Assembly: GCA_945874665.1 (NCBI GenBank)
Contig: CAMCHJ010000011.1
Location: forward strand, 1-61,673
Direction of reading: 5' to 3'
Length of the DNA stretch: 61,673 nt
From: Chitinophaga pinensis
GTDB taxonomy: Bacteria; Bacteroidota; Bacteroidia; UBA7662
Part shown: piece after piece, positions 1 through 61,673 of the stretch
Numbering within the stretch: position 1 is the first letter of the stretch
How the letters are laid out: each line of letters begins with the position of its first letter
Made by a program: the position numbers and the translations under genes
Notes under the pieces: model-generated
Database searches by the model: none
What the model was told of the DNA's origin: nothing
Seen by the model: only the letters and a program-made list of their open reading frames with translations

Positions 1-116
1 TCATTCGTGGTGCCCTCGATACCGCGGGTGTTACTGGTCGTAAGCAAGGACGTTCAAAGTACGGTGCAAAAGCCAAGCAGGTTGCAGCACCGACAAAAGG
101 CGCAAAAAAGAAGTAA
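1..116 (+). CDS. rpsL: 30S ribosomal protein S12, C-terminal end (partial)
   Basis: The window opens inside this gene. The frame starting at base 3 gives IRGALDTAGVTGRKQGRSKY and then a lysine/alanine-rich tail ending GAKKK and TAA at 114-116. The GVxxRKQGRSKYGxK pattern is the S12 C-terminus, which lies at the decoding centre of the 30S subunit. rpsG and fusA follow in the standard str-operon order. The 5' part and the operon promoter lie outside the window. Confidence 0.95.
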   Translation, partial: IRGALDTAGVTGRKQGRSKYGAKAKQVAAPTKGAKKK

Positions 117-126
117 TATTTAAGCG

Positions 127-594
127 ATGAGAAAGACTCGTGCGAAAAAACGGATCATAGAGCAAGATCCAAAGTTTCAAGATGTAGTGGTGACCAAGTT
201 CATCAACAACATGATGCTCGACGGCAAGAAGAGCACTGCTTCAGAGATTTTTTATGAGGCCATGGCCATCATCGAAAAGCGTACCACTGAACCAGGCATC
301 GAAGTTTGGCGTCGTGCGTTGAATAACGTGATGCCGAACGTGGAAGTAAAAAGCCGCCGTGTTGGTGGTGCAACCTTCCAGGTGCCTATCGAAGTAAACC
401 CTTTCCGTAAGCAAGCCCTGGGCATGCGTTGGTTGATCGGTTATGCGCGCAAGCGTAACGAAAAGACCATGGTAGACCGCCTCGCTGGTGAAGTGATCGC
501 AGCGGCTAAAGGTGAAGGTGCTGCCGTTAAAAAGAAAGAAGATACTTACAAGATGGCAGAAGCCAACAAAGCATTCTCGCATTTCAGATTCTAA
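127..594 (+). CDS. rpsG: 30S ribosomal protein S7
   Basis: This 155-residue protein opens MRKTRAKKR and ends AFSHFRF, as S7 does. S7 nucleates assembly of the 16S 3' domain and contacts tRNA in the E site. The length is the usual bacterial one (about 155). It starts 10 bases after the rpsL stop and ends 3 bases before fusA, so it is certainly cotranscribed with both. The region before the ATG has no Shine-Dalgarno sequence, only A/T-rich sequence, as is common in Bacteroidota. Confidence 0.97.
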   Translation: MRKTRAKKRIIEQDPKFQDVVVTKFINNMMLDGKKSTASEIFYEAMAIIEKRTTEPGIEVWRRALNNVMPNVEVKSRRVGGATFQVPIEVNPFRKQALGMRWLIGYARKRNEKTMVDRLAGEVIAAAKGEGAAVKKKEDTYKMAEANKAFSHFRF

Positions 595-597
595 GAC

Positions 598-2730
598 ATG
601 GCACTAACTAATTTAAAGCTCACGCGCAACATCGGTATCGCAGCTCACATTGATGCCGGTAAAACCACTACTACGGAGCGTATTCTTTATTATACTGGCA
701 TGACTCACAAAATTGGTGAGGTACATGACGGTGCAGCCACCATGGACTGGATGGCACAAGAGCAGGAGCGTGGTATTACCATTACTTCGGCGGCCACCAA
801 AACTACTTGGAAATGGCATGATGACGAATACGCTGTAAATATCATTGATACCCCGGGTCACGTTGACTTTACCGTGGAAGTGAATCGTTCACTCCGCGTA
901 CTCGACGGCTTGGTGTTTTTGTTTTCTGCCGTCGACGGTGTGGAGCCTCAGTCTGAGACCAACTGGCGTTTGGCCGACAATTATAATGTACCCCGCATTG
1001 GTTTCGTCAATAAGATGGACCGTCAGGGCGCCGACTTCTTTAGCGTGTGTAAGCAGGTGAAAGACATGTTGGGTTCAACTGCCATTCCTTTGCAAGTACC
1101 AATCGGCAACGAAGAAACTTTCAAAGGTGTAGTTGACTTGATCGCTAATAAAGCCATCATCTGGGATGAGGAATCAAAAGGTATGACCTTTACCGAAGTG
1201 GAGATTCCTGCCGATTTGTTGGAACAGGTACAAGAGTACCGTCAGCAGTTGATTGAAATCACCGCTGAATATGATGATGTATTGATGGAGAAGTTTTTTG
1301 ACGATCCAAACAGCATCACCGAAGAAGAAATGCGTGTGGCCATTCGCCAAGCCGTTATCGACGGTAAGTTCGTGCCCATGATGTGTGGTTCTTCATTCAA
1401 AAACAAAGGTGTACAGGCCGTTTTGGATGCCGTATGTGCGTTCTTGCCTTCACCTATGGATACAGAAGCCGTTACGGGTACCAACCCTAAAACCGATGAG
1501 CCTACCTCACGTAAGCCATCTGTTGACGAGCCTTTCTGCGCCCTTGCCTTCAAAGTAGCTACTGACCCATTTGTAGGTCGCCTCGTTTTCTTCCGTGTAT
1601 ATTCTGGTCGTTTAGAGGCCGGTTCATACATCTCCAAGGTGAGAAGCGATCCTGATAAAGGCATCACCATCGACAAAGAGCGTATTTCGCGTTTGTTCCA
1701 GATGCATGCCAACGACCGCAAATCAATCGACTTCGTAGAAGCTGGTGACATTTGTGCGGCAGTAGGTTTCAAAGACATCAAAACTGGTGACACTTTGTGC
1801 GACGAGAAGCACCTCATCATCCTCGAGGCGATGAACTTCCCTGAGCCCGTGATCGGTTTGGCGATTGAACCAAAAACACAAGCGGATTCTGACAAATTGG
1901 GCAACGCCTTGGCGAAGCTTTCTGAAGAAGATCCTACTTTCCGTGTACATACAGATGAAGATTCAGGTCAAACCATCATCCAAGGTATGGGTGAGTTGCA
2001 CCTTGAAATCATTGTGGACCGTTTGCGTCGTGAATTCAAAGTAGAATGTAACCAAGGTGCGCCGCAGGTTACCTACAAAGAAGCCATCACAACAGCAGTG
2101 ATACATCGCGAAACGTATAAGAAGCAGACCGGTGGCCGTGGTAAGTTTGCCGATATCCAGGTAGAAATAATGCCAGGAGATCCAGAAAAGCCAGGTCTAG
2201 AGTTTGTGAATGAAGTAGTAGGTGGATCAATCCCACGTGAATTTATCCCTTCGGTAGAAAAAGGTTTTGCATCAGCCATGTCAAATGGTGTGTTGGCCGG
2301 TTTTGCCATCGATAACCTCAAAGTACGTTTGTTCGACGGCTCGTTCCACGCAGTTGACTCCGACTCACTTTCATTCGAAATTGCAGCTCGTTCAGCTTTC
2401 CGTGAAGCTTGTCGCAAAGCCAATCCTATCCTCCTTGAGCCAATCATGAAGGTTGAGGTAATTACCCCAGAAGATTATATGGGTGATGTAATTGGTGACT
2501 TGAACAAGCGTCGCGGTCAGATGCAAGGTATGGACTCTCGCAATGGAGCCCAAGTAATCAAAGCATTGGTGCCTTTGGCAGAGATGTTTGGTTACGTAAC
2601 CATCTTGCGTACCCTCACTTCGGGCCGTGCTACTTCTACCATGGAGTTCTCGCACTTCGCTGAAACACCTAGAAACATCGCGGACGATGTACTTGCAAAG
2701 TACAAGGCCATGAAAGCTTTAAAAGATTAA
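598..2730 (+). CDS. fusA: Translation elongation factor G
   Basis: A 710-residue translational GTPase that drives ribosomal translocation and, with RRF, ribosome recycling. Visible GTPase motifs are the P-loop AHIDAGKT (residues 16-23), DTPGH (84-88) and NKMD (138-141). The C-terminal half has the EF-G domain IV/V signature, including [13 protein letters not shown] and the [11 protein letters not shown] stretch. Length and order match canonical EF-G, not the LepA or Tet(M) paralogues. It sits between rpsG (3-base gap) and rpsJ (12-base gap). tuf does not follow it here; the only tuf in the window is at 38139. Confidence 0.97.
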
Positions 2731-2742
2731 TAAGTAACGAAA

Positions 2743-3048
2743 ATGAGTCATCGTATTCGCATAAAATTGAAGTCTTACGACCACAACCTCGTTGATAAGT
2801 CAGCAGAGAAAATCGTGAAGACAGTGAAAACTACCGGTGCAGTGGTTAGCGGTCCTATCCCATTGCCTACCGAGAAGCGCATCTTCACAGTGTTGAAGTC
2901 GCCTCACGTAAACAAAAAAGCCCGTGAGCAATTCCAGTTGTGCTCTTACAAGCGCATTTTGGATATCTACAGTTCTTCTTCGAAGACCGTAGATGCCCTG
3001 ATGAAATTGGAGCTCCCGAGCGGTGTAGATGTAGAAATTAAAGTTTGA
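2743..3048 (+). CDS. rpsJ: 30S ribosomal protein S10
   Basis: A 101-residue protein opening [18 protein letters not shown], with the conserved [27 protein letters not shown] type core broken only by family-typical changes. S10 is part of the 30S head and is also NusE, which pairs with NusB and NusG during rRNA antitermination. It is the first gene of the S10 part of the cluster and follows fusA without a visible terminator or promoter, so the str and S10 operons are joined. Confidence 0.97.
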
Positions 3049-3060
3049 TAACCGACAATC

Positions 3061-3675
3061 ATGTCAGGAATAATTGGTAAAAAAGTTGGAATGACCAGCA
3101 TTTTCAGTGCCGATGGTAAGAATGTACCATGCACAGTTTTGGAAGCTGGTCCTTGCGTAATTACGCAAGTGAAGACCGTTGAAACAGACGGTTATGACGC
3201 CTACCAGCTTGCTTATGGTGATAAGAAGGAGAAATCCACAACCAAAGCAATGCTAGGACACTTCAAGAAAGCTGGAACGACTCCTAAGCGCAAGCTTACA
3301 GAGCTCACCTTCGAAGAGGAGTTGGGATTGGGAGACACCGTAACGGTAGAGATTTTTTCAGAAGGCGAATTTGTTGACGTCGTTGGCGTAAGCAAAGGTA
3401 AAGGATTCCAGGGCGTTGTAAAGCGTCACGGATTCAGCGGTGTGGGTGGACAAACCCACGGTCAGCACAACCGCTTACGCGCCCCGGGTTCACTCGGTGC
3501 GTCGTCATGGCCTTCAAGAGTTTTCAAAGGCATGCGCATGGGTGGTCACACAGGTAATGTACGCGTTAAAGCGTTAAACCTCGAGATCCTGAAAGTGTTT
3601 CCTGAGCAAAACCTGCTGGTAGTTAAAGGTTCCGTACCTGGAGCCAAGGGTTCATTCGTAATCGTGGAGAAATAA
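3061..3675 (+). CDS. rplC: 50S ribosomal protein L3
   Basis: A 204-residue protein beginning [15 protein letters not shown]. It carries the L3 signature around [16 protein letters not shown] and the [19 protein letters not shown] loop, which reaches toward the peptidyl-transferase centre; changes in that loop can give pleuromutilin or linezolid resistance in other bacteria. The length is normal. It lies 12 bases after rpsJ and 1 base before rplD, consistent with translational coupling. Confidence 0.97.
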
Positions 3676-3676
3676 G

Positions 3677-4306
3677 ATGCAACTACCTGTATTTAATATC
3701 GAAGGTCAGGAGACCAAAGCAAAAGTTACGCTTCCCGAAGGAGTTTTCGGAATTGAGCCTAACGATCATGCAATCTACCTAGACGTAAAGCAGTACTTGG
3801 CCAACCAGCGTCAGGGTACTCACAAATCAAAAGAGCGTTGGGAAATTGCGGGTTCTACTCGTAAGCTTCACAAGCAAAAAGGAACTGGTGGCGCTCGTAA
3901 GGGTGATATCAACAGCCCACTCCTCAAAGGTGGTGCCCGTGTATTCGGTCCGCAGCCCCGCGACTACAGTTTCAAACTGAACAAAAAAGTGAAGGTTTTG
4001 GCACGTAAGTCTGCATTGGCTTACAAAGCGCAAGGCAACAACATTACCGTGCTCGAAGACTTTACATTTGATGCCCCTAAGACAAAAGCATTTGCAGCCA
4101 TGCTCAAGAGCTTTAATGTAACAGGACAGCGTGTATTGCTCGTAACTGGTGAGAAGAATGATAACGTCGTTTTGTCGGGTCGTAACCTGCAAAAGACCAA
4201 AATCATTGTTGCTAGTGACCTCAACACATACGATGTGATGAACGCCTCTAAGGTATTGTTGTTAAACAGCGCGATCGTTAAGATCGAGGAAACTTTAAAC
4301 AAGTAA
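3677..4306 (+). CDS. rplD: 50S ribosomal protein L4
   Basis: A 209-residue protein of the L4/L1e family. The long exit-tunnel loop is recognisable at [20 protein letters not shown] and the following [14 protein letters not shown]4 lines the nascent-peptide tunnel with L22; in Enterobacteria it also represses the S10 operon, but no such leader can be examined here. The ATG follows the rplC stop by one base and rplW begins 5 bases after this gene. Confidence 0.96.
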
Positions 4307-4311
4307 GCCAC

Positions 4312-4602
4312 ATGGAGATTTTAAAGAAGCCGATCATCACAGAGAAGATGACCATGTTAGGCGAAAAGCGCAATCAATTTGCTTTTCGTGTTGATAAAAG
4401 AGCCAACAAACTTCAAATCCGCAAGGCCATTGAAGAGATGTATGGTGTGACCATAGAAGCCATCAACACCATGGTGTATGCTGGTAAAACGAAGAGCCGC
4501 AATACAAAAGGCGGTATTGTAACAGGTAGAACCGATAGTTTCAAAAAAGCTATCGTTACCCTCAAGGACGGTGAAACAATCGATTTCTACAGTAACATTT
4601 AA
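4312..4602 (+). CDS. rplW: 50S ribosomal protein L23
   Basis: A 96-residue protein opening [19 protein letters not shown], the classic L23 start. L23 sits at the tunnel exit and is the docking site for trigger factor and SRP. The [20 protein letters not shown] stretch is the family's tunnel-side loop. Length is typical, and the position between rplD and rplB is the standard one. Confidence 0.96.
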
Positions 4603-4607
4603 GGAAA

Positions 4608-5432
4608 ATGGCAGTAAAAAGATTTAGACCGCTAACTCCGGGCTTGCGCTTCAAAGTTGCAAACACGTTTGAGGCTATCACTACCGATACGCCAGAGAAA
4701 AGCTTGCTCGCCCCGATCAAAAGATCAGGTGGTCGTAACAGCAGAGGTAAGATGACTATGCGCTACATGGGCGGTGGTCACAAGAAAATGTACCGTATCA
4801 TCGATTTCAAGCGTAATAAGTTTGATATCCCAGCGACTGTAAAGTCGGTTGAGTACGATCCGAACCGTTCAGCATTCATCGCCTTATTGGTTTATGCCGA
4901 TGGTGAGAAGCGATATATCCTTGCCCCTAAAGGCATTGAAGTAGGAGCAACCCTCATGAGTGGTGAGAAAGCTACCCCAGATACTGGCAATGCACTCTTC
5001 TTGAGCGCTATTCCATTGGGTTCAGCAATCCACAATGTGGAGATGCAGCCTGGTAAAGGCGGACAAATTGTTCGTACCGCTGGTGCTAAAGCTACTTTGG
5101 CAGCACGTGACGGTAAGTATGCTATTATCAAGTTGCCTTCTGGCGAAACACGCATGATCCTCCAAACTTGTTTGGCTACCATGGGTGAGTTGTCGAACGA
5201 AGACCACTTCTTGGAAGTGAGTGGAAAAGCCGGTCGCAGCCGTTGGTTGGGTCGTCGTCCACGCGTTCGTGGTGTAGCGATGAACCCGGTCGATCACCCT
5301 ATGGGTGGTGGTGAAGGTCGTGCTTCAGGTGGACACCCACGTTCACGCAAAGGCTTACTGGCCAAGGGTTTCAAAACTCGTGGTCCTAAGAAGTCGTCAG
5401 ATAGGTTGATTGTTAAACGTAGAAAAGCATAA
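4608..5432 (+). CDS. rplB: 50S ribosomal protein L2
   Basis: A 274-residue protein with the L2 hallmark [17 protein letters not shown] (about residues 224-240). It contains the histidine implicated in peptidyl-transferase function and subunit association. The N-terminal RNA-binding OB domain and the C-terminal [11 protein letters not shown] tail are present. The start follows AAGGA with short spacing. rpsS begins 3 bases downstream. Confidence 0.97.
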
Positions 5433-5435
5433 GCA

Positions 5436-5714
5436 ATGGCGCGTTCACTAAAAAAAGGCCCATTCGTAGAGTATACCCTTGAAAAGAAGGTGCTTACCAT
5501 GAATGAGGGTGTAAAAAAGTCAGTAATCAAAACTTGGTCGAGAAGATCAATGATTACTCCGGATTTCGTAGGTCATACTTTTGCTGTGCATAACGGCAAT
5601 AAGTTTATCCCTGTGTATGTAACGGAAAACATGGTAGGTCACAAACTGGGAGAGTTTGCTCCAACCCGTAACTTCCGTGGTCACGCAGCTAAAAAAGATA
5701 AAGGAAGAAAGTAA
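5436..5714 (+). CDS. rpsS: 30S ribosomal protein S19
   Basis: A 92-residue protein beginning [18 protein letters not shown], with the conserved [21 protein letters not shown] block. S19 forms a complex with S13 in the 30S head near the A-site tRNA. Its TAA overlaps the ATG of rplV in a TAATG arrangement at 5712-5716, a sign of translational coupling. Confidence 0.97.
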
Positions 5715-6070
5715 TGGAAGCAGTAGCCGTATTACGTAATTGCCCTACTTCTCCACGCAAAATGCGTTTGGTAGTGGATTTGATCCGCGGTCAGAAAGTA
5801 GATCACGCAGCAAATATCCTGAAGTTCTCTAAACAAGAAGCTTCAATCCGTTTAGAAAAACTGTTGCTTTCAGCAGTGTCTAACTGGGAAAAGAAAAACG
5901 AAGAGTCTAGCCTCGAAGAAGCGAACCTCTATGTGAAAAGTATACAGGTTGATGGCGGTCGCATGTTGAAGCGTCTGCGTCCTGCTCCGCAGGGTCGTGG
6001 ACACCGTATTCGCAAGCGTTCAAATCACGTGACCATCGTAGTTGATAGCTTACCAACCGTAACCGAATAA
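5714..6070 (+). CDS. rplV: 50S ribosomal protein L22
   Basis: A 118-residue L22 protein. The [22 protein letters not shown]-terminal motif and the [20 protein letters not shown] tunnel hairpin are clear. That hairpin, with L4, forms the tunnel constriction where macrolides bind nearby. The start codon overlaps the rpsS stop. rpsC follows after 5 bases. Confidence 0.96.
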
Positions 6071-6075
6071 TCAGC

Positions 6076-6885
6076 ATGGGACAGAAAATTAATCCAATTA
6101 GCTTTCGTTTAGGTTACATCAAAGGTTGGGATTCCAACTGGTTCGGTGGTAACAACTACGCAGACAAACTCGTAGAAGACGACAAAATCCGCAAATACTT
6201 AGCTGCTCGTATCAATAACGGTGGCATTTCAAAGGTAGTGATTGAGCGCACGCTCAAGCGGATCATCATCACTGTGCACACCAGCCGTCCCGGTATCGTG
6301 ATTGGTAAAGGTGGTTCAGAGGTGGATCGCATCAAAGAAGAAATCAAGAAGCTCACCAACACCGACGTGCAGATCAATATTTTTGAGATCAAGCGTCCGG
6401 AATTAGATGCTGCTTTGGTAGCCGAAGGCATAGCCCGCCAGCTCGAAGCACGTGTTTCCTTCCGTCGTGCCATGAAAACCTCTATTGCCTCTACCATGCG
6501 TATGGGTGCCGAAGGTATTAAAGTAATGGTATCAGGTCGTTTAGGTGGCGCAGAAATTGCCCGCTCTGAGCAGTACAAAGAAGGACGTATTCCGTTGCAC
6601 ACCATTCGTGCCGACATCGATTACGCACTCAAGGAAGCTCAAACCGTTTACGGTAAGATCGGCGTAAAAGTATGGATCTGTAAGGGAGAAGTTTTCGGTA
6701 AGCGCGACTTGTCGCCTAACGTTGGTGCAGCTGCACAAGGACGTACAGGCGGTCCAGGAAGCAATGATCGTCCGGCCGGTGGTCGTGATCGTGACCGCAA
6801 AGGTGGCGGTGGTCGTGGCGAGCGTCGTAGTGGCGGTGGCGGTGGCGGTGGTCCCCGTAACGAAGGCAGACCAAGGAAGTCATAA
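6076..6885 (+). CDS. rpsC: 30S ribosomal protein S3 with a Gly/Arg-rich tail
   Basis: A 269-residue S3. The core is normal: [18 protein letters not shown] start, KH-domain GXXG-type segment around [20 protein letters not shown] and the C-terminal domain to about residue 220. S3 lines the mRNA entry tunnel and contributes to helicase activity. After about residue 222 there is a low-complexity tail rich in Gly, Arg and Asp, including a run of seven Gly encoded by repeated GGT/GGC codons near 6831-6850. E. coli S3 lacks this (about 233 residues). The frame stays open to a normal TAA 20 bases before rplP, so the tail is not a visible frameshift artefact. Confidence 0.95.
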
Positions 6886-6905
6886 TAAGCTAAAGAGAAC
6901 AGAAG

Positions 6906-7328
6906 ATGTTACAGCCAAAAAGAACGAAATTTAGAAAGATGCACAAGGGCCGTGTCAAAGGCATGGCAACCCGTGGCAGTGAGCTCGCTTTCGGCAGCTT
7001 TGGTCTCAAAACACTCGAGGCCAAATGGATTACATCACGTCAGATTGAAGCGGCGCGTATTGCGGTAACTCGTTTTATGAAACGTGAAGGTCAAGTGTGG
7101 ATCCGGATTTTCCCAGACAAACCCGTTACCAAGAAGCCTGCAGAGGTGCGTATGGGTAAAGGTAAGGGTGCTCCGGAATATTGGGTAGCAGTAGTTAAGC
7201 CTGGCACTTTGATATTTGAAGCAGAAGGTGTACCTTTGCCGGTCGCAAAAGAGGCCATGCGCCTTGCCGCTCAAAAATTACCGGTGAGCACCTCGTTTGT
7301 AGTTAGAAGAGATTACGTAGAACAATAA
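6906..7328 (+). CDS. rplP: 50S ribosomal protein L16
   Basis: A 140-residue protein opening [16 protein letters not shown], as L16 does. It contains the conserved RPDKP-like segment ([21 protein letters not shown]) that contacts the A-site tRNA elbow and 5S rRNA region. Length is normal. It lies between rpsC and rpmC as in other bacteria. Confidence 0.97.
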
Positions 7329-7333
7329 GAAAT

Positions 7334-7546
7334 ATGAAGTACTCCGAAATAAAAGAACTTTCCACAGCAGAGATTGCTGAGCGGATCAAGGAGGAAAAGC
7401 TTCAGCTTACCAAGTTGAAGTTCAGCCACGCTGTGTCGGCAGTAGAAAATCCGACAAAGCTTCGTGAAACGCGCAAAGTGATTGCACGACTGTTGACTGA
7501 GCAAGGCCAGCGTAGCAGCGAAGCAACTGTTGCAAATAATCAATAA
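7334..7546 (+). CDS. rpmC: 50S ribosomal protein L29
   Basis: A 70-residue helical protein starting [21 protein letters not shown], matching the L29 coiled-coil pair of helices at the tunnel exit next to L23. The conserved [12 protein letters not shown] motif is present at about residues 45-56. It begins 5 bases after the rplP stop. Confidence 0.95.
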
Positions 7547-7554
7547 TTGCAGTG

Positions 7555-7815
7555 ATGGAAGAAGTAAGAAACGCAAGAAAAGAAAGAGTCGGTAGTGTGG
7601 TTAGCAATAAAATGCAAAAGACCATCACTGTAGCTGTGGAACGTAAAGTGAAGCACCCGATCTATGGCAAGTTCGTGAAGAGCACGAAGAAATTCACTGC
7701 TCACGACGAAAACAACGATTGTAATATTGGAGACGTAGTCCGTATAATGGAAACCCGTCCCCTCAGCAAAAACAAGCGTTGGAGATTGGTAGAAATTGTT
7801 GAAAGAGCTAAGTAA
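7555..7815 (+). CDS. rpsQ: 30S ribosomal protein S17
   Basis: An 86-residue OB-fold primary 16S-binding protein. [21 protein letters not shown] is the S17 signature, and the C-terminal [18 protein letters not shown] is conserved. A GTG three bases upstream (7552) is in frame, but the ATG at 7555 is the likelier start. The stop overlaps the rplN ATG as TAATG. Confidence 0.95.
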
Positions 7816-8183
7816 TGGTACAACAAGAAAGCAGATTAGCTGTTGCAGATAACAGCGGCGCTAAAGAAGTTCTCTGTATCCGCGTATTGGGCGGTACAGG
7901 AAAGCGTTATGCCTCGGTAGGAGATAAGATTGTAGTAACAATCAAGTCTGCCATCCCGTCTGGTAACGCCAAAAAAGGAACCGTATCCAAGGCTGTGGTA
8001 GTACGTACCCGCAAAGAAGTTCGTCGTCGTGATGGTTCATACATCCGCTTCGGTGACAATGCAGTGGTATTGCTTAACAACCAAGACGAGCCCCGTGGCA
8101 CCCGTATCTTCGGACCGGTAGCCCGCGAACTTCGTGAGAAGTCGTTTATGAAGATTGTTTCACTAGCCCCTGAGGTACTTTAA
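7815..8183 (+). CDS. rplN: 50S ribosomal protein L14
   Basis: A 122-residue protein starting [22 protein letters not shown], the canonical L14 N-terminus. [18 protein letters not shown] and [13 protein letters not shown] are also conserved. L14 forms intersubunit bridges and is the binding site of the silencing factor RsfS. The start overlaps the rpsQ stop. Confidence 0.97.
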
Positions 8184-8193
8184 AATACGAATC

Positions 8194-8514
8194 ATGGGAA
8201 ATGTAAAACTGAAAATCAAAAAGGGAGACATCGTTCGTGTGATCGCGGGTGATGACAAAGGCAAAGAAGGCCGTGTGCTCGAAGTACGTCGCGAAGACAA
8301 TCGCGCGTTTGTAGAAGGTGTGAATATGATCACCAAGCACAGCAAGCCCAACGCCGCTAATCCGAATGGAGGCATCGTTAAGAAAGAGGCTCCTGTACAA
8401 ATTTCAAACCTGATGGTTGTTGTTGGCGGCGTTGCTAGCAAAATTGGCAGGAAGCAAGATGAGAATGGTAAACTGGTCCGTTTCGCTAAGAAAACGGGAG
8501 AAATAATTAAGTGA
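8194..8514 (+). CDS. rplX: 50S ribosomal protein L24
   Basis: A 106-residue assembly-initiator protein. The KOW motif is visible near the start as [23 protein letters not shown]. The [24 protein letters not shown] segment is typical of bacterial L24. The TGA stop overlaps the ATG of rplE (8512-8516). Confidence 0.96.
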
Positions 8515-9071
8515 TGTCATACAGCGTACGACTCAAGTCAAAATACAAAGAGGAGGTAATTCCTGCTCTCCAGACGAAATTTGGTTACAAGAATGTAATG
8601 CAAATCCCTCGCCTGACGAAAATCGCAATCAACCAGGGTGTTGGTGCGGCTGTTTCGGATAAGAAGCTGGTTGATTCAGCTGTAAACGAGATGACAATGA
8701 TCGCTGGTCAAAAGGCTGTGCCTACCAAGTCGAAAAAAGCCATCTCTAACTTCAAACTCCGGGAAGAAATGCCAATCGGTGCTCGTGTAACTTTACGCGA
8801 CAATCAGATGTATGAATTCCTCGATCGTTTGGTATCCATTGCATTGCCACGTGTACGTGATTTCAAAGGTATCAATCCAAAAGGATTTGATGGCCGTGGA
8901 AACTACACATTGGGTGTAACAGAGCACATCATTTTCCCTGAGATCAACATCGACAAGGTGGCTAAAATCACCGGTATGGATATAACCTTCGTGACTACTG
9001 CCAAAACGGATGAAGAAGCCTTGGCACTGCTCACAGAGTTGGGTCTTCCTTTTAAAACGAATAAAAACTAA
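8514..9071 (+). CDS. rplE: 50S ribosomal protein L5
   Basis: A 185-residue 5S rRNA-binding protein that also touches the P-site tRNA. Conserved blocks are [31 protein letters not shown], the [17 protein letters not shown] loop and [12 protein letters not shown]. An in-frame GTG at 8511 precedes ATG 8514. The ATG gives the usual [14 protein letters not shown] start and overlaps the rplX stop. Confidence 0.96.
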
Positions 9072-9074
9072 TCC

Positions 9075-9344
9075 ATGGCTAAGGAAGGAATAAAGGCTAG
9101 AGGACGTAAGCGCGAAGCAACAGTTGCTAAGTATGCTGCGAAGCGTGCTGCGTTGAAAGAAGCAGGTGACTATTTGGGTCTCCAGAAGTTGCCAAGAAAT
9201 GCTTCACCTGTAAGGTTGCACAACCGTTGTAAAATCAGTGGTCGTCCGCGTGGTTACATGCGTCAGTTCGGTATCTCAAGGGTACTGTTCCGCAAGATGG
9301 CTTCAGAGGGAAAAATCCCGGGTGTAACTAAAGGTAGCTGGTAA
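9075..9344 (+). CDS. rpsN: 30S ribosomal protein S14, zinc-free form
   Basis: An 89-residue S14 with the C-terminal signature [19 protein letters not shown]. It has a single Cys, so the CxxC...CxxC zinc ligands of the short C+ form are absent; this is the longer C- type, whose folding does not depend on zinc. It starts 3 bases after rplE. Confidence 0.95.
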
Positions 9345-9367
9345 TAATAATTTAAAGGAGTAGAGAA

Positions 9368-9763
9368 ATGACTGATCCTATAGCAGATTACCTCACCAGG
9401 TTGCGTAATGCCCTGAAGGCTAACCACCGTGTGGTAGAGATTCCCGCTTCAAATTTGAAGAAGGAAATCACAAAGGTTTTATTTGAAAAAGGTTATATAA
9501 CCAATTATAAGTTCGAAGACGAAGGTCCTCAAGGCTCGATTAAAATCGCGTTGAAGTATCTTCCTGGTAGTAACGAGCCTGCGATTCGCAATTTGCGTCG
9601 TGTGAGCCGTCCAGGTCTTCGTAAATACGCTGGTGCCGGCGAATTACCACGTGTAATCAACGGCTTGGGTATTGCGATTGTTTCGACTTCAAGAGGGGTT
9701 ATGACAGATAAGGAAGCTCGTCAACAGCATGTTGGTGGCGAAGTATTGTGCTACGTTTATTAA
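9368..9763 (+). CDS. rpsH: 30S ribosomal protein S8
   Basis: A 131-residue S8 with the start [19 protein letters not shown] and the C-terminal [20 protein letters not shown] block. S8 organises the central domain of 16S rRNA, and in E. coli represses the spc operon. Unusually for this window, the start is preceded by AAAGGAG (9354-9360) with seven bases of spacing, a good Shine-Dalgarno. Confidence 0.96.
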
Positions 9764-9773
9764 GAAGTAAGAA

Positions 9774-10331
9774 ATGTCACGAATAGGAAAACTTCCCGTT
9801 GAGATACCAGCAAACGTAAACATCACAGTAAGTGATAAGAACGTGGTGACTGTAAAGGGACCAAAAGGACAACTTGATCGTTGGGTTGATACCGACATCA
9901 AGATTGAGATTGAGGGCAATGAGCTGAGAGTAGTTCGTCCCACTGAAAGTAAGCGTCACCGTGCACTCCATGGTTTGTACCGCTCTTTGATCAACAACAT
10001 GGTAAAGGGTGTTAGCGAAGGCTACGTTTTGAACCAAGAGTTAGTAGGTGTGGGTTACCGCGCCAATGCCAACGGTCAACTGTTGGAGCTTTCTTTAGGA
10101 TATTCACACGATATCGTGATGCAGATTCCTGCTGAAGTGAGCTTGAAAACGGAAACCCTAAAAGGTAAAAACCCGGTGATCACTTTGGAGAGCATCGATA
10201 ATGAATTGATTGGTCAGGTAGCTGCGAAAATCCGTTCACTCCGTAAGCCTGAGCCTTACAAAGGAAAAGGTATCAAGTTCGTTGGTGAGGTACTTCGTCG
10301 CAAAGCTGGTAAGTCAGCAGGTAAAAAATAA
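9774..10331 (+). CDS. rplF: 50S ribosomal protein L6
   Basis: A 185-residue protein starting MSRIGKLPVEIPANVNITV. It has the L6 C-terminal signature EPYKGKGIKFVGEVLRRKAGKSAGK. L6 lies near the sarcin-ricin loop and the factor-binding site. Length is typical. It is between rpsH and rplR with gaps of about 10 bases. Confidence 0.96.
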   Translation: MSRIGKLPVEIPANVNITVSDKNVVTVKGPKGQLDRWVDTDIKIEIEGNELRVVRPTESKRHRALHGLYRSLINNMVKGVSEGYVLNQELVGVGYRANANGQLLELSLGYSHDIVMQIPAEVSLKTETLKGKNPVITLESIDNELIGQVAAKIRSLRKPEPYKGKGIKFVGEVLRRKAGKSAGKK

Positions 10332-10340
10332 GAACAGAAA

Positions 10341-10697
10341 ATGGCAAATAATAAGATTTCACGTCGTACTCGCATCAAGAGAGGCATTCGTAAGCGGATT
10401 ACGGGCACTGCAGAGCGTCCACGCCTTTCTGTATACAGAAGTAATAAAGAGATTTACGCACAGCTCATCGATGATGTAGCGGGTCGTACCCTGGCAGCTG
10501 CTTCTTCTACAGAAAAAGAAGTAAGCACTGAGGTAGCTAACAAAGTGGATTCGTCTATGAAAGTAGGCAAAGCTTTGGCAGCAAAGGCTATCGCAGCTGG
10601 CATTAGCAGTGTTGTATTCGATCGTAATGGATACCTCTATCATGGCCGTGTAAAGGCTTTGGCAGAAGGTGCTCGTGAAGGTGGTTTGAATTTTTAA
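10341..10697 (+). CDS. rplR: 50S ribosomal protein L18
   Basis: A 118-residue 5S rRNA-binding protein. The [22 protein letters not shown]-terminal RNA-binding region is followed by the [16 protein letters not shown] core and the [24 protein letters not shown] tail, all diagnostic of L18. It lies between rplF and rpsE. Confidence 0.96.
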
Positions 10698-10709
10698 GAA
10701 TTAAGCGAA

Positions 10710-11228
10710 ATGTCAACATCGAACATAAGAAGAGTTAAGGCTAGTGAGATTGAGTTGAAAGACCGTCTCGTTAGTGTTCAGCGTGTGGCCAAGGTTACAA
10801 AAGGCGGACGTACATTCAGTTTCTCGGCTATCGTAGTGGTAGGTGATGAAAACGGTATTGTAGGTTACGGTTTGGGTAAGGCCAAGGAAGTTTCTGAGGC
10901 GATTGCCAAAGGAATCGACGACGCTAAGAAGTCATTGATCAAAGTGCCTATCATGAAAGGTACCATTCCTCACGAGGCAGATGGTAAGTTCGGCGGTGGT
11001 CGTGTTTATATCAAGCCAGCTTCACATGGTACAGGCGTAATTGCCGGTGGTGCTATGCGTGCAGTTTTGGAAAGCGCGGGTATTACCGACGTTTTGGCCA
11101 AGTCTAAAGGTTCTTCTAACCCACACAACGTGGTGAAGGCAACCATCGACGCCCTTGCGCAATTGCGTGATCCATTTACGGTATCACAGCACCGCAACAT
11201 CAAAATGTCTAACGTTTTTAACGGATAA
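10710..11228 (+). CDS. rpsE: 30S ribosomal protein S5
   Basis: A 172-residue S5. The double-stranded-RNA-binding domain ([41 protein letters not shown]) and the C-terminal domain ([21 protein letters not shown]) are clear. S5 lies at the mRNA entry and affects decoding accuracy. The gene ends 3 bases before the rpmD start. Confidence 0.97.
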
Positions 11229-11231
11229 GTC

Positions 11232-11411
11232 ATGGCTAGAGTTAGAGTTACACAAATCAAAAGTGGTATTGGCCGTCCAGAACGTCAGAAGCGCACTTTA
11301 TTGGCATTGGGACTTCGTAAGCCACATGCTACTGTAGAACATGAAGGTACAGCACAGGTTCTTGGCATGATCAAGAAGGTATTGCACCTGGTTAAAGTAG
11401 AGGAAATTTAA
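11232..11411 (+). CDS. rpmD: 50S ribosomal protein L30 (small gene)
   Basis: A 59-codon frame from ATG 11232 to TAA 11409. The product opens MARVRVTQIKSGIGRPERQK and continues with TLLALGLRKPHATVEHEGT and MIKKVLHLVKVEEI, which is L30. The position between rpsE and rplO with 3-base gaps on both sides is the standard spc-operon place. It is easily missed because it is under 60 codons. Confidence 0.95.
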   Translation: MARVRVTQIKSGIGRPERQKRTLLALGLRKPHATVEHEGTAQVLGMIKKVLHLVKVEEI

Positions 11412-11414
11412 GAT

Positions 11415-11864
11415 ATGGAACTTAGCAATTTAAAACCTGCAGCAGGTAGTATCAAAACGCGCAAGCGTATTGGTCGTGGCCAAGGTTCAGGTCGTGGTGG
11501 TACTTCTACCAAAGGTCACAAAGGTGCCCAGAGTCGTGCTGGTTTCAGCACCAAGCGTGGTTTTGAAGGCGGTCAAATGCCGTTGAAACTTCGTGTTCCT
11601 AAGTTTGGATTCAAAAACCACAACCGTGTAGAGTTTAACGCTGTAAACTTGGACGTACTCCAGGAGATGGCTACCAACTACAAGGCGGAAGTAATTGATC
11701 CAGCGTTTTTAGCTGCGCATGGCCTAATCGGCAATGCAAGCAAAAAAGTGAAAATCTTGGGTCGCGGTGAGTTAACCCTTAAGTTAAATGTTAGAGCGCA
11801 TGCCTTCAGTGCATCTGCCAAACAAATCATTGAAGCCGCTGGCGGCGTAGCTGAAGTTATCTAA
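11415..11864 (+). CDS. rplO: 50S ribosomal protein L15
   Basis: A 149-residue protein with the Gly-rich N-terminal segment TRKRIGRGQGSGRGGTSTKG and the GGQMPLKLRVPKFGFKN block of L15. The C-terminal GRGELTLKLNVRAHAFSASA is also conserved. L15 is a late-assembly protein that reaches into 23S rRNA. It starts 3 bases after rpmD and ends 5 bases before secY. Confidence 0.96.
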   Translation: MELSNLKPAAGSIKTRKRIGRGQGSGRGGTSTKGHKGAQSRAGFSTKRGFEGGQMPLKLRVPKFGFKNHNRVEFNAVNLDVLQEMATNYKAEVIDPAFLAAHGLIGNASKKVKILGRGELTLKLNVRAHAFSASAKQIIEAAGGVAEVI

Positions 11865-11869
11865 GCAAC

Positions 11870-13228
11870 ATGAAGAATTTTATCAATACGATAAGGAACA
11901 TCTTCAAGATCGAAGAGCTCAAGTCGAGGATCCTCATGACCCTCGGCCTGTTGCTTATTTATCGCTTGGGTTCGTACGTGGTATTGCCAGGTATAGATCC
12001 AGTGATTTTAGAGGATTTAACTCCACAGGGTGGTAGTGCCGGTTTAACAGGTTTAATTGACTTGTTTGCTGGTGGTGCCTTTTCGAGAGCCTCTGTCTTC
12101 GCCTTGGGTATTATGCCATACATCTCTGCTTCGATTGTGGTGCAATTGATGGGCATGGTGGTTCCGAGCTTCCAAAAGATGATGAAAGAGGGTGAAAGTG
12201 GTCGCAACAAGATCAATCAAATTACCCGCTACCTCACCATTGTAATTACCGGAGCACAAGCCATTGGCTTCTTGATTAACTTGAAAGCACAGTTTTTACC
12301 AGCTATCATTTTGCGTACGGGTGAGTCGTTAGATTTCTCTTTCGTGCTCTCTACGGTGGTGGTATTGACAGCCGGTACCATGTTTGTAATGTGGTTGGGT
12401 GAAAAAATAACGGATCGTGGCCTTGGTAATGGTATTTCACTCATCATCATGGTGGGTATTATTGCCCGCCTCCCAGATGCATTGTTCGCTGAATTTCAAT
12501 TCCGCGTAGGTTCTGGTGGCGGTGGTTTGGTGCCTTTCTTAATTGAAATAGTAATGCTCGCAGTGGTGGTTGGCTTGACCATCCTCTTAGTGCAGGGCAC
12601 ACGTAAAATTCCAATTCAGGTCGCCAAAAGAGTTGTGGGCAATCGCATGTATGGAGGTACGCGTCAGTACATTCCCATCAAGGTGAATGCCGCTGGCGTA
12701 ATGCCCATCATCTTTGCACAAGCCATCATGTTCTTACCAGCAACGGTAGCACAGTTTTTCCCAGACAGCGATTTTAGTCAGGGTGTGGTTTCTGCCTTTG
12801 TAGATTTTACTTCGGTAACTTATAACGTAACGTTAGCAGTCTTGATCATTGTGTTCACGTACTTCTATACGTCACTCTCAGTAAATTCAAATCAAATGTC
12901 GGAAGACCTCAAGCGCAACGGTGCTTTCATCCCTGGGGTGAAGCCTGGTCGCAAGACCGCTGAGTTCCTCGACGATATCTTGGCGAGGATAACCCTCCCA
13001 GGTTCCATCTTCCTGGCTGCAGTAGCCATACTGCCTGCGATTGCAACGATTGCAGGTGTGAACTCTCAATTCGCCCAGTTTTATGGCGGTACCTCTTTGT
13101 TGATCATGGTAGGGGTTATCCTCGACACTTTACAACAGATAGAAAGCCACTTACTGATGCGTCACTATGATGGTTTAATGAAAACTGGCCGTATTAAAGG
13201 TCGGGCTGCTGCAGGTGCTGCTATCTAA
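11870..13228 (+). CDS. secY: Protein translocase channel SecY
   Basis: A 452-residue polytopic membrane protein forming the SecYEG channel. Ten membrane segments can be followed, beginning around residues 20-38. The N-terminal LGSYVVLPGIDP and plug region GGAFSRASVFALGIMPYISASI, the GLGNGISLIIMVGI segment, and the C-terminal LLMRHYDGLMK motif are SecY signatures. Its partner secE is at 39473. adk and map, which often follow secY, are absent: infA starts 6 bases later. Confidence 0.97.
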   Translation: MKNFINTIRNIFKIEELKSRILMTLGLLLIYRLGSYVVLPGIDPVILEDLTPQGGSAGLTGLIDLFAGGAFSRASVFALGIMPYISASIVVQLMGMVVPSFQKMMKEGESGRNKINQITRYLTIVITGAQAIGFLINLKAQFLPAIILRTGESLDFSFVLSTVVVLTAGTMFVMWLGEKITDRGLGNGISLIIMVGIIARLPDALFAEFQFRVGSGGGGLVPFLIEIVMLAVVVGLTILLVQGTRKIPIQVAKRVVGNRMYGGTRQYIPIKVNAAGVMPIIFAQAIMFLPATVAQFFPDSDFSQGVVSAFVDFTSVTYNVTLAVLIIVFTYFYTSLSVNSNQMSEDLKRNGAFIPGVKPGRKTAEFLDDILARITLPGSIFLAAVAILPAIATIAGVNSQFAQFYGGTSLLIMVGVILDTLQQIESHLLMRHYDGLMKTGRIKGRAAAGAAI

Positions 13229-13234
13229 TTTAAA

Positions 13235-13450
13235 ATGGCAAAACAAACCTCCATCAAGCAAGACGGAACCATTCTCGAGGCACTTTCAAATGCTATGTTT
13301 CGGGTAGAATTGGAGAACGGTCACCAGATCGTTGCCCACATCTCAGGAAAGATGCGTATGAATTACATCAAAATCCTGCCGGGTGACCGCGTTCAGGTGG
13401 AGATGTCGCCTTACGACTTGACAAAAGGAAGAATCTCATATAGATATTAA
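13235..13450 (+). CDS. infA: Translation initiation factor IF-1
   Basis: A 71-residue OB-fold protein opening [20 protein letters not shown]. It has the conserved [20 protein letters not shown] and [20 protein letters not shown] blocks. IF-1 blocks the A site during initiation. Length matches the family, and it lies between secY and rpmJ. Confidence 0.97.
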
Positions 13451-13454
13451 TACC

Positions 13455-13571
13455 ATGAAAGTAAGAACCTCAATCAAGAAGCGCAGCGTTGATTGTAAGA
13501 TCGTACGTAGAAACGGAAAGCTTTACGTGATCAACAAGAAGAACCCTAAGTACAAACAAAGACAAGGATAA
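13455..13571 (+). CDS. rpmJ: 50S ribosomal protein L36 (small gene, zinc-free form)
   Basis: A 38-codon frame from ATG 13455 to TAA 13569 encodes [20 protein letters not shown] followed by [18 protein letters not shown]. The CKIVRR and KYKQRQG motifs identify L36. Of the usual Cys3-His zinc site only one Cys remains; the other positions are Ser, Asn and Lys/Tyr, so this is the C- form. It lies between infA and rpsM as in most bacteria. Confidence 0.95.
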
Positions 13572-13580
13572 ACCATCATT

Positions 13581-13958
13581 ATGGCAAGGATAGCAGGTAT
13601 TGACCTACCTAAGAACAAGAGGGGCGAAATTGGCCTTACCTACATCTACGGAGTAGGTCGCTCAGCAGCCCGTGAAATTCTGGAGCGCTGCGAAATTGAC
13701 GTGAATGTCAAAGTTGGCGAGTGGACGGACGATCAAGCGAATCAGATTCGTACGATCATCACTGAAGAGTACAAAACTGAAGGTGAACTTCGTTCCGAGG
13801 TTCAGCTGAACATCAAGCGATTGATGGACATCGGCTGTTACCGTGGATTGCGTCATCGTAAAGGTTTGCCTGTGAGAGGCCAGCGTACGAAGAACAATAC
13901 ACGTACACGTAAGGGTAAGCGTAAAACTGTGGCCAATAAGAAAAAAGCCACCAAGTAA
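13581..13958 (+). CDS. rpsM: 30S ribosomal protein S13
   Basis: A 125-residue S13. The helix-two-turn-helix N-terminus ([34 protein letters not shown]) and the basic tail [20 protein letters not shown] are clear. S13 bridges the 30S head to L5 and contacts P-site tRNA. It opens the alpha-operon part of the cluster. Confidence 0.97.
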
Positions 13959-13970
13959 TAAACAGTAGCA

Positions 13971-14360
13971 ATGGCTAAGAATACTAAAGTTGTAAAGAAG
14001 CGGGTAGTGAAAGTGGAGGCCATCGGTCAGATCCACATCAGTTCTACCTTCAATAACATCATCATCTCTATCACCAATAATGAGGGGCAGGTGATTTCAT
14101 GGGCTTCTGCTGGTAAAGCAGGTTTCCGTGGTTCGAAGAAAAACACTCCTTATGCTGCTCAGGTAGCTGCTCAGGATTGCGGCAAGGTGGCCTATGATTT
14201 AGGTTTCCGTCGTGCTGAGGTATTGGTAAAAGGCCCAGGTGCCGGTCGTGAATCAGCTATCCGTGCCTTAGGTGGTTTGGGTATCGAAATCACAACCATC
14301 ACCGACGTGACGCCAATTCCACACAATGGTTGTCGTCCTCCGAAGAGAAGAAGGGTTTAA
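13971..14360 (+). CDS. rpsK: 30S ribosomal protein S11
   Basis: A 129-residue S11, with [38 protein letters not shown] and the C-terminal [18 protein letters not shown] that is nearly invariant. S11 forms the platform of the 30S near the mRNA exit with S7 and S18/S21. It starts 12 bases after rpsM. Confidence 0.97.
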
Positions 14361-14378
14361 TTTTTAAAGAAAGAAGAA

Positions 14379-14987
14379 ATGGCAAGATATACAGGCCCCA
14401 AAAGCAAAATCGCCCGCAGGTTTAAGGAAGCGATTTTCGGTCCGGATAAAGCGCTTCAGCGCAAAAATTACGGTCCAGGACAGCATGGCCCCGGCAAGCG
14501 TGCTCCGAAGAAATCGGAATATGCAGTGCAGTTGATGGAGAAGCAGAAGGCGAAATACACTTATGGTGTTTTGGAGCGTCAGTTCCGCAAAATTTTCGAC
14601 AAGGCCAACCGCAAAAAAGGTACAACAGGTGAAAACCTCTTAAAATTCCTGGAGGCTCGTTTAGACAACACGGTTTTCCGTTTGGGCATTGCGCCTACAC
14701 GTGATGGTGGACGTCAGTTGGTTTCACACCGTCACATCACTGTGAATGGTGAAGTAGTAAACATCCCTTCATACGAACTACGTCCTGGTGATGTTGTTGG
14801 TGTCCGGGAGAAGTCAAAGTCCCTCGAAACCATCAGCACTTCGTTGAGTGGTAAACAAGGTTCTAAGTTCTCTTGGTTAGAATGGGACAAAGAAAAGATG
14901 GAAGGACGTTTCCTCGCCCTTCCGGAGCGTGATCAGATCCCTGAAAACATCAAGGAACAGCTGATCGTAGAATTGTACTCTAAGTAA
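14379..14987 (+). CDS. rpsD: 30S ribosomal protein S4
   Basis: A 202-residue S4. The S4 RNA-binding domain is visible as [18 protein letters not shown] followed by [13 protein letters not shown]. The N-terminal zinc-ligand cysteines found in some S4 proteins are missing. S4 nucleates 5'-domain assembly and affects decoding fidelity. It precedes rpoA, the conserved alpha-operon order. Confidence 0.97.
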
Positions 14988-15008
14988 TATTAACTAATCT
15001 GATAATCA

Positions 15009-16001
15009 ATGTCGATCCTAGCTTTTCAGAAGCCCGATAAAGTATTAATGCAGAAGGCTACCGAATTCGAAGGCAGCTTCGAATTCAAGCCTTTGGAGCC
15101 CGGCTTCGGTGTAACCATCGGTAATGCGCTTCGCAGGATCCTGCTTTCATCTTTAGAAGGATACGCGATTACATCCATCCGAGTTCCTGGTGTAGACCAC
15201 GAATTCACCACTGTTAAAGGTGTTGTGGAAGATGTTATCGAAGTTGTTCTTAATCTCAAGCAAGTCCGTTTCAAAGCAAAATTTGAAAACGCTGACGCTG
15301 AGAAAGTATATGTAACCGTTAAAGGCAAGGACCAGTTTGTTGCCGGCGACATCGAGAAGTTCTCTTCGAACTTTGAGGTGCTCAATCCTGAGCTCGTGAT
15401 TTGCACCATGGACAGTGGTGTAAACTTTGAAATCGAGTTGACGATTGAAAAAGGACGGGGTTACGTAGCTGCTGATGAAAATAAGCAGGCTGATGCCGCC
15501 ATAGGTGTAATTCCTATTGATAGCATTTTTACACCCATTAAGAATGTAAAATATGCTGTAGAAAACACCCGTGTAGAGCAGAAGACCGACTATGAGAAGT
15601 TGATTATCGACCTCAAAACAGATGGTTCTGTGCACCCAGAAGAGGCGTTGAAAGAAGCTGCTAAGATTTTAATACAGCACTTCATGTTGTTCTCAGATGA
15701 GTCCATTACACTGGAGTCAAAGCCTAAGGATATTGCCAATGAAGTGGACGAGAACATCCTCCACATGCGCAAAATCTTAAAAACCCCGTTGAGCGATCTC
15801 GATTTATCAGTGCGTGCCTACAATTGTTTGAAGGCTGCTGAGATCAAGTCACTTGGCGACCTGGTAAAGTATGATATAGCCGATCTTTTAAAGTTCCGCA
15901 ACTTCGGTAAGAAGTCGTTGACCGAGTTAGAAGAGTTAGTGAGGGAAAAAGGTCTCACTTTCGGTATGGAAATTACAAAGTATAAACTTGATGAGGAATA
16001 A
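15009..16001 (+). CDS. rpoA: RNA polymerase alpha subunit
   Basis: A 330-residue alpha subunit. The dimerising N-terminal domain carries [21 protein letters not shown] (about residues 33-53, split by the usual Gly-Asn). A linker is followed by the C-terminal helix-hairpin-helix domain with [20 protein letters not shown] and [19 protein letters not shown], which contacts promoter DNA and activators. beta and beta' are encoded at 42431-50555. Confidence 0.97.
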
Positions 16002-16006
16002 GTCAT

Positions 16007-16510
16007 ATGCGTCACGGAAAGACATTTAATCATTTAGGCCGCACTACGCCGCATCGCAAGGCGATGTTGCAAAACATGGCGGTATCTCTTATCATGAATA
16101 AGAGAATCAATACTACTGTTGCCAAAGCAAAGGCTTTGCGTAAAGTTATTGAGCCCATCATCACACGCTCTAAAGACGATGGCATGCATAGCCGTCGTAT
16201 GACCTTTACTTATCTCCAGGATAAGGAAGCGGTAAAAGAGTTGTTCGGTACCATCGCTGGCAAAGTAGCAGACCGTCCAGGTGGCTACACCCGCATCATC
16301 AAAACAGGTTTCCGTTTAGGTGACGCTGCTGAAATGTGCATGATGGAGTTGGTAGACTTCAACGAATTGTTGTTGAACGATACAAAAGCTAAGAAGGCTA
16401 AGAACACCCGTCGTGGTCGCGCTACAGCTAAAAAAGCAGCACCAGCAGAAGTGGTTGCAGAAACCCCAGTGGTTGAAGCAGCTGCTGAAGAAGCACCAAA
16501 GGCAGAGTAA
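16007..16510 (+). CDS. rplQ: 50S ribosomal protein L17, extended
   Basis: A 167-residue L17 starting [20 protein letters not shown]. The core ends near residue 125 and is followed by an Ala/Lys/Glu-rich tail (about residues 126-167), as in other Bacteroidota; E. coli L17 is about 127 residues. It is the last gene of the ribosomal cluster, and a terminator follows at 16529. Confidence 0.96.
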
Positions 16511-16528
16511 TCATCGCCACAGCAATAG

Positions 16529-16557
16529 AAGCCTCGGGATTTTCTCGGGGCTTTTTT
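16529..16557 (+). terminator. Intrinsic terminator after rplQ
   Basis: AAGCCTCG at 16529-16536 pairs with CGGGGCTT at 16546-16553 (8 pairs, one G-U) around a 9-base loop. The stem is followed by a T run to 16557. It lies 18 bases after the rplQ stop and would end the long ribosomal transcript. Confidence 0.85.
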
Positions 16558-16653
16558 GTGCGCTGCAATTGTTTGAGGTACGGCAGTTAGGCAGCAGTCT
16601 ACCTTGGTTTGAGTTTTCCTGCATAAGCTGTGGATTACTACCTGCCTTTTGCC

Positions 16654-16684
16654 TTGTTTAGCGACGCATATATCAGTAAATTTG
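16654..16684 (+). promoter_or_regulatory. Bacteroidota-type promoter for carA
   Basis: TTG at 16654-16656, a 20-base spacer, then TAAATTTG at 16677-16684, which matches the -33 TTG / -7 TAnnTTTG consensus of the Bacteroidota housekeeping sigma factor. The inferred start site is near 16690, about 9 bases before the carA ATG at 16699. It also rules out the earlier in-frame ATG at 16630 as the translation start. Confidence 0.7.
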
Positions 16685-16698
16685 TAAAACGTTTTTTT

Positions 16699-19096
<2,398 letters not shown>

Positions 19097-19099
19097 AAG

Positions 19100-19399
19100 A
19101 TGCAGCGCCTGAAAGCCTTGTTGCCCTTGCTCAAAAACCGCTTTGTGCTCGTGGGCCTTGTTTTTTTGGTCTGGATGGTGTTTTTCGACAGCAATGATCT
19201 GATTTCTCAGTATAAATACAAACGGAAATTGCGGCAGCTCGAAGAGAATAAGAACTTTTATCTAGAGCAAATTGAGCTGGTCAAGCAAGACAAAGAAGAG
19301 CTCTTTACCAATTTAAAAAAGCTCGAAAAATTTGCGCGAGAAAAGTACAAAATGAAGCGAGACGATGAAGATCTGTACATCGTGCTTCGAGAGAAATGA
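19100..19399 (+). CDS. FtsB/DivIC-family septum formation protein
   Basis: A 99-residue bitopic protein. A short cytoplasmic N-terminus is followed by one membrane segment (about residues 14-30, RFVLVGLVFLVWMVFF) and a charged coiled coil (about 38-75), ending in a small REKYKMKRDDEDLYIVLREK domain. The layout and the final KMK..DE.IY/LYI motif fit FtsB/DivIC, which links FtsL and FtsQ in the divisome. It follows eno by 3 bases, as ftsB does in many bacteria. The choice between FtsB and DivIC names is open. Confidence 0.8.
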   Translation: MQRLKALLPLLKNRFVLVGLVFLVWMVFFDSNDLISQYKYKRKLRQLEENKNFYLEQIELVKQDKEELFTNLKKLEKFAREKYKMKRDDEDLYIVLREK

Positions 19400-19405
19400 A
19401 AAAAG

Positions 19406-19427
19406 AGAGGTGCCTTGTGGCACCTCT
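19406..19427. terminator. Symmetrical terminator hairpin after the ftsB-like gene
   Basis: AGAGGTGCC (19406-19414) pairs perfectly with GGCACCTCT (19419-19427) around TTGT, flanked by A-rich sequence on the left and TTTA on the right. It can therefore work in both directions. On + it ends carA-eno-ftsB-like. On - it lies directly after the stop of the remnant frame at 19428-19631. Confidence 0.85.
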
Positions 19428-19631
19428 TTATGGTTTAAAGGGGAAGGCCATTTTGAACTCAGCATTTCGCAGGTCTTTATACAAGCTACTGCCAGACTGA
19501 AATAAGCGATTCTTGACCCTCCCGGTTAAGAGCAATGTGGGAAGTCCTGATCGGTTGTTTGCGAAAGTATCGATTGCCGTGATGTCAAAATTGGCCTCTA
19601 ATAGAGATTTTTGAGCAAAATGGATGTATGG
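19428..19631 (-). pseudogene. Headless C-terminal coding remnant (family unknown)
   Basis: The minus strand has a 67-codon open frame that looks like the end of a real protein: HFAQKSLLEANFDITAIDTF, ANNRSGLPTLLLTGRVKNRL, FQSGSSLYKDLRNAEFKMAF and finally PFKP, then TAA at 19430-19428. It has no usable ATG near its upstream end and is closed by a stop at 19634-19632. The stop lies directly against the bidirectional hairpin at 19406-19427, as expected for a real gene end. The likeliest reading is the 3' scrap of a deleted or decayed gene. I cannot name the family. A short unrelated open frame by chance is the alternative. Confidence 0.45.
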
Positions 19632-19710
19632 TTATGCAAAACATATCCTTGTTTTAGTTGAGGTTGAAGCTATTGGAATTTCGTATCCAGGCCAATTTCT
19701 CAACTTCCAT

Positions 19711-19747
19711 AAATGCAAACAAAGGGTTGAGGAATGCCCCAACCCTT
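19711..19747 (-). terminator. Terminator after the T9SS cargo gene
   Basis: AAGGGTTG (19722-19729) pairs with CAACCCTT (19740-19747). Read on the minus strand, the stem is followed by a T-rich stretch (TTGTTTGCATTTA). It lies about 16 bases beyond the stop of the gene at 19763. Between it and the remnant frame (19632-19710) I see nothing coding. Confidence 0.7.
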
Positions 19748-19762
19748 GTGTAAAGCATGCTT

Positions 19763-21343
19763 TTATTGGATAACTAATCTGCTTACTGATGTCTGGCTGC
19801 CAGTGATTTCGAGCAGGTACATGCCCTCACTTAAACCAGTTAACGACAGCTCAATTTCTTGCAAGCCACCCTCTAGTTGTACATTTTTTTCGAGCATGAG
19901 TCGGCCCTGCAAATCGCGCAAGCGAATGGTTTGCGTTTGGCCGTTTTTTGCCTTTAGTTGCATGCGCACCCAATTTTTAGCAGGATTTGGATAGGTGCGT
20001 ACGATTGTCAAGTCGGGCTCGTTGATAGCAGCAGCGATGCCATTTAAGCCAAGTGTGAAGTTGACTTGGAGGGTGGGATTGCTATTGGTGAGGCTAAACA
20101 TATAGGTAGTAGAAGGCACGCCGAATAGTTCCACGCGCATGCCATAATTGCCAAAAGGCAAGTTGGTGAAATTGAAACTACCATCGTTGCGACTGTAGAT
20201 CACTTTCAGGAGATTTCCATTCACATTTTGTAAATAAACAGGCATGCCAGCCATGCCCACGCTGCCAGTAAATGGCAAGCCGTTGAATACACCACCGCCA
20301 GCGCCACCGCTGCCGCCACCTGTGCCAGTGGCTGCTTGTAAGGTGATGTTGCGTACAATGGTGTTGGAACTTGGAACGCTGTTGAAGGGTGTTGAGGCCA
20401 TCCAAGTGGTTACGTTGTCGTGGTAAGTAGGCGCATAGCTGGCTGCATTTCCGTTTAACAAGCGTACTAGCACGGCATATGGACCAGCGTTTATGGTGCT
20501 GAAGTAAAACTGCGCCATGCCGCTTGAGTCAGCAAAAAGCATGGTATCGATGGGCGTCCAGATGTTGTTTTGAACCGTAATAAGGATGGCCTGGAGGCTA
20601 TCTAAGCCAGTGGTTGAAGGGGTGTAGCCCGATACGTTTCCGGAGATGATGGTAGGGACGATGCTAGGACTTGTTTGCAGTTGAATGTTTAAGCCATTAT
20701 AAACGCCTGAGCTGAAGGCAGTGACGTGGGTAGCTTGGAACTGCAGGGTAGTGTTGCCATAAAAAGTGGTATAGTAAGCGCTATTGCTTGAATTTGCGCT
20801 GATGATGTAAACACCTAAGTTTCGAACTTGAAAGCCGTAATACATAAAGCCCATGCCCATGGTGTCGATCACGTTAAAGGATGTATCGAGCACTGGGCCA
20901 AGGAGACTCATCCGGTAAAGCGTCATAAGAACCGTGTCGCCCAAAGCCGTGGGTGATACTTGACCGTTTAGCCAAATGGATGCAGGGGGTGGGTTGGTGC
21001 CGCCTGAACAGTTGAACGAGTGACTGGTACTGTAACTTGGAGCAGAAAAGGTATCAACTACGCTCATGGTGAGGCCGCCACAGTTTGTGGTTGCAATCAC
21101 CACGCCAGGTCCTTGGCTCGAGGAGATTGTATAATTACTGTAAAAGTTTCCAATAGAATCGGTGAAAAGCGAGTCAAAAACCACACTGCTGGGGCTAAAC
21201 TGGATTTGCAGAAGAATTAACTGGTTGGGTATGCCTCCTAAAAGACCGTTGCTAACCGTTCCTTGCACTGTGAGCGTTTGTGCTTGACCAGCAAACGAAG
21301 TCAGTAAAAATAGAACGAGTGTGTAAATAAGTTTTTTCATCAT
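19763..21343 (-). CDS. Secreted protein with T9SS C-terminal sorting domain
   Basis: The likely start is the paired ATG at 21343/21340, giving MMKKLIYTLVLFLLTSFAGQAQ, a clear signal peptide; a longer frame to 21463 adds 40 residues with no signal-like character and is rejected. The 526-residue product is low in charge and rich in Ser, Thr, Asn and Gly, with beta-sandwich-like stretches and a Gly-rich linker (GTGGGSGGAGGG). It ends with a type A sorting domain: YPNPAKNWVRMQL, LRDLQGRLMLEK and GLSEGMYLLEI. It should cross the inner membrane by Sec and the outer membrane by the type IX system. No enzymatic motif is recognised. It lies 86 bases downstream of the VWA gene. Confidence 0.85.
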   Translation of the reverse strand: MMKKLIYTLVLFLLTSFAGQAQTLTVQGTVSNGLLGGIPNQLILLQIQFSPSSVVFDSLFTDSIGNFYSNYTISSSQGPGVVIATTNCGGLTMSVVDTFSAPSYSTSHSFNCSGGTNPPPASIWLNGQVSPTALGDTVLMTLYRMSLLGPVLDTSFNVIDTMGMGFMYYGFQVRNLGVYIISANSSNSAYYTTFYGNTTLQFQATHVTAFSSGVYNGLNIQLQTSPSIVPTIISGNVSGYTPSTTGLDSLQAILITVQNNIWTPIDTMLFADSSGMAQFYFSTINAGPYAVLVRLLNGNAASYAPTYHDNVTTWMASTPFNSVPSSNTIVRNITLQAATGTGGGSGGAGGGVFNGLPFTGSVGMAGMPVYLQNVNGNLLKVIYSRNDGSFNFTNLPFGNYGMRVELFGVPSTTYMFSLTNSNPTLQVNFTLGLNGIAAAINEPDLTIVRTYPNPAKNWVRMQLKAKNGQTQTIRLRDLQGRLMLEKNVQLEGGLQEIELSLTGLSEGMYLLEITGSQTSVSRLVIQ

Positions 21344-21429
21344 AACATGTTTTATACTCCATCTACGGAGATGCACAGCAAAAGGTTGGGTAAGATAGTG
21401 AATAAAGTAAAGTTGTAAGCTTATTTGTG

Positions 21430-23529
21430 TCAGTAGCCTCCCCCATAGCGGCGCATGAACCATTCAAGTGATAAAAGTAGCCCAATAAGGAGCATTAATC
21501 CTTCTAAGCTGATCAATTCGCGTATACGCATCTCATAATACACAACTGGCTTAAGGCTTTCATTTGCTTGCAAGAGATCGAAGAGTTTGGCTTGATTGGA
21601 AAGGGCTAGCATCTCGCCTCCCGATAGGGCCGCCATACTGGCCAAGAGCGCGTGGTTGGCTACCGTATTGGTTTTTTCGAGGTCAAGAGCCGTCACCACA
21701 AAGCTGCCATTGGCTTGGAAGCTGGCACCAGCCAGTTGGGTTTTGGCTAGGTAGGAGTACGTTCCTGGTGGCAAAGCACCAACATTGAGGAAATACTGCT
21801 GTTGCGTTCGTCCTAAAGTAAAGTTGAATTTTTGGTTGTTTTCGTCGGTGATGAACAAGCGAATTTCAGGGTCGTTCACCGCTTCAAAGTTCTGGTTGTA
21901 TAACTCGGCTTCGAACAAAACATCCTCTTGCTCTGGGTAAAGCTTGCGGTTAGTGCGGACTTGAAAAGGTCGTTTGTCTTGCTTAACCGTTAGAAACTGC
22001 ACGGTTTTGCGAATTAGCTCTGCACCCACATCGGTTGTTGAGCGATCAGCGGCTTGGGCTAATTGCCAGCGCCAGAGTCCTTCTGCCGCCAAAATTGCCA
22101 TGCGCGGATTGTTATTGGGGGCATAGGACAGCAACGGCATGTCGGTATGGAGGTTGCCGATACGCTGAAAGAGGAGGGGGGTAGCTTGGGGACTCAAACG
22201 GAAGTCGCCAAAGGGTGCGTCTAAGGGGGGCATGCTACCTGCTTTTTCTTGAACCGCACTTTCCACATTAAACAAACGGAAGGCTGCATTTAAATCTGCT
22301 TGTACTTTGTTGATGCCGCCAATCTTACTGCGCACCTCTAAAATATTTTGGGCACGGTTAAATTGCTGCAGATTGGTTTGACTACCCAGGATGTACCAAA
22401 CAGGCGTTTGTAATTTGTTTACCGCTTGCAGCCATTGTGTGGCATTCAAAGCAGGACTTGGCAGCTGATGTAAGATTACCAAATCGGGTTTTTCTGTGAT
22501 TTGCACGGCCTGGCTCGCCAGTTTTACTTGTACTTGGTGCTGTGGATTGATTTCAAGAGCCTGTTTGATGGCGCTGATGTCGGGATGCGGCGCATGGGCT
22601 ACGAGCAAAATTTGTGTGCGCTCATCGATCACCTCAATAAAAATATCTTTGCTGTTGTTTACGCCTGCGCCCAAAGCTTCTCCAGCAATTTGTGCCGTAA
22701 TGCGATATCGGTTAATTCCGGCCTTTTCAGCCCCAGTTACGAATTGTAAGGTTGTGAAAAAGCGCTCTTTGGTAATGGTGACTTCTTCTTTTGCCAATAG
22801 CTTCACCCCATCGGCGCCAACTGCTTCTAGTTTAATGGTAGCTTTTTTACCTTGCAAACGACTCGCTTCCAAATCAGCCAAAATGGTAAAGTCGGAGTTC
22901 ACATAAACCACCTGGTTAGCCCTTAAAGCTTTAATGGCAAAATCCTGCCGCACGGTAGTATCCCCCAAAGGCACGGTATACACAGGCACACCCAGCTTTT
23001 CAACCAAAGCACCAGGCTCAAACCCGCGGTTAAAAATGCCGTCACTCAGGAGCACCACCGCCGCTAATTGACTCCCACTGTAGCGGTCTTCAATTTGTTG
23101 TAGCAAACCACTGATGTTGGTCGATTTGGCGCTGAAATCATGCTTCAAACTATCGTCCAAGCTCGCTCCAAAGCTCATCAGCCGCAATTCGTGCTGCTCC
23201 GAAAGTTCGTTTATTGCGTTTGCGGCAAAAGCAGACAGAGACGCTGCGATAGTGGCACTGTCGGTTTGGTGCAACAGCGACTGGCTATTGTCGAAAGCCA
23301 CGATCACCAGCGGTTTTTCAGTGACTTTTTGTTCAGATTTTAGGTAGGGATTAAAAAGCAGTAGCACCAACAACGCCACGACACTTCCTCTGAAGGCAGC
23401 CATCGGATAAACGTACCAAGCTTGGCTGAATTTGTTGCCGCTGCGGTAATACAGCAAAAGGGCATACAGCAAACCAAGAAGGATACATCCCAAAAGGTAC
23501 CAAGACGAAACGGCGGTGAGAAGGCTCAT
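21430..23529 (-). CDS. Membrane-anchored von Willebrand A-type protein
   Basis: A 699-residue protein. Two membrane helices lie at about residues 8-27 and 46-62 and one near the C-terminus (about 673-691), so most of the chain is extracytoplasmic. A VWA-like fold starts at about residue 73, with a MIDAS-type DNSQS (80-84) and a later VVLLSDGIFNRG strand. The central part (about 315-420) resembles the class I amidotransferase-like fold seen in such proteins, without an obvious catalytic Cys. Similar large VWA membrane proteins occur in Bacteroidota near stress or aerotolerance (Bat-like) genes, but none is adjacent here. Ligand and role are unknown. fabG lies 15 bases upstream. Confidence 0.7.
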   Translation of the reverse strand: MSLLTAVSSWYLLGCILLGLLYALLLYYRSGNKFSQAWYVYPMAAFRGSVVALLVLLLFNPYLKSEQKVTEKPLVIVAFDNSQSLLHQTDSATIAASLSAFAANAINELSEQHELRLMSFGASLDDSLKHDFSAKSTNISGLLQQIEDRYSGSQLAAVVLLSDGIFNRGFEPGALVEKLGVPVYTVPLGDTTVRQDFAIKALRANQVVYVNSDFTILADLEASRLQGKKATIKLEAVGADGVKLLAKEEVTITKERFFTTLQFVTGAEKAGINRYRITAQIAGEALGAGVNNSKDIFIEVIDERTQILLVAHAPHPDISAIKQALEINPQHQVQVKLASQAVQITEKPDLVILHQLPSPALNATQWLQAVNKLQTPVWYILGSQTNLQQFNRAQNILEVRSKIGGINKVQADLNAAFRLFNVESAVQEKAGSMPPLDAPFGDFRLSPQATPLLFQRIGNLHTDMPLLSYAPNNNPRMAILAAEGLWRWQLAQAADRSTTDVGAELIRKTVQFLTVKQDKRPFQVRTNRKLYPEQEDVLFEAELYNQNFEAVNDPEIRLFITDENNQKFNFTLGRTQQQYFLNVGALPPGTYSYLAKTQLAGASFQANGSFVVTALDLEKTNTVANHALLASMAALSGGEMLALSNQAKLFDLLQANESLKPVVYYEMRIRELISLEGLMLLIGLLLSLEWFMRRYGGGY

Positions 23530-23544
23530 GCGGAGGGGTTGCCC

Positions 23545-24291
23545 TTACATTTGCAAACCACCACACACATTAAATACTTGCCCTGTGATGTAGCCGCTCG
23601 CTTCGGATGCTAAAAAAACCGTTAAGTTGGCCACATCTTCGGTACTGCCAGGCCGGCCAAGTGGAATCATTTTGTTCCATTCGTCCACTACTTTTTGGTC
23701 GAGCGCTTCTGTCATTTCGGTTTGAATAAAGCCCGGGGCAATTGCGTTGCAACGAATATTACGTGACCCCAGTTCTTTGGCGATGCTTTGCGTAAAACCG
23801 ATGACACCGGCTTTTGAAGCAGAATAATTGGCCTGACCTGCATTGCCGTCGCGGCCCACCACCGAGCTCATATTGATAAAGCTGCCTTTGCGGGCTTTCA
23901 TCATGTGGCGGGAGGCGTGCTTGGTGATGTTGTACACCGATTTGAGGTTGGTATCAATTACCGAATCCCACTGCTCTTCGCTCATGCGCATCAATAAACC
24001 ATCTTTGGTGATACCAGCATTGTTTACCACTACTTCAAGGCTACCAAAGTCGGCAATGATGTCGTTTATAAGGGCCTCTGCTTCGGCATAATTGCCGGCA
24101 TCCGACTTATATCCTTTGGCACGAACACCTGTAGCTTGAAGTTCTGCTTCCAAAGCACGTGCTTTTTCTTCTGATGAAAGGTAAGTAAAGGCTACGTCAG
24201 CGCCTTCAGCAGCAAATTTACGGGCTATGCCTAAGCCAATTCCTCTCGAAGCGCCTGTTATTAACGCTACTTTTCCTTGCAATGCTTTCAT
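23545..24291 (-). CDS. fabG: 3-oxoacyl-[acyl-carrier-protein] reductase
   Basis: A 248-residue short-chain dehydrogenase that reduces 3-ketoacyl-ACP with NADPH in fatty-acid elongation. The Rossmann motif is TGASRGIG (12-19), followed by NNAG (90-93), Asn115, Ser142/143 and the Tyr156-x3-Lys160 pair. The C-terminus GYITGQVFNVCGGLQM is typical of FabG. An in-frame ATG at 24312 overlaps the -7 element, so ATG 24291 (MKALQGKVALITG) is preferred. No other fab gene is next to it, so a related SDR role remains possible. Confidence 0.88.
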   Translation of the reverse strand: MKALQGKVALITGASRGIGLGIARKFAAEGADVAFTYLSSEEKARALEAELQATGVRAKGYKSDAGNYAEAEALINDIIADFGSLEVVVNNAGITKDGLLMRMSEEQWDSVIDTNLKSVYNITKHASRHMMKARKGSFINMSSVVGRDGNAGQANYSASKAGVIGFTQSIAKELGSRNIRCNAIAPGFIQTEMTEALDQKVVDEWNKMIPLGRPGSTEDVANLTVFLASEASGYITGQVFNVCGGLQM

Positions 24292-24311
24292 TTTCTTGAT
24301 TTGGTATCTCA

Positions 24312-24319
24312 CAAAGATA
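24312..24319 (-). promoter_or_regulatory. -7 element upstream of fabG
   Basis: On the minus strand TATCTTTG at 24319-24312 matches TAnnTTTG. It lies about 20 bases before ATG 24291. No clear TTG is seen at the -33 distance, so the call rests on the -7 box alone. Confidence 0.45.
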
Positions 24320-24428
24320 AAGGTTACATCGATAAATTGTGGCGCCTTGTGCGTATATGAAGTACGCGCCAGGCACGTTATTTTATTACCGTATACTTGT
24401 TAATAACAAATTAAATTTTAGCTCACTT

Positions 24429-24459
24429 TTGGAGTGGTTTAGTTTTAGCCTTATTCTTG
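24429..24459 (+). promoter_or_regulatory. Promoter for the exported protein at 24477
   Basis: TTG at 24429-24431, 20 bases of spacer, then TATTCTTG at 24452-24459 (one mismatch to TAnnTTTG). The predicted start site is about 12 bases before the ATG. The preceding 24320-24428 is AT-rich with no gene. Confidence 0.55.
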
Positions 24460-24476
24460 CAGCCTAAATATTTCTC

Positions 24477-26030
24477 ATGAAAAATATCCTAATGGCGATC
24501 CTCTTTATTGGGGCAAGCTTGTATGCTGAGGCGCAAATTACCCAAGAAGGGCGTGTTGAATTTGAGACGAAAGAAGGAGGTATTGGAGCTACAGCGACGA
24601 TTGGAGATAAAGGCGTTTTGGTTTTTGGTCCTTCTGAGAAGTCCAGCGACAACACCTGGGAAATTACGCGTTATGACGTTGATTTTGAATTGGTTAACAA
24701 GACTGCAGCAAAGTACAACAGCCGCTCTAGTTTTCTTGGACATGTATTTACCAACGATGGTGCCGAGGTGCTTTTTGTTTTCACCTCAAAATCGAAGCTT
24801 CAAGTTATTCGTTACAACATTGAAACCGCGAATACTGTTAGTTTTGAATCGAAAATAAAGTTTAGTGCGAGTAGCATTTATCTCTTAAACAACACCTTGC
24901 TGCTGCAGGGGTACATGAAAAAAAGCCAAGCCATTATGGCCTTAAATTTAGGTACAGGTAAGAGTAAAATGCTGATTTTACCTGGAACCCCTAAAAACAT
25001 GCGCATCAAGGATGTGGCGGTAAACGAGGAACAACAGTTAGTTGCGGTCTCGGTGCAGTATGGTGCTTTGAGAGATCTCCAGAAGTGGCGGTTTGAGATT
25101 GCCATGTACAATGATGCGGGTGAACGTGTTGGTGATGCTGTGCTGGTAGAGAATGAAATAGGTAAAACAACTTTGAACGCCTCGATCACCTGGCTAGGGA
25201 AAGATGAATTTTTATTGTCAGGCAATTATTCAGCCGACAAAAACCCGTTGGCAAATGGACTTTACTTGGCTTCGTACCTGAAAGGGCGTCAGCAGTTTAT
25301 TCGTTACCACAATTTTGCTGATATGAATAACTTTTTTCAGTATTTGAAGAAGGGAAAGTCTAAAGAAAGAGTCGAAAAGAAGGTTGCTAAGAGCAAAGAA
25401 AAAGGAAAGGAAAATGCGATTCAAGTACAAATGGTTACACATGATGTTGCTGAATTTGCTGGCCAATATGTTCTTTTGGGTGAAGCCTATTATCCAACTT
25501 ACCGTACGGTTGTGACCACTACGTATGTTAATGGCTCACCTCAAACCACAACAAGACAGGTATTTGACGGCTATCAATATACGCATGCAACCATATTAGG
25601 TTTAGATAAACAGGGCAACAAACTGTGGGACCACTGCTTTGAAATCGACATCCCTAAAAAGCCACTCTATGTACGCCGGAACATCCGTGGAATCATGACG
25701 GAAAAAGAGTATCGGTTGTTCTATCCAGCAGCAGCCAACTTAAAATCGATGATCATTTCTAGTGATAATTCACTCGTTGAGAAGAACTTAGGAAAGATGC
25801 AGACGAATCGGGCTGGGGACAAGGTGAAGCGCGAAGATTTACCAGGAGTGCAGTATTGGTACAACGATTACTTCTTGCTTTCAGGCACGCAGTACATCAA
25901 AAATGCACAAGAAAAATCCAAAAAAACAAGGTCTGTTTATTACCTCTCCAAAATCAAAGTGGATTCAGAGTTTGATCCAAATGACCTTGGAAATGAGCCT
26001 GGTGAGGAGGATGAGGAGGATAACAATTAA
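24477..26030 (+). CDS. Exported protein of unknown function
   Basis: A 517-residue protein that I do not recognise. MKNILMAILFIGASLYAEAQ is a good signal peptide (cleavage after about residue 20). The mature part looks like a beta-rich, perhaps beta-propeller-like, chain with repeated short hydrophobic strands (LVFGPSEKSSD, VLFVFTSKSKLQVIRYN, LLLQGYMKKSQAIMALN). A Lys/Glu-rich low-complexity stretch lies at about residues 295-320, and the last 20 residues are strongly acidic (GEEDEEDNN). There is no T9SS sorting domain and no lipobox, so it is probably periplasmic. Its stop overlaps that of the convergent HD gene by 4 bases. Confidence 0.75.
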   Translation: MKNILMAILFIGASLYAEAQITQEGRVEFETKEGGIGATATIGDKGVLVFGPSEKSSDNTWEITRYDVDFELVNKTAAKYNSRSSFLGHVFTNDGAEVLFVFTSKSKLQVIRYNIETANTVSFESKIKFSASSIYLLNNTLLLQGYMKKSQAIMALNLGTGKSKMLILPGTPKNMRIKDVAVNEEQQLVAVSVQYGALRDLQKWRFEIAMYNDAGERVGDAVLVENEIGKTTLNASITWLGKDEFLLSGNYSADKNPLANGLYLASYLKGRQQFIRYHNFADMNNFFQYLKKGKSKERVEKKVAKSKEKGKENAIQVQMVTHDVAEFAGQYVLLGEAYYPTYRTVVTTTYVNGSPQTTTRQVFDGYQYTHATILGLDKQGNKLWDHCFEIDIPKKPLYVRRNIRGIMTEKEYRLFYPAAANLKSMIISSDNSLVEKNLGKMQTNRAGDKVKREDLPGVQYWYNDYFLLSGTQYIKNAQEKSKKTRSVYYLSKIKVDSEFDPNDLGNEPGEEDEEDNN

Positions 26031-26647
26031 ATAGCGGTGGGCTCAGGCCCAACCTCAATTCGGCCAGCACCCAAAGCATCCTGAATGCTTTCCTCGGTGA
26101 ATTGCCAAAGCAGCGGAGCTCCTTGAGCAATGATGCTCAGTTTTTTTAGAATAACCGATAGCGGCACTTGGTGTTCTTTCCAGGTGCCGCCGCCGTTTGA
26201 TAGGTTTTGGAATACTGGCTCGATGCGGTCGATGGCTTTGGCGTATTTGGCCTCTGGACTTACGCCTGCTTCAAATTCCATCCATAAACTGCGAAATTCA
26301 GTCCTTTGCGCCTCGGGTAACAATCCAAATATACGTTCAGCAGCAGCTTCTTCTGCTTCGCTTTGTTGTGGTGCCCGCGAAGGGTCGAAAAAAAAGGTGT
26401 CGCCAGCATCAATTTCAACGATGTCGTGTAAAAGCAGCATTTTAATAACACGGAGGAGATCGACAGGCTCCTTTGCGTATGCTTGCAATACCATGGCCAT
26501 GATGCACAAATGCCAGCTGTGCTCAGCATCGTTCTCGAAGCGATCCGGATTATTGATCAGTTTCGTTTTACGAAAAACATATTTCAGCTTGTCTATTTCA
26601 TACAAAAAGGCAAGTTGTTGCTGCAAGGTAGGGTTGGGCATACGCAC
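26027..26647 (-). CDS. HD-domain phosphohydrolase (YfbR/HDDC2-like)
   Basis: A 206-residue cytosolic HD-superfamily protein. Metal ligands are visible as His43 in NDAEHSWH, the His74-Asp75 doublet in LLLHDIVEIDAGDT, and a later Asp in AKAIDRIEP. The N-terminal FLYEIDKLKYVFRKTKL resembles the 5'-deoxynucleotidase family (YfbR, HDDC2), which dephosphorylates deoxynucleoside 5'-monophosphates. Substrate is inferred from the family only. The gene is alone on the minus strand and converges on the gene at 24477, sharing TTAA at 26027-26030 as part of both stop codons. Confidence 0.8.
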   Translation of the reverse strand: MRMPNPTLQQQLAFLYEIDKLKYVFRKTKLINNPDRFENDAEHSWHLCIMAMVLQAYAKEPVDLLRVIKMLLLHDIVEIDAGDTFFFDPSRAPQQSEAEEAAAERIFGLLPEAQRTEFRSLWMEFEAGVSPEAKYAKAIDRIEPVFQNLSNGGGTWKEHQVPLSVILKKLSIIAQGAPLLWQFTEESIQDALGAGRIEVGPEPTAI

Positions 26648-26683
26648 GATTATAAGCCGCTAAATTACCATTACCGAGTGGTT

Positions 26684-26717
26684 TTGCCGAATTTGAGCGC
26701 ATAGAATGTTAACTTTG
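26684..26717 (+). promoter_or_regulatory. Promoter for mrp
   Basis: TAACTTTG at 26710-26717 fits TAnnTTTG, and TTG at 26684-26686 lies 23 bases before it, the long end of the usual spacing. The start site would be at or within a few bases of ATG 26724, so the mRNA would have almost no leader. Confidence 0.5.
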
Positions 26718-26723
26718 TGCATC

Positions 26724-27788
26724 ATGGCAACACCCCTATCCAACGAGGCCGTCTTAAAAACTTTAAGCCGCGTACAAGAACCCGATTTAAAACGCGATTT
26801 GGTAACGCTTAAAATGATCGAGGACTTAAACGTGAGCGCCACAGGCATTCAATTCACGATTTTACTCACCACGCCTGCTTGTCCGCTGAAAGACCAAATG
26901 GAAGCAGATTGCAAAGCAGTGCTGGCTGCTGATTATGGTGATATTCCCGTGACCATTGGCATGAGGGCACGTACGCTCGGACAAAAAACGGGGCGTGATT
27001 TATTGCCGGGGGTTAAAAATGTGATTTTGGTGGCTTCTGGCAAAGGTGGCGTGGGCAAAAGCACAGTTTCGGCCAATTTAGCCGTTGCCCTCGCGCAAAC
27101 AGGCGCCAAGGTAGGCTTGATGGATGCCGATATTTACGGCCCAAGTGTCCCCATGATGTTTGGATTGCAAGGGCAACGCCCCGAAATGGATGGTGACAAA
27201 ATCATCCCCATCTTCAAACATGGCGTAAAAGTGCTTTCGATTGGACTCCTCATTGATGAAAAACAAGCCATTGTGTGGCGCGGCCCGATGGCCAGCAACG
27301 CGCTCCGCCAGTTTTTTACCGATGTAATTTGGGGCGAGCTCGACTACCTACTCATCGATTTGCCGCCCGGAACCGGCGATATCCACTTAACCATCGCGCA
27401 GTTGTTGGAGGTAGGTGGAGCGGTTTTGGTTACCACCCCTCAGCAAGTGGCCTTGGCCGATGCACGCAAGGCGGCGGCCATGTTCAACATGACCTCCATC
27501 AACATCCCCATGCTTGGCGTTATTGAAAATATGAGTTGGTTTACACCTCTTGCCCATGCTGATGAGCGTTATTATATTTTCGGCAAAGGGGGAGGGCGTA
27601 CTTTGGCCGAGGAGTTTGGTGTAGCGTTACTGGGCCAAATTCCGCTGGTGCAAGGCATTGCAGAAGCTGCCGATCAAGGTCAGCCGGTGGTGCTGCATGC
27701 AGGCAATCCTTCGGCACATTATTATGCCCAGCTTGCGGGTAGCTTGGCACAACAACTCTCGGTGCGCAATGCAGCGTTGGTGGTTTAA
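26724..27788 (+). CDS. mrp: Mrp/NBP35-family iron-sulfur carrier ATPase
   Basis: A 354-residue P-loop ATPase that carries or transfers Fe-S clusters to apoproteins. An N-terminal MIP18/DUF59-type domain (about residues 5-85) with PACPLKDQM precedes the deviant Walker A GKGGVGKST (106-114), then MDADIYGPSVPMMFG and the LPPGTGD motif. The CxxC seen in many Mrp proteins after NMSWF is absent here (TPLAHADERYYIFGKGGG follows). ATG 26724 is preferred over ATG 26706, which lies within the promoter. The NifU-like gene is 48 bases downstream, supporting an Fe-S role. Confidence 0.9.
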   Translation: MATPLSNEAVLKTLSRVQEPDLKRDLVTLKMIEDLNVSATGIQFTILLTTPACPLKDQMEADCKAVLAADYGDIPVTIGMRARTLGQKTGRDLLPGVKNVILVASGKGGVGKSTVSANLAVALAQTGAKVGLMDADIYGPSVPMMFGLQGQRPEMDGDKIIPIFKHGVKVLSIGLLIDEKQAIVWRGPMASNALRQFFTDVIWGELDYLLIDLPPGTGDIHLTIAQLLEVGGAVLVTTPQQVALADARKAAAMFNMTSINIPMLGVIENMSWFTPLAHADERYYIFGKGGGRTLAEEFGVALLGQIPLVQGIAEAADQGQPVVLHAGNPSAHYYAQLAGSLAQQLSVRNAALVV

Positions 27789-27824
27789 GCATCACATTAT
27801 TTAGAATCAAAACAAGGAATTCCT

Positions 27825-27832
27825 TATTTTTG
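27825..27832 (+). promoter_or_regulatory. -7-like element before the NifU-like gene
   Basis: TATTTTTG matches TAnnTTTG and ends 4 bases before the ATG at 27837. It is preceded by a perfect 12-base palindrome, AAGGAATTCCTT (27814-27825). No good -33 TTG is seen. It could equally be the T-rich end of a weak terminator after mrp. Confidence 0.35.
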
Positions 27833-27836
27833 TAAG

Positions 27837-28088
27837 ATGAATGAGCTTTTTCAAAGGGTAGACAAAGCACTTGACGGCATTCGGCCTTATTTACAGGCGG
27901 ATGGAGGCAATGTGCAGTTATTGGAGGTTACCGCCGATATGGTGGTGCGTTTGAAATTGCTGGGTAGCTGCGAGCATTGCAGCATGAGCCTGATGACCAT
28001 GAAAGCGGGCATCGAAAAAACCATTCAAAAAGCCATCCCCGAAATAGTGAGGGTAGAGGCCGTGTCTGATCTTCAGCCCACCACTTAA
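27837..28088 (+). CDS. NifU-like C-terminal domain protein (Fe-S scaffold)
   Basis: An 83-residue protein equal to the NifU C-terminal domain alone. RVDKALDGIRPYLQADGGNVQLLEV-type sequence leads to Cys45 and Cys48 in GSCEHCSM, the pair that binds a [4Fe-4S] cluster at a dimer interface. It is thought to hand clusters to target proteins in the cytosol. It follows mrp and its stop overlaps the pyrF start (TAATG at 28086-28090). Stand-alone Nfu proteins of this length are common in the phylum. Confidence 0.9.
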   Translation: MNELFQRVDKALDGIRPYLQADGGNVQLLEVTADMVVRLKLLGSCEHCSMSLMTMKAGIEKTIQKAIPEIVRVEAVSDLQPTT

Positions 28089-28897
28089 TGACACGTACAG
28101 AACTGCATCAACAGATGCTTCAAAAGCAATCGTTTTTGTGTGTTGGCTTGGATACCGACATCCACAAACTACCAAAACATCTTTTAACCGAGCGCGACCC
28201 GATTTTAACGTTCAACCGCGCCATCATTGACGCTACAGCGGATTTAGCGGTAGCTTACAAGCCTAATTTGGCTTTTTATGAAACCTTGGGCATTCGCGGT
28301 TGGGAGAGCTTACAAGCCAGCTTGGAGTATATCCCTTCGGATTGCTTTACCATTGCAGATGCCAAGCGCGGCGATATTGGTAATACTGCGGATATGTATG
28401 CGCGTGCTTTTTTCAAAACCTATGCCTTTGATTCAGTAACTGTGAACCCCTATATGGGAAAAGATTCGGTTACACCTTTTTTAGATTATGAAGGAAAATG
28501 GGCCATTGTTTTGGGGCTCACAAGCAATCCAGGCGCTGCAGATTTTCAGTACTTTGAAGGCCACAACGAAAAACTTTACAGCCATGCCATCAAAAAAATG
28601 GCCAGCTGGGGCAGTCCCGATAACATGATGTTTGTTGTGGGAGCTACCCGTGCCGACGAATTTGCGAGCATTCGGGCGATGGTGCCTGATAACTTTTTTT
28701 TGGTGCCTGGCGTTGGTGCACAGGGCGGAAGTTTGGCTGAGGTTTACAAGCATGGCGCCAACAGCCAAATAGGATTGCTAGTGAATGCTTCCCGCAGTAT
28801 TTTATATGCCTCGTCGGGTAAGGATTTTGCAGAAGCAGCTCGCGCCGAAGCCTTGCGCCTACAGCAAGAAATGGCTGCTTTGATGGCTACTAAGTAG
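28088..28897 (+). CDS. pyrF: Orotidine 5'-phosphate decarboxylase
   Basis: A 269-residue TIM-barrel enzyme making UMP from OMP. The catalytic DAKRGDIG (91-98, Lys93) is intact, preceded by the VGLDTD strand. VTVNPYMGKDSVTPF and VPGVGAQGG complete the phosphate-binding features. The length and DAKRGDIGNTA form match the longer type 2 OMP decarboxylases. Its start overlaps the NifU-like stop. With carA it is one of two pyrimidine genes in the window. Confidence 0.94.
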   Translation: MTRTELHQQMLQKQSFLCVGLDTDIHKLPKHLLTERDPILTFNRAIIDATADLAVAYKPNLAFYETLGIRGWESLQASLEYIPSDCFTIADAKRGDIGNTADMYARAFFKTYAFDSVTVNPYMGKDSVTPFLDYEGKWAIVLGLTSNPGAADFQYFEGHNEKLYSHAIKKMASWGSPDNMMFVVGATRADEFASIRAMVPDNFFLVPGVGAQGGSLAEVYKHGANSQIGLLVNASRSILYASSGKDFAEAARAEALRLQQEMAALMATK

Positions 28898-28921
28898 CAA
28901 TTACAACCTGTATTTTCATTG

Positions 28922-28976
28922 GGATTTTCGGCTTTTGCTTTTCCCTTACCATCCTCAAGCCTTGGGGGCTTGGGAT
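28922..28976 (+). repeat. 55-bp repeat, copy 1
   Basis: A 55-base unit that recurs at 29049-29103 with one difference (CATCCT here, CATACT there). It contains GGCTTTTGCTTTTCCC and a small hairpin, CAAGCC / GGCTTG around TTGGG. It begins 25 bases after the pyrF stop. No coding frame here looks real. Confidence 0.85.
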
Positions 28977-29048
28977 TGCCGTCGCTGCGCTCCGGCGATC
29001 CAGGTTTTGGGAGGAGATTCAATCCAAAGCCAAATCCTTCCTGCGGTC

Positions 29049-29103
29049 GGATTTTCGGCTTTTGCTTTTCCCTTACCATACTCAAGCCTTGGGGGCTTGG
29101 GAT
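29049..29103 (+). repeat. 55-bp repeat, copy 2
   Basis: The second copy of the unit at 28922-28976, starting 127 bases later and 54/55 identical. The 72 bases between the copies are unrelated and GC-richer. A partial third copy in opposite orientation (GGCTTTTGCTTTTTCC on the minus strand) follows in the tRNA-Pro terminator. Confidence 0.85.
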
Positions 29104-29108
29104 GGACG

Positions 29109-29146
29109 GAAAAAGCAAAAGCCATTTCGCATAGCGAAATGGCTTT
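29109..29146 (-). terminator. Terminator of tRNA-Pro
   Basis: A perfect 13-bp inverted repeat, AAAGCCATTTCGC (29118-29130) and GCGAAATGGCTTT (29134-29146), with a 3-base loop. On the minus strand it is followed by TGCTTTTTCC. It starts 7 bases past the tRNA-Pro 3' end, so it is well placed to end that transcript. Confidence 0.85.
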
Positions 29147-29152
29147 GAATTG

Positions 29153-29227
29153 TCGGGGTGACTGGATTCGAACCAGCGACCTCACGCCCCCCAGACGTGT
29201 ACGCTAACCGGACTGCGCTACACCCCG
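29153..29227 (-). tRNA. tRNA-Pro (anticodon GGG)
   Basis: Reading the minus strand, the acceptor arms CGGGGTG and CACCCCG pair, with discriminator A. The D arm holds GCGC/GCGT. The anticodon stem CACGT/GCGTG encloses CTGGGGG, giving anticodon GGG. The T arm holds GCTGG-TTCGAAT-CCAGT. The total is 75 bases. The CCA end is not encoded. Confidence 0.93.
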
Positions 29228-29240
29228 AACATTGGGAGAG

Positions 29241-29248
29241 CAAATATA
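29241..29248 (-). promoter_or_regulatory. -7 element of tRNA-Pro
   Basis: On the minus strand TATATTTG (followed by C) at 29248-29241 fits TAnnTTTGC and lies 13 bases before the tRNA 5' end. No convincing -33 TTG is present at the expected distance. Confidence 0.6.
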
Positions 29249-29330
29249 GTAAATTGCTTTTGCGAGGGTAGTAGCGGATCGAAAAATTGCCGAGCCACCT
29301 GTTAACCCGTGTGATGAGCCTTTTGAGGAA

Positions 29331-29373
29331 TGAGATTATCTCAAATTGCGCAACTTATATCTCAAATTGCGCA
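29331..29373 (+). promoter_or_regulatory. Palindrome plus paired direct repeats upstream of DUF2851
   Basis: TGAGATTATCTCA (29331-29343) is a palindrome. It overlaps the first of two identical 16-base repeats, TATCTCAAATTGCGCA, at 29337-29352 and 29358-29373, whose starts are 21 bases apart, close to two helical turns. Each contains TTGCGCA, and the first extends to the palindrome TTGCGCAA. The spacing suggests binding sites for a regulator of the gene at 29424, but no promoter box is clear. This is inference from pattern alone. Confidence 0.4.
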
Positions 29374-29423
29374 TTTTGCATTATTCGCTTGCCAAAGGGG
29401 GAAGCGATTTTGTAAATTAGGAT

Positions 29424-30731
29424 ATGAATGAGTCATTGCTTCATTTTATCTGGAAAAACCGCCTGCTCGAAGCCGGGGATTGGCGCACCTCGGAAGGGCA
29501 AGCCCTACGCGTTTTTCAAACTGGGCAGCATAACCAAGATGCTGGTCCAGATTTTAATGAATCTCTGCTCGGCATCGGCTCAGAACGCTGGATGGGGAGC
29601 GTAGAAATCCACTGGAATGCCAAAGAGTGGTGGCAGCATGGTCACCAGTATGACCCCGCCTACAACAATGTAATTCTGCATGTGGTATGGGAAGGAAGTC
29701 AGGTTGCACAACGAGCCGATGGCACCTATATCCCAACCTTTGAGCTCAAAAATTGGGTGGCCAGTGAAATGTTGCTGCGCTACGAAAGCCTACAGTTCCA
29801 CAACAGTCCCATCCCCTGCAGCCGATTACTGCAGCCCCAAGACGCGCAACTGTTTGGGGCGATGCTCGATCGGGCAGGGGTAGAGCGACTTGAACACCGG
29901 GTGGGTGCTATGGAGCAACAATTGCTTGCCAATAAGGGCGACTGGGAACAAGCATTTTGGGTTTGGTTGGCAGGCGTTTATGGACTCAAAGTGAACCGCG
30001 AACCTATGGAAGCCTTGGCGCAAGCGGTTCCGATTCATTTGTTAAATAAGTATCAGCACGATTTACAAGCCATAGAAGCGCTGTTGTTTGGCCAAGCTGG
30101 TTTTTTGGAACAAACATCTAGTAGTGAATACCTCCAAGGATTGCGACGGCAATTTCAGTACTTGCGTCAAAAACACAGACTGAAGCCCTATTATGCAGCT
30201 TCTTGGCGGTTTCTAAGGATGCGTCCTGGGGGCTTTCCTACCCGCAGGATAGCACAATTGGCTACTTTGGTGTACCGCAACCTGCCGCTCTTCCAAAAAA
30301 TGCGTTCACAAACCAGTGTCAAAACCATTTTACCCATCTTGCTACAGCCACCTTCGCCGTATTGGCAGCAACATTACCGTCCAGACGACGATGGTAAAGG
30401 GAAAACAGGGGTGCCCAGTATGGCCATGGCAGAGGTGTGGGTAATCAACGCCCTCGTGCCTGCTGTGTTTTTATATGGTAAAGTTCAACATCAGCCAGAA
30501 GAACAAGAAAAAGCCATCAAATGGCTCGAAGAATTGCGTTCGGAAGAGAACAATATCTTACATTTGTATGTTCCGCTAGGCGTTAAACCTGCAAACGCCC
30601 TTCAATCTCAGGGTATTATCGAGTTGTATAAGCACTATTGTTCTGAACAGAGGTGTTTAGATTGCTCAGTGGGTTGCAAACTTCTAACTCGAAAACAAAC
30701 AGAACATGCAAAAACTGGTTCATACGATTAA
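29424..30731 (+). CDS. DUF2851 family protein
   Basis: A 435-residue cytosolic protein of a family largely restricted to Bacteroidota. The start MNESLLHFIWKNRLLEAGDW, then NQDAGPDFNESLLGIGSERWMGSVEIHWNAKEWWQHGHQYDPAYNNVILHVVWE-type sequence (broken by short variable parts), is characteristic. The early D/E/H-containing motif recalls a nuclease-like fold, but no activity is established. The C-terminus has a Cys group (CSEQRCLDCSVGC) that could bind metal. It overlaps the PspC-like gene by 26 bases. Confidence 0.8.
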   Translation: MNESLLHFIWKNRLLEAGDWRTSEGQALRVFQTGQHNQDAGPDFNESLLGIGSERWMGSVEIHWNAKEWWQHGHQYDPAYNNVILHVVWEGSQVAQRADGTYIPTFELKNWVASEMLLRYESLQFHNSPIPCSRLLQPQDAQLFGAMLDRAGVERLEHRVGAMEQQLLANKGDWEQAFWVWLAGVYGLKVNREPMEALAQAVPIHLLNKYQHDLQAIEALLFGQAGFLEQTSSSEYLQGLRRQFQYLRQKHRLKPYYAASWRFLRMRPGGFPTRRIAQLATLVYRNLPLFQKMRSQTSVKTILPILLQPPSPYWQQHYRPDDDGKGKTGVPSMAMAEVWVINALVPAVFLYGKVQHQPEEQEKAIKWLEELRSEENNILHLYVPLGVKPANALQSQGIIELYKHYCSEQRCLDCSVGCKLLTRKQTEHAKTGSYD

Positions 30732-30930
30732 GCTTTTTTTTGAGAATCAGGCCTTTGGCGTGTGTGACTATTTGAGCGAAAAATTTGACTTGCCAACGGC
30801 TCGGGTGCGGAATGTGTTCATCTATGTGTCGCTACTTTCGCTTGGATCGCCCATTGTTTTTTACATGATTACCGCCTTTTGGCTGAATATCAAGTCGTAT
30901 TTTAAGCGCAAGAGTATTATTTGGGATTAA
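30706..30930 (+). CDS. PspC-domain small membrane protein
   Basis: A 74-residue protein with the PspC pattern GVCDYLSEKFDLPTARVRN followed by one or two hydrophobic segments (FIYVSLLSLGSPIVFYMITAF) and a basic tail. PspC proteins sense or respond to envelope stress in other bacteria, but no pspA or pspB is nearby. It starts inside the 3' end of the DUF2851 gene, implying translational coupling. Confidence 0.75.
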   Translation: MQKLVHTIKLFFENQAFGVCDYLSEKFDLPTARVRNVFIYVSLLSLGSPIVFYMITAFWLNIKSYFKRKSIIWD

Positions 30931-30990
30931 TACCCATTTACAAACGGTGCGAATAGCCCCATTACCATTTCCTTTTTTTATCATTGTGCC

Positions 30991-31890
30991 ATGAAAATCA
31001 TGGTAACTGGGAGCAATGGCTTGCTCGGACAAAAACTCATTCATGCCTTGGTGCAGCGTTCGGATGTGGCGTTAATTGCTACGGCGCGCGGCCAAAACAG
31101 GCTTCAGGAGCAAGCTGGCTACACTTATTTTCCGCTCGATGTATGCGATCAAAACCAAGTATTAGAGCTATGTTTGGCTGTAAAGCCAGATGTGATCATT
31201 CACACGGCTGCCATGACCCAAGTTGACGATTGCGAAGACCAGCAAGAAGCCTGCTGGGCCCTCAATGTTTCAGCCGTCGATTACCTTGTGCAAGCCTGCG
31301 ATGCTGTTAATGCCCATTTGGTGCACCTCTCTACAGACTTTATTTTTGATGGTGCTGCCGGTCCGTACGACGAGCTGGCTGCAGCCAATCCGCTTAGTTT
31401 TTATGGTAAATCGAAATTAGCTGCTGAAAAATTACTGCTCGACAGCTCTATTTCCTACACCATCATCCGCACTGTATTGGTGTATGGGGTGGCCGAAGAC
31501 ATGAGTCGCTCTAACATTGTACTTTGGGCCAAAAGCGCCCTCGAAAAGGGTCAGCCACTACGCATCGTTTCAGATCAATTCAGAACCCCCACTTTGGCCG
31601 AAGATTTGGCCACAGGCTGCATCCTTGCTGCCAATAACCGTGCCCAGGGCATCTTTAACATCAGCGGAAAAGATCAAATGTCGGTATTGGAGCTCGTTAA
31701 AAGGGTTGCGGCCTATTTTAATTTGCCTACCGATCAAATAAGTGAAGTAAGCACCGACGAACTCAATCAAAAGGCTCGGCGACCTAAAATCACTGGCTTT
31801 GTACTTGATAAAGCCCGGCGTGAGTTAGGCTACGATCCACACAGTTTTGAAGAGGGAATTGCCCTGGTAATGTCTCAAACTGCGCAATAA
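30991..31890 (+). CDS. RmlD-like NAD(P)-dependent sugar reductase
   Basis: A 299-residue extended short-chain dehydrogenase. The nucleotide-binding TGSNGLLG is at residues 6-13, STDFIFDG at 114-121, and the catalytic Tyr138-x3-Lys142 in FYGKSK. The overall layout fits the dTDP-4-dehydrorhamnose reductase (RmlD) family, which makes dTDP-L-rhamnose. No rmlA, rmlB or rmlC is adjacent, so the substrate is uncertain. Its final codons contain TCTCAAACTGCGCAA (31873-31887), a one-mismatch relative of the repeats at 29331-29373. Confidence 0.8.
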   Translation: MKIMVTGSNGLLGQKLIHALVQRSDVALIATARGQNRLQEQAGYTYFPLDVCDQNQVLELCLAVKPDVIIHTAAMTQVDDCEDQQEACWALNVSAVDYLVQACDAVNAHLVHLSTDFIFDGAAGPYDELAAANPLSFYGKSKLAAEKLLLDSSISYTIIRTVLVYGVAEDMSRSNIVLWAKSALEKGQPLRIVSDQFRTPTLAEDLATGCILAANNRAQGIFNISGKDQMSVLELVKRVAAYFNLPTDQISEVSTDELNQKARRPKITGFVLDKARRELGYDPHSFEEGIALVMSQTAQ

Positions 31891-31982
31891 GTTTCAATAA
31901 CAGTGCATATGATAGATATTAATTTGTATGCTTCGGTCTATTCGCCTATTTTGGCTGTCTCTTAAAGATAAATGAACCATTA

Positions 31983-33809
31983 ATGTCACAAACAACTGAT
32001 TCCTGGGGTACACGTGTTGGCCTGATTCTCGCCATGGCGGGCAATGCGGTAGGCTTAGGTAACTTTCTCCGTTTTCCTGTACAAGCTGTTCAAAACGGCG
32101 GCGGTGCTTTTATCATTCCTTATTTGGTTTGTTTTTTGGTGATGGGCATCCCGTTGCTGTGGATTGAATGGTCGGTAGGCCGATATGGCGGGCGTTTTGG
32201 CAACCACTCTACGCCATTTATCCTCGATAACATGACCAAAAAAAGCATTTGGAAATATTTCGGGGTCTTTGGCATCTTCACCAATATTGCGGTAGCTGCC
32301 TATTATTGTTACATCGAGTCATGGACGCTTTCTTATGTTTATCACAGTTTGCGCCAAACTTTTTCGGGCATGGACCAAGGTCAGGTAGCCGATTTTTTTG
32401 TGAGCTACACCGATGTTGAACACTCTACAACGGGTATTCCTTACGAAGCCGTTATCTTTTATATTCTTTGCTTGGCCTTAAATACCTGGATTTTATCCAA
32501 GGGACTCAAGGGCGGCGTAGAAAAAGTGGCCAAAATAGGCATTCCAATGCTTCTAGGTTTTGGTATCTTATTGGCGTTGAGAGGCTGGACATTAGGCGAT
32601 TCGGGTGCACCCGCGGGTTGTACAGACTGTAATGGTTTTTTAGGCCTTAATTTTTTGTGGGAGCCTAATTTTGATAGTTTGCGCAATCCGAAGGTATGGA
32701 TGGCGGCAGCAGGACAAATCTTTTTTACCCTTTCGGTTGGCATGGGCACCATTCAATGCTACGCTGCCTATGTAAAACCAAAGGACGATATCGCACTCAA
32801 TGCCATGTCGGCTGGCTGGATGAACGGCTTCGTAGAAATCGTTTTGGGTGCAAGTATCGTTATTCCGATAGCCGTTGGTTACTTGGGATTAGATTGGGTA
32901 AAGAACAACGCAGGCTTTTCGATGGCTTTCCAAACGATGCCATTTCTCTTTGGTAAATGGGGTGTGATGCTTGGTACAGCGGCAGGAGTGATGTGGTTCG
33001 GCTTGTTGTTTTTTGCGGGCATCACCTCGTCTTTGGCCATGGGAACCCCTTGGATGGGTTTCATGCGTGATGAATTTGGCTGGAACAACAAAAAAGCAGC
33101 CTGGTCTTTTGGGGCACTGGTGCTCGTGATGGGCTTACCAACAGTTTTCTTTTTTCAAGAAGGGGTTTTCGACGAATATGATTATTGGGCTGGCACTGTG
33201 GCTTTGGTGGTTTTTGCCTTGGCGGAAACGATTTTATTCTCATGGGTTTTTGGTTTAGACAAAGGCTGGGATGAAATTACACGCGGGTCGGATATGAAGG
33301 TGCCGCGGATTTACCGTCCGATCATCAAATATGTAACACCTTTATTGTTGTTAATTGTCTTTTTAGGCGCCCTTTTCACCCCCAAAAACAACGATTGGGA
33401 AAAGGCTTTTAAAGAAGGATGGGAGCTCGACCCGAGCAGCATCATCGGCAACATCACCCACCAAGGCATGGTGGCCAACAAAGCCTATGTAGCAGATTAT
33501 TTTGAAGCTGAAATCGCTGGCGTTGTAAGCAGCATAACCCCAGCCCGCAACAAACAAATCGTGGCCATCAGTAATCCTGCCTCCGGTGTGGTTATCAAAA
33601 AATACGAATTCACACAAGAACAAACCATTTTAGTGGGAGAGGGAGAAGTTGTGCAGGTAGCGCAAAAGATTGCAGAAGGCACTTTCTACAACAGGGTGTT
33701 GTATTCAGATTTATCGCGTTTATGGTTGATAGCTTTGTTTATTTTTGTTGCATGGCAGGTGAGAAGGGCAACTAACTTGAGACGTAAAACAGGGAGGATT
33801 GACGAATGA
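31983..33809 (+). CDS. Sodium-dependent neurotransmitter:sodium symporter (NSS) family transporter
   Basis: A 608-residue inner-membrane protein of the LeuT/MetP type. The first helix carries GNAVGLGNFLRFP (about 20-32), and the unwound TM1/TM6 sites that bind Na+ and an amino acid follow the family pattern (GQIFFTLSVGMGTIQCYAAY). About 12 membrane segments can be followed. An extra soluble stretch of about 120 residues (about 470-585) precedes a last helix, longer than LeuT (about 520). The substrate is probably an amino acid. A small accessory gene overlaps its stop codon. Confidence 0.9.
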   Translation: MSQTTDSWGTRVGLILAMAGNAVGLGNFLRFPVQAVQNGGGAFIIPYLVCFLVMGIPLLWIEWSVGRYGGRFGNHSTPFILDNMTKKSIWKYFGVFGIFTNIAVAAYYCYIESWTLSYVYHSLRQTFSGMDQGQVADFFVSYTDVEHSTTGIPYEAVIFYILCLALNTWILSKGLKGGVEKVAKIGIPMLLGFGILLALRGWTLGDSGAPAGCTDCNGFLGLNFLWEPNFDSLRNPKVWMAAAGQIFFTLSVGMGTIQCYAAYVKPKDDIALNAMSAGWMNGFVEIVLGASIVIPIAVGYLGLDWVKNNAGFSMAFQTMPFLFGKWGVMLGTAAGVMWFGLLFFAGITSSLAMGTPWMGFMRDEFGWNNKKAAWSFGALVLVMGLPTVFFFQEGVFDEYDYWAGTVALVVFALAETILFSWVFGLDKGWDEITRGSDMKVPRIYRPIIKYVTPLLLLIVFLGALFTPKNNDWEKAFKEGWELDPSSIIGNITHQGMVANKAYVADYFEAEIAGVVSSITPARNKQIVAISNPASGVVIKKYEFTQEQTILVGEGEVVQVAQKIAEGTFYNRVLYSDLSRLWLIALFIFVAWQVRRATNLRRKTGRIDE

Positions 33810-33949
33810 CTACAGGAGCATTTATTTTAATGGTAACAGTACAAGTAGCTGTGACCATCATTACCGCTTACTTTTTTTGGAAGGTGCTGAAATCGCCTTT
33901 GAAACCGGAGCCAGATTCATACGAGGAAAACGATAACGACCCCCGCTAA
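33806..33949 (+). CDS. Small single-helix accessory protein of the NSS transporter (MetS-like)
   Basis: A 47-codon frame whose ATG overlaps the transporter stop (ATGA at 33806-33809). The product MTTGAFILMVTVQVAVTIIT continues AYFFWKVLKSP and has a charged acidic tail ending NDNDPR. It is one membrane helix (about residues 5-25) plus a short cytosolic end. Several bacterial NSS transporters, such as MetP of Corynebacterium, need a similarly small partner (MetS). A strong Shine-Dalgarno, GGGAGG at 33792-33797, precedes it. The role is inferred from position and size. Confidence 0.75.
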   Translation: MTTGAFILMVTVQVAVTIITAYFFWKVLKSPLKPEPDSYEENDNDPR

Positions 33950-33960
33950 ATGGTGCTGCT

Positions 33961-34860
33961 ATGCGCAAGTTGTGGGTGGCATTTTGGACCCTTGGCAAAG
34001 GGGAGCGCATCGGTATCAGTGTATTGCTGCTGCTGCTGAGCTTGCATTTGAGCATCGGTTATTGGTTGCCAGCTGTTGAGGTTGGCCCTGAATCGCTCGA
34101 CCAAGAATTAGCCTTTTTTTTACAGCAAGAAGCCAGTTTAATGGCGGTAGCCAAGTCAGCACCAGCTGATGGGTTGGCTGCAGCTGAGCCTTTTCCTTTT
34201 AACATCAACAGCATCGATTCGAGCGGCATGGCCACACTGGGCTTGTCGAGGCGCAGCATTTCAGGTATACTCCGTTTTCGCAGCAAAGGCGGCAAAGTGC
34301 GCGATGAAGCTGCTTTTGAGAAGCTTTTCAGTCTAACTCAAGCTGAAAAAGACCGCCTTCGTCCCTGGTTACGTTTTGAGCAAGAGACAGCTAGCGCAAC
34401 AGCTGCCAATAAGCCCGAATTCAATAAAACTGCTGGTACTTGGCAGGCTGTAGCCCTTAACCAAGTCGATTCGTTGGCCTTGCTGGATGTGCCAGGCATT
34501 GGTCCTGCCTTCGCCGGTCGCATCATACGCTATCGCGAGCGCTTAGGGGGTTTCACGAATATCTACCAGCTCAAAGAGGTGTTCGGCATCGACTCTGCTC
34601 GTTATGAAGCCCTAGCGCCCTTATTTCAAGTCCATGCCACGCCACTGCAGCCGCTTAACGTAAACCTTGCTGAGGAGCTGCAATTAGCCGCTCATCCTTA
34701 CCTAGGCAAGGTGCTTGCTCGGCGGGTGGTAGCCTATCGGCAGCAGCACGGCCCTTTCAAAACGCCTCAGGATATGTTGCGCATCCATGGCCTTGACAGC
34801 CTTCGGTTTCAAAAGCTTTTGCCTTATCTCCAGGTTACGGGGCTGCAACCAGCCGACTAA
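33961..34860 (+). CDS. Membrane-anchored protein with three helix-hairpin-helix repeats
   Basis: A 299-residue protein. One membrane helix (about 18-36) is followed by a linker and three HhH modules of the ComEA type: NINSIDSSGMATLGLSRRSI (from about 80), ALNQVDSLALLDVPGIGPAF (from about 158), and NVNLAEELQLAAHPYLGKVL (from about 233). The central module has the canonical GIGPAFA turn. ComEA binds incoming DNA outside the inner membrane during transformation. Here three modules and no SLBB domain suggest a related DNA-binding role, but no comEC or comF is adjacent. Confidence 0.78.
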   Translation: MRKLWVAFWTLGKGERIGISVLLLLLSLHLSIGYWLPAVEVGPESLDQELAFFLQQEASLMAVAKSAPADGLAAAEPFPFNINSIDSSGMATLGLSRRSISGILRFRSKGGKVRDEAAFEKLFSLTQAEKDRLRPWLRFEQETASATAANKPEFNKTAGTWQAVALNQVDSLALLDVPGIGPAFAGRIIRYRERLGGFTNIYQLKEVFGIDSARYEALAPLFQVHATPLQPLNVNLAEELQLAAHPYLGKVLARRVVAYRQQHGPFKTPQDMLRIHGLDSLRFQKLLPYLQVTGLQPAD

Positions 34861-34924
34861 AAGCTATTTTTGTGACTTCCAAACAAAAAGCGAGGAGCAA
34901 TCCTTACTAGCATAAAACAGCAGT

Positions 34925-36064
34925 ATGAATTTTCAAAAGACAGAAAACCAGCAAATGATTGCCGAAATGGTTCGCAATTTTGGTGATAAACACATCCGTC
35001 CGAAAATGATGGAGTGGGATGAAAGTCAGGAGTTTCCCATTGAAGTTTTCAAAGAAATGGGCAAATTAGGACTCATGGGCGTGCTGGTTCCTGAAGTATA
35101 TGGTGGCTCGGGCTTTGGTTATTACGAATATGTAACCGCCATTGAAGAATTGGCTAAAATCGATGGCTCTATAGGTTTGTCGATGGCCGCACACAACTCG
35201 CTTTGCACGGGGCACATTTTGGCCTTTGCCAATGAGGAGCAAAAGCACCGCTGGTTGCCCAAGTTGGCTACGGCCGAGTGGATTGGTGCTTGGGGCCTTA
35301 CAGAACCCAACACCGGTTCTGACGCCATGCGCATGATGACCGTTGGCGTTGAAGATGGCGACCATTGGGTAATTAACGGCGCTAAAAGCTGGATTACCCA
35401 TGGGAAATCAGGTGATGTGGCCGTGGTCATGGTGCGCACTGGGGAGCTGCTCGATTCGCATGGCATGACTGCTTTTGTGATCGAAAAAGGCACGCCTGGT
35501 TTTACACATGGCCGTAAAGAAAATAAATTAGGCATGCGTGCCTCTGAAACTACCGAATTGATTTTCGAGAATTGCCGGGTACCAAAAGAAAACATACTCG
35601 GTAAAGTTGGGGATGGCTTCATTCAAGCGATGAAAATTTTGGATGGTGGCCGCATCAGCATTGCAGCCCTTTCTTTAGGCATTGCGAAAGGGGCATTCGA
35701 GGCTTCTGTGAAGTATTCTAAGGAGCGCGAGCAATTTGGCAAGCCCATCAGCGAGTTTCAAGGCATCAGTTTTAAGTTGGCCGATATCGCCACCGAAATT
35801 GAAGCCGCAGAATTGCTAACCTATCAGGCGGCTTATCTAAAGAACGAAGGCAAGCCGGTGACTAAGGAGTCGGCCATGGCCAAATATTACGCCTCAGAAG
35901 TAGCCGTAAGGGCCTCTGTGGAAGGGGTTCAAATCTTCGGGGGCTACGGCTACACGAAAGATTACCCTGTGGAGAAGTTTTATCGCGACTCCAAGCTTTG
36001 TACCATCGGCGAAGGAACCAGCGAAATTCAAAAACTGGTAATTTCAAGACAAGTACTAAAGTGA
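34925..36064 (+). CDS. Acyl-CoA dehydrogenase
   Basis: A 379-residue FAD enzyme performing alpha,beta-dehydrogenation of acyl-CoA. It has WGLTEPNTGSDAMRMMT, the EREQFGKPISEFQGI helix and the C-terminal QIFGGYGYTKDYPVEKFYRD motif. The catalytic base is Glu363 in IGEGTSEIQ, the position used by short- and medium-chain members. Chain specificity cannot be read. TATTTTTG at 34865-34872 may be its -7 box, about 53 bases before the ATG. No ETF or enoyl-CoA hydratase gene is beside it. Confidence 0.92.
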   Translation: MNFQKTENQQMIAEMVRNFGDKHIRPKMMEWDESQEFPIEVFKEMGKLGLMGVLVPEVYGGSGFGYYEYVTAIEELAKIDGSIGLSMAAHNSLCTGHILAFANEEQKHRWLPKLATAEWIGAWGLTEPNTGSDAMRMMTVGVEDGDHWVINGAKSWITHGKSGDVAVVMVRTGELLDSHGMTAFVIEKGTPGFTHGRKENKLGMRASETTELIFENCRVPKENILGKVGDGFIQAMKILDGGRISIAALSLGIAKGAFEASVKYSKEREQFGKPISEFQGISFKLADIATEIEAAELLTYQAAYLKNEGKPVTKESAMAKYYASEVAVRASVEGVQIFGGYGYTKDYPVEKFYRDSKLCTIGEGTSEIQKLVISRQVLK

Positions 36065-36094
36065 TTGTTTTTGTAAATCCTTTTATTACCTTTG
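36065..36094 (+). promoter_or_regulatory. Strong promoter for rpsU-xer-hpf
   Basis: TTG at 36065-36067, 19 bases of spacer, then TACCTTTG (followed by C) at 36087-36094 is a near-perfect Bacteroidota -33/-7 pair. The start site is expected near 36100, leaving a leader of about 15 bases before the rpsU ATG. Confidence 0.8.
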
Positions 36095-36114
36095 CACCTC
36101 TCTAAATTATAATC

Positions 36115-36309
36115 ATGATCAAAATCGATATTAAAGAGAACGAGTCAGTAGACAAAGCGCTCAAGCGATTTAAGAAGAAGTTTGAAAAAACAGGCGTGCT
36201 CAAAGAGCTTCGTCGTCGTCAAGCTTTCGAAAAGCCATCCATCGAAAATCGTCAGAAGAAGCTGAAGGCTGTGTACATTCAGCAGTTGAACGCAGCTGAA
36301 GGTATTTGA
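36115..36309 (+). CDS. rpsU: 30S ribosomal protein S21
   Basis: A 64-residue basic protein, MIKIDIKENESVDKALKRFK, with the conserved LRRRQAFEKPS and the helical C-terminus. S21 binds near the 3' end of 16S rRNA. In Bacteroidota it is known to help hide the anti-Shine-Dalgarno sequence, and in Flavobacterium its own mRNA carries a Shine-Dalgarno used for feedback. Here the leader (about 36100-36114) has no AGGAGG, so that feedback is not visible. The gene starts the conserved rpsU-xer-hpf unit. Confidence 0.95.
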   Translation: MIKIDIKENESVDKALKRFKKKFEKTGVLKELRRRQAFEKPSIENRQKKLKAVYIQQLNAAEGI

Positions 36310-36347
36310 TTTTTCGTAGCTTTATCGCGTGGTGCTAACTGGGCGAT

Positions 36348-37235
36348 ATGCAGGCTAACGAAACCTTTCTTAATTATCTCAAGTACGAAAAACGTGCTTC
36401 TGAGCATACGTTAAAGGCCTACACCTCTGACTTAGCCCAAGTTGCAAGTTTTCTCGATAGTACTTTTGACATAAAAGCCATCCAAGAAGCAGGGCATGCC
36501 CAATTGCGTTCTTGGATGGTTTTTTTATTGCAGCAAGGGCAAGAGCCACGCTCTATCAATCGTAAGATTTCAACCCTTAAGGCCTACTTCAAGTACCTGC
36601 GGCGCTTGGGGATGGTTGATCAGGATCCTACACAGCGCCTCATTCGACCTAAAGTGGCCAAACGCCTGCCGATGGTAGTGGAGCACAAGCAAATGGAACA
36701 GCTGCTCGATGACCAAGTGTTTGCAGCTAACTACGAGGGGGTGCGTGACAAAACAATGCTGGAAGTTTTTTATGGATGCGGCATCCGTTTGGCGGAGCTC
36801 ATTGGCTTGAAGGTCATGGACGTAGACCTCCGCGGTGGTACAATAAGGGTGCTTGGAAAGCGCAATAAAGAGCGAATCATACCCATGAGCGCTTCTCTTA
36901 TAGAACAAATTGACGTATATTTACTTCAACGAAATACCACCTTCGGGAGCACGGAAAATAAGTCCTTGTTCCTGACCTCAAAAGGGCAAGCCATGTATCC
37001 GCGACTTGTTTATGATATAGTTAAGCGTAATCTTTCACTGGTTACAACCATTGCGCAGCGCAGCCCACACGTCCTTCGTCACACTTACGCAACGCACCTA
37101 CTCGATAATGGTGCGGATTTAAATGCAGTAAAAGAATTGCTCGGTCACAGCAGTTTGGCCGCTACGCAGGTGTATACGCATAACTCCATCGAGAAATTAA
37201 AAGAAGTTTATCGCAAAACCCATCCAAAAGCTTAA
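36348..37235 (+). CDS. Tyrosine recombinase XerC/XerD
   Basis: A 295-residue site-specific recombinase. The N-terminal SAM-like core-binding domain (about 4-85) is followed by the catalytic domain with Arg147 (GCGIRLAELIGL), Lys171, His241 and Arg244 (HVLRHTYATH), His267 (LLGHSS) and nucleophile Tyr276 (VYTH). Length and motifs fit chromosome-dimer resolution at dif. Whether it is the XerC or XerD partner cannot be told. Its place between rpsU and hpf is conserved in Bacteroidota, so it is not a mobile-element integrase. Confidence 0.92.
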   Translation: MQANETFLNYLKYEKRASEHTLKAYTSDLAQVASFLDSTFDIKAIQEAGHAQLRSWMVFLLQQGQEPRSINRKISTLKAYFKYLRRLGMVDQDPTQRLIRPKVAKRLPMVVEHKQMEQLLDDQVFAANYEGVRDKTMLEVFYGCGIRLAELIGLKVMDVDLRGGTIRVLGKRNKERIIPMSASLIEQIDVYLLQRNTTFGSTENKSLFLTSKGQAMYPRLVYDIVKRNLSLVTTIAQRSPHVLRHTYATHLLDNGADLNAVKELLGHSSLAATQVYTHNSIEKLKEVYRKTHPKA

Positions 37236-37237
37236 AC

Positions 37238-37243
37238 AGGAGG
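37238..37243 (+). promoter_or_regulatory. Strong Shine-Dalgarno before hpf
   Basis: AGGAGG lies 4 bases before ATG 37248 and fixes that start. Most genes in the window have no such site; the other good ones are at rpsH, rpoC and the NSS small subunit. Confidence 0.7.
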
Positions 37244-37247
37244 AATT

Positions 37248-37532
37248 ATGGAAATCAACATTCAGTCGATTCATTTCGACGCCGACATCAAACTCATCGA
37301 CTTTATTGAGAAAAAACTCAGCAAACTCGAAACATTCAATAACAAAGTGATCAATGCAGAAGTGTTCCTACGAGTTGAAAATGCTTCAGATACAGCCAAT
37401 AAGGTTACAGAAATAAAATTGCATCTACCGGGCAAGACGCTCTTCTCAAAAGAACAGAGCAAAACATTTGAAGAAGGTGCCGACGAATGTGTAGAATCAT
37501 TGCGCACACAGCTACGTAAACTCAAAGACTGA
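37248..37532 (+). CDS. hpf: Ribosome hibernation-promoting factor (HPF/RaiA, short form)
   Basis: A 94-residue protein, MEINIQSIHFDADIKLIDFI, with the beta-alpha-beta fold of the family and the C-terminal EEGADECVESLRTQLRKLKD. It binds the 30S decoding region and promotes dormant ribosomes when growth slows. It is the short form without the C-terminal dimerisation domain. It starts 12 bases after xer and is preceded by AGGAGG. It ends the rpsU unit; an inverted repeat follows at 37538. Confidence 0.9.
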   Translation: MEINIQSIHFDADIKLIDFIEKKLSKLETFNNKVINAEVFLRVENASDTANKVTEIKLHLPGKTLFSKEQSKTFEEGADECVESLRTQLRKLKD

Positions 37533-37537
37533 AAATT

Positions 37538-37581
37538 TTAAGCAATTTTTAAGAAACAAGTCTTGCTTAATATAATTTTTT
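37538..37581 (+). terminator. Possible terminator after hpf
   Basis: TTAAGCAA (37538-37545) pairs with TTGCTTAA (37563-37570) over a 17-base loop, followed by TATAATTTTTT. It overlaps the tRNA promoter's -33 TTG, so termination and initiation sites are merged here. Confidence 0.5.
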
Positions 37582-37591
37582 GCTACATTTG
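37563..37591 (+). promoter_or_regulatory. Promoter of the tRNA-Thr/Tyr/Gly/Thr-tuf unit
   Basis: TTG at 37563-37565, an 18-base spacer and TACATTTG (followed by C) at 37584-37591 match the Bacteroidota consensus. The start site is expected near 37597, about 54 bases before the first tRNA. Confidence 0.75.
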
Positions 37592-37650
37592 CATTCCTTT
37601 TTGACGGCTACACCATTAGGCGTTGGAAAGGAATGTTCTTTTAAAGTTAT

Positions 37651-37723
37651 GCCTCCTTAGCTCAGATGGTAGAGCAACTGATTTGTAATCAGTAGGTCGC
37701 TGGTTCGATTCCGGCAGGAGGCT
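37651..37723 (+). tRNA. tRNA-Thr (anticodon TGT)
   Basis: A 73-base cloverleaf. The acceptor is GCCTCCT/AGGAGGC with discriminator T. The D arm is GCTC/GAGC. The anticodon stem ACTGA/TCAGT encloses TTTGTAA, giving anticodon TGT. The T arm is GCTGG-TTCGATT-CCGGC. CCA is not encoded. Confidence 0.95.
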
Positions 37724-37733
37724 CAAATTTGAT

Positions 37734-37817
37734 GGGGAGATACCAGAGTGGCCAAATGGGACCGACTGTAACTCGGTTGAGAGATCTTCGAAGGTTCGAA
37801 TCATTCTCTCCCCACCA
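37734..37817 (+). tRNA. tRNA-Tyr (anticodon GTA), CCA encoded
   Basis: A class II tRNA with a long variable arm. The acceptor is GGGGAGA/TCTCCCC, and the anticodon loop CTGTAAC gives GTA. The discriminator A is at 37814 and CCA is encoded at 37815-37817, the only tRNA of the six here with an encoded CCA. Confidence 0.94.
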
Positions 37818-37838
37818 TCAAACTCCCTAGGGAGACAA

Positions 37839-37911
37839 GCGGGAGTAGCTCAGTTGGTAGAGCGATAGCCTTCCAAGCTATAGGTCGCGAGTTCGAACCT
37901 CGTCTCCCGCT
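37839..37911 (+). tRNA. tRNA-Gly (anticodon TCC)
   Basis: A 73-base cloverleaf. The acceptor is GCGGGAG/CTCCCGC with discriminator T. The anticodon stem ATAGC/GCTAT encloses CTTCCAA, giving TCC. The T arm is GCGAG-TTCGAAC-CTCGT. CCA is not encoded. Confidence 0.95.
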
Positions 37912-37962
37912 CGGAAATGAAATAAAAAGACGAAAGACGTTCGTCTGTATATATAGAGTCAG

Positions 37963-38034
<72 letters not shown>

Positions 38035-38138
38035 CTAGCACCAATGCATTAACGTGTATTGGCTTGTCTATTTGGGATTGCCAAGTCTCAGATAACTTTA
38101 ATAATTGTACCAAACAGGATAATTTAAATAAAAACAAA

Positions 38139-39326
38139 ATGGCAAAGGAAAAATTCGACCGTTCCAAACCGCACGTAAACATCGGTACTATCGGTCACGT
38201 TGACCACGGTAAAACTACCCTCACAGCGGCTATCACGAAAGTGTTGGCTGAAAAAGGATGGTCAGAGGCTCGTTCATTCGAGTCTATTGACTCTGCTCCT
38301 GAAGAAAAAGAGCGTGGTATCACCATCAACACCGCACACGTAGAATACCAGACCTTGAACCGTCACTACGCACACGTAGACTGTCCAGGTCACGCCGACT
38401 ATGTTAAGAACATGGTTACTGGTGCCGCCCAAATGGACGGTGCTATCATCGTAGTAGCTTCTACCGATGGTCCAATGCCACAAACGCGTGAGCACATCCT
38501 CTTGGCTCGCCAGGTTGGTGTACCAGCGTTGGTTGTATTCATGAACAAAGTTGACATGGTTGATGACGAAGAGTTGTTAGACCTCGTTGAAATGGAAATT
38601 CGTGAACTCCTTTCTTTTTACAACTACCCAGGTGATGATATCCCAGTAATACGTGGTTCGGCACTTGGTGCTTTGAACGGCGAAGAGAAGTGGGTAAACA
38701 CTGTAATCGAGTTGATGGAAGCGGTAGATAACCACATCCCATTGCCTCCACGTCAGGTTGACCTCCCTTTCTTGATGCCAGTTGAGGACGTGTTCTCAAT
38801 CACTGGTCGTGGTACAGTTGCTACTGGCCGTATCGAGCGTGGTGTAATTAACACTGGTGATCCAGTAGATATCATCGGTATGGGTGCCGAAAATCTCAAG
38901 TCAACCGTAACTGGTGTTGAGATGTTCCGCAAGATCCTAGACCGTGGTGAAGCGGGTGACAACTCAGGTTTATTGTTACGTGGTGTAGAAAAAACCGATA
39001 TCCGTCGTGGTATGGTTATTTGTAAGCCAGGTTCAGTGAAGCCGCACCATGAGTTCAAAGCTGAAGTGTACGTATTGTCGAAAGAAGAAGGTGGCCGTCA
39101 CACGCCATTCTTTAACAAATACCGTCCTCAGTTCTATTTCCGTACTACAGACGTAACGGGTGAGATTTTCCTCCCGGACGGTGTAGAAATGGTAATGCCT
39201 GGTGATAACATTTCAATCACTGTAAACCTGATTTCGCCGATCGCGATGGAAAAAGGTTTGCGTTTCGCGATTCGCGAAGGTGGCCGTACCGTTGGTGCTG
39301 GTCAGGTGACTGAAATCATTGCATAA
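38139..39326 (+). CDS. tuf: Translation elongation factor Tu
   Basis: A 395-residue GTPase that delivers aminoacyl-tRNA. The start [20 protein letters not shown] is canonical; the longer open frame reaching back to 37977 runs through tRNA-Thr and is not used. GTPase motifs are GHVDHGKT (19-26), DCPGH (81-85) and NKVD (136-139). The leader from 38035 contains no gene. TAACTTTA at 38093-38100 with TTG at 38072-38074 could be a weak promoter, but cotranscription with the tRNAs is likely. No second tuf is in the window. Confidence 0.97.
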
Positions 39327-39346
39327 TTTAATCATTTAATTGATCT

Positions 39347-39376
39347 GGAATCTTCTCGGGCAACCGGGGAGATTTC
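39347..39376 (+). terminator. GCAA-tetraloop hairpin between tuf and tRNA-Trp
   Basis: Bases 39347-39359 pair with 39364-39376 over GCAA: 13 pairs, four of them G-U. There is no T run after it, so it may be a processing or mRNA-stabilising stem rather than a true terminator. The loop and closing bases (CGGGCAACCG) recur in the rpoC terminator. Confidence 0.55.
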
Positions 39377-39385
39377 AGTGTCTAT

Positions 39386-39458
39386 ACGGGTGTAGCTCAA
39401 TTGGCAGAGCGATGGTCTCCAAAACCATAGGCTGGGAGTTCGAGTCTCTCCACCCGTG
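39386..39458 (+). tRNA. tRNA-Trp (anticodon CCA)
   Basis: A 73-base cloverleaf. The acceptor is ACGGGTG/CACCCGT with discriminator G. The anticodon stem ATGGT/ACCAT encloses CTCCAAA, giving CCA. The T arm is GGGAG-TTCGAGT-CTCTC. Its place just before secE is conserved in many bacteria. Confidence 0.95.
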
Positions 39459-39472
39459 CAGCAGATAAGCTC

Positions 39473-39667
39473 ATGAACAAGATCAGATTATATATAAAAG
39501 AATCCAGCAACGAACTTTTGCATAAAGTAAGTTGGCCTACATGGGAAGAGTTGCAAAGCAGTCTGGTAGTAGTACTAGTGGCTTCGCTTATCTTTTCACT
39601 GGTGATATATGCGATGGACCTGGCCTTCTCTAACATACTGAGTGCGTTTTACCACCTCTTTGTTTAA
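39473..39667 (+). CDS. secE: Preprotein translocase subunit SecE
   Basis: A 64-residue single-span protein. The amphipathic KESSNELLHKVSWPTWEELQ region, with the signature VSWPTWEE, precedes one membrane helix (about 30-50). SecE clamps SecY (11870) in the SecYEG channel. It starts 15 bases after tRNA-Trp and precedes nusG by 12 bases. Confidence 0.95.
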   Translation: MNKIRLYIKESSNELLHKVSWPTWEELQSSLVVVLVASLIFSLVIYAMDLAFSNILSAFYHLFV

Positions 39668-39679
39668 TTCGATAGGAAT

Positions 39680-40213
39680 ATGGAATTAAAGTGGTACGTG
39701 GTGAGAGCCATCAGTGGTAAGGAGCGCAAAGCGAAAGAGTATTTGGAGTCGGAGATTACGCACATGGGTATTAAGGAACTGATTCCTCAGATCCTGATTC
39801 CTATGGAGAAGGTACTTCAATTGCGCAACGGTAAAAAGGTAGTGAAAGAAAGAAACTTCTTTCCCGGCTACATTTTGATCGAAGCGGCTCTTAATGCCGA
39901 TTTGGTAGGAACCATCATACAGATTCCAAATGTGATTGGCTTTCTAGGAGGCGACAATCCTACACCTTTGCGCGAATCAGAGGTGAACAAAATCCTCGGT
40001 AAGGTCGATGAAATGACTGAACAGGGTGAAATCTTGTCAAATCCATTCACCATTGGTGAGTCGGTGAAAGTGATGGACGGTCCGTTCAACGACTTCACAG
40101 GCGTGATTGAAGAGATTAACGAAGAAAAGAAAAAGCTCAAGGTAATGGTCAAAATTTTTGGTCGCCGTACGCCAATCGAGTTGAATTACATGCAAGTAGA
40201 AAAATTATCCTAA
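39680..40213 (+). CDS. nusG: Transcription termination/antitermination protein NusG
   Basis: A 177-residue NusG. The NGN domain starts KWYVVRAISGKERKAKEYLE, and the C-terminal KOW domain is VKVMDGPFNDFTGVIEEINE. It binds RNA polymerase and links it to Rho or to ribosomal S10. It lies between secE and rplK, the universal order. Confidence 0.96.
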   Translation: MELKWYVVRAISGKERKAKEYLESEITHMGIKELIPQILIPMEKVLQLRNGKKVVKERNFFPGYILIEAALNADLVGTIIQIPNVIGFLGGDNPTPLRESEVNKILGKVDEMTEQGEILSNPFTIGESVKVMDGPFNDFTGVIEEINEEKKKLKVMVKIFGRRTPIELNYMQVEKLS

Positions 40214-40226
40214 TACATAGAAGACA

Positions 40227-40670
40227 ATGGCAAAGGAAATCAGCGCGTTCATCAAGCTCCAGATTAAAGGAGGAGCTGCCAATCCAGCACCTCCAGTAGG
40301 TCCAGCACTCGGTTCAAAGGGTGTGAACATCATGGAGTTCTGTAAGCAGTTTAACGCCAGAACCCAGGAGAAAGCTGGAAAAGTATTACCCGTAGTGATT
40401 ACGGTTTACAGCGATAAGTCGTTCGACTTTATCGTAAAAACACCACCGGTGGCCATTCAATTGATCGAAGCATCTAAGGTGCAAAAAGGATCAGCACAGC
40501 CAAACCGTGTTAAAGTTGGTAATGTAAGCTGGGAACAGGTACGTGCAATTGCAGAAGACAAAATGCAAGACATGAATGCGTTTAAAGTAGAGTCTGCCAT
40601 GAAAATGGTAGCAGGTACAGCGCGGAGTCTTGGTATAAACATCACAGGGTCAGCCCCCTGGGATAACTAA
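40227..40670 (+). CDS. rplK: 50S ribosomal protein L11
   Basis: A 147-residue L11. The N-terminal domain has [20 protein letters not shown], including the prolines at the thiopeptide site. The C-terminal rRNA-binding domain ends with [15 protein letters not shown]. It forms the GTPase-associated centre with L10 and L7/L12. It starts 13 bases after nusG. Confidence 0.97.
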
Positions 40671-40684
40671 TTTAAATAGTTAAA

Positions 40685-41383
40685 GTGGCTAAATTAACCA
40701 AAAATCAAAAATTGGCTAACGCTAAGTTCGATCGGACGAAGGCGTACAAGCTCAACGAGGCTACGGCTTTGGTGAAAGAAATTTCTTACACCAAGTTTGA
40801 TCCATCGGTGGACTTGAACGTTCGTCTCGGTGTAGACCCACGCAAGGCCAATCAAATGGTTAGGGGTACGGTAACCCTTCCTCATGGGACCGGAAAAGTA
40901 GCACGAGTTCTCGTGTTATGCACCCCAGACAAAGAAGCAGAAGCGAAAGCTGCAGGTGCTGACTTTGTAGGATTGGACGAGTTCATCGCAAAAATTGAGG
41001 GCGGATGGACTGACGTTGATGTAATCATTACGCAACCAAGTGTCATGGCGAAAGTCGGTCGTTTGGGACGTGTATTAGGCCCCCGTGGTTTAATGCCGAA
41101 CCCTAAGACTGGTACAGTTACTGACAATGTTGGGCAAGCGGTTACTGACGTAAAAGGTGGCAAAATCGACTTTAAAGTAGACAAGTTCGGTATTGTTCAC
41201 GCTGGTATTGGTAGGGCTTCATTTGAACCGAAGCAATTAGAAGAAAACGCTGTTGAGCTGATTCAGACGATTGTAAAGTTGAAGCCTTCAGCTGCGAAGG
41301 GTACGTACATTAAGACAATCTTTATGTCTAGTACGATGAGCCCAGGTATTAACATTGAACCTAAATCAATTGCGGGGATCTAA
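40685..41383 (+). CDS. rplA: 50S ribosomal protein L1 (GTG start)
   Basis: A 232-residue L1 of the L1 stalk, which helps release E-site tRNA. It has [19 protein letters not shown] and the [18 protein letters not shown] start. The start codon is GTG at 40685. rplJ begins 3 bases after the stop. Confidence 0.95.
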
Positions 41384-41386
41384 GAC

Positions 41387-41911
41387 ATGACAAGAGAAGA
41401 AAAAGCACTGATCATTGACGATCTCGCCGAGAAGCTCTCTCAGAGCCCGTTCTTTTACCTAACCGACAGCTCAAGCTTGACGGTGGAATCTATTAACAAG
41501 TTCCGTCGTTTATGCTTTGACAAAGGGGTGGAATTTAGAGTAGTAAAGAATACCCTGCTTCAGCAGGCCATGCAACGTGTAGATGCTACGGCATACGAAG
41601 GTTTGTATGACTCGTTGAAAGGCTCTACTTCTGTGATGTTTGCTGACCAGGGAAATATTCCTGCGAAGTTGCTCAAGGAGTTCCGTAGAAATTTCGATAA
41701 GCCATTGTTAAAAGCCGCTTACATTGATTCGGCTATTTATACAGGCGATAACCAACTTGATGCATTGGTAGCTGTGAAGTCTAAGTACGAACTCATTGGA
41801 GAGCTCGTAGGCTTGTTGCAGTCACCTGCTAAAAACGTTGTATCTGCACTGCAGTCTGGAGGCGGCAAAATTGCAGGCATTGTAAAAACCCTCCAGGAAA
41901 GAACAAATTAA
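41387..41911 (+). CDS. rplJ: 50S ribosomal protein L10
   Basis: A 174-residue stalk-base protein that carries L7/L12 dimers on its C-terminal helix. The start MTREEKALIIDDLAEKLSQS and FRVVKNTLLQQAM are typical. It is between rplA and rplL; no L10-binding leader is clear in the 3-base gap. Confidence 0.95.
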   Translation: MTREEKALIIDDLAEKLSQSPFFYLTDSSSLTVESINKFRRLCFDKGVEFRVVKNTLLQQAMQRVDATAYEGLYDSLKGSTSVMFADQGNIPAKLLKEFRRNFDKPLLKAAYIDSAIYTGDNQLDALVAVKSKYELIGELVGLLQSPAKNVVSALQSGGGKIAGIVKTLQERTN

Positions 41912-41943
41912 TAAAAAGAGAAAAACAATTTTAAATCAAAAAA

Positions 41944-42321
41944 ATGGCAGATTTGAAAGCATTCGCTGAGCAGTTGGTAAACTTGACAGTGAAAGAAGTA
42001 AACGAGTTAGCTCAAATATTGAAAGATGAGTACGGCATCGAGCCAGCAGCTGCTGCTGTTGCTGTTGCTGGTCCTGCTGCTGGTGGCGATGCCCCTGCTG
42101 CAGCTGTTCAAACTGAGTTTGACGTAATTTTGAAGAGCGCTGGCGCTCAGAAATTAAACATTGTGAAGTTGGTTAAGGACCTTACTGGTTTAGGCTTGAA
42201 AGAAGCTAAGGAATTGGTAGACGCGGCTCCTAAGGCCCTCAAAGAAAAGTGCCCGAAGGATGAAGCTGAAGCGTTGAAAGCTAAGCTTGAAGAAGCTGGC
42301 GCTGAGGTTGAGATCAAGTAA
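41944..42321 (+). CDS. rplL: 50S ribosomal protein L7/L12
   Basis: A 125-residue stalk protein. An N-terminal dimerisation domain is followed by an Ala-rich hinge (about residues 37-56) and the C-terminal factor-binding domain with [20 protein letters not shown] and [20 protein letters not shown]. It recruits EF-G and EF-Tu. A strong hairpin lies between it and rpoB. Confidence 0.97.
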
Positions 42322-42346
42322 TTACTTGCAACCAGCATTCTGTGCT

Positions 42347-42383
42347 GTAGGCCTGCACCTGTTTTATCAGGTGTCAGGCCTAC
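42347..42383 (+). promoter_or_regulatory. Long hairpin between rplL and rpoB
   Basis: GTAGGCCTGCACCTG (42347-42361) pairs with CAGGTG (42368-42373) and CAGGCCTAC (42375-42383), a 15-bp stem with one bulged T and a 6-base loop. There is no T run after it. In E. coli this gap holds a partial terminator and an RNase III site; the same roles are plausible here but unproven. Confidence 0.7.
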
Positions 42384-42430
42384 GGCTATTTGTATTTGTG
42401 ATCACGGTGTTTAACATAAACAACTAATCT

Positions 42431-45400
42431 TTGGCAGCCAACATCACACCAGAGGGTAGAATAACATTCGCGTCGATTAACTCGACCATCGACTATCCCG
42501 ATTTCCTGGAAGTTCAAATTAAGTCTTTCCAGGACTTTTTCCAGTTGGAAACGCTTGCGGAGAACCGCACTAACGAAGGACTGTACAAGGTATTCGCGGA
42601 GAATTTCCCGATTACTGATGCCAGGAACAACTTCGTATTGGAATTCCTCGATTATTTCGTGGATCCACCAAGATACACCATTGAGGAATGTATCGAAAGA
42701 GGTCTGACTTATTCAGTACCCTTGAAGGCAAAGCTGCGCTTGTCGTGTAACGACGAAGAGCACGAAGACTTCGAAACCATTGTGCAAGATGTGTACCTCG
42801 GTACCATTCCATACATGACCCCAAAGGGCACCTTTGTGATCAATGGCGCAGAGCGCGTTATTGTGTCGCAATTGCACCGTTCACCGGGCGTGTTCTTTGG
42901 TCAAACTGTGCACAGCAACGGTTCGAAGTTATATTCGGCGCGTATCATACCTTTCAAAGGTTCATGGATTGAGTTTGCAACAGACGTAAACAACGTCATG
43001 TATGCCTACATTGACCGTAAAAAGAAGTTTCCGGTAACCACGCTGCTGCGTGCCATTGGATTTGATTCGGATAAAGATATCCTGAACATTTTCGATTTGG
43101 CTGACGAGATCAAAGTGAGCAAGACTGGTTTAAAGAAAGTAGTTGGACGTCGTTTAGCTGCTCGTGTTTTAAAGACATGGGTGGAAGATTTTGTAGATGA
43201 GGACACCGGTGAAGTAGTTTCTATCAACAGAAACGAAATCATTCTTGAGCGTGACACCCTCCTCGAAGATGAAATGATTGATCTGATCGTAGACGCAGGT
43301 GTGAAAAGTATCATCATGCACAAGGATGAGAACTTGCATGGCGACTATTCGATCATCTACAATACTTTGCAAAAGGACACTTCTAACTCAGAAAAAGAAG
43401 CCCTTGAGCACATTTATCGCCAATTGCGTAACGCTGAGCCACCAGATGAAGAATCTGCGCGCCAGATCATTGAGAAGTTGTTCTTCTCTGATAAGCGTTA
43501 TGACCTTGGTGAAGTAGGTCGTTACCGCATCAACCGCAAACTGGGCATGACTACCAGCAGCGATGTGCGTGTATTGACCAAAGAAGACATCATTGCGATT
43601 GTGAAATACCTCATTCAGTTGTCGAACTCAAAGGCCGACGTGGATGATATTGACCACTTGAGCAACCGTCGTGTTCGTACCGTAGGAGAGCAGTTGTATG
43701 CGCAGTTCGGCGTTGGTTTGGCCCGCATGGCCCGCACCATCCGTGAGCGCATGAACATCCGCGACAACGAGGTATTTACACCAACCGACTTGATCAATGC
43801 ACGTACGTTGAGTTCTGTGATCAACAGCTTCTTTGGTACCAACCAATTAAGTCAGTTCATGGACCAAACCAATCCGTTAGCTGAAATTACGCACAAGCGT
43901 CGTTTGTCGGCACTCGGACCCGGTGGTCTATCACGCGAACGTGCAGGTTTTGAGGTTCGTGACGTACACTACACCCACTACGGTCGTTTGTGTACCATCG
44001 AAACGCCTGAAGGCCCGAACATCGGTTTGATTTCATCACTCTGCGTACACGCCAAGATCAACGGCATGGGCTTCATCGAAACCCCATACCGCACGGTTGA
44101 CAAAGGCCGGGTAGAGGTTGAAAAAGACGTGGTGTTTTTGAGCGCAGAAGACGAAGACGAGCGCATCATTGCGCAGGCCAACGCGCCTTTGGATGTTAAA
44201 GGCAACTTTACCCGTGATTTGGTAAAATGTCGTTTGCAGGGTGACTTCCCAATTGTACAGCCTAACGATGTACAATTCATGGACGTTGCGCCGAACCAAA
44301 TTGTGGGTATTGCCGCCTCTTTGATTCCGTTCCTCGAGCATGACGATGCCAACCGCGCCTTGATGGGTTCGAACATGCAACGTCAGGCCGTACCATTGTT
44401 GCGTCCTGAGGCGCCAATCGTTGGTACAGGCTTAGAGGGCCGCATTGCCCGCGACTCGCGCGCCATGTTAACGGCAGAGGGCGATGGTATCGTGGAGTAT
44501 GTAGATGCTCGTTCGATTACGATTCGTTACAGCCGCAGCGAAGATGACATTTTGGCTAGCTTCGAAGGCGATGCTAAAACGTATAACCTCACCAAATTCC
44601 GCAAAACCAACCAATATACCAGCATCAACCACAAGCCCATCGTTAAGAAGGGCCAAGCGGTGAAAAAAGGTGATATTTTGGTAGAAGGATATGCCACCCA
44701 AAAGGGCGAATTGGCCCTCGGAAGAAACCTCAAAGTGGCTTTCATGCCATGGCAGGGTTACAACTTCGAGGATGCCATCGTTATTTCGGAGCGTGTAGTT
44801 CGTGAAGACTGGTACACATCGATTCACATCGAAGAGTTCGAACTTCAGGTGCGTGACACCAAGCGTGGTGAAGAAGAATTGACAGCAGACATCCCGAACG
44901 TGAGCGAAGAGGCTACCAAAGACCTCGACGAGCACGGCATCATCCGGGTGGGCGCGCACGTTCGTGAAGGCGACATCCTCATCGGCAAAATTACCCCAAA
45001 AGGCGAGAGCGACCCTTCTCCGGAAGAAAAACTCCTACGTGCCATTTTTGGTGATAAAGCTGGTGACGTGAAAGATGCTTCTTTGCGTGTTCCACCAAGC
45101 ATGACAGGTGTGGTGATCGACAAGAAATTGTTCTCTCGTGTTAAAAAAGACAAGCTTGCCAAGCAGGAAGAAAAAGTATTGGTTGAAAAAATCGATGCTC
45201 AGTTCAACCGCGAGGTAGGTGCATTGCGTGAAGTGTTGATCGACAAATTGTTGAGCATCGTTGAAGGCAAGGTATCGCAGGGTGTGTTTAATAACTACAA
45301 AGAAGAAGTGGTTGCGAAAGGCGTGAAGTTTACCCGTAAGGTGTTGACTGAAATCGACTTTAACAACGTAAACCCAGATGGCTGGATCGTAGATAAGGAA

Positions 45401-46243
45401 AAGAATGAGTTGACTAAAATCATGCTCAAGAACTACCAAATCAGACTTTCCGAAGTGATGGGCGATGCAAAGCGCAAGAAATTCGCCATCCAAGTGGGTG
45501 ACGAACTGCCATCAGGTATTTTGCGTTTGGCAAAAGTATATGTAGCACAAAAACGTAAGTTGCGTGTGGGTGATAAAATGGCCGGTCGTCACGGTAACAA
45601 GGGTATTGTTGCCCGTATTGTTCGCGACGAAGACATGCCATTTTTGGCCGACGGCACACCGGTTGACATCGTATTGAACCCATTGGGCGTACCATCACGT
45701 ATGAACCTTGGGCAGATTTACGAATCGGTTTTGGCTTGGGCAGGTAAGGAGTTGGGTTTGCGATTTGCAACGCCAATTTTTGACGGTGCGAGCTACGAAG
45801 AAGTGCGTGATTACACGATCAAAGCCGGCATTCCTGAATTGGGTGGTGCGCAATTGTACGATGGCCAGAGTGGCCAGCCGTTCGACCAGAAGACGACTGT
45901 GGGTGTGATTTACATGCTCAAACTCGGCCACATGGTAGATGACAAGATGCACGCACGTTCAATCGGGCCATACTCGCTCATTACCCAGCAGCCGTTGGGT
46001 GGTAAAGCACAGTTTGGTGGTCAGCGTTTCGGTGAGATGGAAGTTTGGGCACTCGAAGCATTCGGTGCAGCCAACATCTTACAAGAAATTTTGACTGTGA
46101 AGTCGGACGATATTGTGGGTCGTGCCAAGACTTACGAAGCGATTGTTAAAGGTGACAACCTGCCTATGCCAGGCTTACCTGAATCGTTCAACGTATTGCT
46201 GCACGAGTTACGCGGATTGTGTTTAGATGTTTCATTAGACTAA
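42431..46243 (+). CDS. rpoB: RNA polymerase beta subunit (TTG start)
   Basis: A 1270-residue beta subunit. The start is TTG at 42431: an in-frame TAA ends 3 bases upstream and the conserved sequence begins at once ([12 protein letters not shown]). The rifampicin region [20 protein letters not shown] has the wild-type Asp, His and Ser at the main resistance positions. [14 protein letters not shown] and the C-terminal [13 protein letters not shown] are present. It follows rplL by 109 bases and precedes rpoC by 16. Confidence 0.97.
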
Positions 46244-46259
46244 TCGGAGGTTCACTCTT

Positions 46260-49200
46260 ATGTCATTTAAGAAAGAGTTCAAAATTAAAAGCAACTTCAC
46301 CAAGATCCGGATCGGATTGGCTTCACCAGAAACCATTCTTGACCGCTCTTACGGCGAAGTAACCAAGCCTGAAACCATCAACTACCGGACTTATAAGCCG
46401 GAGATGGGCGGTTTGTTTTGCGAGCGCATTTTTGGTCCAACCAAGGATTACGAATGTCATTGCGGCAAATACAAGCGTATCCGTTATAAGGGTATCGTTT
46501 GTGACCGTTGTGGGGTAGAAGTTACCGAAAAGAAAGTGCGTCGTGAGCGCATGGGCCACATCAAATTGGTGGTGCCTGTAGCGCACATTTGGTACTTCCG
46601 TTCGTTGCCAAACAAAATCGGTTATTTGTTAGGCTTGCCTACCAAAAAGCTCGACATGATCATTTATTATGAGCGTTATGTCGTAATTCAAGCTGGTTTG
46701 AAAGATGTGGATGGTATTCGCAAGATGGACTTCCTCACAGAGGAAGAATATCTCGACATCATCGATTCATTGCCACGTGAAAACCAGTATTTGGAAGAAA
46801 CCGATCCAAATAAATTCATTGCCAAGATGGGTGCTGATGCCTTGCACGACTTGCTCGCGCGCATCGACCTGGATGAGCTTTCGTACCAACTCCGTCACCA
46901 AGCGGCCACTGAAACGTCACAACAGCGTAAGAGCGAAGCGCTCAAGCGTTTGAAAATTGTGGAAGCTTTCCGTGGTGCCAACATGCACATGGTGAACCGT
47001 CCGGAGTGGATGATCGTGAAAATGGTTCCTGTGATTCCACCTGAACTGCGTCCGTTAGTTCCACTAGAAGGTGGTCGTTTTGCGACTTCCGACTTGAACG
47101 ATTTGTATCGTCGGGTAATCATCCGGAACAACCGTTTGAAGCGTTTGATTGAGATCAAAGCACCAGACGTGATTTTGCGCAACGAAAAGCGGATGTTGCA
47201 AGAGTCGGTTGACTCGTTGTTTGACAACAGCCGTAAAGTAAATGCCGTAAAAGCCGATGGCAACCGTGCCCTCAAATCATTGAGCGACATGCTCAAAGGT
47301 AAGCAAGGTCGTTTCCGTCAAAACTTGCTAGGTAAGCGAGTAGACTATTCAGGTCGTTCGGTAATTGTGGTTGGTCCAGAGCTCAAGCTGCACGAGTGTG
47401 GTTTGCCAAAAGACATGGCCGCCGAGCTATTCAAGCCGTTTATCATCCGCAAGATGATTGAGCGCGGTATTGTAAAGACTGTGAAGTCTGCCAAAAAGAT
47501 TGTAGACCGCAAAGACCCAGTGGTATGGGATATTTTGGAGAACGTAATGAAGGGTCACCCAGTGCTCCTCAACCGTGCCCCAACCCTCCACCGTTTGGGT
47601 ATCCAAGCGTTCCAGCCTAAAATGATTGAAGGCAAGGCCATTCAGTTGCACCCACTCGTATGTACGGCCTTCAACGCCGACTTCGACGGTGACCAGATGG
47701 CGGTACACGTACCGCTTGGTCATGCTGCTGTACTCGAGGCGCAGATGTTGATGTTGTCGTCGCACAACATCCTCAACCCGGCCAACGGTTCACCGATTAC
47801 TGTTCCTTCGCAGGACATGGTATTGGGCTTGTATTACATCACCAAAGGCCGCAAGAGCACTCCAGAAGTGAAAGTAAAAGGCGAAGGCCTCACTTTCTAC
47901 TCCTCTGAAGAAGCCATCATTGCTTACAACGATGGTAAGGTTGCTTTGCACGCTTGGGTGAAAGTGAGAACGCAAGTGCGTGACAAAGAAACCAATACAT
48001 TAAGCACCAAGGTGATTGACACGACTGTTGGTCGTATCATGTTTAACCAAGTGGCGCCAGATGCGATTGGCTTCGTAAACGAATTGTTGACCAAGAAGAG
48101 TCTTCGTGACTTGATTGGTGAGATTGTTCGTTGGACCGATTTGCCTACCACTGCCAAGTTTTTGGATGATATCAAAAACCTCGGTTTCCGCATGGCCTTC
48201 CAGGGAGGATTATCGTTTAACTTAAACGACGTAATGATTCCTGACAACAAGGTGACTTTGCTAGCCGAAGCGCAGAAAGAAGTGAATGAAGTAACTAATA
48301 ATTACAACATGGGCTTCATCACCAACAACGAACGCTACAACCAGGTAATTGACATTTGGACACGTATCAACAGCCGTATTACGGATACCTTGATGCGCGA
48401 GATTGCTGCCGACAAACAAGGCTTCAACTCGGTGTACATGATGTTGGACTCAGGTGCGCGTGGTTCGAAAGAGCAGATTCGTCAGTTGGGTGGTATGCGA
48501 GGTTTGATGGCCAAGCCGCAGAAAAGCGGTGGTGCTGGTGAGATCATCGAAAACCCAATTTTATCGAACTTTAAAGAAGGTTTATCCGTACTCGAGTACT
48601 TCATTTCTACCCACGGTGCCCGTAAAGGTTTGGCCGATACGGCCTTGAAAACAGCCGACGCCGGTTATTTGACCCGTCGTTTGCATGACGTGGCGCAGGA
48701 TGTAGTAATCACTGAGAGCGATTGTGGTACGTTGCGTGGAATTGAAACGTCGGCCCTCAAAGACAACGAAGACATTGTTGAGTCACTCAACGAGCGTATC
48801 GTAGGTCGTGTGGTGTTGAACGATTTGATCAACCCATTGACCAAAGAGCTCATCATTGCTGCTGGTGAAGAAATCACCGAAGACATTGCCAATGTAATTG
48901 ATTCATCGCCGATTGACAGCGTAGAAATACGCTCGGTATTGACGTGCGAATCGAAGATTGGTGTTTGTGCCAAGTGCTACGGCCGTAACCTTGCTACCAA
49001 TAAGATGGTACAAATGGGTGAAGCGGTTGGTGTAATTGCTGCACAGTCGATTGGTGAGCCAGGAACGCAGTTAACCCTCCGTACCTTCCACGTGGGTGGT
49101 GTTGCCGGTAACATTGCTACCGAATCTCAATTAGTTGCCAAGTTTGGCGGTTTGGTTGAGTTCGACGAAGTGCGTACCGTGAACTACAAAGGCGGTGATG

Positions 49201-50555
49201 CCCCAATGAACGTAGTAGTTTCTCGTTCAGGTGAAATCCGCATTTCACATCCAGAAACCAAGCAAGCTTTGATGACCAACGTATTGCCATACGGAGCCGT
49301 TTTATCGGTTAAGCCGGGTGATATGATCAACAAGGGTGATAAAATCTGCGTATGGGACCCATACAATGCCGTAATCATTTCTGAATTTGATGGTAAGGCA
49401 GATTTCGAACACATTGTAGAAGGCATGACCTTCCGCGAGGAGTCGGATGAGCAAACTGGTCACAAAGAAAAAGTAATCATCGAAACCAAGGATAAGACCC
49501 GTAACCCTGCTATTCGCATCGTGAACAGCAAGGGCGACAACCTCCGTACGTACAACCTACCTGTAGGTGCGCACATATCGGTGGACGAAAAAACGACGGT
49601 TATCCCTGGTCAAGTTATTGCTAAAATCCCGCGTTCTACCACCAAAACGCGTGACATCACCGGTGGTTTACCACGTGTAACCGAATTGTTTGAAGCCCGT
49701 AACCCATCTAATCCGGCCGTTGTGTCTGAGATCGACGGTGTAGTAAGCTTCGGCGGCGTTAAGCGCGGTAACCGTGAAATCCAGGTAGAATCACGCGATG
49801 GCCAAATCAAAAAGTACCTCGTTCCGTTGAGCAAGCACATCCTGGTTCAGGATGGTGACTTTGTGAAAGCTGGCGATGCCCTTTCGGATGGTGCCATTAC
49901 GCCTGCTGCGATCTTATCGATCAAAGGTCCAGGTGCGGTGCAAGAATACCTCGTAAACAACATCCAGGAAGTTTATCGCTTGCAGGGTGTGAAAATCAAC
50001 GACAAGCATTTTGAAGTAATCGTGCGTCAGATGATGCAGAAAGTTGTAATCATTGATCCAGGCAACACTACTTTCCTCGAGCAGGAAGTGGCCGACAAGC
50101 TTGAGTTCATGGAGATGAACAACTGGATTTACGACAAGATGATCGTGACTGAATCGGGTGATTCGAGCAATATGCGTGTAGGGCAATTGGTATCGTTGCG
50201 TAAGTTGCGCGACGAGAACTCAATGCTCAAGCGCAAAGACTTGGCACAAGTGCAGTACCAAGAGGCGATGCCAGCGACTTCGCAGAGCATGCTTCAAGGT
50301 ATCACACGGGCTTCATTAGGCACACGCAGCTTTATTTCAGCTGCCTCGTTCCAGGAAACCACCAAGGTATTGAACGAAGCTGCGATTGCAGGTAAGGTTG
50401 ATGAATTGGCTGGCTTGAAGGAAAACGTGATCGTGGGTCACTTGATTCCTGCCGGTACAGGTCTTCGTCACTACGAAAAAATCGTTGTAGGCTCACGTGA
50501 AGAGTACGAGAAGCTGATGGCTTCGAAGGCGCTCGACACTGAGACCATTGATTAA
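46260..50555 (+). CDS. rpoC: RNA polymerase beta' subunit
   Basis: A 1431-residue beta' subunit. The N-terminal zinc site [16 protein letters not shown], the catalytic NADFDGD (472-478, Mg-binding Asp triad), and the second zinc site [15 protein letters not shown] are all intact. The trigger loop and the [19 protein letters not shown] block are present. GGAGG at 46246-46250 gives one of the few Shine-Dalgarno sites. It is longer than E. coli beta' by a few residues only. Confidence 0.97.
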
Positions 50556-50579
50556 TTAATTTTTAGTGTTTTTTTAACT

Positions 50580-50621
50580 GGAAAGGGAGTCGGGCAACCG
50601 CACTCCCTTTTCCTTATTTTT
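50580..50621 (+). terminator. Intrinsic terminator after rpoC
   Basis: GGAAAGGGAGT (50580-50590) pairs with ACTCCCTTTTCC (50602-50613), with an inner CGG-GCAA-CCG stem and small bulges. It is followed by TTATTTTTG. It would end the long transcript that began at the tRNAs. Confidence 0.8.
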
Positions 50622-50622
50622 G
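50615..50622 (+). promoter_or_regulatory. -7-like element before the DUF3467 gene
   Basis: TATTTTTG matches TAnnTTTG, overlaps the terminator tail, and ends 5 bases before the ATG at 50628. No -33 TTG is seen. Confidence 0.3.
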
Positions 50623-50627
50623 CCTTT

Positions 50628-50942
50628 ATGTCAAATCAACCAGATCCTAATCAAATCAACATCGAGCTCGGCGAGGACGTTGCAGACGGTGTTTATAGCA
50701 ATTTAGCCATCATCACCCATTCGAATGCTGAGTTTGTGATTGATTTTGCGCGCATGATGCCCGGTGTACCCAAAGCCCGTGTGAAGTCACGCATTATCCT
50801 CACCCCGCACCATGCCAAGCGTTTGTTGGCGGCTTTGGCCGACAACGTGAGCAAATTTGAGCAGGTGCATGGCGAAATTGAAACCAACGATCATGCGGGC
50901 GGATTGCCGATGACTTTTGGGGGGCCAACAGCACAGGCATGA
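50628..50942 (+). CDS. DUF3467 family protein
   Basis: A 104-residue protein. YSNLAIITHSNAEFVIDFAR, then MMPGVPKARVKSRIILTPHH and AKRLLAALADNVSKFEQVHG, is the DUF3467 pattern. The function is unknown. Its position directly after rpoC is conserved across Bacteroidota. The stop overlaps the next gene as ATGA. Confidence 0.88.
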   Translation: MSNQPDPNQINIELGEDVADGVYSNLAIITHSNAEFVIDFARMMPGVPKARVKSRIILTPHHAKRLLAALADNVSKFEQVHGEIETNDHAGGLPMTFGGPTAQA

Positions 50943-51316
50943 GTTTCAGCATTAAATCTTCGGAGGCTGGTAAATTGCGCGCCTTTGCGGTGCAGTTGAT
51001 GGCCAAAGAAAGCTGGTATGAGCGGCAGCAGTTTGAAGAGTTGGTAGTGTTTCGCTACGATGACTTGCTATTTGGCATGCTTGACGTGATGCGGAATACT
51101 GACTTTATTTATGAATTCGATTGGATGGGCTTTGGCAAACAAGCCGAGCAGCTGGTAGCTAAGCCGGAGTTGCTGGCGGTTGCCGACCTCGAAACCTTGC
51201 GCAAGCTTTTTACAGCGCACAGTCGCAACGAATCGCTCAACGACGGCCACCTGGCAGATATGATTGACGACGGCCACCTGAAATTAGCCGTAAAACGCTT
51301 AACACAGTTGCTGTAA
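50939..51316 (+). CDS. DUF6508-like protein
   Basis: A 125-residue protein of unknown function. The C-terminal half, with YEFDWMGFGKQAEQLVAKPE, LLAVADLETLRKLFTAHSRN and GHLADMIDDGHLKLAVKRL, resembles the DUF6508 family. I place it there from memory of that motif rather than a search. It overlaps the DUF3467 gene by 4 bases, so the two are translated together. Confidence 0.6.
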   Translation: MSFSIKSSEAGKLRAFAVQLMAKESWYERQQFEELVVFRYDDLLFGMLDVMRNTDFIYEFDWMGFGKQAEQLVAKPELLAVADLETLRKLFTAHSRNESLNDGHLADMIDDGHLKLAVKRLTQLL

Positions 51317-51339
51317 AACAATTATCAGTATATTGGGGG

Positions 51340-51951
51340 ATGATGCGCAAATGGTGGGTCATCCCTTTTTTATTGCTGGCGAGTTTTGCCCAAGCGCAAG
51401 ACTTTAAAGCCGGTGCTGTGTTTGGAGTAAATGGTGCACAACTCGACGGTGATGGCATCGGCGGGTACAACAAACCTGGCCTGTATGGTGGTTTGTATGT
51501 ATCGCGCGAGATCAACGATGCCTTTTTGTGGCAGTTTGAAATTGTGTACAGTGGCAAGGGCAGTCAACGGGTGCTGCGGCCCGACAACCTAGATGAAGGC
51601 CCGTGGCTGCGGTTAAGCATGCATTACATTGATATTCCCGTAACGGTGCATTACAAGTATACGGATACTTGGCATTTTCACGCTGGGGTAGGTCTCAATT
51701 ATTTGATTGGTTTTAGTTACAGAGATTTGCGGCTGCAAAATCTGAATACCAACTTTACCAATTTTGAAACAGCCTTGCATTTTGGCAGTTCTTATGCATT
51801 GATGAAAGACTTGGAAGTATTTGGGCGCTACAGTTACAGCATGTTTTCGATTGACCCGGGTGGTCCGAGGGTACCGTTTTTTTCGGTTTTACAGCGCGGG
51901 GCTTTCAATAATTTGATTACGCTGGGTGTACGTTACCAGCTTAAAAGTTAA
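51340..51951 (+). CDS. Outer-membrane beta-barrel (porin-like) protein
   Basis: A 203-residue exported protein. MMRKWWVIPFLLLASFAQAQ is a signal peptide. The mature chain shows alternating amphipathic strands with aromatic girdles (FLWQFEIVYSG, WLRLSMHYIDIPVTVHYKYT, WHFHAGVGLNYLIGFSY, EVFGRYSYSMFS) and ends TLGVRYQLKS, like small 8-stranded OmpA/PorT-type barrels in Bacteroidota. TTG 51308-51310 and TATATTGG 51329-51336 may be a weak promoter. Its stop shares TTAA with the convergent gene at 51948. Confidence 0.8.
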   Translation: MMRKWWVIPFLLLASFAQAQDFKAGAVFGVNGAQLDGDGIGGYNKPGLYGGLYVSREINDAFLWQFEIVYSGKGSQRVLRPDNLDEGPWLRLSMHYIDIPVTVHYKYTDTWHFHAGVGLNYLIGFSYRDLRLQNLNTNFTNFETALHFGSSYALMKDLEVFGRYSYSMFSIDPGGPRVPFFSVLQRGAFNNLITLGVRYQLKS

Positions 51952-53408
51952 ATCACGCCGTCGAGTTTCATTTTGTGGTGGGCGGTGAGTCCGCTGAGCA
52001 CCACGCCTGGAATGCCCTGACCAGGGTAGGTGGCATCGCCACACACGTAAAATTGGCCTTTTTTAAGGCGTGCGCCCATCATTTGCCAAGGTTTGATGGC
52101 TTTGTACTGTGGATAGCCGCCCACAAAACCCCATTTACGGCCAGTCCATTTGGCCCAGCTCGCGGGACCAGAGCTGTGTAAGTAGTTAATATTCGCTTTC
52201 AAAATCATGTCTTTTTCCTCGAGCAGATCTAAAATGGCGGCTTCCAGTTCTGCTCGGTTTTCGACGAGGTTATGTGCAGGATTGTGCCAATGGGTGCTTA
52301 CGGATGCAGCCATTTGTCCTTGCGGCGCGCGGCTCACATCGCTTGCCGGGTGCAGGGAGAGGAAGATGCTCTTGCTCGGTAAACCCGGCAGGCCCTTCGG
52401 CAAATGAATTTGGTAATGCAGACAGTTGTAGCTGCGGTGCGGGGTAAAGCCGATGCCCAGTTGCAGGGCGCTACTCAATTTTTCGGAGGGCAGGAGTTTG
52501 GTGCGGAGGATCGATTTTTCGCGGCCGGGTGCGAGCATATCGGCCAGGTTGTTGAGTGGAATGGCCGATACAACCGTGTCGTAGGTCGCGGTTTCTTGAG
52601 CGGTTTCGATGGTTACGGCATTGGGGAGCAGGTGTATGGCGCGGACAGCGGTGCGCAAGCGGATTTCACCAGCCCGCTGTTCGATGTATTGCACAAAAGG
52701 CTCCACGAGCTTGAGTAGTCCGCCTGGCATGTAGTAATTCCCGAAGTTGGTGTAGCAAAGGGCGGTTGCTCCGAAGAGCATGTTGACTTCGCGGTGGGTG
52801 TTTTGGGCGGTAATCAGGAGTTGCTCGTCAATAAACTCCACAAATTCACGGTGCTGGAGCAGGCCGTGCTTGCGTAATAAATCTTCTACTGTTGAAAAAG
52901 CAGCCGGTAAAGCGGCCAGCTGCCCAAAGGCAAAGCCCTGCGCCAAACTCAAGAGGTCAGCCAAATTTTGAGGAGGAAAGGCCAATTGTTGGCTCGAAAT
53001 CCCCCAAACCTGTAAGCTGATGCGGTAGCATTCTTCCCAAAAACCCCTTTGTCCTGCCACTCCAAAATGCAATTCGGCCTCAGTAATCCATGCTCCCAAG
53101 TTTTGATGGCGCGTAATCAAACGGTCCTTAAAAAGCACTTGCATAGGTGTTTCGAGCTTTTGTGCAGGCAATTCAAGCCCGGTTTCTTGCAAAAGCCGGT
53201 GTAAAGGCATGCCTTCATCTAAGCCCACCAAAGTGGTAGCCCCCGTTTCAAACCAAAACCCCTTGCGCCAATAGCTGCTGCTGCAACCGCCTGGCATCCA
53301 GTTTTGCTCGTAAAGGGTAACTTGGGCACCGTCGCGGGCCAGCAAACTGGCCACGGTGATGCCGGCCATGCCCGAACCTATAACAGCTATTTTTTTAGGA
53401 GAATGCAT
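51948..53408 (-). CDS. CrtI/retinol-saturase-like FAD-dependent oxidoreductase
   Basis: A 486-residue flavoprotein. The dinucleotide-binding site is GSGMAGITVASLLARDG (11-27) followed by the acidic strand end TLYEQNWMPGGCSSSYWRKG. The C-terminal FAD motif is YVCGDATYPGQGIPGVVLSG. The layout fits phytoene desaturase, carotene isomerase or all-trans-retinol 13,14-reductase, which act on polyene chains. No crtB or other carotenoid gene is adjacent, so the substrate is open. It lies 58 bases downstream of the subtilase gene on the same strand. Confidence 0.82.
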   Translation of the reverse strand: MHSPKKIAVIGSGMAGITVASLLARDGAQVTLYEQNWMPGGCSSSYWRKGFWFETGATTLVGLDEGMPLHRLLQETGLELPAQKLETPMQVLFKDRLITRHQNLGAWITEAELHFGVAGQRGFWEECYRISLQVWGISSQQLAFPPQNLADLLSLAQGFAFGQLAALPAAFSTVEDLLRKHGLLQHREFVEFIDEQLLITAQNTHREVNMLFGATALCYTNFGNYYMPGGLLKLVEPFVQYIEQRAGEIRLRTAVRAIHLLPNAVTIETAQETATYDTVVSAIPLNNLADMLAPGREKSILRTKLLPSEKLSSALQLGIGFTPHRSYNCLHYQIHLPKGLPGLPSKSIFLSLHPASDVSRAPQGQMAASVSTHWHNPAHNLVENRAELEAAILDLLEEKDMILKANINYLHSSGPASWAKWTGRKWGFVGGYPQYKAIKPWQMMGARLKKGQFYVCGDATYPGQGIPGVVLSGLTAHHKMKLDGVI

Positions 53409-53422
53409 GCTTATTGAACAGC

Positions 53423-53449
53423 AAAAGCCAGACTTAGTTTCTGGCTTTT
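53423..53449 (-). terminator. Terminator of the subtilase gene
   Basis: A perfect 10-bp stem, AAAAGCCAGA (53423-53432) and TCTGGCTTTT (53440-53449), with a 7-base loop. On the minus strand it ends in a TTTT run within the stem, typical of a short intrinsic terminator, and lies just upstream of the CrtI-like gene. Confidence 0.75.
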
Positions 53450-53466
53450 GTAGGAAAAGATCGGTT

Positions 53467-56400
53467 TTATTGCTTCACAAAGCGCTTTACCACGTTAAAG
53501 TCGCGGCCTTGCAACTGCAGCAGGTAAATGCCAGTAGGCCACTGACCAAGTTGCAGCAATTCCGTATTGTTTTCTTGCGAAGGCGAAAAACGGGCAAGCG
53601 CTTGTCCCATGGTGTTCCGCAATACCATTTGCTCGACCTGTAAATCTCCCCATTCGATTTGAATGGCGGCTTGTGCAGGATTGGGATACAGCTTGATCTG
53701 TGCCGCAGCCAGTTCTTGCACGCTCACGCCTTGGATAATGGTGACGGCGTTGTTGAGCACAAAAGTATCGGTGCAACTGGCGTTGCTGGCATAAATGGTG
53801 ATGGTATAAGTGCCCTGCTGGGTATATGCTTTGGTTGGAGCAAAGCCCGTAGCGGTAGTGCCATCCCCAAAATCCCATAGATAAGTAGTGGCGAACAGAC
53901 TTAAGTTGATCAACGGCAGGTTGTTGCCGGCGTTGATGGTGCTGTTGGCGAGGCGAAAATCTGCTACCGGTGCATTTGGCACATTTACCGTGAGGGCAAA
54001 AGTGTCGCTTCCCAAGCTATTATAGCCAATAAGTTGCACCAAATAGCTGCCACTTACCAAGCGCTGGGTGGGATTGTTGGTGGTTGAGGTGAGGGTAGAT
54101 CCAAATTTCCAGAGGATGCTGTCGGCGTTAAAAAGGTTCGATTGGAAAGCCACATCTACCGAGTCACAGCCGCTTTGCATATTGAAGCTAAAATTCACGA
54201 TAGGTTTCATTTGGCTGATGAGCAGCTGGATATCGTCGAGGTAGAGGTTATTGCCGTTCTGGTTGATGCCCTCAAAGCGCAAAACAATGTCGCCAGTGCC
54301 GCGGTAGCTGCTCAAATCTACCACGTCTTGGCGCCAGTGGAGGGGATTCACGGCAGTGAATGCAGTGGCTTGGGGCGCTACTGTAGCTAAACTATCACCG
54401 GTTTTGAGGTAAACAGGCGTCCAATTGCTGCCGCAGTCGGTGCTTACCGAAATGCGTAGGCCGTCTTGACTGCTGCTGGTTTTTTGCGCATAAGCCACGC
54501 CAAAGCGCAATTGGAAAATGCCACTGTCGGGCGCAATAAAACGTTGCGTTTCTAGGTAATCGCGGGCATCTAGATCAGGATAATTGAAAAAGTTCATAAA
54601 GGCCGAGCGACTGCCACGCGGTCTGCCGCTCGTAGCGGTGATGCCCCAGCCAATATTACCATCGGGATTAAGCGCAAAAAGCTGCGATTGGGATAAGTTA
54701 GGGGACTCAAAGCCTTCAATCAGCGGCGGGTTAACCAGGCTGCGCTTGTTGATGATGCGCGTCATTTGGTTGTCGAAGGTATCGATTTCGGCCAAGGCGC
54801 TGTCGAGCAGGATGCGAAAGGTGAACGAAACGCTCGGACTGCCAGCTGGGAAAGCCACCGTAGGCAATTGCAGCGTATCGGCTTGGTTGGTAGCCAAACT
54901 GCCGGTCCATGCAAAAGATGTAAACGGCCCGCTGCTGCCCATGCGGTAGGAAATGGTGGCTGCGCTGATGGTTGAATCGCCTAAATTAAGGAAGCTGATG
55001 CGTGGACTGATGCTGTCGCCGCACACGATGCTTTGAGGTGCCACGAGTGCTTGGGCGCGCACATTCATAGCACCGTAATTTGGTCGAGCCGGAATGTGGT
55101 TTTGTGCGAGCAAATAGTTAAAAGCCGCATCTAAATTCATCAAACCGTTGCCATAAACATTGTCTTCGCCCGGATCACCCATATCGGTAGCCGAGTAATA
55201 AATTGCGCGCAGGATGGCGCTGCCCGACAAATAGGGAAAGGCTTCTTTGAGTAATAAAACCGCGCCGGCTACATGTGGTGCTGCCATGGAGGTGCCTGTG
55301 AGACTTGCGTAGCCCGAGGCGCCACTAGCCGAGCGCACATTGGTGCCGGGAGCAACCACTTCGGGTTTGATATTGAGTTCTGGGTTGGGACTGATGCAGA
55401 TGGACGGGCCGCGGCTGCTGCTGTTGGCTATGGGAAAGCCAGGTACTGCACCTTGGATATTGCCCGTGCAAAACACATTTACTTCATTGGTATTCACGTT
55501 TTTGGGCGAGGTGATGGTGGAGGTGCCTGGGCCGCTGTTACCCGCTGAAAACACCACCGCTACGCCTGCCGCTTCGAGGGCATTGAGTATCGGCACTACA
55601 GAACTGCTACATTCGGCTGTACTTGCAGTACCGCCCCAGCTGTTGTTGATCACATCAGGAACGTCGTTGGTTGTATTCAGATTGCCATCTGGATTAAGCG
55701 CCCATTGAAAAGCACCCGTAGTACCACCTGAACCAGCGCAAAGCGAGCCTGCGGCAATCCATTGGGCGTTAAAGGCCAAGCCAATGGTGTCGAAAGTGCT
55801 GAGTTGCAGTCCAACCATGGTGCCAATGGTGTGCGTGCCGTGGTTGTTGCCGTTGCTGCAGGCGGTGGGAGAGGTGCCCGGACCAAACCAAGCGTGGTTG
55901 GCGGGTACAAAGTTGCCGCGCCAGCGACTGCTGATGCTGGGGTGTTGTAGGGTAACGCCGTTATCGCTGTTCATGCCCAAGCGGCCGCGACCGGTGTAAT
56001 CACGGGACCAAAGGGCGGGGGCTTTTACAACGCGCAAGCCGATTTCCGAGCCATTGGGGGCGTTTGGACTGTTGGGCGACTCCACTACAGGGTCAATCAC
56101 GTGGTACTGGTCCATGTCTTCTTCCATAACCTCAATGCCATTCGTGCTGTTTACCAAGGCCAAAATCAAGGCAGGTTTGGCTTCAATCACCAATAAATTG
56201 GCAATCCAATAGGGGATGATGTACTTGAGGTGGTTAGGCATTTCGCGCTCAAGCTGCTCAATTTTGCTGATCCAGGCGGGTTGCGTGGCTGCAGCTTTTT
56301 CGAAGAGCAGGGTGGTGGTTATGCGCACTCGATCATTGAAATGCGTCTTTTGAAGGTCAAAAGCCTGGCCAAGAGAATCAACATTGATGCGGTCGGACAA

Positions 56401-56541
56401 TAAAATCCGTACGCGATAAAAGGTATTGGTATGGTAAGGATTGGTTAAATTTTCATGTAAAGCTGGCTCAATACTGCTCATTTGGGCGGAGGCGAGTCCG
56501 TGCACCAAGAGCGCACTGAAAATGGCTATTAACTTCTTCAT
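53467..56541 (-). CDS. Secreted S8-family (subtilisin-like) protease with T9SS sorting domain
   Basis: A 1024-residue exocellular serine protease. The signal peptide is MKKLIAIFSALLVHGLASAQ (1-20), followed by a propeptide-like region (about 35-145). The peptidase domain (about 160-470) has Asp193 in NSDNGV, His234 in NNHGTH, Asn335 in SAGNSG and Ser418 in GTSMAAPH. The Asp motif lacks the usual VAVIDTGV context. Next come a CARDB-like region, a MAM-like module near 600-770 (GDIVLRFEGI, LYLDDIQLL) and two PKD-type domains (TYLWDFGDGTT). The C-terminus is a type A T9SS sorting domain (LYPNPAQAAIQIEW, GIYLLQLQGR). Confidence 0.92.
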   Translation of the reverse strand: MKKLIAIFSALLVHGLASAQMSSIEPALHENLTNPYHTNTFYRVRILLSDRINVDSLGQAFDLQKTHFNDRVRITTTLLFEKAAATQPAWISKIEQLEREMPNHLKYIIPYWIANLLVIEAKPALILALVNSTNGIEVMEEDMDQYHVIDPVVESPNSPNAPNGSEIGLRVVKAPALWSRDYTGRGRLGMNSDNGVTLQHPSISSRWRGNFVPANHAWFGPGTSPTACSNGNNHGTHTIGTMVGLQLSTFDTIGLAFNAQWIAAGSLCAGSGGTTGAFQWALNPDGNLNTTNDVPDVINNSWGGTASTAECSSSVVPILNALEAAGVAVVFSAGNSGPGTSTITSPKNVNTNEVNVFCTGNIQGAVPGFPIANSSSRGPSICISPNPELNIKPEVVAPGTNVRSASGASGYASLTGTSMAAPHVAGAVLLLKEAFPYLSGSAILRAIYYSATDMGDPGEDNVYGNGLMNLDAAFNYLLAQNHIPARPNYGAMNVRAQALVAPQSIVCGDSISPRISFLNLGDSTISAATISYRMGSSGPFTSFAWTGSLATNQADTLQLPTVAFPAGSPSVSFTFRILLDSALAEIDTFDNQMTRIINKRSLVNPPLIEGFESPNLSQSQLFALNPDGNIGWGITATSGRPRGSRSAFMNFFNYPDLDARDYLETQRFIAPDSGIFQLRFGVAYAQKTSSSQDGLRISVSTDCGSNWTPVYLKTGDSLATVAPQATAFTAVNPLHWRQDVVDLSSYRGTGDIVLRFEGINQNGNNLYLDDIQLLISQMKPIVNFSFNMQSGCDSVDVAFQSNLFNADSILWKFGSTLTSTTNNPTQRLVSGSYLVQLIGYNSLGSDTFALTVNVPNAPVADFRLANSTINAGNNLPLINLSLFATTYLWDFGDGTTATGFAPTKAYTQQGTYTITIYASNASCTDTFVLNNAVTIIQGVSVQELAAAQIKLYPNPAQAAIQIEWGDLQVEQMVLRNTMGQALARFSPSQENNTELLQLGQWPTGIYLLQLQGRDFNVVKRFVKQ

Positions 56542-57056
56542 GTAGCTGATAAATTTGTTGAAATACGAACGTATTAAGTTTTTTCAAATAATGTTCATTC
56601 ACCAATATAGTAGATGAAAATGACATCTATACGCAGTGCGCCTCTAATTAAGGAAGAAAAGGCATTTGAGTGGAGTGTTTTCTGTGGTGCCGGCAAGTTT
56701 TCAAACGCTGATCCAATGGAGCGATACTATATTTACGTATGGGTGATGTAGGCCCTGGGGCCCTATTTTTGAGCAAAATTGGTTGGGTTGAAGTGGTTTT
56801 GGTGGAGAAATGTCCCTTCTAAGTGAATAAGAAAAACCGAGTACAAATTTGGCTCTTGGCCTTTCAGATAAGGCATGTTTTCTTAAAATTAAGCTGGCTT
56901 TCTGGCTGTACAGGGCCTCTTGTGGCTTGAGGGCGAACTGGTTGCGGCATATGGAGGGAAGAGGTGGTTTTTTTGTTAATGTTTTGAATAATCTTCATAA
57001 AGACTTGCGACTTAAAATCACAATCAGTATTATTGAGGTTCTATTAAACTTGTTGT
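56542..57056. other. 515-bp intergenic region between divergent secreted-protein genes
   Basis: This is the upstream region for both the subtilase gene (-) and the giant gene at 57057 (+). TAAACTTG at 57045-57052 is a near-match to a -7 box but sits only 4 bases before the ATG and lacks a partner. On the minus strand TACGTTCG near 56574 is a weak match. A GC-rich near-palindrome around GGCCCTGGGGCCC is at about 56752-56764. The open frame 56849-57169 has no coding character. No RNA gene or repeat is recognised. Confidence 0.6.
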
Positions 57057-60000
57057 ATGAAATCAGTATTAATCAAATTATTAATTTTCACATCCCTGCT
57101 TCTAGGTGCTGGGAACGCCTCTGCGCAACAGTACTGTACCTCAGGTGCAACATCTACTGCCGACTCTAAAATCGACAGTGTGATAGTTGCTGGTATTGTG
57201 AGTGGAAGTTCGGCTTCAAACTGTGAAACTTACACAGACAATACCGCGCTGAGCGGCACGGTTATCCAAGGCTCTAGCTACGACATCCGGGTTGTTTCAG
57301 GCACTTGTGGTGGTACGTACACCAGGATGTTCAAGATTTTTGTGGATTGGAACAATGATGGCACGTTTGATCAAGCCATCGATTCGATTGCAACCCTTGG
57401 GCCAACGGCACTTGGCGTGGCTTCAGAGGCCTTTACTCACAACTTTACAGTGCCTTTTGGTATTGCGCCGGGTGCCAAGCGCCTTCGTGTGGTGATGTGC
57501 GAAACTTCGACCCCCGCAACGTTTTCAGCTTGTGGAACGTTTACTTGGGGCGAAACAGAGGACTATACGCTAAACGTTTTGGGTGCCACTGGATTAGATG
57601 CTGGCGTGTCATCTTTGGTTTCTCCAGCAGCACCTTTAACAGGAGGTGCCACCAGTCAAGTGGTTATGAATGTTGGTAATTTCAGGGCGGATCCTGTGGT
57701 GAGCGGAACAGTTGGTTATCAAATTGGAAACAATCCTCCAGTTACAGAAGCCTGGACAGGTTCTATTTTACAGGGTTTAACAGCCACGCATACATTTGCT
57801 ACGCCAGTTACCCTGCCTACAAGTGGTGTATTTACGATACGTACTTGGTTTACAAACGCTAATGGTTTAGGAGTTGACTTAAATCCTGCGAACGATACCT
57901 TGGTGTCGACGCGTTGTATCAGCTTAGCCTCCGGATTATATACTGTAGGTGCAAGTGCTACTGCCAGTTATCCTAGCATACCAGCAGCCTTATCGGCATT
58001 GGCATGCGGTGGTATTGCTGGGAGTGTAACTTTCGCCATCGAGCCAGGTACCTATTATGGCAGTTATACATTGGGTTCTATCATTGGAGCATCAACAACC
58101 AATCAGATTACCTTTACAAGCACTACGGGCTTGGCTGCTGATGTTGTGCTGATTCACGATACGAACGCTAGTGTAACCAATAAAACTATTTTTGCGGTAA
58201 GTAATATTCAGGGTGTAACCTTTAATGCGTTAACCTTCCGCAGAACTGAAAACCAAGCTTCTGGCGTATTTGCAAATCTGCTTGCAACCAATGCAGATAA
58301 TCTGTCAGTGTTGTCTTGCGTATTTGATGAAACGATTCCGCTGGCAAACGTTAACTTCAACAGCCATGGTATTCGTATTGACAATGGTAGCTCTGCGCTG
58401 ATTACAACCAATACCTTTACTGGTTTCCAGCAATCTATCTTTTTAACTGGTCCAGTTACGAACAACAATTATGAAGAGTTTAACAATATCAGCGCGAATA
58501 TTATCAACAACTTCAGAAATGGCATCAGCCTTACCAATCAATCGTTAGCCGTCGTGGCGAGCAATGATATCCAAAATGCTGCTGTACTAAATACAGGTTA
58601 TGGTATTTCGGCTTCAAGGGTTGTGGGTATTGATGTATCGGGTAACAAAATCACTGGTTCAATAGGTACTGGTGGTATTTTTGTTTCAAACGCTAACGAC
58701 AGTATTGGTTTAACCAACAAAGTAGTTAACAATGTAATTTCAGGTAGCGTTGTTTCAACAAGTGGCTTCTCTAGTGTATTTGGCATCAATTTGAGCGGTT
58801 CTTTTAGCGCTACAGCTACGGCACCAGTTAATCCTAAGGATGCCATTGAGTTGAACTACAACACCATTAACATTACCATCGACATGCCGACTACTTCAAC
58901 TTTTGGTTTGTTGAATGTAACTGGTGGAAGCACCACAACACCGGCTTGGAATTCTGTTAAACTAATTAACAACCATGTTGTAGGTACAGGAACCGGTGCA
59001 GGTCTAGGAACGAACTCAGTAGCTGCCTTGTTCGCTCACGATTCGATTGTAGGCGTATTGACCAGTAATCACAACAACTACTTTTTGTCGAATGCCTCAG
59101 GTGTGCCCGTCTTTAACAATTTGATTAGAAATAGCACTGGACCAGTATTGTTTCCAACTGTGGCTGCCTGGACAACCGCTTCAACGCATGATGCAGCGTC
59201 TATTTCTGCCAACCCAGGCTTTACATCTACCAATTTACCGATACCAACAGCAGGTGGAGTTAACAACCTTGGAACACCAGTTGCAACGGTACCTTCTGAT
59301 ATCTTAGGGATTGCGCGTAGCGCCACCACCCCAGACATCGGTGCGTATGAATTTACACCTGCACCGTTTGACTTGGCCGCGATTGGCATTGTTACGCAAG
59401 GCGGTTGTTCTGGTCCAAACCAGCCTATTTCGGTGCGCGTGCGCAACGTGGGCACTTCAACTTGGAATTTCGCAACGAATGCACTTGTGATCAATGTGAA
59501 TGTAGCAGGTGCTAGCACACAAACCTTTAGCTTAACCGTAAATGCAGACAGTATACAGGTAGACAGTGCTCGTAATTATTTGGTAACGAGTGCAGGTAAT
59601 TTCTCTGCGGGTGGTGTACACGTTATTGCAGCTGAATTGGTGTCAAGTGTTGATGGCAATGGATTAAACAATACAACTGCCAGGAATTTGACGATTGTTC
59701 AGCCTTTGGCTGCGCCATATACAGAAGCATTTAATGGTACAGCAATACCTAATAACATCGTGTCGGACATGACTTGGACTAACAATATTGGTGTAGGACA
59801 AACAGGCGGTATGCGTCGCAATGTCTTTTCAACCCTTGTAGGTAATATCAGAACGCCCATTATTGGCCCATTAGATACAGGTGCTGTTTTTGAATTCGAT
59901 TATAAAGTAACAGATTGGTCAAGTTGGGTGTGGCCGGGTGTGCCTTCGCTTTTGAGTCCAGTTGACACCATTAAAATCGAAATGTCTACCAACTGCGGTC

Positions 60001-61673
60001 AATCCTTCAGCTTGGTTGATTGGATAGATGGCAACACACACATCTCTAGCAGTTCTTTTGCTACGAAGCGTGTGAATTTGGCAGCCTATGCAGGACAGCA
60101 AGTAATTATGCGCATGAGCTTCCGCCAGTTATCAGGCATTGATGTGTGGTTTGATTTAGACAACTTCCGAATTTTCACGCCATCGCCTGTTGACATGGGT
60201 GTATTGAGCATCTTGGCGCCTAACAGTGGTTGTGCATTGACTGCAGCCGATACCGTACGGGTGCGTGTTGTGAATTACGGCACCGTATCTCAAACCAACA
60301 TTCCTGTTGCCTATACCATCAACGGCGGTACACCAGTAAGTGCTACCATTCCCAATACAATACTTCCAGGTGACTCCTTGAGTTATTCCTTCGCTGTACC
60401 TGCTAACTTAGGTGCCGTTGGAACCTATACCTTGAGGGCTTTCACAAGTGCTGGCAATGATGGAGATTCAACGAATGATGCTGCTGTAAAAACCGTTATG
60501 AATTATCCGGTAATCAGCACTTTGCCTTATCTAGAAAACTTTGAAGGTGCTGCTACTGGCTGGTTTGCTGGTGGAACAAACAGCACCTGGGCTTTGGGTA
60601 CTCCGGCTGCAAGCATCATTAATGCTGCTGCGTCAGGTACAAAAGCTTGGGCTACCAACTTAACCGGTAACTATGTTGCCAATGAACGCAGCTGGATTCA
60701 GTCACCTTGCTTCGACCTCAGTGGTCCAGGTTTGGTGTCGCCTGAAGTGCGTTTCAAACTTTGGTATGAAGTAGGTCAGTTTGACGGTGGTGCCAACGTG
60801 CAATTTAGTACCAATGGCGGTGCTACTTGGCAGGTACTTGGTACTACTACATCGGGCATTCAAAACTGGTACAACTCAGCCGCTATCCAAGGCTCAGGAA
60901 CGCCACTTCAGCCAGGCTGGATTGGCAATACTGGTAGCACCACTTTCCCGGGTTCAGGTGGTTATGTAGATGTAGCTCATAGTATCGCATCCTTGATTGG
61001 TCAGTCGAGCGTTATTTTCCGCGTCGCCTTCTCTACTTCTGGATTCCCAACCTTGCGTAATGGTGTAGCTGTTGACGATTTCCAAGTATTGCAGCCACTC
61101 GATCCAGTGATTACTTCAGTGGATACGCTTGACAATAACTGTGCTGTTGGCGTGCGCACCGTGAGTGCAGCTGTCTTTAATTTTAGACCTATTACCTCAA
61201 CTACCCTCAACTACCGGTTGGCACCAGCTGCAGCCATTGCAACTGCACCTATGACTTTCAGTAGCACAACTAACCGTTGGTCAGGAAGTATCCCTGCAGG
61301 TACCGTAAATACGCGTATCAGCTACTTCGTAACCACTGTGGATAGTGCTGGTTTGTCAGATACATCAGGTGTATTGAGCTACATAGATGCATATTTACAG
61401 CCGAATGCAGGCAATGACACTTCCATAACGCAAGGTGACTCAGCCATTTTACGTGGTAGAGGTGGTGTTTTCTTGGGTACTGTTGGTACTGGTACGGTAG
61501 TAAACACAACAACATCCTACCCATCACCTTATGGTGGATTCTATTGGGGCGCCCGTCATCAGTTTTTGATTTTGGCGTCTGAATTAGCAGCCGCAGGTAT
61601 CAATCCTGGTTTGTTGAGCTCACTTGCGTTTGATGTAAGTCAAGCTGCAGGCAGCCCACTTACCGATTTTGAA
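57057..61673 (+). CDS. Giant secreted GEVED / beta-helix protein (3' end beyond window)
   Basis: An uninterrupted frame of 1539 codons from ATG 57057 to the window edge, with no stop seen. MKSVLIKLLIFTSLLLGAGN ASAQ is a signal peptide (1-24). A GEVED domain follows, with FVDWNNDGTFDQ (about 95-106) and GETEDY (165-170), then a CARDB-like region (about 180-280). A long right-handed beta-helix-like part (about 285-700) has repeated N-G/N-x-I-S-N-N patterns and a cap ending PDIGAYEF. Next are CARDB-like and MAM-like modules (LDNFRIF, LENFEGAATGWF), and near the end the YPSPYGGFYWGARHQFL module. It is probably a T9SS surface protein, but the sorting domain would lie outside the window. Confidence 0.85.
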   Translation, partial: MKSVLIKLLIFTSLLLGAGNASAQQYCTSGATSTADSKIDSVIVAGIVSGSSASNCETYTDNTALSGTVIQGSSYDIRVVSGTCGGTYTRMFKIFVDWNNDGTFDQAIDSIATLGPTALGVASEAFTHNFTVPFGIAPGAKRLRVVMCETSTPATFSACGTFTWGETEDYTLNVLGATGLDAGVSSLVSPAAPLTGGATSQVVMNVGNFRADPVVSGTVGYQIGNNPPVTEAWTGSILQGLTATHTFATPVTLPTSGVFTIRTWFTNANGLGVDLNPANDTLVSTRCISLASGLYTVGASATASYPSIPAALSALACGGIAGSVTFAIEPGTYYGSYTLGSIIGASTTNQITFTSTTGLAADVVLIHDTNASVTNKTIFAVSNIQGVTFNALTFRRTENQASGVFANLLATNADNLSVLSCVFDETIPLANVNFNSHGIRIDNGSSALITTNTFTGFQQSIFLTGPVTNNNYEEFNNISANIINNFRNGISLTNQSLAVVASNDIQNAAVLNTGYGISASRVVGIDVSGNKITGSIGTGGIFVSNANDSIGLTNKVVNNVISGSVVSTSGFSSVFGINLSGSFSATATAPVNPKDAIELNYNTINITIDMPTTSTFGLLNVTGGSTTTPAWNSVKLINNHVVGTGTGAGLGTNSVAALFAHDSIVGVLTSNHNNYFLSNASGVPVFNNLIRNSTGPVLFPTVAAWTTASTHDAASISANPGFTSTNLPIPTAGGVNNLGTPVATVPSDILGIARSATTPDIGAYEFTPAPFDLAAIGIVTQGGCSGPNQPISVRVRNVGTSTWNFATNALVINVNVAGASTQTFSLTVNADSIQVDSARNYLVTSAGNFSAGGVHVIAAELVSSVDGNGLNNTTARNLTIVQPLAAPYTEAFNGTAIPNNIVSDMTWTNNIGVGQTGGMRRNVFSTLVGNIRTPIIGPLDTGAVFEFDYKVTDWSSWVWPGVPSLLSPVDTIKIEMSTNCGQSFSLVDWIDGNTHISSSSFATKRVNLAAYAGQQVIMRMSFRQLSGIDVWFDLDNFRIFTPSPVDMGVLSILAPNSGCALTAADTVRVRVVNYGTVSQTNIPVAYTINGGTPVSATIPNTILPGDSLSYSFAVPANLGAVGTYTLRAFTSAGNDGDSTNDAAVKTVMNYPVISTLPYLENFEGAATGWFAGGTNSTWALGTPAASIINAAASGTKAWATNLTGNYVANERSWIQSPCFDLSGPGLVSPEVRFKLWYEVGQFDGGANVQFSTNGGATWQVLGTTTSGIQNWYNSAAIQGSGTPLQPGWIGNTGSTTFPGSGGYVDVAHSIASLIGQSSVIFRVAFSTSGFPTLRNGVAVDDFQVLQPLDPVITSVDTLDNNCAVGVRTVSAAVFNFRPITSTTLNYRLAPAAAIATAPMTFSSTTNRWSGSIPAGTVNTRISYFVTTVDSAGLSDTSGVLSYIDAYLQPNAGNDTSITQGDSAILRGRGGVFLGTVGTGTVVNTTTSYPSPYGGFYWGARHQFLILASELAAAGINPGLLSSLAFDVSQAAGSPLTDFE

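Follow-up and report, generated by a model that had tools for sequence, protein, structure and literature searches.

The open reading frame that ends the window (the whole stretch of DNA analyzed, 61,673 bases, which is the entire contig C11) encodes a protein that is itself uncharacterized but belongs to a well-known class of bacterial surface proteins. We propose that it is a modular, domain-shuffled surface protein exported by the type IX secretion system (T9SS), and that it probably serves as an adhesin binding glycans or surfaces rather than as an enzyme. The frame starts with an ATG and runs from position 57,057 to position 61,673 of the + strand over 1,539 codons with no stop, its open end being the end of the contig, and the window thus holds the N-terminal 1,539 residues of a protein that continues on contig C13. 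Since an orthologue from a same-genus genome is 79% identical across residues 17-1539, this is not a chance frame, and the single frame of at least 1,539 codons described in an earlier sequence-only reading stands. As that reading also stated, the gene is the longest of the window, the runner-up being the 1,431-residue RNA polymerase beta'. Its description as the least characterized gene is only partly apt, since the GEVED, CARDB, MAM, and T9SS tail parts are known modules; a further module, termed ARO below, has no Pfam or NCBIfam family.

The last 119 bases of C11 match the end of C13, a contig of the same genome, with 7 mismatches. On C13 (positions 57,920-59,104, minus strand), an in-frame C-terminal part of 394 residues, 39 of them shared with C11, leads to a stop codon, so that the expected full length is about 1,894 residues (1,539 + 394 - 39). 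The two ends do not overlap exactly, since 7 of the 119 positions differ, a discrepancy that would suit a truncated or misassembled gene with a C13 piece from another paralogue. We consider such an origin highly improbable: the next best DNA match in the same genome reaches only 68%, and the mismatches alter a single residue of 39, as between strains. Moreover, the join is secure because a same-genus genome (G001) has one intact orthologue of 1,896 residues, located between an S8 protease and Tgt-glycosyltransferase-RsmG and flanked in order by the neighbor genes of both contigs. In the window, the conserved upstream flank is marked by a separate, divergent gene for an S8 subtilase with PKD and a T9SS type A tail (53,467..56,541, minus strand).

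The sequence-only reading held that the protein would need a T9SS sorting domain further on, and extending the assembly past position 61,673 provided it. Residues 318-392 of the 394-residue continuation match TIGR04183, the T9SS type A sorting domain, with 26.9 bits (cut-off, 23), and synteny ties this domain to the gene; Pfam's own tail model (Por_Secre_tail) scores 26.4 bits on the continuation, just under its cut-off of 27. The N terminus has, as judged by eye, the typical sequence of a signal peptide, with an AxA-type cleavage site (residues 1-23; 57,057..57,125, + strand). The genome encodes SprA (2,603 bits), a PorU-type sortase (1,335 bits), and GldM (370 bits), all above cut-off, and contains 72 TIGR04183 matches. 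We infer that the protein is indeed secreted and anchored: the Sec signal peptide would direct it to the periplasm, the T9SS together with the C-terminal sorting domain would carry it across the outer membrane, and the PorU-type sortase would then remove the C-terminal signal, leaving the protein either anchored at the cell surface or set free.

The N-terminal head (residues 24-176; 57,126..57,584, + strand) contains the GEVED domain that had been read from the sequence, and the Pfam profile leaves little doubt about it (PF20009, residues 92-173, 62.8 bits against a gathering cut-off of 24.4). A match to the NCBIfam model ThermolysLepto (39.1 bits; cut-off, 1,350) was rejected as the GEVED region matching the end of that model, with no thermolysin. 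Pfam includes a model for the NR2 domain. An NR2-like domain upstream of GEVED was not found in a Pfam-A scan to an E value of 0.1, which returned only GEVED and CARDB, and only about 68 residues separate the signal peptide from the GEVED match. In the available text of the work on CshA, GEVED is described as a stalk domain and not as a proven binder (PMC10952558).

Repeated CARDB-like and MAM-like units had also been proposed, and we regard both kinds of module as probably real, though partly under the family cut-offs. CARDB-like unit 1 (residues 178-286; 57,588..57,914, + strand) gave no sequence match when searched alone, and its predicted model agrees with CARDB structures (3idu; TM of target, 0.64-0.67 over 111 columns). 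Unit 2 (residues 771-880; 59,367..59,696, + strand), a linker defined by an own-sequence profile only, is named by analogy. Unit 3 (residues 1041-1143; 60,177..60,485, + strand) includes the Pfam CARDB match at residues 1065-1135 (PF07705), which at 15.6 bits lies under the cut-off of 22.7, the C13 fragment scoring 22.6 and one paralogue 23.4. As for the MAM-like units, the proposal is favored for unit 2 (residues 1149-1349; 60,501..61,103, + strand) by its homologues, six of eight aligned sequences matching InhA-like_MAM (PF20773; best E value, 1.3e-11), but the own Pfam score of this unit is not significant, and unit 1 (residues 876-1042; 59,682..60,182, + strand) gave no convincing family match in profile searches. 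Comparison of the MAM-like profile with solved structures added little (best E value, 0.0025). The following unit of about 120 residues (1346-1465; 61,092..61,451, + strand) is conserved in relatives and had no family match in a Pfam search.

The central part of the protein is predicted to be a rod. Modeling of residues 177-800 confidently predicted a beta-helix, in agreement with the beta-helix-like part that the sequence-only reading had recognized and had suggested modeling. This right-handed helix spans residues 287-768 (57,915..59,360, + strand) and finishes in a choice-of-anchor-Q-like end (residues 719-766; choice_anch_Q, 20.2 bits, below the cut-off of 25). The closest fold is that of AlgE6 (Z 32.5, rmsd 2.9, 331 residues aligned), followed among the best matches by the polysaccharide lyase RbmB (Z 32.3), inulin lyases, and PL6 alginate lyases; the sequence profile of the helix against solved structures yielded little (best E value, 0.0096). 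Since the majority of the high-scoring structures are enzymes or phage tailspikes, a catalytic role is possible, in which the helix would be a lyase, an epimerase, or a glycosidase and ARO and the other modules would be accessory binding domains. A paralogue matches the mannuronan epimerase AlgG, at 25.7 bits against a cut-off of 700, a score at which we rejected AlgG as its family. We consider a polysaccharide-active enzyme less likely. In the helix body, an alignment of 23 beta-helices of the family shows mostly Asn, Gly, and hydrophobic residues at the positions that reach 85% conservation or more, and only one such column is charged, an Asp present in 22 of 23 members (residue 595 of the frame); weaker charged columns, which would favor catalysis, are conserved at 60-85%. 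In addition, the window protein has no CAZyme family match in Pfam or NCBIfam at E values up to 0.1.

Near its open end, the frame enters the aromatic module noted in the sequence-only reading, and the stretch YPSPYGGFYWGARHQFL does open a genuine module that is conserved (ARO), the first 65 residues of which lie in the window (61,479..61,673, + strand) and the rest on C13. ARO has a conserved stretch of the pattern YPxPYGxFYWGARHQ. The ARO alignment gave only chance-level matches in Pfam and NCBIfam, and its profile matched nothing among solved structures at E values up to 1. Using a same-genus orthologue, since the window holds just 65 residues of the module, we obtained a predicted CBM-like beta-sandwich that resembles the N-terminal CBM-like domains of CspAcXE and PbeAcXE (7toj and 7tog; Z 11.8) and the lectin-like domain of Cwp84 (Z 11.3), with Foldseek TM-scores, relative to the query, of a modest 0.35-0.40 in the best rows other than plant lectins. 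According to the available text on the AcXE enzymes, their CBM-like domains show no clear grouping with known CBM families, and no counterpart of the pocket of a true CBM was found in them (PMC9105624), which makes the term "carbohydrate-binding" a weak one already for the template of ARO. The module occurs in 38 of the 296 genomes of the phylum, including the one studied here.

The relatives have a common CARDB-beta-helix core and differ in their N-terminal heads, which are GEVED, ARO, or a third type. The tree of this core was built from helices of at least 400 residues with E values under 1e-30 (32 matches, reduced to 23 rows after removal of duplicates; L026 was too short). Four rows have no head label, three being cut before the head (L011, L016, and L019) and one having a helix that starts within 39 residues (L031). 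Over the 19 labeled rows the tree requires at least six head changes, the minimum for three states being two, and four changes when two weakly assigned heads are omitted (L029 and L030_1122, labeled ARO on slight similarity only). The tree contains four open forks and some long branches. In shuffle tests, clustering was seen for the three labels taken together (1/200) but did not reach significance for ARO by itself (166/500). All 16 relatives from the homologue search are MAG derived, and several similar long proteins are encoded near each other, both in the genome studied here and in one relative. Among the titles and abstract openings listed for GEVED, T9SS adhesins, beta-helices, AcXE, Cwp84, choice-of-anchor domains, and PfbA, none described this protein family.

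A structural protein that is released or part of a matrix, for example in the building of a biofilm or a sheath, would account for the clustering of similar long proteins, as expected for a structural coat, and T9SS effectors can also reach the medium, as the available text of one report indicates (PMC10202324). Heads that vary among near relatives are more readily explained by ligand specificity than by a uniform scaffold, and we judge a purely structural role improbable. An adhesin or a polysaccharide-binding protein, as the sequence-only reading had proposed, is our best reading, with binding and ligand both presumptive. Outside the cell, the small beta-sandwiches of the CARDB and MAM-like units would space the GEVED head, the rigid beta-helix rod, and the CBM-like ARO near the C terminus; the head, ARO, and possibly the groove of the helix would bind glycans or surface polymers, resulting in adhesion or glycan capture, and head exchange may have altered specificity in evolution. 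Going further, we tentatively suggest that ARO is an undescribed carbohydrate-binding family in use throughout Bacteroidota and that, in this lineage, a CARDB-beta-helix chassis swapping GEVED, ARO, and the third head might provide about five surface proteins per cell that differ in glycan specificity and may be involved in encounters with phages. Most large proteins that environmental Bacteroidota export lack annotation; one of them has now been completed across an assembly gap and its parts have been named, a conserved module outside Pfam and NCBIfam now has a predicted fold and a known spread, and the different heads on a common core make a simple binding experiment feasible.

Compared with known systems, the protein shares with CshA-type fibrillar adhesins, as presented in the available text (PMC10952558), a GEVED domain, a long modular build, a C-terminal anchor or sorting signal, and domain shuffling, and differs from them in its T9SS type A signal, its beta-helix core, and the lack of an NR2 match before GEVED. 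It resembles T9SS type A cargo in its C-terminal sorting domain above cut-off, its putative signal peptide, read by eye, and the T9SS genes of its genome, except that the sorting domain sits on a second contig and that the Pfam tail score falls short. In its predicted fold, ARO matches the CBM-like domain that FjoAcXE-type acetyl xylan esterases carry (rmsd, 3.1-3.2; 155-156 residues aligned; PMC9105624, available text), at only 8-11% identity and with no SGNH esterase domain recognized beside it. With the mannuronan epimerases AlgE6 and AlgE4 and the lyase RbmB, the protein has in common a right-handed beta-helix over about residues 291-718, at 12-16% identity; those proteins are enzymes, whereas the helix of the window may not be one. 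PfbA of Streptococcus pneumoniae is only 14% identical and has 708 residues, in an architecture described, in the available text, without GEVED, MAM, or ARO (PMC3718772). Like the protein studied here, PfbA has a surface beta-helix that resembles carbohydrate-active enzymes (Z 29.9, rmsd 3.3, 336 residues aligned), and the same text presents it as a pneumococcal adhesin with no evident catalytic machinery.

The reading frame of this large modular protein opens with an ATG at 57057, from which its residues are numbered here, and runs on the forward strand for 1539 codons, stop-free to the window end at 61673, confirming the sequence-only reading of a large composite secreted protein in a single frame still open at the edge. 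Since the window covers all of contig C11, one of 35 in this 2.29-Mb genome, the gene was truncated by the assembly and not by the choice of window. A search of the same genome with the gene's DNA showed that its last 117 bases match the end of contig C13 at 95%; the overlap of the two contigs is 119 bases long (C11:61555-61673 against C13:58988-59106) and contains 7 mismatches, with 1 amino-acid change in 39. The mismatches look like strain variation within a metagenome assembly, and it is as if this variation caused the break. The C-terminal part (C13:57920-59104, reverse strand, equivalent to L006:9921-11105) comprises 394 residues, 39 of them shared with the C11 part, and then a stop.

In G001, the genome of a same-genus species, the orthologue is uninterrupted and has 1896 residues. 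The window part matches it at 79% across residues 17-1539; for the C13 part the figure is 84.5%, across orthologue residues 1503-1896. Upstream of this intact gene lie an S8 protease and a gene that we take from its sequence to be desaturase-like, both as on C11, and downstream lie Tgt, a glycosyltransferase, and RsmG, as on C13, which settles the join. In G001, an ORF (L028:4560-5906) that, from its sequence features, is presumably dihydroorotase-like also separates the S8 protease from the target gene; this ORF is absent from the matching place in the window (56541-57057), and its best match in the window's genome is 49%, at C13:17308-18624.

The N terminus, judged by eye, looks like a Sec signal peptide. 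The T9SS sorting domain that had been expected beyond 61673 was found at the end of the C13 part, as a TIGR04183 type A domain (26.9 bits, cut-off 23); the Pfam tail model reached 26.4 bits (cut-off 27). SprA, the T9SS sortase, and GldM are all encoded in the genome, each above its cut-off; TIGR04183 has 72 matches there (E ≤0.001), and the divergent neighboring S8 subtilase likewise ends in a type A tail. So does a 566-aa protein elsewhere in the window (19763..21463, reverse strand; 41.5 bits).

The proposed GEVED domain was recovered by its profile at 62.8 bits, and structure prediction bears out the beta-helix. A model of residues 177-800, built from 8 sequences, has a mean pLDDT of 73.6, with most helix blocks >85 to about model residue 390 and values <50 at the end; over about residues 291-718, VIA-align matched it to AlgE6 (Z 32.5, rmsd 2.9, 331 aligned), RbmB (Z 32.3), and PfbA (Z 29.9, rmsd 3.3, 336 aligned). 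The first CARDB-like unit resembles the CARDB domain of PF1109 (TM 0.64-0.67 of target). The MAM-like unit at 1149-1349 was recognized through relatives (6 of 8), and family searches gave no recognized family for MAM-like unit 1 or the 1346-1465 unit.

Only the first 65 residues of the "aromatic" module, ARO, lie in the window. ARO conserves a YPxPYGxFYWGARHQ stretch (alignment A3, 16 relatives), and the 21 copies compared all retain two Cys, one Asp, one Arg, and several Asn without change; comparison of its members with NCBIfam and Pfam gave nothing significant. The modeled ARO of the G001 orthologue is confident at its core, where most pLDDT blocks exceed 80 across about 61-170, and poor toward the ends. 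In fold comparison it matched the CBM-like domains of two esterases, CspAcXE and PbeAcXE (both Z 11.8), the Cwp84 lectin-like domain (Z 11.3), and a number of domains from phage tails and baseplates (Z 10.4-11.5). The TM-scores given by Foldseek were modest (0.35-0.40 of query, first three rows). Among viral models, the best match was an uncultured-phage protein (E 6.9e-10). ARO is present in 38 of 296 genomes of the phylum, the window's own included.

The window protein has matches in 36 of 40 genomes, and near-complete matches to the CARDB-beta-helix core (at least about 480 of 627 profile positions) occur in 14 of 17 genomes of the family, its own included in both counts. Five proteins of its genome carry a near-complete helix (on C11, C7, and C32, and two on C13). 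Of the 296 genomes sampled from the phylum, 82 contain a match of some kind, and among the matches listed nearly all are partial. Two full members and a C-terminal fragment cluster at the end of C13 (L006/L029), and three full members stand in a row at G005:C4:214000-233500 (L030). In some members (L006, L007, L020, L030, L038), a second, divergent beta-helix match follows the first, for example at residues 918-1429 of the L007 frame.

Among relatives the core is constant and the N terminus varies: the 19 labeled heads are GEVED (6), ARO-like (7, two weak), or a third, unnamed head (6). The third head, about 190 residues common to six family proteins (L006:480-6407, L007:8343-14336, L022-L024, and L030:6961-12960), stayed unnamed when the L006 and L007 proteins were scanned against Pfam and NCBIfam. 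Placing the head labels on the core tree takes no fewer than 6 changes; leaving out the two weak ARO labels lowers this minimum to 4. In one clear sister pair (support 100/99), L007, from the window's genome, has the third head with ARO near its C terminus, whereas L038 has ARO as its head. In the window protein, GEVED forms the head and ARO sits close to the C terminus; its tree neighbor L010 shares the unit order but has an ARO head, the fork joining them having support of only 90/91.

We propose that the window protein is most likely a rod-shaped protein of the cell surface whose tips can be exchanged. The earlier interpretation as an adhesin or polysaccharide-binding protein is supported, the sorting domain that it called for having been located. 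Of the helix-body columns that are ≥85% conserved over 23 family members, most hold Asn, Gly, or hydrophobic residues and one holds Asp, a pattern that favors a structural or binding role, although in single family members the helix may possibly be an enzyme. The parts of greatest interest are the unnamed ARO module and the differing heads. The protein, itself uncharacterized, belongs to an already known kind. The GEVED-defining paper describes adhesins built through shuffling of binding and stalk domains (PMC10952558), and PfbA shows that a CAZyme-like beta-helix can work in an adhesin with no evident catalysis (PMC3718772).
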